Shown piece by piece: positions 1 through 23,438 of a stretch of DNA of 23,438 nt. Position 1 is the stretch's first letter; each line of letters opens with the position of its first letter. Both the position numbers and the translations under genes were made by a program. The stretch comes from a virus. The stretch lies in IMG/VR virus record IMGVR_UViG_3300003322_001531, positions 1-23,438 of that record; one strand, written 5' to 3'. Below the pieces are notes generated by a model, which saw only the letters and a program-made list of their open reading frames with translations, had not been told where the DNA came from and did not search any database.

Positions 1-933
1 GGTCGGCAAGCCGCGGTACTCGGTGGTGGTCGACGCCACACCGCCGGTCGCTTGGATGCCGGCCAGATCCTGAACCCGGATCTGGCGATCTTCGTCGTTA
101 ATCGGGTCGTACCAGGTCACGATGACCTGATTGACCGCGCCGTCCTGCGCGCCGCCTTCGTCCTCCTCGATCGCCAGCAGGCCGGACTCGTAGTCGAACA
201 CCGGCAGGTCTTCGACGCGGTAGTCGTCGCGCAGCAGACGCAACGTCGAGCGGCCTGTGCTACGGTCGGTGTACTGCGCCGCGCCGATATGATCGATCAC
301 GACCTGCATGAAATCGCTGACCGAGGTTTGCCGCGCCCATCGCAGGCACAGGCCGAAGCTCTCGGCGTGCAGCGTGTCGGCGGCGCGGCGGTAGCTGGCC
401 TCGTCCAACAGGCCACGGTCCAGGCCGCGACCCCAATCTCGGTTCGTCAGGCACTCGACCAGGATGTGCGCCGGGTTCATTGATCGGATGGCGCCGTCGG
501 CGAGCCAGATCACCGCCTTCTCGGGATACCAGGGCGCGCCGTCCCAGCCGGCCAGCGCGCGCCGCGCGCGTTCCTTCCATGCCTTGGGGTACGGGTTGTT
601 CGCCGCGATCTGGCCGTCGAAGTACTGGGTCGTGGCGCCGCGGAACGCAGGCGTCGGCGCTCCATGCAGCGCGGCCAGCGCCGGCAGCACGGCTTGGTCG
701 GCCTCACCCATCAGCACGTCGAGCGTGCCCTTGATGCCGCCCTCGCCCTTGTCGCCGCCAAACAGGTCGGGCTTGTTGATGACGATCCGACCACTCTTGG
801 TGATCGAGCCCTTCCAGGCTTCGCGGTCGCCGACCTGAATCTCGACAATCTCGTCCACCGGCCCTCGTGCGAGGCCCATGTGCAATCCGAACAGGTAACG
901 GTGACCGACCGTCTGCTTCTTGCGACTACCCAC
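1..933 (-). CDS. Tail tip/host-specificity protein J-like, N-terminal part (cut by window edge)
   Basis: I translated this frame by hand: it stays open for 311 codons from a GTG at 933 to the window edge, so the C-terminus is missing. It starts MGSRKKQTVGHRYLFGLHMGLARG and continues with a 'VDEIVEIQVGDREAWKG' segment and a 'VIVTWYDPINDEDRQIRV' segment, the pattern of the central tip/fibre protein of siphophages (J-like, Phage-tail_3 type). Such proteins form the tip of the tail and contact the cell surface. The GTG overlaps the TAG of the upstream 71-aa gene by 8 bases, so translational coupling is likely. It is the last gene of the tail-tip cassette that is visible. Family assignment is from remembered motifs and position. 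Receptor specificity cannot be judged without the missing C-terminus. Confidence 0.8.
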   Translation of the reverse strand, partial: MGSRKKQTVGHRYLFGLHMGLARGPVDEIVEIQVGDREAWKGSITKSGRIVINKPDLFGGDKGEGGIKGTLDVLMGEADQAVLPALAALHGAPTPAFRGATTQYFDGQIAANNPYPKAWKERARRALAGWDGAPWYPEKAVIWLADGAIRSMNPAHILVECLTNRDWGRGLDRGLLDEASYRRAADTLHAESFGLCLRWARQTSVSDFMQVVIDHIGAAQYTDRSTGRSTLRLLRDDYRVEDLPVFDYESGLLAIEEDEGGAQDGAVNQVIVTWYDPINDEDRQIRVQDLAGIQATGGVASTTTEYRGLPT

Positions 934-1141
934 GCGCGGCCTCCGCGCGCGCGAAGGCGACCAGGTGCAGGCCCAGTGCATCGCCGGTCGCCTCGATCGT
1001 CTCGGCCTCGATGCCGTCGCGCACAAACGCGCTCCAGTCCAGGCCGTAGTAGGCGAACCACTCGCGCCCGCCCTGGGCGCAGAACCCCGGCCGCGCACCG
1101 AAACCCGGCGCGCGGCGCAGGTGATCCAGGGTCACGATCAC
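926..1141 (-). CDS. Small conserved phage tail-region protein (71 aa)
   Basis: The likely start is the GTG at 1141, which overlaps the TGA of the preceding gene; a longer in-frame ATG at 1216 lies inside that gene and is unlikely. The protein has the pattern TLDHLRRAPGFG..GFC..G.REWF...GLDW..FV..GI.AE...ATGDAL.L.LV, which I recognise as a small conserved protein placed between tail-tip genes in several proteobacterial siphophages. Its function is not known. It has no membrane segment and no signal peptide. Its place between the 78-aa protein and the J-like protein, with overlaps on both sides, indicates tail-tip assembly or structure. It takes the place that gpK/gpI-type assembly genes hold in lambda but shows no NlpC/P60 peptidase motif. 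Confidence 0.75.
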   Translation of the reverse strand: MIVTLDHLRRAPGFGARPGFCAQGGREWFAYYGLDWSAFVRDGIEAETIEATGDALGLHLVAFARAEAARG

Positions 1142-1374
1142 TTCTTGCCGCCCTTTTGCTTGATCGGCTGCGTGCGGTATTGCCCGACGCCCAACACCAT
1201 CCAATCCGAAATCCACACGTCGCCGAAGATCACCGCCTGCGGCGTGCCTTCGGTGGCCTGTGGGAACTGGAAGTCGCCGAATGCCGCCGGCTTGGGCTGC
1301 GGCGGTTTCGGCCGTGCGGCCGCCGAGACGAAATAGCTGACCAGCCAGATCGCCAGTTGGACCCAGACATTCAT
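1138..1374 (-). CDS. Small tail-tip protein with N-terminal hydrophobic segment (78 aa)
   Basis: A 78-aa protein. Residues about 3-20 (VWVQLAIWLVSYFVSAAA) are hydrophobic, followed by a proline/lysine linker and then a segment 'FPQATEGTPQAVIFGDVWISDWMVLGVGQYRTQPIK'. That last segment resembles the N-terminal start of J-like tail-tip proteins, which commonly carry a 'P..EG.P..V.FG.V.I..' motif. Here it is a separate small gene just upstream of the 71-aa gene and the J-like gene. It may be a split-off first domain of the tip protein, or a small membrane-active tip component. It follows the BR0599-like gene after 15 bases. The exact role is unknown. Confidence 0.75.
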   Translation of the reverse strand: MNVWVQLAIWLVSYFVSAAARPKPPQPKPAAFGDFQFPQATEGTPQAVIFGDVWISDWMVLGVGQYRTQPIKQKGGKK

Positions 1375-1389
1375 GGAAGCATTCCGATA

Positions 1390-2205
1390 TCAGAAGACGG
1401 GCGTGCCGTCGAAGGGGGATTTACCGGGCAGCCCCGGGGCGCCGCCGTAGTTGGGCGCGTTGGCGAACTTGCTGTGGCAGATCGCGATCGTCCGCGCGCA
1501 GCCGGGATAGGCGACGACGGCTTGCCCGACACGCAGCCCGTCGCCGGCTCCGAGCAAGATCAGCCGCTCGCCGACGTGCGAGCGGATACCGCGCCGCTCG
1601 ACACCCGCCTCGCCCAGATCCCAAGCCAGGAAGCCGCCGGCCAACCAGCCATCCGGAAGCAACCCGAACGCGCCTGCCGTGACGACGTTGCCGGCGATGG
1701 TCGCCAGCGCGGCCGGTACCCGATGCGCTTCCGGATTCACCCGGCAGTTGCGGTCGTACAGCGTGTGCGGGCAACCGCGCGTCCACGCCAGCCGCAGACC
1801 GGGCTGGCCGAGCGCGGCATCCAGCGACTGGCAGCGAACTTCGGCCGTTTCCAGCTTGGGGCGGTTGACCCCCGCGATGCGGCCCACCCAGGACACGCGC
1901 GCCTCGGCGTCGCCTTCGTGGATGTCGCGCACGAACACGGCGACCTCGGTCGACGGCGGCAAGCCGCGATAGAGGCGAGCCACTTCGAAATCGCCCGGCG
2001 CAGTGATCGTCAACACGTCGCTGGCGAGGTGGCCAGACTGGCGGATGCCGTCGTCGCTGATGGCGACGGCGCGATAGGTCTGGGTGTCGAGTTGAAAATC
2101 GCGGTCGCCGCCGGTGTAGCGCCAACGCTTGCCACCACGGACAAACTCGTACAAACGCCGGGGATTGCCCGCGGCGGTCGAGCGCTCGAATTGGTCGAAA
2201 CTCAT
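1390..2205 (-). CDS. BR0599/DUF2163-like tail hub protein, gpL analogue (271 aa)
   Basis: The 271-aa product shows the layout of phage BR0599/DUF2163 proteins, which play the part of lambda gpL and GTA hub proteins at the tail tip. The N-terminal half is beta-rich (YEFVRGGKRWRYT, SDVLTITAPGDFEVARLYR). The C-terminal half carries GCPHTLYDRNC (C145, C154) and GCARTIAICHSKFANAPNYGG (C236, C243). In gpL-type proteins, four such cysteines bind an iron-sulfur cluster, and all four are present here; C125 is extra. The start overlaps the stop of the upstream 567-aa tail gene by 4 bases. The family call is firm from motif recall; iron-sulfur binding is inferred from the family. Confidence 0.85.
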   Translation of the reverse strand: MSFDQFERSTAAGNPRRLYEFVRGGKRWRYTGGDRDFQLDTQTYRAVAISDDGIRQSGHLASDVLTITAPGDFEVARLYRGLPPSTEVAVFVRDIHEGDAEARVSWVGRIAGVNRPKLETAEVRCQSLDAALGQPGLRLAWTRGCPHTLYDRNCRVNPEAHRVPAALATIAGNVVTAGAFGLLPDGWLAGGFLAWDLGEAGVERRGIRSHVGERLILLGAGDGLRVGQAVVAYPGCARTIAICHSKFANAPNYGGAPGLPGKSPFDGTPVF

Positions 2206-3905
2206 GCCGGGACGGGTCCATCATCTTGATCGGGATCGCGCACCGCCCGGAGCACGACGGCCGCATCGGCGGCACCATCGCTATCGGTGTGATGCTCGAT
2301 CTCGGTTTCGTCGCTGTCGGCGCGCGACAAGGCCATGAAGCTGATCCGCTTCACGTCGCGCACGCGGACATCCGCGCCCAGCGCGGCGTCGAAGGTGATG
2401 CGGTCGATGGCGTCGTCCAGGCTGACCGCGGCGGTGATGCGGCGGTGGAAGGCGCGGCCGTCGCGCAGCTCGATCCGCAGGTCGCGCCGCCCAGGCCGCA
2501 GGCCGCCGAACCGCGCCAGGCCGACGTTGGCGACGTCCGCCGCCGTGGCGGTGCCGGCGACCGTGGCCAGCAAGGCCAAGTCGTCGGCGTGGGTCGGCCG
2601 CCACACGGCGCGCTGGCGGCCCCGCAGGGCGTACAGCCAGGACCGGACCCGCGCCCGCTCCACCCGACCGTGCATCCGCCAGCGATGCGATTGGGTAACG
2701 GCCGCCCAGTCCGCCGGGTCCAGCACGAACGGGGCGCCGAATTCGTTGTCCAGGGACAGCAGCGCGCGCTGCCAGCCGGCGGACAGCGATTCCGACTCGT
2801 CCGGGCGATCAGCCAGCACCGGGTGCCCGCGGTACATCGGCGCATCCACCAGGGCCGGCCAATCGCAGGGCTCGACCACGTCGAAGCGCACCGCGACCGT
2901 GGCGGCCTGATCGGTCAGGCGGTTTACCTTCGGCGCCTCGGCCAAGCGCGCGGTGCGCACCGGGTACAGACGCGTTCCTCGCGGCCAAGCGTGCGTGGTC
3001 GGATGCCGCAGGACGATGCGATCGGCGCCGATCGACTCGATCTCGGCGACTTCGGTCGAGAAGGCGGTCGGACCGCGCAGCAGCACCAGGCCGCCCGGCC
3101 GGAAATCCCGATAGGCCGGGTCGCAGGCCAAAACACGAACGCCGAGCGCATGCTCCGCGCCCAACCATTGCCCATCCGGCCAGATCGGCAACGCCCAGGT
3201 GCGCCCGCCCCAGCCGTACACGGACAAATCCAGCAGCGCCCGCTCGCGGCCGTCCACGATCAGCGTCGCTTCGAACGAGCGCCGCGGCGTCGACCGCAGC
3301 CCGCGCCGCTGCTCGACCTGCAGCGGACTGGTCAGGATGTCGGTCCGCCAGGCCAGCCGCTCCAGCACGCCCCGCGACCAATCGGGCACGAAGGCGAAGG
3401 CGACGATACGCTGGCCGGTGATAACGACCGGGATCTCGGCAAAGCCGTCGAACCGGAACCCCAAGGTGGCGCCGATCACCGGCGGCCCGTCCGTCCCGAC
3501 CGCCACCTGCCAGGTGCGTTCCGACAACGGCGCGAACGGCAGCGGCGGCACACCCGGCGCCGTCAGGACAATGCCCTCGCCGCCTGACAGCGTGGCGTCG
3601 GTCAAGGTCAGCGCCCGGCTGCGGAACGCATTCCACACGCGCACCGCGCGTCGCTGCACGCTGCTGACGTTGCCCAGGTTCAACACCCGCGGCTCGACGT
3701 GAATGCGGTCGAAGAAGTCATCGCCGAACAGCGCCTGCAGGGCGCCGCGACGTTGATCTCCGACGTGCTGCGGCACCTCGACGGTGCGCCGGCCATACTC
3801 AGGCTCCGATCCCAGCGCGCCGCTGGCGCGGCCGTCCCAAAAGGATCGGGTTCGGAAATAGTCGCCCTGACCGCTGAAGGTCAGCGGCCACAGGCCATGC
3901 CACAT
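2202..3905 (-). CDS. Tail-tip structural protein, distal-tail type (567 aa)
   Basis: A 567-aa protein with no membrane segments, rich in tryptophan and beta-type segments. The C-terminal third includes 'RARVRSWLYALRGRQRAVWRPTHADDLALL', a pattern I associate with large tail proteins lying after the tape measure in D3112/B3-like and Chi-like siphophages. In these the motif precedes a receptor- or hub-binding domain. It lies between the 311-aa tail protein (14 bases upstream) and the gpL-like hub (4-base overlap), so it most likely forms part of the distal tail or tip ring. I cannot assign a lambda counterpart. The ATG at 3905 (MWHGLWPLTF) is the first start after the stop of the upstream gene. 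Confidence 0.8.
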   Translation of the reverse strand: MWHGLWPLTFSGQGDYFRTRSFWDGRASGALGSEPEYGRRTVEVPQHVGDQRRGALQALFGDDFFDRIHVEPRVLNLGNVSSVQRRAVRVWNAFRSRALTLTDATLSGGEGIVLTAPGVPPLPFAPLSERTWQVAVGTDGPPVIGATLGFRFDGFAEIPVVITGQRIVAFAFVPDWSRGVLERLAWRTDILTSPLQVEQRRGLRSTPRRSFEATLIVDGRERALLDLSVYGWGGRTWALPIWPDGQWLGAEHALGVRVLACDPAYRDFRPGGLVLLRGPTAFSTEVAEIESIGADRIVLRHPTTHAWPRGTRLYPVRTARLAEAPKVNRLTDQAATVAVRFDVVEPCDWPALVDAPMYRGHPVLADRPDESESLSAGWQRALLSLDNEFGAPFVLDPADWAAVTQSHRWRMHGRVERARVRSWLYALRGRQRAVWRPTHADDLALLATVAGTATAADVANVGLARFGGLRPGRRDLRIELRDGRAFHRRITAAVSLDDAIDRITFDAALGADVRVRDVKRISFMALSRADSDETEIEHHTDSDGAADAAVVLRAVRDPDQDDGPVPA

Positions 3906-3919
3906 GCGAAATCCGCTCG

Positions 3920-4855
3920 TTACTCGGTGATGCGGTAGGCGTACCCGTAGATCCCGCTGTTGGGCGTACCGGCCGGGCCGTTTTTGCGATGGACCGGGAA
4001 CACCTTCCAGCGGTCGCTGCCCAGCACCAGTTCCTCGCCGGGAGCGTAGCTGTCCAGGCGAATAAAGCGCAGATCAGGTGGATGGCCGACATCGGAGTTC
4101 AGATCGCCGCCGCGCGGCACCGAACACCACAGCGGCTGGCCGGGCGCGCGGCCGGTCAAGGTGCTGTGCCCGATCTCCTTCAATAGATGGATCGGCGCGG
4201 CGCGGCGGCGCCAGCCGCAGTACAGCGCGCGCGTATCGCTACCACTGTCCGAGATGGCATGCCACCGAGGCGACACGCCGTCGAAGTCGGCGCGCACCCG
4301 CGTCGTCGGGGAGACGTAGTTGGCCCAGTAGTCATCAAACGCCATCGCATGGCGATAGTCGTCCGGGTTGTTGATGTAGTTGGCGTCGTAGTACCACTGG
4401 CTGCCGTAGACGTACTGCCCGGTGTTCACCACGCCCGCGGTCACCAGCGTGCCCGTCCCGAAGTGCTTGAACGTTCCCGCCTGGGTCTCCAGCACAATGT
4501 GCAGGTAAGGCCGCGGCGCCGTTGCGCTGAAGAAATGGACGGCGCTGTACGGACCTTGCACGTAGTTCGTCCAGACGTGCGCGCTGGCGTCCGCCTGGAC
4601 ATCGGGATTGGCGTTGGCCGCGTACCCGGTGTGGCCGAAGGCGCCGACGAACGGCGGCGGCCGAGCGCTGTCGCCGCCGCCCAGCTCGGTCAGGAAGGTG
4701 GCGTAGAACGCGCCGACATGCACGCTCAGCGCCTTGCCGGCCCGAGCGGTACGATCGCGCCATCCATCCACCGCCCAGCCGTTGCCTTGGGCGAACACCC
4801 GCAGCTTGTCGAGCAGTTCGTTGGGATCGTTCGCCGCGGAAGTCGCGTAGGCCAT
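3920..4855 (-). CDS. Tail protein (311 aa), function not recognised
   Basis: A 311-aa soluble protein rich in aromatic residues. It starts MAYATSAANDPNELLDKLRVFAQGNGWAVDGW, which looks like a helical N-terminus, followed by a beta-rich body (HVWTNYVQGPYSAVHFFSATAPRPYLHIVLE). The C-terminal part ends 'GEELVLGSDRWKVFPVHRKNGPAGTPNSGIYGYAYRITE', similar to the end of small tail proteins that follow the tape measure in transposable siphophages. The start lies directly at the stop of the 525-aa gene. Its context is a tail-tip cassette, so it is probably a virion component. I do not recognise a named domain. Confidence 0.75.
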   Translation of the reverse strand: MAYATSAANDPNELLDKLRVFAQGNGWAVDGWRDRTARAGKALSVHVGAFYATFLTELGGGDSARPPPFVGAFGHTGYAANANPDVQADASAHVWTNYVQGPYSAVHFFSATAPRPYLHIVLETQAGTFKHFGTGTLVTAGVVNTGQYVYGSQWYYDANYINNPDDYRHAMAFDDYWANYVSPTTRVRADFDGVSPRWHAISDSGSDTRALYCGWRRRAAPIHLLKEIGHSTLTGRAPGQPLWCSVPRGGDLNSDVGHPPDLRFIRLDSYAPGEELVLGSDRWKVFPVHRKNGPAGTPNSGIYGYAYRITE

Positions 4856-6432
4856 CAGTCCAGCTTCAGAGCGAAGTAGTTGTCGGGCGAGATGCGGAAG
4901 GCGTTCTGGAAGGCCATCCAGACCGCGCCGTCGTGGTCGATCCGCGATTCGGAGGCGGTGCTGAAGCCCGTGGTCCAGCCGCAGCCGTCGAACTCGCCCA
5001 ACTCGTGCCGCGGCGACGTGCTGCCCAACACCAACGGCAGCACGGGCGAGGTGCCGTCCAGGTTCTCGCGAAGATTAGGACGATCGCCCCAGGTCGACAT
5101 CGCGCTCGGATACACCTTGCCGGGTGTTTCGGTGTCGCCGTTGTCGCTCGATCCCGACGCATACCGGTTGGCATGCACACGCCAGACGTTGTCCGGATAG
5201 TTCGCCGCCAGCCCGTAGCGGCCTGGATCGAAGAAGCAGCGGAAGTTAGCGTCGGTACCGTCCGGTGTCAGCGTCTCCGACGAACCGCAGGCACCGATTG
5301 CGAGCGGATACTCATGGATCGATGGTGGCTCGTAGGCGTTGATGAAGCCCAGATAGGCGCTCAAATACACCGTACCGACTCGTGCAACGATCACCACCCG
5401 CTGGCCGTTGATCGCCAACCAGTAGGCGAAGGGACCATTGCGCAGCGGCAAACAACGCAGGCCACTGGCGTTGGTCTGCGTCCGCACGCTGCGCAGGGGA
5501 TTGTGCGAGCGAAAGCCGTACCAATTCAGGTTGTAGGTCGCGCGCGCGGCATCCTCGTACAGTTCGGCGCCGATGAAGATTGCCTTCTGCCCATCCAGGC
5601 TTGGCGCCTGCACGATCCACTGCCCCCGGTCTTCGAGTTCGAAGTCGGCGTTGAGATCGGTGTGGAAGCTGACATCGTTCACGTCGAGCGGATCGGCGCC
5701 GGCCGTGGCGGTGACCAGCACGCGCCAGAAGCGCGTTGGCGCGGGCGCGCCGGTGACCGGATAGGTCCGGCGCATGCGCGCGGTCGGCCAGACCTGGCCG
5801 GCCCACGCCTGCACCCGCGACCAGGCCGAGCCGTCGTCCGAACGCTGCAGTTCGAAAGCGCCCGGGCCGCGCGCGCCGCTGTCGCCGATGCCGAGCGTGA
5901 TCGCCTTGACCGAAGCGGGGCCGATCATCTCGATACTGGCGTGCGCCGGTAGATCGGCGACCGGCCGGCTGCCCCAGGTGTCCGTGCGGTTGTCGAACAC
6001 CGCGGCCGGATTGGTCAGGTTCGTCGTGCGGAAGCCTGCGTTGCGGCAGCCGTAGCGGCGGACCAGCGTCCAGGCCGGCGAGGTGTTCAAGGTGAAACGG
6101 TCGCCCGCGACGAACGGAGTCGATCCGGCGTTGATGCGAAACCGCAGCCGATCGGACTCGAAGGGCTGGCCCACTTGGGCGATGCCCAGGTCGCCCGCCA
6201 GCGCACCGACCACCTGGAACCGCCCGGCGTCGAGGGCCGTGATCGTGAATCCTTCAGCGACACTGGCGCTACCGCCGCGGTACCCGCCGGCAGCGCCGTC
6301 CGATCCAGTCAACGTGCCGTTGCCGGCGCCAGAATAGAGCAATCCCCAGGCGTGGCCCTCAGTGCAGAGCGCGGATTCCAGTCGGCCAAGGAAATCGAAG
6401 TAGTCGGAAGCCGTGCCGGTTCGTAAGGTCAT
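4855..6432 (-). CDS. Tail protein with discoidin-like (F5/8 C-type) domain (525 aa)
   Basis: This 525-aa protein is the first gene after the tape measure, 31 bases downstream of its stop. It starts MTLRTGTASDYFDFLGRLESALC. Residues about 146-258 (VFDNRTDTWGS, VKAITLGIGDSGARGPGAFELQRSDDGSAWSRVQAW, FWRVLVTATAGADPLDVNDVSFH) look like a galactose-binding/discoidin fold: a 'trembling' tryptophan, a QRSDDG turn and a closing W-R-V strand. Such domains often bind sugars. A long beta-rich C-terminal half follows (about 260-525). Placement says tail structure; carbohydrate binding is inference. The start at 6432 is the only good ATG after the tape-measure stop. Confidence 0.75.
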   Translation of the reverse strand: MTLRTGTASDYFDFLGRLESALCTEGHAWGLLYSGAGNGTLTGSDGAAGGYRGGSASVAEGFTITALDAGRFQVVGALAGDLGIAQVGQPFESDRLRFRINAGSTPFVAGDRFTLNTSPAWTLVRRYGCRNAGFRTTNLTNPAAVFDNRTDTWGSRPVADLPAHASIEMIGPASVKAITLGIGDSGARGPGAFELQRSDDGSAWSRVQAWAGQVWPTARMRRTYPVTGAPAPTRFWRVLVTATAGADPLDVNDVSFHTDLNADFELEDRGQWIVQAPSLDGQKAIFIGAELYEDAARATYNLNWYGFRSHNPLRSVRTQTNASGLRCLPLRNGPFAYWLAINGQRVVIVARVGTVYLSAYLGFINAYEPPSIHEYPLAIGACGSSETLTPDGTDANFRCFFDPGRYGLAANYPDNVWRVHANRYASGSSDNGDTETPGKVYPSAMSTWGDRPNLRENLDGTSPVLPLVLGSTSPRHELGEFDGCGWTTGFSTASESRIDHDGAVWMAFQNAFRISPDNYFALKLD

Positions 6433-6463
6433 GTGCGCTGCTGCAAATGCGTGGCCAAAAGGT

Positions 6464-9148
6464 TCAACCGAGATCCTGTCGGACGGTTGGAGCGTTGGCC
6501 CGGATGGTGGACAGAATCACCTGCCGCCCTGTTTGTGTGCCCATCACGTTGACGATCTCGCGCGGGTCCAAATACAGCACGTTCGTGATCTGCGCGGATC
6601 GCGATTCGGGCGCGCTGGCGGCGGACCGCTCCGACACCGGCCTGCGCGCGAGAGCGGGTGCGGTCGGAGCCGGCGACACAAAGCCCCCGCCGGCATACCC
6701 ACGCAACCCGTCCAATGCGGCCATGCCGATGCGGTTGAACCGCTCCAAGAACGGCCGTGCACCCGGCTGGCGCACGACCTCCCGGCGATTGACGAACTCA
6801 CCGCGGTGTACGATGCCGGCCGGCGCGTACTTCGGGCCGATGCCGGTAAAACCGCCTGACGCGAAGAAGCCGCTCGCGCGCTTGGTCGCATTGGCCGCCA
6901 GCAGGGTCGCCGCAGCCGTCTGCATCGCATTGGCCGCCTTGAGCACCACGCCGCCGGCCACGCCCAGCGCCACCGACGCGCCGGTGATCGGGGTGGCATA
7001 GGCAGCGCCGGCCGCTGCGGCTTGAACCGGGTCCGGCTGGGCGATGTCCGGGGTTTTGCCCCCACCCACGATTCTTCCTACGACCGACATCAGCTTGGCT
7101 GTCGCCAGGGCCGCCAGTTGCTGCGAGGCCAGTTGCGCCAGCGAGCGGGCCATATCCTGCACCAAGCCCGTCAGCGCCTGCCGCAGCGTCGACGTGCCGG
7201 TGGCCAGTCCTTCCAGTGCATTGCCCAGGCCGGCCTCGAAGCCGTTGGTGAGCGTCACCACCAGTTCGTTCGATTGGGTCTTCAACGCCGCGACCTGCGC
7301 GGTCAGATCCCTGACCCGCTCGATGGCCTCCGGAGACCCCGTCTTGGCGGCCAGCGCATCCATCTTCGGCAGCAGTTGATCAACCTCCGCCGCGGTGCGA
7401 CCGTGCAGATCAAGCAACTCGCGACGCGCGCCAATCTCGGTCAGCAGGCCCGCTTGCTGGCGGGTTTGAATCGACTGTTCCTGGCGCGATTGGTCGCCGA
7501 ATATCTGCTCGATCTTCGCCTGCAGTTCCTGCAACTCGGCCTGAGCGGACTCGGTGTCGATGTGCATCCGCAGCGTGGACTCACCCGCAACGCCCAGACG
7601 CTTCATGTCCGCGATCAAAGGCGCGTACTGCGCCGTCAACTCGCGCTCCCGCACCTCCTTCTCTTTACCTTGAATGCGAAGCAAGGCGTTCTGCGCAGAA
7701 GCGACCGCGTCGGCTAGTTCTTGTCGTCGCGCCTTGTCTTTGCGCTCCTGCTCGTCGCGCTCCTTGTCTTGCTTCGATTTTTTGGACTCGCCTTTGTCCT
7801 TAGCCTTCTTGTCGCCGACTTTTCCCGCCGAATCCGCGATGGTCTTGGCGTTCGCGGCAAAGTCGCGTGCTGGCTTGCCGTCTGCGCTGGTCTTCCAAAG
7901 CAGTTCGATCTGCTGATTGGCCTTGGCGATATCCTCCATCATGTCGCCGCCTGCCGCGCGCCACGCCTCGGCGGTCTGGCGCGCAAGGCCCTTGGCCTCG
8001 CCCAAAGCCTGCTGCTGGACCTGGAAAAACTGCGACGGCCCCGAAAAATCGAACTGCGCGACCTTCTTGACCGACTCGACATAGGCGACGACGACCCGGC
8101 CGTTCAACGCCAAATACCGGGCGAGGTTTTCGACGCTGATCATCAGGGCCGCGATGACGCGACCTACCAGCTGGAACCCAACTTTGAGCCCGATGATCGC
8201 GGTGCCGAGTACGCGCACAATCGACACCAGCACATTGAGCTTCTCGCCGGCGGCATCCGTCGTACCGCCCGCAGTGACCAGGGCGGCGTTGTAGCTGGAG
8301 ACGAAGATCGCGAGGGAGGAAAGCTCGGTAGAAAAGGCCCCGGCGGCTCCCGTCGCCCGCTCGGTGTCGCCGACAGTGATGGTGAACGCATTGCTCAGCT
8401 GGGTGAGCGCACCGCCGATGGTCAGCGGCAGCTTCGCGAACTCCTCGGAAACCGACTTACCCTGGCTCTGGATCGCCCGCAGCACCAGCGCGGTGGTCAG
8501 CTTGCCTTCGGACGCCAACTTCTTGAGGTTGTCGGCGCCTTCGACGCCCAGATCCCTCAAGCCGGCCTTCAACGCCTCGGCGAGGCGCGGCGTCTGCTCC
8601 AGAACCGAGTTGAGTTCCTCGCCGCCGAGCCGGCCCGTCGACAATCCCTGGCCCAACTGCATCAGCGCAGCTTCGCCCGAAGCCGCAGAGGTGAAGCTGA
8701 GCGCAACTGCTTGCGAGATCGTCTGGGTCAGGCCGAGAAGTTGATCCTGGCTCAGCCTGAGCGATTGCGTGCTGCGCTCGACGCGGGCATAGAGATCGAC
8801 GGTGGCCGCCAGTGGCTGGCGCGTGGCTTGCGCGATCTGCTGTACACCGCTGTAGGCGGTATTGAATTCCTCCTGGCTCTTGGTCGCCAGCTTCAGGCGG
8901 CCTTGCAGGGTGACCGCCTCGTCAGCAACGCGCGCGAGCGCCTGTACCGATCGCAGCGACAGATAGCCGGCCGCGATGCCTCGGATCTCGGACTGCAAGC
9001 CCACCAGGCTGGCCTGCACCTTGCGTCCCCCCGCCTGGGACTCGTTCGCGAACGAGCGCACGCGCGCGCCGGCTTGTTGAAGCGCAGCATTCAGCGCCGC
9101 CGCATTGCCTCGCAGCAATAGCGTGATCGTGGTGTCGCGATTGGCCAT
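6464..9148 (-). CDS. Tape measure protein (894 aa)
   Basis: An 894-aa protein that sets tail length. Residues about 65-230 (VQALARVADEAVTLQGRLKLAT...LGQGLSTGRLGGEELNSVLEQTPRLAEALKAGL) match the conserved tape-measure N-terminal domain. Hydrophobic segments lie around 303-340. A very K/E-rich stretch at 443-475 leads into a long coiled coil to about 600. The C-terminus has the Gly/Ala-rich 'SGGFTGIGPKYAPAGIVHRGEFVNRREVV' motif common at the end of lambda-type tape measures. At the usual value of about 0.15 nm per residue the tail would be near 130 nm. The gene is separated from the tail chaperone by the lysis genes and an opposite-strand gene, which is unusual. Its ATG lacks a clear Shine-Dalgarno. 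Confidence 0.93.
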   Translation of the reverse strand: MANRDTTITLLLRGNAAALNAALQQAGARVRSFANESQAGGRKVQASLVGLQSEIRGIAAGYLSLRSVQALARVADEAVTLQGRLKLATKSQEEFNTAYSGVQQIAQATRQPLAATVDLYARVERSTQSLRLSQDQLLGLTQTISQAVALSFTSAASGEAALMQLGQGLSTGRLGGEELNSVLEQTPRLAEALKAGLRDLGVEGADNLKKLASEGKLTTALVLRAIQSQGKSVSEEFAKLPLTIGGALTQLSNAFTITVGDTERATGAAGAFSTELSSLAIFVSSYNAALVTAGGTTDAAGEKLNVLVSIVRVLGTAIIGLKVGFQLVGRVIAALMISVENLARYLALNGRVVVAYVESVKKVAQFDFSGPSQFFQVQQQALGEAKGLARQTAEAWRAAGGDMMEDIAKANQQIELLWKTSADGKPARDFAANAKTIADSAGKVGDKKAKDKGESKKSKQDKERDEQERKDKARRQELADAVASAQNALLRIQGKEKEVRERELTAQYAPLIADMKRLGVAGESTLRMHIDTESAQAELQELQAKIEQIFGDQSRQEQSIQTRQQAGLLTEIGARRELLDLHGRTAAEVDQLLPKMDALAAKTGSPEAIERVRDLTAQVAALKTQSNELVVTLTNGFEAGLGNALEGLATGTSTLRQALTGLVQDMARSLAQLASQQLAALATAKLMSVVGRIVGGGKTPDIAQPDPVQAAAAGAAYATPITGASVALGVAGGVVLKAANAMQTAAATLLAANATKRASGFFASGGFTGIGPKYAPAGIVHRGEFVNRREVVRQPGARPFLERFNRIGMAALDGLRGYAGGGFVSPAPTAPALARRPVSERSAASAPESRSAQITNVLYLDPREIVNVMGTQTGRQVILSTIRANAPTVRQDLG

Positions 9149-9341
9149 CTATAGTGCGTAGGCAGGCTCCGACCCCGCCGCACTGCGGCCAGATACTCAG
9201 GCTGAAGCAGGGTTATGGGGCGCTGGCCGTTGGGCTCATGTCTGAGCAGGCCGCTTCTTATGAGGGCTACCGGGAAGCAGATTAGTCAGGCATGCTTCCC
9301 GGTTGAAGGTCAAACCACGCCGTACTCAGGACGAGGACAGG
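9149..9341. other. Divergent intergenic region between tape measure and opposite-strand membrane gene
   Basis: This 193-base stretch lies between the start of the tape measure (minus) and the start of the membrane gene (plus). It holds no convincing gene. It must contain the promoter of the plus-strand gene and could contain one for the tail operon. I could not pick a convincing -35/-10 pair with good spacing. The only clear structure is an 11-bp inverted repeat, listed separately. Confidence 0.6.
9269..9303. repeat. Perfect 11-bp inverted repeat upstream of the membrane gene
   Basis: ACCGGGAAGCA at 9269-9279 is the exact reverse complement of TGCTTCCCGGT at 9293-9303, with a 13-base loop. 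Neither side is followed by a T-run, so it does not look like an intrinsic terminator. It lies 38 bases upstream of the ATG of the plus-strand membrane gene. It may be an operator or a 5' UTR hairpin. Confidence 0.6.
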
Positions 9342-9845
9342 ATGAATAGCAATGAATTCCCGCTTACATCGGCGGAAATTACTCGCCGCCTGGAGAAGCT
9401 CGCGGTGGGCATGGGAGCCTTACTATTCATAGCGTGCCTGCCCTTACCCGCTTATACCCTTGAAGCAACCTGCGGCACGACCACCATTCGATCTTACGAA
9501 GTCTTGCTATCAGGTGCGTTCGGACCTTTCATTGGCGTTTGGGAGTGGTACGCCAATCCGTTGTTGTTTCTTTCTTGGATTTTCGTCATCAAAAAATACT
9601 ACGCACACGCCGTCGCCATAGCGGGGCTATCCGTGCTCACGGCGTTTGCCTTTCTCTTTCGCGATTCAATGATGTCAAACGAGGCCGGGGATCTCAGCAG
9701 AATCGCATCACTCGGTAGCGGTTATTGGGTTTGGACGATGAGCATCCAAGGGACTCTATTAGTCGCCGCTCATCTTCTTATTATTAATTGGTCCAGAAAG
9801 CCCTCGGACACGGACGATCACGAGAGAGAACCTCCTGCCTTTTGA
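9342..9845 (+). CDS. Four-TM membrane protein, candidate moron (167 aa)
   Basis: This is the only convincing plus-strand gene inside the late operon. I chose the ATG at 9342 (MNSNEFPLTS), preceded by GAGGACAGG, over an upstream TTG at 9303. The product has hydrophobic segments at about 20-38, 66-84, 86-107 and 127-149 and a charged C-terminus. There is no signal peptidase motif. Its base composition and codon use are visibly AT-richer than its neighbours (for example TTATTATTAATTGG near the end), which suggests recent transfer. It runs convergently with the endolysin and overlaps its end by 28 bases. The location fits a moron expressed in lysogens, for example a superinfection-exclusion or host-envelope protein. 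The function is not recognised, and it is not a spanin. Confidence 0.8.
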   Translation: MNSNEFPLTSAEITRRLEKLAVGMGALLFIACLPLPAYTLEATCGTTTIRSYEVLLSGAFGPFIGVWEWYANPLLFLSWIFVIKKYYAHAVAIAGLSVLTAFAFLFRDSMMSNEAGDLSRIASLGSGYWVWTMSIQGTLLVAAHLLIINWSRKPSDTDDHEREPPAF

Positions 9846-10294
9846 AAGGCAGCCAATAGGTTCTCTAGGGATACCTCGCGTTGCCCGTAGCCAGCCTGAG
9901 GCAGCGAAGCCCACGTCTTGCGGGACTTCCGAACCGCCGAACTGATCCATCCCTTCTGGATGTCGGCCAGCGAGCCGTTCTCGCGCAAGAGCTCGATGGC
10001 GGCACAATCCTGCGAGGCCGGGCCGAAGTCCGGTAGGCCCAGCCGCATCTGCAAGCTGTTCCAAGTCCGCCACAAGAACTGATAGCGACCGGCCGCGGTG
10101 GAATGGATTCGATACTTCGGCAGCCAAATCATCAAGCGCGGATGCTTAGCGAAGTCGGTAAACCGGTCGCCGCCCACCAGCACGTCGTAGCCGCCGATGA
10201 CGCTAAAGCGCTCGACGCCCTCAGCGTGCGCGATCATGTCCAAGAACGCGACAACGTTCTGGCCACCGGCCTGCTCAGCGGTCAGGCGTGCCAT
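9818..10294 (-). CDS. Endolysin, lambda R-like lytic transglycosylase (158 aa)
   Basis: This protein matches lambda R (glycoside hydrolase family 104) along its length: FLDMIAHAEG, GGYDVLVGGDRFTDFAKHPR, STAAGRYQFLWRTWN, LGLPDFGPASQDCAAIELL and the end 'TWASLPQAGYGQREVSLENLLAAFQKAGGSL'. The catalytic glutamate is E25 in AHAEG. It cleaves the glycan strands of peptidoglycan to release progeny. It has no signal peptide, so it depends on the holin encoded just upstream (20-base overlap). The length (158 aa) equals that of lambda R. No Rz/Rz1 spanin gene follows on this strand; the space is taken by the plus-strand membrane gene. Confidence 0.95.
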   Translation of the reverse strand: MARLTAEQAGGQNVVAFLDMIAHAEGVERFSVIGGYDVLVGGDRFTDFAKHPRLMIWLPKYRIHSTAAGRYQFLWRTWNSLQMRLGLPDFGPASQDCAAIELLRENGSLADIQKGWISSAVRKSRKTWASLPQAGYGQREVSLENLLAAFQKAGGSLS

Positions 10295-10496
10295 CGGCGC
10301 CTCGCTGCTGAAACAGTCGGCCGAACAGACCCAGGATCAAAACGCCCGCGCTGACGTACATTGCAACCCGATCCGGTAGATGCACACGCAGATCGTCGGG
10401 CAGGTTGAGCCAGACCCCTTGCAGGGCGATGGCGAGCGTCATCGCCTGCACGCTCAGAAAGCGCCACGCCTGGCGCCAGTTCTCAATCAGTTTCAT
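10275..10496 (-). CDS. Holin (73 aa, two membrane segments)
   Basis: A small protein starting MKLIENWRQAWRFLSVQ, with hydrophobic segments at about 17-33 and 45-64 and a charged C-terminus (QQRGADGTPDR). This is the size and pattern of a common small proteobacterial phage holin family. The inner-membrane holin would trigger lysis timing and let the soluble endolysin reach the wall. Its ATG overlaps the TGA of the tail chaperone frameshift frame (ATGA), so it is coupled to tail assembly genes. It overlaps the endolysin start by 20 bases. Confidence 0.85.
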   Translation of the reverse strand: MKLIENWRQAWRFLSVQAMTLAIALQGVWLNLPDDLRVHLPDRVAMYVSAGVLILGLFGRLFQQRGADGTPDR

Positions 10497-11109
10497 AGGG
10501 ATTCCCGCAGGGATTGGATAAGGGCGGTGACGTCCGCTCCGCCAGCGAAGCCGGCGTTCAAGTCCTCAATGCGTTCGGCACGCAGCGCGCGCTCGCGCTG
10601 GATCGCGGCGCGGTAGAACAGCGCGAGTTGGCGCGCGGTCGCGCGCTCAATCCACGGCCAGTCGTGGCCATGATCGATCAGGGTGGCGAGGACGCTGGGC
10701 CAGTCGCTGCCGGGGCCGCTCGCCGCAGTTCCACCGCCGCCAGCACGCGCTGCAGAAAAAAATCGGCGTTGACCGCCCAGAAGGTCAGCAGCAGCAGATC
10801 GCCTTGCGCGCCAGGCAATGCCTGCACCCATTCGGCGGGCTGATCGCAGGCTTGCGCGAGCAGCGCAATCGTGGCGGTCGGATGCGCCGCGCACACCCGA
10901 TGCAGGCGCCCGAGGTCCACATTGCCGTCGCCGGTCTGCTCGACTAGATCGGCGACCAGCGCCGCGATTTCGGCATGCAAACGCAGGCTCTCGAAGAAGC
11001 CGATTTCGCGCACGGTCACGCTGCGTCCATCGATGGGCAGCGTGCGATTCGGCTCTAGGATCGTCAGGTCGTCGGCCGGTGGCGTCCGGCGCTTCACCTT
11101 GCGCGCCAT
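10493..11109 (-). CDS. Tail assembly chaperone GT, made by -1 frameshift (about 205 aa)
   Basis: The zero frame starts at 11109 and would end at 10678. An overlapping -1 frame continues to 10493 with no good start of its own. The join is at a run of seven T (minus strand), 10756-10762, read GAT TTT TTT C. Shifting -1 there gives 118 zero-frame residues (…WAVNADFF) followed by 87 residues in the -1 frame (SAARAGGGGTAASGPGSDWPSVLATLIDHG…SLRESL). The -1 part has a helical, charged sequence typical of the 'T' domain of lambda gpGT, which binds the tail tube protein, while the G part binds the tape measure. The distal stop overlaps the holin start. The -1 shift is inferred from frame geometry and the slippery heptamer. 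Confidence 0.82.
10678..11109 (-). CDS. Tail assembly chaperone G (143 aa, unshifted product)
   Basis: This is the zero-frame product, MARKVKRRTPPADDLTILEPNRTLPIDGRSVTVREIGFFESLRLHAEIAALVADLV, with a beta-type N-terminus and a helical middle. It follows the tail tube gene with a one-base overlap of TGA and ATG. Size, position after the tube gene and the frameshift site identify it as the gpG-type chaperone that coats the tape measure before tube polymerisation. It is not part of the virion. The last 25 residues (LQRVLAAVELRRAAPAATGPASSPP) lie after the slippery site and are replaced in the longer GT form. Confidence 0.85.
   Translation of the reverse strand: MARKVKRRTPPADDLTILEPNRTLPIDGRSVTVREIGFFESLRLHAEIAALVADLVEQTGDGNVDLGRLHRVCAAHPTATIALLAQACDQPAEWVQALPGAQGDLLLLTFWAVNADFFLQRVLAAVELRRAAPAATGPASSPP
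10756..10762 (-). other. Slippery heptamer for -1 frameshift
   Basis: On the minus strand this reads T TTT TTT followed by CTG. It fits X XXY YYZ exactly in the reading frame of the G gene, so both tRNAs can re-pair after a one-base slip. The downstream -1 frame stays open to the holin start. Lambda-like G/GT genes use the same kind of site. I did not identify a stimulating pseudoknot by eye; the sequence after the site is very GC-rich. Confidence 0.85.
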
Positions 11110-11867
11110 CAGCCGGTCACCAACTCGATCCGGCCGAAACCACCCAGTTCGGGGTCCAGCGCGCGGGATTCATCGAACAAGGCGGCGCCAGACAGTTGCA
11201 GGCTGCCCCACTCTTCCGAGATCAGCGCCAACTGCTCAATGGGATTGAACGTCAGGCGGTACAGCGTCACCTTGGCGCGCTGGCCGGTGACGGTGTTGAT
11301 GCCGTCGAGGAACAACATCCGCTCAGGCGGCGGGGTGGTGAACAGCGCGATGTTGACCGTCGCGCCGTACTGATAGGTCGCCTTGTATGGCTGGGTAAAT
11401 CCGTCGACCTTCCGCAGCCCGAGCACACCGGCCGCGGACGATTCGGTCCACCAATTCGCAGGGGGGATGGTGACCGGCGGGTTGGCGCTGTCGGTCAACG
11501 ACAGTTCGCTGACGTGGCCGCGGTCGAGCGCAACCAGATCGCCCGCCTTGAGGCCCACCGGCAGCAGTTCGTTGCTGACCGCGCCGGCCGGCACGGTCGC
11601 CGGCAAGGCGTACAAGCCCTCGGCCAAGTTCTCCGGGGTCGCTTCATCCAGCGTCAGGTTGACGTTGGCGGTCTTGGACTGGACCAGCCGGCCGTACAGC
11701 AAGCGATTGCCGCTGAACGATTCGAACTTGTCCGAGTTTTGGACTTCCAGGGCGAGTTCCAGTTGCGGTGCATTGCCGACCCAGCGCAGCGGACCGGGCT
11801 TGCCCGTCGATTTGCGCTGGGCGAGGTAGACCTTGCCCTGGAAGGAAAACAGATTCGGCGCGGCCAT
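11109..11867 (-). CDS. Major tail tube protein (252 aa)
   Basis: A 252-aa beta-rich protein, MAAPNLFSFQGKVYLAQRKSTGKPGPLRWVGNAPQLELALEVQNSDKFESFSG, with 'TLTLD/NLTLDEATPENLAEGLYA' and 'GINTVTGQRAKVTLYRLTFNPIEQLALISEEWGSLQLSGAAL'. This is the pattern of siphophage tail tube subunits of the Chi/lambda V type: repeated strands, 'EEW' near the C-terminus and 'L.G.AL.D'. It forms the tube through which DNA passes. It has a good AGGAG 11 bases before the ATG, better than most neighbours, as expected for a highly made protein. A TATATATA stretch lies just upstream. The gene directly precedes G/GT. Confidence 0.88.
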   Translation of the reverse strand: MAAPNLFSFQGKVYLAQRKSTGKPGPLRWVGNAPQLELALEVQNSDKFESFSGNRLLYGRLVQSKTANVNLTLDEATPENLAEGLYALPATVPAGAVSNELLPVGLKAGDLVALDRGHVSELSLTDSANPPVTIPPANWWTESSAAGVLGLRKVDGFTQPYKATYQYGATVNIALFTTPPPERMLFLDGINTVTGQRAKVTLYRLTFNPIEQLALISEEWGSLQLSGAALFDESRALDPELGGFGRIELVTG

Positions 11868-11921
11868 CGGGTCGCGTACTCCTATATATATGGTGTCGAA
11901 GGCCGCCAGCCGGCAGCCCGT
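11868..11921 (-). promoter_or_regulatory. Strong ribosome binding site and TATATATA stretch before the tail tube gene
   Basis: This short gap follows the gpZ-like gene. On the minus strand it contains CCATATATATAGGAGT ahead of the tube ATG. AGGAG is a clear Shine-Dalgarno. The AT-rich octamer is striking in so GC-rich a region and could unfold the ribosome binding site or act as an internal -10. I see no -35 at a good distance. Confidence 0.45.
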
Positions 11922-12479
11922 TCAGCGGCGCAGCGAGCGCAGCAGTTGCCGATCCAGGTCGGCGGTGATCACGTCCAGGCCGGCTTGGGCCATGCGGGTC
12001 GGGCGGTCGCCCTTGCGCAGCATTTGGGCCAACGACGGGCCAAACAGCGGCTCGATGGGGTAGCGCGGTACGCGGCGGGTGCCGCCGCTGCCGGCGAGCG
12101 GTTCGCGCTCCCACGCCTTGCGGATGCCCTGGCCGCGCCGACTGCGGACGAAGCCGTGGGGTTCGTGGCCCGGCCGATTTCGGAAGATGCGGTAGCGAAG
12201 CCCCGAGGGCGTGTCGCGCCCGGCGAAATTCAGCAGACCGATGCCCCGCACACGGCCCACCAGCTCGATGCCGTCGCGGATGAGCCGCACGCTCAAGCCA
12301 TCGCGAATGCGGGCCGCCGACAGCGCGTATTCGGTTTGGATGTCGCGGCGCGCGATGACCGGCCAGCGGCGCCGCAGCGTGCCCAGCGCGCGTCGCTGCG
12401 CGATCAGCACCTTCGCCGGCAGGTCGCTGATGCGCTTGGCCGCGTCCAACGCGCCATCGGCGTCGATGGATACCCGCAT
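11922..12479 (-). CDS. Minor tail/neck protein, gpZ-like (185 aa)
   Basis: A basic 185-aa protein, MRVSIDADGALDAAKRISDLPAKVLIAQRRALGTLRRRWPVIARRDIQTEYALSAARIRDGLSVRL, followed by 'GLLNFAGRDTPSGLRYRIFR' and an Arg/Gly-rich region ending 'IEPLFGPSLAQML'. The order (helical N-terminus, 'NFAGR', RxRRGQG, 'GPS...M') is that of prophage minor tail protein Z, an HK97 gp10-like neck component. In lambda, Z is needed late in tail completion. It lies between the tail terminator and the tube gene, as in related siphophages. Its start overlaps the stop of the upstream gene. Confidence 0.85.
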   Translation of the reverse strand: MRVSIDADGALDAAKRISDLPAKVLIAQRRALGTLRRRWPVIARRDIQTEYALSAARIRDGLSVRLIRDGIELVGRVRGIGLLNFAGRDTPSGLRYRIFRNRPGHEPHGFVRSRRGQGIRKAWEREPLAGSGGTRRVPRYPIEPLFGPSLAQMLRKGDRPTRMAQAGLDVITADLDRQLLRSLRR

Positions 12480-12907
12480 CAGCGCCGATACCGTACGGTC
12501 AAGGTGAGCTGGACGGCGACCACGGCCAACCCTTCGGGCCGATCGAGGAACACGATGTCCTCGACCTGCAACGGAAGTGCATGCGGCAGCGGAATCCAGG
12601 CATCGAGGGCATCCTCGACGTCGGCTGCGACGGCGTGGGCGCGGGCATGAGCGTCGATGAAACTGGCCGGCAACGTGGCTTCGACCATCGCCTGCAGAAG
12701 CCGATGCCGGCCATGCGCCTTTTGGTTGTCCCGTTGCACGCCTAGCGCGGCCAACGTCAGCCCCGGGACGTCCAGATCGGCGTGCTGTGCCGGCTCCAGG
12801 GCCACGTCGGCGCCAATGTCGGTTCGATAGCCGCCGCCGATTCGGATTTCAGCCAGGCGCGCAGCGATACGTTCCAGCAGCGACCACGTCGGCGCCGGCT
12901 CAGCCAT
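12479..12907 (-). CDS. Tail terminator-like protein (142 aa)
   Basis: A 142-aa protein starting MAEPAPTWSLLERIAARLAEIRIGGGYRTDIGADV, a helix followed by a GY-T-D-G turn. It has a helical middle (AHAVAADVEDALDAW) and closes with strands 'GLAVVAVQLTLTVRYRR'. This is the usual build of tail terminator/minor tail proteins (gpU role), which cap the tube at the connector end. It overlaps the connector gene upstream by 8 bases and gpZ downstream. The role comes from size, end motif and order; sequence identity to a named family was not checked. Confidence 0.72.
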   Translation of the reverse strand: MAEPAPTWSLLERIAARLAEIRIGGGYRTDIGADVALEPAQHADLDVPGLTLAALGVQRDNQKAHGRHRLLQAMVEATLPASFIDAHARAHAVAADVEDALDAWIPLPHALPLQVEDIVFLDRPEGLAVVAVQLTLTVRYRR

Positions 12908-13190
12908 GCAGCACCGCCTCGTTCACCCGACCGTCATTGCGGACGATGGCCTCAACCGCTTGGGATCGGTCATCGATTGTGACAATGTCGCCGCGGCGGA
13001 ATACCCATTCCCGATTGCGCGCGCACACGTGCCGAACCAAGCCGATAACTTGCTGGTACTCGCCTAAGCGCTCGGCGCCGTCGCGCACGACAAGGCGGAT
13101 CGACGCCGAGGGGTTAGGTGGGCGCTGAACCTGCGCGACGACGCCGAGCATGTCGAAGACTACGGCATCGGCCGTCAAAAACGCATCCAC
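12900..13190 (-). CDS. Head-tail connector/head completion protein (96 aa)
   Basis: The frame is open from an upstream ATG inside the capsid gene, but the likely start is the GTG at 13190, two bases after the capsid stop (MDAFLTADAVVFDMLGVVAQVQRP). The product is a small beta-rich protein, 'ASIRLVVRDGAERLGEYQQVIGLVRHVCARNREWVFRRGDIVTIDDRSQAVEAIVRNDGRVNEAVLHG'. A small beta-barrel with 'FRRGD.V.IDD..Q.VE' directly after the capsid gene is the signature of gpFII-like head closure/joining proteins. It seals the portal and gives the tail its docking site. The exact family was not confirmed. Confidence 0.78.
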   Translation of the reverse strand: MDAFLTADAVVFDMLGVVAQVQRPPNPSASIRLVVRDGAERLGEYQQVIGLVRHVCARNREWVFRRGDIVTIDDRSQAVEAIVRNDGRVNEAVLHG

Positions 13191-13192
13191 GA

Positions 13193-14200
13193 TTACGCCT
13201 TCAGTTTCACCAGCAGTGCGGGCCGGTGGCACATCGGCAGCGGATTGGATTGCGTGTGCAGATCGGTTCCGCGATCGAACTTACGCGGCGCCTGCTTGCT
13301 GTAAAGCATCTGGCCGAGGGTGTTGACTGTCTCGTTGAAGTCGGCCGGCGCAACGTAGGTCGCGAAGGTATCGAGCGTGCCCAGCGGGAACGCGTGGCCT
13401 TCGCCCGCGGCGATGAAGCGCCGGGACTTCCCTTCCGTATCGCTCGCCTCTCCGGAGTACTCTTCGAAGCGGACGCCGGCGAAGCGGAAATCCGAGCGCA
13501 TGTCGTCGCGTAGGGCCGCACCCTCTTGCCAGAGGTGATAGGCCTCCTTGACCTTGTCGTGCCCGGACAGCGCGTCGAAGAACTCCGGCGATACCAGAAC
13601 GTGGATGCCGCTCATGCGCTCGCCCTTTAGGGCATTACCCATATAGCGCTTCAGGTCGATGCACTTCTGCCGAACATCGGCTTCCTTGTTCGACAGCTGA
13701 AAATCGAAGATCTTCGGCGTGATGTCAAAGATATCGAACAGATTCGCCAACTCGCTGCCATCGGCATCCAGGATGACGCCCTTGAGCGCCCCCATCCTGA
13801 GGTGCTCGAGGGTAATCGCATGCTTGTTCCGCATCGTCTGCAGGTGATCGGCCATGACACCGGCGATGGTCTCCAGCTCGGACTCGGTGCTGAAGGAGCG
13901 CACGCCGATCACTTCTTCTGGAAGAACCACATCCTCGTGCGGAATGTGCGGGACGTTGAAGGCGCGTAGCGAGCGCTTACCACGCTTGCCAACGGCACCT
14001 GGCGAACCGACGGGTTGCGTAGGTAGCAACGACAAGATGCCGTTTCGCTCCTCGACCGTCACCTGCCGGGTCCGCACCGGCCGGACCGGGAACAAGCCGA
14101 GCTCGTCGAGCCGACCGTACTGGTTGGGCAGGATATTGATCGCGGCGGTCAGCGCGCTCATCGAGAACGCCGGATTGTGGAACGGGTTATTCATCGACAT
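13193..14200 (-). CDS. Major capsid protein, gpE family (335 aa)
   Basis: The 335-aa product aligns by motif recall with the lambda gpE family: MSMNNPFHNPAFSMSALTAAINILPNQYGRLDELGLFP at the start, then 'VPHIPHEDVVLPEEVIGVRSF', 'MRNKHAITLEHLRMGALKGVILDADGSELANLFDIF', and 'HTQSNPLPMCHRPALLVKL' at the end. It assembles the icosahedral shell. It follows the decoration gene after 3 bases and lies directly after the protease/scaffold gene, the lambda D-E order. No N-terminal delta domain is seen, consistent with use of a separate scaffold. Confidence 0.95.
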   Translation of the reverse strand: MSMNNPFHNPAFSMSALTAAINILPNQYGRLDELGLFPVRPVRTRQVTVEERNGILSLLPTQPVGSPGAVGKRGKRSLRAFNVPHIPHEDVVLPEEVIGVRSFSTESELETIAGVMADHLQTMRNKHAITLEHLRMGALKGVILDADGSELANLFDIFDITPKIFDFQLSNKEADVRQKCIDLKRYMGNALKGERMSGIHVLVSPEFFDALSGHDKVKEAYHLWQEGAALRDDMRSDFRFAGVRFEEYSGEASDTEGKSRRFIAAGEGHAFPLGTLDTFATYVAPADFNETVNTLGQMLYSKQAPRKFDRGTDLHTQSNPLPMCHRPALLVKLKA

Positions 14201-14203
14201 GGG

Positions 14204-14596
14204 TCAGATTCCTTGGCGCACGAGCACGCCGATGGCCCGCAATTGCTGGATGCAGGTCGTTCGCTGTTCGGGGGTGATGGCCTTCGGCCAGACCAAGGCG
14301 TGGTCGGCGACGGTCGCGTGGCGCGCGACGATCAGCCCATCCGGGCTGGGCGTGTCCGCGGTAATGATCGGGACGATGACGACGCCCGCAGCCTGCTCAC
14401 GACCGTCCGTCGCGCCCGGATCCAGCGCGACCACGTGGCCGGTAGCGTTGATGCGGCCTACGACGTGACCCAGTTGAAGCGCCTGCTGGGCGGCGACCGT
14501 GACGCGATCGCGCGAGTAGAGGTTGTCGGCCTCAAACTTGAGTAGGTCGCCCAGGTTGTTCGGCTCGGTCTGCGGCGGAAAGACGGTAATGCCCAT
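14204..14596 (-). CDS. Head decoration protein, gpD-like (130 aa)
   Basis: The ATG at 14596 (MGITVFPPQTEPNNLGDLLKFEADNLYSRDRVTV) lies one base after the protease stop; the longer frame to 14617 would sit in that gene. The protein has the gpD layout: a flexible N-terminus, 'LQLGHVVGRINATGHVVALDPGATDGREQAAGVVIVPII', and 'GLIVARHATVADHALVWP..ITPEQR...IQQLRAIGVLVRQGI' at the end. gpD trimers clamp the expanded capsid. Gene order (C/Nu3, D, E) supports it. Confidence 0.92.
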   Translation of the reverse strand: MGITVFPPQTEPNNLGDLLKFEADNLYSRDRVTVAAQQALQLGHVVGRINATGHVVALDPGATDGREQAAGVVIVPIITADTPSPDGLIVARHATVADHALVWPKAITPEQRTTCIQQLRAIGVLVRQGI

Positions 14597-14597
14597 C

Positions 14598-14912
14598 TCA
14601 GCGCTCCTTCTTCGCACGCGCGGCCCGCGCCTTCACGGCGTGGATCAGCGGGTTGTCGTCCAGCGACACCGCGGCGGCGGCAGGCGCCGCGGTCGGCGAC
14701 AAGTGGCTGGTGATCTCGGACGATTCGGCGCGCAGGCCGAGCAGCTTGCGGCGGACATCGGTGGTGCTTAGGCTCTCACCCAGGAACGCCGCAGTCAGGT
14801 CGGGACGGCCGGCGAGCGTGCACAGCTCGGCGATCGCCAGGGCATCGCCGCGCGCTTGCGCGCGCACGGCGTCAACGTCGACGGCGGGCGCCGTCGATTC
14901 GGAGGTGGACAT
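14598..14912 (-). CDS. Putative scaffold protein from internal start (Nu3-like, 104 aa)
   Basis: An in-frame ATG at 14912 (MSTSESTAPAVDVDAVRAQARGDALAIAELCTLAG) is preceded by GGAG 11 bases upstream on the minus strand. It marks a sharp change from the protease domain to an Ala/charged helical region ending 'AVKARAARAKKER'. In lambda the scaffold Nu3 is made the same way from the 3' part of C. The basic C-terminus would contact the capsid protein. The internal start is an inference from the ribosome binding site and family precedent. Confidence 0.6.
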   Translation of the reverse strand: MSTSESTAPAVDVDAVRAQARGDALAIAELCTLAGRPDLTAAFLGESLSTTDVRRKLLGLRAESSEITSHLSPTAAPAAAAVSLDDNPLIHAVKARAARAKKER

Positions 14913-15776
14913 CGTGGGGGACTCCAGGGAAAGGGGACGCGCAGCGGCGTCCAGTTCGGTGTGCAGTTGCTGCACGGCGTCGCCGAGCGTGCCGATGCGA
15001 TCGGCCAAGCCGGCGTCGAGCGCGTCCTGGCCGAAGAACAAGCCAGCCTCAGTAGCGCGAATCGCATCCGCCGCAGCCCCGCGTTGCTCGGCGACAGTCA
15101 GGACGAACAGTTCGTAGAGGCGGTCGACTTCGGTTTGGATCGCCGCGCGTGCTTCCGGCGTCAGCGGCTGGTGCGAGCTGCCGTCGTTCTTCCGCGCACC
15201 GGCCAGAATCGGCGTGTAGCTCAGGCCGGCGTTGGCCTCACGTCGGGACTGATCAACATGAAGAGCGATCACGCCGATGGAGCCGACACCAGCGGTGCGC
15301 GTGACGAAGATCCGGCTGGCGGCGCTGGCCAGGGCATACGCCGCAGAGAAAGCCGCGTCGTTCGCCGCGGCCCAGATGGGCTTCGTCTGCCGAGCCACGT
15401 GGATCTTGTCGGCCAGATCGAAAACGCCTGCGGCTTCGCCGCCAGGGCTATCGATGTCGAGCACGATGCCCCGCACCGAAGGGTCAGCTAGCGCGGCGTC
15501 AAACTGCTGGGCGATCGATTGATAGCTGGTCAGGCCCGACAAGGCATCGAGTCCGGCCGTCCTCTGCACCAAGGTGCCGTGGATCGGAATCACGGCGATG
15601 CTGCGGTGATCCGCGTAGCGCGGCGCCGACACCGCAGGCAGCGCCATCTGCGGGGGCGGCAGGGTCTGAAGCTCGAACTTGGGTTCGAGCACACTCAGGA
15701 TCACGTCCAGCTTGACGCGCTGGATCAGCAGCGGTGTGTTGAACACGCGCGCCGCCAGATAAGGCAGTCCGGTCAT
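14598..15776 (-). CDS. S49 (SppA/gpC-like) head maturation protease with C-terminal scaffold region (392 aa)
   Basis: Residues about 58-280 are an S49 peptidase: 'IAVIPIHGTLV', 'VRGIVLDIDSPGGEAAG', the catalytic serine S144 in NDAAFSAAYALASAA, 'GVGSIGVIALHVDQS' and the catalytic lysine K196 in LAGARKNDGSS. This is the gpC type, which works in the prohead on scaffold and portal. After residue 289 comes an Ala/charged tail with an in-frame ATG, as in lambda where Nu3 is translated from inside C. The start shares one base with the portal stop (TAATG). Confidence 0.93.
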   Translation of the reverse strand: MTGLPYLAARVFNTPLLIQRVKLDVILSVLEPKFELQTLPPPQMALPAVSAPRYADHRSIAVIPIHGTLVQRTAGLDALSGLTSYQSIAQQFDAALADPSVRGIVLDIDSPGGEAAGVFDLADKIHVARQTKPIWAAANDAAFSAAYALASAASRIFVTRTAGVGSIGVIALHVDQSRREANAGLSYTPILAGARKNDGSSHQPLTPEARAAIQTEVDRLYELFVLTVAEQRGAAADAIRATEAGLFFGQDALDAGLADRIGTLGDAVQQLHTELDAAARPLSLESPTMSTSESTAPAVDVDAVRAQARGDALAIAELCTLAGRPDLTAAFLGESLSTTDVRRKLLGLRAESSEITSHLSPTAAPAAAAVSLDDNPLIHAVKARAARAKKER

Positions 15777-17266
15777 TAGATGGTTTCAGGTTCGGTCGGC
15801 GCCGGCTCGGCCGGCGCGGATTGGAAGGCGCCGTTGCGGGCGACGCGACGCGGGTCGGTGTCGAACACCAAGCCCAGGCGGTCGGCGCGCTCGGCGTCGG
15901 CCGCGATTTCGCGATCGATGGTCTCGGCGTCGTAGCCCGAGCTCGCGATCGCTTCCGCGCGCGAGAGCAGGCCGGCGCGGATCGCCAGGATCATGGCGTT
16001 GAACTCTTTCTCGGGATCGACCCAGTTCCAGCCCTGCGGCACCCACTTGCAGGCGCGGTACTTCCGCTTGCGGCGGCGATAGCCCTGCAGCTCGATGGCG
16101 CCGGCCAACACCGCGGCATCCACAAACGCCGCCCAGATCGGCCGGCACATCTGATAGACCAGGACCGAGTGCTGGACCTGCTCGCAGCGGCGCCGGAACT
16201 CCAGCAGACCGGCACGGATGGACGAGTAGTTGACTCCGGTCAGATCGCCGGTGAGCTGCTCGTAGGTGACGCCCATCGCAGCCGCCACCGCGCGGAACTG
16301 CGAGCGCAGGAACGCCTCATAGCTGGCGCCCACATCCGCCGGCTGGGCGAACGCAACATTCTCCCCGGGCTCCAGGATTTGCAGGCTGCCTGGCTCCAGG
16401 CCGAGCGGTGCATTTCCGTGCTCGTCGGGTGGCGAGTCGCCCGGCAACGGATCGTCCTGGCCATCACGGGTAATGAATCCGGCGAACATTGCCGCAGTCT
16501 TCTTGCGGACCAGTTCGGCATCGTCGTACTGGTCGAGCTCGTTGAGCTTGACCAGCGCGCGCGCGAGCCAGGGCTCGCCGCGGATCTGGCCTGGGCGCAA
16601 CGGCCGAAAGAGATGAAGCACTTCCGACGCCGGCACACGAATCGTGTCCAGGCCGCCATGCCGCGTCATCGGCGCCATCGCCCCGTCCTGCGGATGCGAC
16701 AGGTAGAGGTGGTAGGCCACGCGGCGGCCGAGCCGGTCAAACTCAATCCCGGCCCGAATCAGGTTGCCGTTCGGCTCCTCGCGGTTGAGGGTAATCGGCA
16801 AATGCTCGGGTTCGAGCACCTGCAGTTGCAGCGGCACCGCCAGCCCGTCCTCGGCTCGGCGCGGGCGCAGGCGAATCAGGCACTCGCCACCCTCCAACAG
16901 TGCGCGGCACGCGAGCGTCTGCAGCCCATAGAGATCGGTCAGGCCGGCCGCATCAGCCTCGTCTACGAAGTCGCGCCACAGGGCCTGAAGTGACTCGCGC
17001 TGCACGGTGTCCGTGATCAGCGACTGCGGCTTGATGCCGGTGCCGACCGCATTGGCCACGAACGCCTCGATCGCCGCGTTCGCCCAGGCATTGCGACGAA
17101 CCAAGTCACGCGATCGCACGCGTAGCGCGTCACCCGTCGCCAGCAGCGCGGCGACCGCACCCGGATTGCTCGGCTGCCACGCCGTCGAGCGACGGCCGTG
17201 GCCGGCAACCTCGTGGACCGGTGCACCGCCGGACATCGCGGCGCGTAGCCGTCCCCACCAGCCCAT
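15776..17266 (-). CDS. Portal protein, lambda gpB family (496 aa)
   Basis: A 496-aa protein with the lambda-family portal pattern: 'ALRVRSRDLVRRNAWANAAIEAFVANAVGTGIKPQ' near the N-terminus, 'ALLEGGECLIRLRPRR', 'LQVLEPEHL', 'VLHLFRPLRPGQIRGEPWLARALVKLNELDQYDDAELVRKKTAAMFAGFI', and 'YEQLTGDLTGVNYSSIRAGLLEFRRRCEQVQHSVLVYQMCRPIW'. A dodecamer of it forms the packaging and ejection vertex. It lies between the gpW-like gene (2-base gap) and the protease (one-base overlap). It is close in length to lambda gpB (533 aa). Confidence 0.95.
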   Translation of the reverse strand: MGWWGRLRAAMSGGAPVHEVAGHGRRSTAWQPSNPGAVAALLATGDALRVRSRDLVRRNAWANAAIEAFVANAVGTGIKPQSLITDTVQRESLQALWRDFVDEADAAGLTDLYGLQTLACRALLEGGECLIRLRPRRAEDGLAVPLQLQVLEPEHLPITLNREEPNGNLIRAGIEFDRLGRRVAYHLYLSHPQDGAMAPMTRHGGLDTIRVPASEVLHLFRPLRPGQIRGEPWLARALVKLNELDQYDDAELVRKKTAAMFAGFITRDGQDDPLPGDSPPDEHGNAPLGLEPGSLQILEPGENVAFAQPADVGASYEAFLRSQFRAVAAAMGVTYEQLTGDLTGVNYSSIRAGLLEFRRRCEQVQHSVLVYQMCRPIWAAFVDAAVLAGAIELQGYRRRKRKYRACKWVPQGWNWVDPEKEFNAMILAIRAGLLSRAEAIASSGYDAETIDREIAADAERADRLGLVFDTDPRRVARNGAFQSAPAEPAPTEPETI

Positions 17267-17268
17267 GG

Positions 17269-17487
17269 TCAGAAGCCCTTGGCAGTGGTCGTCAGCAGGC
17301 GGCGAGCGCGACGCGGCCGACCCTCGGTGCCGGCGAGCGCGGCCTCGATCTCGCGGATCGCGGCGAGCAGTTCATCGACGCCGCGGTATTCGACTAGGCG
17401 GTCGCCAAAGCTGACGCGGCGTTCGCCGCGCGCGAGCGCGATCCGCAACGCCTGCAATTGTTCGTGGGTGTACGGAAGATCGCTCAT
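17269..17487 (-). CDS. Head-tail joining protein, gpW-like (72 aa)
   Basis: A 72-aa helical protein, MSDLPYTHEQLQALRIALARGERRVSFGDRLVEYRGVDELLAAIREIEAALAG. It shows the gpW fold pattern (helix, two-stranded turn 'RVSFGDRLVEYR', helix). The ATG overlaps the TGA of the large terminase (ATGA). In lambda, W lies between A and B and stabilises the filled head before tail joining; the gene order is the same here. Confidence 0.88.
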   Translation of the reverse strand: MSDLPYTHEQLQALRIALARGERRVSFGDRLVEYRGVDELLAAIREIEAALAGTEGRPRRARRLLTTTAKGF

Positions 17488-19421
17488 CGCATGAAACGGC
17501 TCGAAATCACCCGGCGCCGGGCGCGCGGGTCAGAAACAGAAAGGCCGCCCGGTGGGGCAGCCGTGGGAATGGGTAGCGCTGCGGGCGTTGGCGGCGCGGT
17601 CGATGCCGGCACGCCCATCACGCGCGCCATCTCCCGCCAATGGCGTTCTTCGAAGCGATCGACGCCAGCCTGCATCGCCGCGGCGCGCGCCATGACGTAG
17701 CAGTCCAGCGCCTCGTTACGATCACGACGCTTTTCCCAGACCCGCTGCGGATAGCCGTGTAGGTCGCGGCGGGTGATCAGGTGTTCGCCCGTCAGCTGCT
17801 GCAGGAACTCCCCGTCGATCTTGGGCAGGTGGACGTAACCGGCCGGAAAGCTGGCTTGGCCGTCCGGCCCGATCTCGATCGACAGCCGCAGGGCGTTGTA
17901 GAGCTCCAGCTTGGCGATCCCGCCGGCCACCGCGAACAACTTCAGGCCGCGGCGCAGCCGTTTGCCCGGCACGCTCACGTCCACCGCGGTCGGGATGCCG
18001 ATCAGCGCGGCGCCACTGCCGACGCCCTTCATCGGCAGAAGCCGGGGATCGGCCACGTCGCGCGCGAACGCGTAGGCTTCCTGTGTGGCGTAGCCAGTGT
18101 CCAGGCCCAGCCGAGTCAGCGGCAGCAACGCGCCGGACGCATGCGTCCAGTGCTCGCGTAGCAATCCCGCCAATTCGGACCAAACCGCGGCGCGGGCGGT
18201 ATCGCCCATCAGCACCCGATGCTCGACCAACCAAGTTTCGCGCTCGCGGCCGAAGGCCCACACCGAGACCTCGATGCGGTCCTTCTGTACGTCGGCGCCG
18301 CCGGCCAACAGCAGACCGCCCACCGGCACCGTGCCGACCCGGTAGTCCTCCCGCCGTTCCAGCAAGCGCTCCCAGTCGGGGGCTTCGCCTTCCTCTTCCC
18401 AGGTTTCGCCGAGTTCGGTGTTCTTGAATGCCTTGAGCGCGGTCGCCGAGCCTTGCGCCGCCTCCCAGGCCGCGGCGATGTCGGCCCAACTGCGCCAACC
18501 CACCGGGGAGTACAGCGACGACAGGTGGTAGCCGGCGGTCTTGCCGCGGTTCTGCGGCGCCGTGGCGATCCACCGCCCGGCCGCCAGCATCGCGGTCTTG
18601 TGATGCTCGCCGATGGGTTGTTCGCAGGACTCGCAGATGTAGCGCGTCGAACGCGGGTCACCCCACGTCCAGCGCAGTTGCTCGAACCGCAACCATTGCT
18701 CGTGGGCGCAGTGCGGGCACGGCACGAAGAAGCGACGCTGATCCGACGCCAGATACTCGCGCTCGATGGTCGAAGCGCCGGCAATCGTTGGCGTGGAGAC
18801 CAGCAAGATCTTGCGGCGGGTGAACGTCCGGGTACGGGCTTCGGCCAGCGCCACCGCGTCGCCCTCGCCCTCCACGTCGCGCGGATAGCCGTCCACTTCG
18901 TCCAGGAACAGATAGCGCACCGGCATCGAGCGCAGACCGACCGCGCTGTTGGCGCCGGTCAGGACCAGGACGCCGCCGCGGAACTCCTTGGCGAGGATCG
19001 TGTTGCCCGAATCCCGCGCGCGCGAGGGCGCGATGCGCTCGCGTAGCGACGGCGATTCCTCGATCAGCGGATCGACGCGCTGCTTCGAGTTGCGCTTGGC
19101 CATCTCGACCGTGGGCGCCACGGCCATCATCGGCCCCGGCGCACACGCGATCACGTAGCCGATCCAGTTGTTCCCGCACTCGGTCCCGCCGACCTGCGCG
19201 CCCTTCATGAACACAACGCGCTCGGTCGCCGAGGCCGGCGACAGGTCGTTCATGATGTCGCGCAGGTACGGCGTGCGTGCGGTGCGCCAGCGGCCGGGCT
19301 CAGACGACGACGTACTCGACAGCACCCGGTCGCGGTCGGCCCACTCGGACACATCCAAGAAGGGATCGGGCGTCAAGCCGTCGCGCCAGGCGCGCGCGAC
19401 GTCGTCAAAGCCGTCGTACAA
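17484..19421 (-). CDS. Terminase large subunit, GpA family (645 aa)
   Basis: A 645-aa packaging ATPase/nuclease. The ATPase half has Walker A MKGAQVGGTE (about 72-81), Walker B 'YLFLDEVDGYP' (D174, E175) and motif 'LLVSTPTIAG' (about 206-214). A zinc-ribbon pair CPHC (235-238) and CESC (263-266) follows. The nuclease half starts at 'GGADVQKDRIEVSVWAFG' (D377), with 'GLDTGYAT' and the C-terminal 'RNEALDCYVMARAA'. This is the GpA type that makes cohesive ends in lambda. The basic C-terminal tail (SDPRARRRVISSRFMR) would contact the portal. The start at 19421 lies just after the stop of the small subunit. Confidence 0.96.
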   Translation of the reverse strand: MYDGFDDVARAWRDGLTPDPFLDVSEWADRDRVLSSTSSSEPGRWRTARTPYLRDIMNDLSPASATERVVFMKGAQVGGTECGNNWIGYVIACAPGPMMAVAPTVEMAKRNSKQRVDPLIEESPSLRERIAPSRARDSGNTILAKEFRGGVLVLTGANSAVGLRSMPVRYLFLDEVDGYPRDVEGEGDAVALAEARTRTFTRRKILLVSTPTIAGASTIEREYLASDQRRFFVPCPHCAHEQWLRFEQLRWTWGDPRSTRYICESCEQPIGEHHKTAMLAAGRWIATAPQNRGKTAGYHLSSLYSPVGWRSWADIAAAWEAAQGSATALKAFKNTELGETWEEEGEAPDWERLLERREDYRVGTVPVGGLLLAGGADVQKDRIEVSVWAFGRERETWLVEHRVLMGDTARAAVWSELAGLLREHWTHASGALLPLTRLGLDTGYATQEAYAFARDVADPRLLPMKGVGSGAALIGIPTAVDVSVPGKRLRRGLKLFAVAGGIAKLELYNALRLSIEIGPDGQASFPAGYVHLPKIDGEFLQQLTGEHLITRRDLHGYPQRVWEKRRDRNEALDCYVMARAAAMQAGVDRFEERHWREMARVMGVPASTAPPTPAALPIPTAAPPGGLSVSDPRARRRVISSRFMR

Positions 19422-19424
19422 CGA

Positions 19425-19955
19425 TCACTCCAGGCGGGCGACGAAGTCCCCCAGTTCGGACAGGTGCTGCCGCACCTCGCGCTCCAGCGCAACGTGCATG
19501 GCGTGCGGGTCGATCCCCAGTTCCGCCGCCAGCATCGAACTGATGCGCGCGGGCCAGTTCAGCCAGGCATCGCGCTCGACGCGGGCCAGGGCGAAGACCT
19601 GGCCGACCGCCTGCTGGCGGTCGATCAGTTCGCCGCGCAGCTGCGCGATGCGCAGCTTGTGGTGCTGGGCCTTGAGGACTTCGTTGGCGGTGCGCGCCTG
19701 CGCGTAGCTGTTACCGGCGGGCGCGCCGGCCGGGGCCGACAACGTCTCCTCCTGCGCTACGGCGCGCACCCGCGCCGGTCGCGGCGCACGCGCGGGCGCC
19801 GCCGAAGTCGTGTTGGCCGCCCACTCGGTATCGGCGCGCGCGGGATCGATGGTTCCGTCCGCCAGCGCGGTAATCCGGCCTGTGGCGATGGCTTTACGAA
19901 CGGCGGTGTCCGAGACGCCGCGATGGCGCCCGTAGGCGCGGATGCTGATTCCCAC
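19425..19955 (-). CDS. Terminase small subunit, Nu1-like (176 aa)
   Basis: A 176-aa protein with an N-terminal helix-turn-helix of Nu1 type, MGISIRAYGRHRGVSDTAVRKAIATGRITALADGTIDPARADTEW. An Ala/Pro linker follows (about 50-80), then a helical C-terminus with 'LKAQHHKLRIAQLRGELIDRQQAVGQVFALARVERDAWLNWPARISSMLAAELGI'. The start is the GTG at 19955. It has no clear Shine-Dalgarno. It recognises the packaging start site and joins the large subunit. It is the first late gene, so the late promoter or the cos/pac site should lie nearby at 19956-20029, but I see no clear consensus there. Confidence 0.88.
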   Translation of the reverse strand: MGISIRAYGRHRGVSDTAVRKAIATGRITALADGTIDPARADTEWAANTTSAAPARAPRPARVRAVAQEETLSAPAGAPAGNSYAQARTANEVLKAQHHKLRIAQLRGELIDRQQAVGQVFALARVERDAWLNWPARISSMLAAELGIDPHAMHVALEREVRQHLSELGDFVARLE

Positions 19956-20029
19956 AGACGGTCACTGGCAGATTCGGACCTCCGCGACCGCCGGCCATCG
20001 GCGCAGATTCGATAAGGGAAGAGGGAACA

Positions 20030-20055
20030 CCCCAACGCCCTTGTAGGCGCTGGAG
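20030..20055 (-). terminator. Terminator after the 175-aa accessory gene
   Basis: On the minus strand the stem CTCCAGCGCC/GGCGTTGGGG has a 6-base loop and pairs throughout when G-U wobbles are allowed. The same DNA read on the plus strand would have A-C mismatches. This favours function in the minus-strand transcript. A T-richer stretch (TGTTCCCTCTT) follows. It separates the accessory gene from the terminase gene. Confidence 0.72.
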
Positions 20056-20079
20056 TGTGCGCTCTCGCGCAGCTACGGG

Positions 20080-20607
20080 CTAATTGCGCGTTGCATATTC
20101 GGCAGCATCGCGAGCACGCTGAAGCGCCTTGGACGCTGCGCGAAGATCGGGCTGGTAGCCTGGGGCTCGCACGTCCCAGACCTCAAGCAACTTGACTCGC
20201 TGCAACAGGCGGCTCAACTCGTGGACCGGCAAAGCTATGTACTCGGGCTCCAGCGCGTCCAAGTACCGACCGATGTTCCTATGCAAGCTGCGTAGGGCCA
20301 GCTCGTCGGCGTCGAATTCCGTCGGGACCAGTCGACGCTTGTACCAGCCGCCGGCGTGTTCAACGACCTTCTCGAACTCTGCGATCTCCTCCCCGCATTC
20401 GTCCGCCATTCCCCAAATCGCTTCCGCCTCATGTTGTAGCGATTGCCTTGCGCATGCTCTCGAAGCCAGAAACTGCGAAAATCCGTAGCATCGGTAGATC
20501 GTCAATCCCGCACCGGGCAGGAAGGAGCAGTCGGACATCAACAGTCGCTCCGTCTTATCCTCAAGAGCACGCAGCGCTCCGATGGCATTCTTCTTCATTT
20601 CGTTCAT
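20080..20607 (-). CDS. Accessory protein of unknown function (175 aa)
   Basis: The product, from the ATG at 20607, starts MNEMKKNAIGALRALEDKTERLLMSDCSFLPGAGL and is mainly helical. It has no membrane segment and no motif that I recognise. Conspicuous parts are 'WGMADECGEEIAEFEKVVEHAGGWYKRR' and 'ELSRLLQRVKLLEVWDVRAPGYQPDL'. The leader ATG at 20649 in the upstream control region is in frame, so a form with 14 extra residues (MSTPQRHGEYGIFD) is possible. A second Met lies three codons in. It is a separate transcription unit with its own control region and terminator. Confidence 0.75.
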   Translation of the reverse strand: MNEMKKNAIGALRALEDKTERLLMSDCSFLPGAGLTIYRCYGFSQFLASRACARQSLQHEAEAIWGMADECGEEIAEFEKVVEHAGGWYKRRLVPTEFDADELALRSLHRNIGRYLDALEPEYIALPVHELSRLLQRVKLLEVWDVRAPGYQPDLRAASKALQRARDAAEYATRN

Positions 20608-20719
20608 ATCGAAAATTCCGTATTCGCCGTGTCGTTGCGGCGTGGACATGAACGCTTCCTCGCGCGCGAATCGCAAGCGGTCTCGCCAACAAGTCTTTGC
20701 AGAGACAGGAGCCGGACAG
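20608..20719 (-). promoter_or_regulatory. Composite control region, copy A
   Basis: Minus strand: CTGTCC (20714-20719) and CTGTCT (20703-20708), 11 bases apart; then a 23-base gap; then a 27-nt hairpin at 20653-20679 with outer stem CGCTT/AAGCG and inner stem UUCG/CGAG (one wobble). The invariant GAAGCGTTCATG places a leader ATG at 20649. A second hairpin CGCCG/CGGCG surrounds CAACGACA. The Shine-Dalgarno before the gene is weak. Five related copies follow to the right. Confidence 0.78.
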
Positions 20720-20746
20720 GAACTGCGTTCGCTGGAAGAACGAATA

Positions 20747-20771
20747 CCCCAGCCCGTCAGCGGGGCTGGGG
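20747..20771 (-). terminator. Intrinsic terminator after the 81-aa accessory gene
   Basis: Inverted repeat CCCCAGCCC/GGGCTGGGG with a 7-base loop. On the minus strand it is followed by TATTCGTTCTT. It lies between the stop at 20785 and the next control region. Confidence 0.8.
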
Positions 20772-20784
20772 ACTTCGCTCTCGC

Positions 20785-21030
20785 TCAGCGGTATACGTGC
20801 TCCTTGAGGATCGCCTCCCAGTTCGGCTCGCGCGGCAGATCCACGCTGGCTCGGTCGCAGAGCATCTGGGTGATAGCCCATGCGCTTCTGACCACCTCGT
20901 ACACCGCTTGGCGGTCCTCGACAGGCAGCGCTGCGTCTTCCTCCCGCCGAAGCAGGTCGTGCAGATAATACTCGGCCGCAGCTATGGGCTGCTGAGCCTG
21001 CGCGAATTCTCGTCCAGGAACTCGGTACAT
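20785..21030 (-). CDS. Accessory protein of unknown function (81 aa)
   Basis: A helical 81-aa protein, MYRVPGREFAQAQQPIAAAEYYLHDLLRREEDAALPVEDRQAVYEVVRSAWAITQML. I chose the ATG at 21030 because GGAG lies 8 bases upstream. A leader ATG at 21069 is in frame and would add 13 residues (MSSPQRRGKPENN). I do not recognise the family. It is flanked by its own control region and terminator, so it is a moron-like unit. Confidence 0.75.
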   Translation of the reverse strand: MYRVPGREFAQAQQPIAAAEYYLHDLLRREEDAALPVEDRQAVYEVVRSAWAITQMLCDRASVDLPREPNWEAILKEHVYR

Positions 21031-21139
21031 GTTGTTCTCCGGTTTGCCGCGTCGTTGCGGCGACGACATGAACGCTTCGTCCTACCAGAACATCAAGCGC
21101 CAAACTGCGCAGTTCAGAGGGTGGACAGCGGCGAGACAG
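21031..21139 (-). promoter_or_regulatory. Composite control region, copy B
   Basis: Minus strand: CTGTCT (21134-21139) and CTGTCC (21123-21128), 11 bases apart; 23-base gap; 27-nt hairpin at 21073-21099 with outer CGCTT/AAGCG and inner GUUCU/AGGAC. Then the invariant block with leader ATG at 21069, the second hairpin GCCGC/GCGGC around AACGAC, and the GGAG ribosome site of the gene. Confidence 0.8.
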
Positions 21140-21158
21140 GAATGATGAAGAGGGAATA

Positions 21159-21184
21159 CCCCAGCGCCCGCCTAGGCGCTGGGG
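21159..21184 (-). terminator. Intrinsic terminator after the MSYC-type gene
   Basis: Perfect 10-bp inverted repeat CCCCAGCGCC/GGCGCTGGGG with a 6-base loop, followed on the minus strand by TATTCCCTCTT. Stem and tail are nearly the same as those of the terminator at 20030-20055. Confidence 0.82.
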
Positions 21185-21200
21185 TACGTCCTCTCCAGAT

Positions 21201-21464
21201 TCAGCGACGCGGTAGGCTTGCGATCACGCTCCGCATCAGCTCTCGGGCTTCCAGGTGTTGGTCTAGCTCGACGCCCGCGTATTCGCACAGCAGCGTCAGG
21301 ATATCGAAGCATTGTTCGGCCAGATGCTCGGCGGCGCGCGCCTCTTCATGGCTGAGCGTTAACACCTCGTCCTCATCTCCCGTAATCATCTCCTCGATGG
21401 TGTTCCTGCAATCGATGAGGTCGCTCAGCGTGTTCTGGAACTTGCAGTAGGACATATTGCTCAT
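21201..21464 (-). CDS. Small accessory protein with 'MSNMSYC.F.NTL.DL.DC' start (87 aa)
   Basis: The 87-aa product from the ATG at 21464 starts MSNMSYCKFQNTLSDLIDCRNTIEEMITG. I recognise this start from a family of small conserved phage/plasmid proteins of unknown function (MSYCRFENT type). The rest is acidic and helical. GGAAG lies 8 bases before the ATG. An in-frame leader start at 21506 would add 14 residues (MCSPQRRGAHRKND). It has its own control region and terminator. Confidence 0.8.
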   Translation of the reverse strand: MSNMSYCKFQNTLSDLIDCRNTIEEMITGDEDEVLTLSHEEARAAEHLAEQCFDILTLLCEYAGVELDQHLEARELMRSVIASLPRR

Positions 21465-21576
21465 GTCGTTCTTCCGATGGGCGCCGCGTCGTTGCGGCGA
21501 GCACATGAACGCTTCCTTCCGTCCGTAAGCCAAGCGGAAGATGCACCACTCGCGTGTGCAGACAGGGTTCCGACAG
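21465..21576 (-). promoter_or_regulatory. Composite control region, copy C
   Basis: Minus strand: CTGTCG (21571-21576) and CTGTCT (21560-21565), 11 bases apart; 23-base gap; 27-nt hairpin at 21510-21536 with outer CGCTT/AAGCG and inner CUU/AAG. The leader ATG is at 21506, and the second hairpin is CGCCGC/GCGGCG around AACGAC. A GGAAG ribosome site precedes the gene. Confidence 0.8.
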
Positions 21577-21594
21577 CTTCGTGCAGCGGCGCGC

Positions 21595-22101
21595 CTACTC
21601 CGGCAACTGCCCGAGCGCTTGCTCCAACCCGCTGACCGCGAAGCTGATGCCGTGCTGGTACTCGCCGTCGCGCCGCCGGAATACGTACAAACGCTCGACC
21701 AGATCCCGTGCCTGTTCGACCCACTGGCGCGGCGTCAACGCCGGCCGACACTGGAAATAGGCATCCATTTGTCTCGCCGCAGCGGCGAAGGCCGCACTGA
21801 CGGCCGCGTTGCGCCGCTTTTTCCGCCGCCCCTGGAAACCACTACCCACACGCTGCTCCCAGTCCTGCAGTTCTTCGTTAGCGGCGCGCACCCGCGCGCA
21901 CAGCTCTACCGGCTCGATGTGCCGCGCTCGGTCCAGACGAGACCATGGCTTCAGGAAACGCGCCAATGCCTCGCACGCCTGTGTCTTGCAGAGACCGTAC
22001 TTCCACACTGGCTCCAAATCGGTCGGCGCCTCTTCAATCAACCATCGAATCCGCTTGGGCAGCGTGCCCAGCGTAAACAGTGCGTCCTGTGCGTCATGCA
22101 T
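21595..22101 (-). CDS. Accessory protein of unknown function (168 aa)
   Basis: The product starts MHDAQDALFTLGTLPKRIRWLIEEAPTDLEPVWKYGLCKTQACEALARFLKPW, is helical, and has a basic patch 'GSGFQGRRKKRRNAAVSAAFAAAARQMDAYFQCRP' in the middle. I do not recognise a family. GGAG lies about 10 bases upstream of the ATG at 22101. The out-of-frame leader (22138-22094) stops across this start codon, which suggests coupling. No terminator follows; the next control region begins 19 bases after its stop, so transcripts may run into copy C. Confidence 0.72.
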   Translation of the reverse strand: MHDAQDALFTLGTLPKRIRWLIEEAPTDLEPVWKYGLCKTQACEALARFLKPWSRLDRARHIEPVELCARVRAANEELQDWEQRVGSGFQGRRKKRRNAAVSAAFAAAARQMDAYFQCRPALTPRQWVEQARDLVERLYVFRRRDGEYQHGISFAVSGLEQALGQLPE

Positions 22102-22200
22102 GTGGTTTCTCCGGCCACCGCCTCTTGCGGCACGGCATGAACGCTTCAGTTTCAACGAAAGCCAAGCGGTGCCGCTGCGTTTTGGACAGCAGGCGGACAG
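22102..22200 (-). promoter_or_regulatory. Composite control region, copy D
   Basis: Minus strand: CTGTCC (22195-22200) and CTGTCC (22184-22189), 11 bases apart; a shorter 15-base gap; 27-nt hairpin at 22142-22168 with outer CGCTT/AAGCG and inner UUUC/GAAA. The leader ATG is at 22138 and encodes MPCRKRRWPEKPHA, ending in a TGA that overlaps the gene start. The second hairpin is GCCGC/GCGGU with one wobble. It stands back to back with copy F. Confidence 0.78.
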
Positions 22201-22212
22201 CTTCGCCCGCTC

Positions 22213-22326
22213 CTGTCTGTTAGCTGTCCGACCAAGCGAAACTGCCGTGACCCCTAACGAAAGCGCTTGGCTTCCAGCCGAACCGAAGCGTTCATGCGTC
22301 CACCCAACGCGGCCAAGGAGGCCACC
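22213..22326 (+). promoter_or_regulatory. Composite control region, copy F (divergent from copy D)
   Basis: Plus strand: CTGTCT (22213-22218) and CTGTCC (22224-22229), 11 bases apart; 34-base gap; 27-nt hairpin at 22264-22290 with outer CGCTT/AAGCG and inner GG.UUC/GAA.CC. The leader ATG at 22294 is in frame with the gene (MRPPNAAKEAT then M). The second stem is GCGT/ACGC. AAGGAG lies 6 bases before the gene start. Confidence 0.8.
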
Positions 22327-22713
22327 ATGAACGACGCACTTTTCGCCGAAATCGCTCTAGAGCACATCGGGATTACCACACTGGAAAGTCGCAAGCGCGA
22401 CGATCTGGACTTCTACAACGTCGCAGTCTGGGAGCTTCGCGGCGTCATGCGGTCGGCGTATCTGGCCGGATATGCCGCCGCGCTGCGCGCGGCGCAGGGC
22501 GCCGGACCGACATTGCCCACGGAGCGCCACACCCTGACGGGCGAAGCGTGGCTCGGTGCGGGCGAAGCCAGCGATTACGGCGACGATCCGAACGCCTACA
22601 CGGTAACCACGCTCCCGATTCCCGAGGTGGAACTGCTGAGCTACCGATGGCGGGAACGGCGCGCTTGCGATGTACTGATGCCCCGCGCCATCCAGCAACG
22701 CCGCATCGACTAA
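22327..22713 (+). CDS. DUF6900-like accessory protein with C-terminal extension (128 aa)
   Basis: The N-terminal about 50 residues (LFAEIALEHIGITTLESRKRDDLDFYNVAVWELRGVMRSAYLAGYAAAL) fit the short domain I know as DUF6900, with the typical 'LGI.TLE.R..D.LDF..VAVW..R.A...AY.AG'. That domain has no known function and is common on phages and plasmids. Here it is followed by about 75 further residues (PTLPTERHTLTGEAWLG...VELLSYRWRERRACDVL), which I do not recognise. I chose the ATG at 22327 because AAGGAG lies directly upstream. It ends before a clear terminator. Confidence 0.78.
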   Translation: MNDALFAEIALEHIGITTLESRKRDDLDFYNVAVWELRGVMRSAYLAGYAAALRAAQGAGPTLPTERHTLTGEAWLGAGEASDYGDDPNAYTVTTLPIPEVELLSYRWRERRACDVLMPRAIQQRRID

Positions 22714-22728
22714 GGCGCATCGCCACCG

Positions 22729-22756
22729 AAGCCCCCGCCCGAGCGAGGGCTTTTTT
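22729..22756 (+). terminator. Intrinsic terminator after the DUF6900-like gene
   Basis: AAGCCC (22729-22734) pairs with GGGCTT (22747-22752), with an inner CGC/GCG stem, and runs into a T6-A-T3 tract. This is a classical plus-strand terminator. The next control region starts 16 bases later. Confidence 0.9.
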
Positions 22757-22771
22757 ATTTGGACGCCGAAG

Positions 22772-22887
22772 CTGTCCGACACCTGTCCGTGATCGAGGAC
22801 GGTCGTTCTTCATCGCAGAAACCGCTTGGCTTCCTGGGCGAAGGAAGCGTTCATGCGTCCACACCAACGCGGCCACGGAGGCCAACG
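22772..22887 (+). promoter_or_regulatory. Composite control region, copy E
   Basis: Plus strand: CTGTCC (22772-22777) and CTGTCC (22783-22788), 11 bases apart; 34-base gap; 27-nt hairpin at 22823-22849 with outer CGCTT/AAGCG and inner CUUC/GAAG. The leader ATG at 22853 opens a 26-codon frame that ends at 22933, out of frame and inside the gene. The second stem is GCGT/ACGC. GGAG lies 7 bases before the gene start. Confidence 0.8.
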
Positions 22888-23118
22888 ATGCAAGAGCAGA
22901 CCGAACAACTCAAAGATTTCCTGCGCGGCATGAAACAGGCCAACCGCTCGAAGCTAGCGCAGCTGAGCGCTTACCCCGACTGGTACGGCGCGAGCCGGCG
23001 AGAGATGGAACGCCGGGCGACACAGTTTCTGGAGATGCTGCCCGACTACATCTTGGCCGGACTGGTCTCCGGCGAGATCCAGATGCGCGAGGCCATCGCC
23101 GATGTCCTCGCCGAGTAA
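22888..23118 (+). CDS. Small accessory protein of unknown function (76 aa)
   Basis: A helical 76-aa protein, MQEQTEQLKDFLRGMKQANRSKLAQLSAYPDWYGASRREMERRATQFLEMLPDYILAGLVSGEIQMREAIADVLAE. I do not recognise a family. It has a good ribosome site (GGAG, 7 bases). It is the first gene of a plus-strand operon: the next gene starts 17 bases before its stop. The out-of-frame leader overlaps its first 46 bases. Confidence 0.75.
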   Translation: MQEQTEQLKDFLRGMKQANRSKLAQLSAYPDWYGASRREMERRATQFLEMLPDYILAGLVSGEIQMREAIADVLAE

Positions 23119-23293
23119 CCCCGAACTCTGGTTTCTCAAGGCGCTGCACACCTCGGTGTTGCTTGCTGCCGTCAACGGAACCCTCGACCTCAACCAACTC
23201 GCTCGCGACGAACTCGTTCGTCGCGGACTGGACCCGAGCGGCGAATGGGTTGGTCCCCGCCGCGCCCATGACCTGCACTACCCCATCCAATAA
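23102..23293 (+). CDS. Conserved small accessory protein (63 aa)
   Basis: The product MSSPSNPELWFLKALHTSVLLAAVNGTLDLNQLARDELVRRGLDPSGEWVGPRRAHDLH has the 'LNQLAR.EL..RGLD..G.WVG...A..LH' pattern. I recall this from small proteins of plasmids and integrative elements in proteobacteria. Its function is unknown. The start overlaps the preceding gene by 17 bases, and the stop lies within the ribosome site of the next gene, so the three form an operon. Confidence 0.8.
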   Translation: MSSPSNPELWFLKALHTSVLLAAVNGTLDLNQLARDELVRRGLDPSGEWVGPRRAHDLHYPIQ

Positions 23294-23304
23294 GGAGCTT
23301 GACC

Positions 23305-23438
23305 ATGACCACCATCGAACTCTCCGCCAACCAGCGCCACGTCCTCGAAATGGCTCAGAACACCAGCGGCTACGTCGAGGACTACCCCACCGGCTTGCTG
23401 GGCGGTGCCCGGACCAGCGTCGTGCGCGCCCTGCTGCG
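23305..23438 (+). CDS. DUF3489-like protein, N-terminal part (cut by window edge)
   Basis: AAGGAG at 23292-23297 precedes an ATG at 23305. The frame is open for 44 codons to the window end: MTTIELSANQRHVLEMA, then YPTGLLGGARTSVVRALL. The pattern 'T..LS..QR..L..A......P....GGAR..V...L' resembles the start of DUF3489 proteins, found on mobile elements and without known function. It is too short to be sure. Confidence 0.55.
   Translation, partial: MTTIELSANQRHVLEMAQNTSGYVEDYPTGLLGGARTSVVRALL

Follow-up and report, generated by a model that had tools for sequence, protein, structure and literature searches.

Several phage systems provide points of comparison for the repeated element described here. 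In phage T4, MotA/AsiA (by sigma appropriation) and gp33/gp55 represent phage factors that are relatives of sigma region 4 or act upon it and that redirect host RNA polymerase, and the T4 middle promoters retain a good sigma70 -10 element. The arrangement proposed below would resemble T4 in that host polymerase is sent to phage promoters whose -35 region is not of the host type, but its -10-like element, GTTCAT, is not sigma70-like, and no sequence relation to T4 is known. The put sites of phage HK022 are RNA antitermination sites that depend on RNA structure. Like the present element they comprise two stem-loops side by side where a phage transcript begins, although in our case the structure of the first stem is not conserved and this stem is probably located upstream of the transcript.

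The SAS/ESAS repeats of cluster K mycobacteriophages comprise the 13-bp SAS, GGGATAGGAGCCC, positioned at the start codon with a proposed role in translation, and the ESAS, an inverted repeat with a variable spacer (PMC3203893). As in the present case, many conserved inverted-repeat copies precede many unrelated small phage genes (PMC3203893); however, our motif is unrelated in sequence, has a fixed spacing and precedes the Shine-Dalgarno sequence, and does not belong to this repeat family. The RinA/Ltr late transcriptional regulators of Gram-positive temperate phages act on a single promoter located directly downstream (PMC13123087), whereas the present element occurs in 1 to 7 or more copies, each before an individual small gene. 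No description was found in the literature for DUF6362, radC RNA or the motif letters; DUF3489 is mentioned in one paper. We consider, with a probability of about 70%, that the copies form the cores of phage promoters at which host RNA polymerase is redirected by a phage factor, for which DUF6362 is the best candidate.

The repeated element in the window and its relatives

The window, a 23,438-nucleotide stretch of viral DNA (IMG/VR record IMGVR_UViG_3300003322_001531), contains the pattern CGCTT-N17-AAGCGTTCATG six times, twice on the plus and four times on the minus strand (Table 1), in agreement with the six copies located by the sequence-only reading. The reversed control pattern had no match in the window, and by our own arithmetic about 1e-5 matches would be expected by chance in 23 kb. 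A separate small gene lies behind every copy, confirming the earlier view of a composite control element placed before unrelated small genes, with the element rather than the protein being shared. The view that it corresponds to no named element also held, since comparison with Rfam gave no matching family; a scan of the window and eight related loci returned nothing relevant. The radC RNA motif, considered for its similar gene context, matched only at chance level, and also in control genomes.

Table 1. Features of the six units in the window (coordinates from its first base).
Feature	Coordinates	Strand	Remarks
Copy A, 27-nt element	20653..20679	-	-35-like 20671-20676; -10-like 20648-20653; predicted +1 20641
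CTGTC box pair, copy A	20704..20719	-	spacing 11 bp; upstream of copy A
Gene A, small, behind copy A	20080..20607	-	start codon uncertain; no Pfam match
Terminator-like hairpin of preceding unit (gene B)	20737..20781	-	adjoins copy A's boxes on upstream side
Copy B, 27-nt element	21073..21099	-	-35-like 21091-21096; -10-like 21068-21073; predicted +1 21061
CTGTC box pair, copy B	21124..21139	-	
Gene B, small, behind copy B	20785..21030	-	
Terminator-like hairpin, gene C/copy B interval	21150..21195	-	
Copy C, 27-nt element	21510..21536	-	-35-like 21528-21533; -10-like 21505-21510; predicted +1 21498
CTGTC box pair, copy C	21561..21576	-	
Gene C, small, behind copy C	21201..21464	-	phrog_8760, function unknown
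Copy D, 27-nt element	22142..22168	-	-35-like 22160-22165; -10-like 22137-22142; predicted +1 near 22130
CTGTC box pair, copy D	22185..22200	-	at -31/-20, off main ladder
Small gene behind copy D	21595..22101	-	
Copy F, 27-nt element	22264..22290	+	-35-like 22267-22272; -10-like 22290-22295; predicted +1 22302
CTGTC box pair, copy F	22213..22228	+	
DUF6900 gene behind copy F	22327..22713	+	E 8.8e-18
Terminator (stem + T run), DUF6900 gene/copy E interval	22729..22757	+	T run read from sequence
Copy E, 27-nt element	22823..22849	+	-35-like 22826-22831; -10-like 22849-22854; predicted +1 22861
CTGTC box pair, copy E	22772..22787	+	
First small gene behind copy E	22888..23118	+	
Later ORF behind copy E	23102-23293	+	phrog_22970
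Later ORF behind copy E	from 23305	+	phrog_10315
Terminator-like hairpin, gene A/small terminase gene interval	20018..20066	-	

A megablast search of INPHARED with the window found no match, and when one unit was compared with phages and plasmids by distant BLAST, only chance pieces were recovered. The motif itself recurs: 116 copies were analysed from Lysobacter prophages, and it is also present in phages of alpha-, beta- and gammaproteobacteria and in the Acidithiobacillus phage AcaML1, the comparison set comprising more than 200 relatives. Some single genome matches (G064, L200) fall inside recombinase coding sequence and, as read from the sequence, are probably coincidental. The terminase gene of the window's late operon has no motif directly before it.

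Motif architecture and the upstream boxes

The conserved core is a bipartite DNA motif, TTGGCT-N17-GTTCAT, thus presenting the two elements at a fixed distance of about 17 bp that characterise a sigma-dependent promoter. The spacing is exact: in the DUF6362 loci, TTGGCTT-N14-GCGTTCATG gave 112 matches, against none for N13 and four for N15, and an apparent second peak at N19 was rejected, being produced by the same sites overlapping themselves. Conservation is asymmetric, the 3' half running through TTCAT and the 5' half being looser, and in a second form of the motif, variant II, the change is confined to the 3' arm. Six bases past the motif, a pyrimidine-purine step at 38/39 is present in 80%, 98% and 97% of the copies in three groups and is the maximum among neighbouring steps in each, though the bases differ; it was absent from every search pattern used. 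Copy D lacks this step. The distance of the step from the motif agrees with the 6–8 bases expected between a -10 element and a transcription start, so that +1 is likely to fall there.

If the first base of the 27-mer is taken as position 1, the -35 element would occupy positions 4–9 (consensus TTGGCT) and the -10 element positions 27–32 (GTTCAT), separated by a spacer of 17 bp. Transcription would start 6–8 bases after GCGTTCAT of the -10-like element, at a predicted +1 near position 39, closely followed by the Shine-Dalgarno sequence and the actual start codon of a single small gene. GTTCAT is not a -10 element of the sigma70 type (TATAAT-like, with A at -11); therefore, a phage factor is proposed to redirect host RNA polymerase.

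In Lysobacter, CTGTC boxes are arranged upstream of the motif on an 11-bp ladder, with starts at -50, -39/-40 and -28/-29 and a pair spacing of 11 in 62 of 72 cases. Relative to the predicted start, the centres of these pairs would lie near -70 and -81, and the boxes are probably sites for an activator, all facing one side of the helix. In three units of the window (A, B and E) a terminator is located immediately upstream of the boxes, so that the gap must contain a promoter, and a search of positions 19900–23438 revealed none of the sigma70 type, upstream of the hairpin included. On this sequence evidence we strongly infer that the motif is a promoter.

DUF6362 as a candidate factor

DUF6362, a domain of unknown function known from more than 500 viral loci, is closely associated with the motif. 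Among 273 unselected gammaproteobacterial genomes, the four encoding DUF6362 are exactly the four with at least two motif copies. Every one of the 32 DUF6362 loci measuring 15 kb or more contained the motif (shuffled motifs: 0–3 of 80 loci), and DUF6362 was found in 22 of 28 motif contigs and in 10 of 11 true-motif genomes versus none of 17 chance-hit genomes. The association has exceptions, since RcSwan has a DUF6362 homologue and no motif, and AcaML1 carries the motif as variant II with DUF6456 in place of DUF6362. That the altered 3' half of AcaML1 reflects DUF6456 was considered and dropped, variant II also occurring with DUF6362. Co-occurrence does not single out DUF6362, because this gene travels with the whole early module. 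The window is a fragment and contains no DUF6362 gene.

Structure models of DUF6362 (pLDDT 73–76) matched mainly ECF sigma factors and sigma region 4 in Foldseek, although none of the matches is individually significant (best E 0.31) and LuxR-type HTH domains are also among them. Region-4 chains were matched with target TM of 0.6–0.77 at E values of at least 0.3, including SigR region 4 (probability 1.00, target TM 0.74), and the model fits sigmaE region 4 on -35 DNA with an rmsd of 1.6 A. DUF6362 also matches PHROG transcription regulators, and the only solved sigma factor recovered by sequence was RpoE (9n9q_C, E 0.33). The C-terminal domain models as sigma region 4, whereas a sigma2-like domain for -10 contact is absent. 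One could hypothesise that DUF6362, encoded in the early operon at a distance of a few kb, is the reader of the motif, with TTGGCTTC as its candidate DNA target.

Hairpin, operator and antitermination readings

The sequence-only reading had interpreted the element as a covarying hairpin under selection as RNA or single-stranded DNA, and a structured leader of this kind, controlling transcription or translation, would agree with the possibility of all five outer-stem pairs in 78% of Lysobacter copies and with native folding somewhat better than that of column-shuffled copies (-7.45 versus -6.84 +/- 0.18). However, exchanging 5' and 3' halves among copies left the folding energy at -7.44 +/- 0.14, and the exchange was likewise neutral in two further groups. 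In an alignment of 75 copies, the larger comparison that this reading had itself set as decisive, the outer stem showed no double changes, pair 2-26 was broken in 21, and the covariation score was equalled in 78 of 500 shuffles; neither covariation nor selection on a hairpin is supported. The 3' arm hardly varies, whereas changes in the 5' arm go uncompensated (TGCTT, CACTT, CTATT, ACCTT), also in betaproteobacterial phages (GAGTT, CAGTT), and variant II alters the 3' arm alone. Covariance models with and without pairs each recovered all six copies and, although their bit scores are not directly comparable, contain almost equal information (0.989 versus 0.985 bits per position, pairing adding about 0.1 bit). 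The exact 27-nt length, formerly taken as hairpin evidence, is better explained by fixed -35/-10 promoter spacing, because it is retained in copies unable to form the outer stem, such as those of betaproteobacterial phages. The inner "pairing" of the six copies is that of two conserved sequence blocks complementary by coincidence. Of the second hairpin, said to keep pairing after the ATG, the stem GCCGC/GCGGC is real in the leftward class, but half exchange was again neutral (-10.99 versus -11.01 +/- 0.12). A structured leader is therefore quite unlikely. To a translated leader peptide beginning at this ATG we give practically no credence, although ATG is present in 110 of 116 Lysobacter copies and shares the frame of the gene in 50 of 113, slightly more than a third. 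Start codon and frame are not conserved: in betaproteobacterial and alphaproteobacterial copies a stop follows directly (ATG-TAA or ATG-TGA), AcaML1 has ATA, and variant II has ATC (28), ATG (21) or ATA (17). Since ATC, ATA or ATT occupies the position in most variant II copies, the "ATG" is no start codon; the peptide is already refuted as a general explanation, and the element is not a conserved translated peptide, so that the other outcome which the earlier reading had named as speaking against it did not occur.

A double-stranded DNA operator, serving as the site of a phage repressor or some other protein while the real promoter lies elsewhere, appears unlikely. The CGCTT/AAGCG arms are inverted repeats about 22 bp, or two helical turns, apart at fixed spacing, and all the DNA-level evidence, including spacing and box phasing, is compatible with any DNA-binding protein; nevertheless, the asymmetry of the motif, the lack of another promoter signal in the gap and the conserved step exactly at the expected +1 argue against it. 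Very unlikely, in our opinion, is a promoter combined with a loading site for DUF6362 as a Q-like antiterminator, permitting read-through of the terminators behind each small gene into the late operon. Several small genes are indeed followed by terminators, and DUF6362 does weakly match phrog_79, "anti-termination protein Q-like" (E 0.0028), but this match covers the sigma4-like HTH only, and many copies drive genes facing away from the late operon (L144, L148, L162 and similar).

Returning to the promoter reading, we tentatively suggest, well short of confidence, that the motif represents an undescribed promoter class common to hundreds of temperate phages whose hosts are alpha-, beta- or gammaproteobacteria, and that host RNA polymerase reads it with DUF6362 as a free-standing sigma region 4 without region 2. 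More generally, covariation apparent by eye in six copies can arise from two conserved complementary DNA blocks, and a puzzling hairpin becomes a testable transcription system. If the reading is correct, these phages would plug in small accessory genes as promoter-gene-terminator cassettes that are switched on together, and the motif would provide probable start sites and a plausible function for DUF6362. Because every copy marks one accessory gene, the motif could also be used to search for such genes, a large class that has so far escaped annotation. Should DUF6362 prove to be a sigma-like factor consisting of region 4 only, it would be a new example of host RNA polymerase takeover by Gram-negative temperate phages.

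Six copies in the window and tests of base pairing

A pattern scan of the window for CGCTT-N17-AAGCGTTCATG recovered all six copies claimed by the sequence-only reading, two on the plus strand and four on the minus strand, while the reversed control pattern gave 0 matches there. The repeats are real and interesting, and a separate small gene lies behind each of them; their interpretation as a covarying hairpin of RNA or single-stranded DNA is unsupported. Exchange of halves between Lysobacter copies did not weaken folding (-7.45 native versus -7.44 ± 0.14), and neither did exchange between other copies of variant I (-3.97 versus -4.17 ± 0.20) or within variant II (-6.79 versus -6.83 ± 0.13), these variants being the two sequence forms of the element. 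The 3' half, GAAGCGTTCATG, is almost invariant among copies, and the 5' arm drifts into non-pairing forms. Among 75 aligned copies, pair 2–26 (positions are counted from the first base of the 27-mer) is broken in 21, double changes in outer pairs are absent, and the covariation score was reached by 78 of 500 shuffles. A covariance model gave 0.989 bits per position with nine pairs and 0.985 without pairs, with slightly better E-values for the paired model on the six window copies. No Rfam family matched the element.

The second stem, also thought to covary, is really present in the sequences of copies of the leftward class, but covariation is absent. A GCCGC/GCGGC stem is conserved after the inferred start, at positions 38–53 after each element, in this class only, and the rightward class carries instead GGCC-ACGGA-GGCC around the Shine-Dalgarno sequence. 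A start-codon role of the ATG following TTC was ruled out, because this triplet may be ATC, ATG or ATA in variant II, and a stop codon directly follows the ATG in other groups.

Proposed promoter geometry and relatives of the element

The best explanation of the sequence patterns appears to be a family of phage promoters with fixed geometry, accompanied by putative upstream activator boxes in Lysobacter phages. TTGGCT (4–9) would serve as the -35 region and GTTCAT (27–32) as the -10 region, giving a 17-bp spacer. Six bases beyond GTTCAT, positions 38/39, absent from every search pattern, form a pyrimidine-purine step, seen in 80%, 98% and 97% of the copies of three groups; in each group this step is the highest of all neighbouring ones, the bases themselves differing. 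It occurs in five of the six window copies, D being the exception. Gene starts with Shine-Dalgarno sequences are located at positions 55–78, and a search of the window's small-gene region for sigma70-type promoters gave none. It is possible that the element acts as an operator, or as a Q-type loading site. Phage-specific promoters with a phage-encoded factor redirecting the polymerase are already known as a kind, and no description of this element family or its candidate factor, DUF6362, was found in the literature searched.

In Lysobacter copies, CTGTC boxes start at -50, -39/-40 or -28/-29 and mostly come in pairs, whose spacing is 11 bp in 62 of 72 cases. The pairs are centred near -70 and -81 relative to the inferred +1, which would resemble the class I activator positions established from CRP-type activation. 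CTTAACG or CTAAACA replaces the second box at the same spacing in some copies (upstream regions of viral loci L058, L066 and L043). In copies A, B and E, the boxes are separated from the preceding gene by a terminator-like hairpin. Many rightward Lysobacter copies have a palindrome related to GAACGNNCGTTC between boxes and element, possibly the site of a second regulator.

Pattern scans detected the element in viral contigs and bacterial genomes, chiefly Lysobacter prophages, with more copies in betaproteobacterial and alphaproteobacterial contigs. In Lysobacter copies, of which a relaxed scan yielded 116 of this type, scored at fixed 27-nt spacing, positions 3–6 (CTTG), 10 (T), 22–33 and 40 are the most conserved. 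Variant II, GCTTGGCTTC-N9-CAGCGCGTTCAT, has identical spacing and came to light by sampling on the DUF6362 protein, not on the motif; Acidithiobacillus phage AcaML1 (L126) carries four copies. A near-perfect match inside serine recombinase coding sequence (PARSYNSIDAQ) is probably coincidental.

Coordinates of features in the window and in related loci
Feature	Record	Position
Small genes	window	20785–21030, 21201–21464, 21595–22101, 22327–22713, 22888–23118
Units with GCCGC/GCGGC stem	window	20785–22101
Palindrome related to GAACGNNCGTTC (example, -50/-39 box class)	window	22794–22808
phrog_10315 / DUF3489 HTH genes	window	from 23305
phrog_10315 / DUF3489 HTH genes	L126 (AcaML1)	21337–21933
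DUF6456-like protein in DUF6362's place, same early module	L126 (AcaML1)	14552–15079
Motif match in serine recombinase	genome	G064:C5:23658
Motif match in serine recombinase	viral locus L200	19465 (reverse strand)

Association with DUF6362

Motif-bearing phages share an early module including a methyltransferase with a ParB-like domain, DUF6362, a RuvC-like nuclease, a VapE-like primase and an AAA_24 ATPase, among others, some of these names being assigned by reading sequences. Of the 28 motif contigs, 22 carry DUF6362, among them all those of at least 34 kb, and it is present in 10/11 genomes judged true motif carriers versus 0/17 with a single chance-like match, a split decided by reading each match's context. 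The motif (up to two mismatches) occurs in 32/32 DUF6362 loci that are 15 kb or longer, and shuffled motifs in 0–3 of all 80 loci. Among 273 gammaproteobacterial genomes drawn regardless of either, only G083, G182, G191 and G229 contain the exact motif at least twice, and only these four have DUF6362 above the cut-off. Motif and gene lie about 3–6 kb apart. The link to DUF6362 cannot be separated from that to the whole early module, since AcaML1 carries the motif with DUF6456 at this place, a possible non-homologous replacement, and RcSwan, which lacks the motif, has a DUF6362 homologue. HTH proteins of phrog_10315 / DUF3489 recur near the element in many motif-bearing phages; a role as second regulator is possible.

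Structural modelling makes DUF6362 a candidate sigma4-like reader of the element. Foldseek lists for two AlphaFold models, whose mean pLDDT is 73 and 76, consist mostly of ECF sigma factors and of sigma region 4 in isolation, no match being significant by E-value; among them were SigR region 4 (probability 1.00, target TM 0.74) and region 4 of sigmaE bound to its -35 DNA (rmsd 1.6 Å). Weak sequence matches were to a PHROG transcription regulator (E 1.3e-4), a PHROG Q-like antitermination protein (E 0.0028) and RpoE in PDB (E 0.33). A sigma2-like domain is absent, so that at the -10 region DUF6362 would depend on a partner, either the host sigma or another protein.

The small-gene cluster

The phage fragment that makes up the window carries the small-gene cluster at one side and late genes, terminase among them, at the other. 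The small genes are placed between the early and late regions in the manner of exchangeable cassettes, several of them with a promoter-like element and a terminator of their own. Most encode products of unknown function, and accessory or anti-defence genes would fit such a site.
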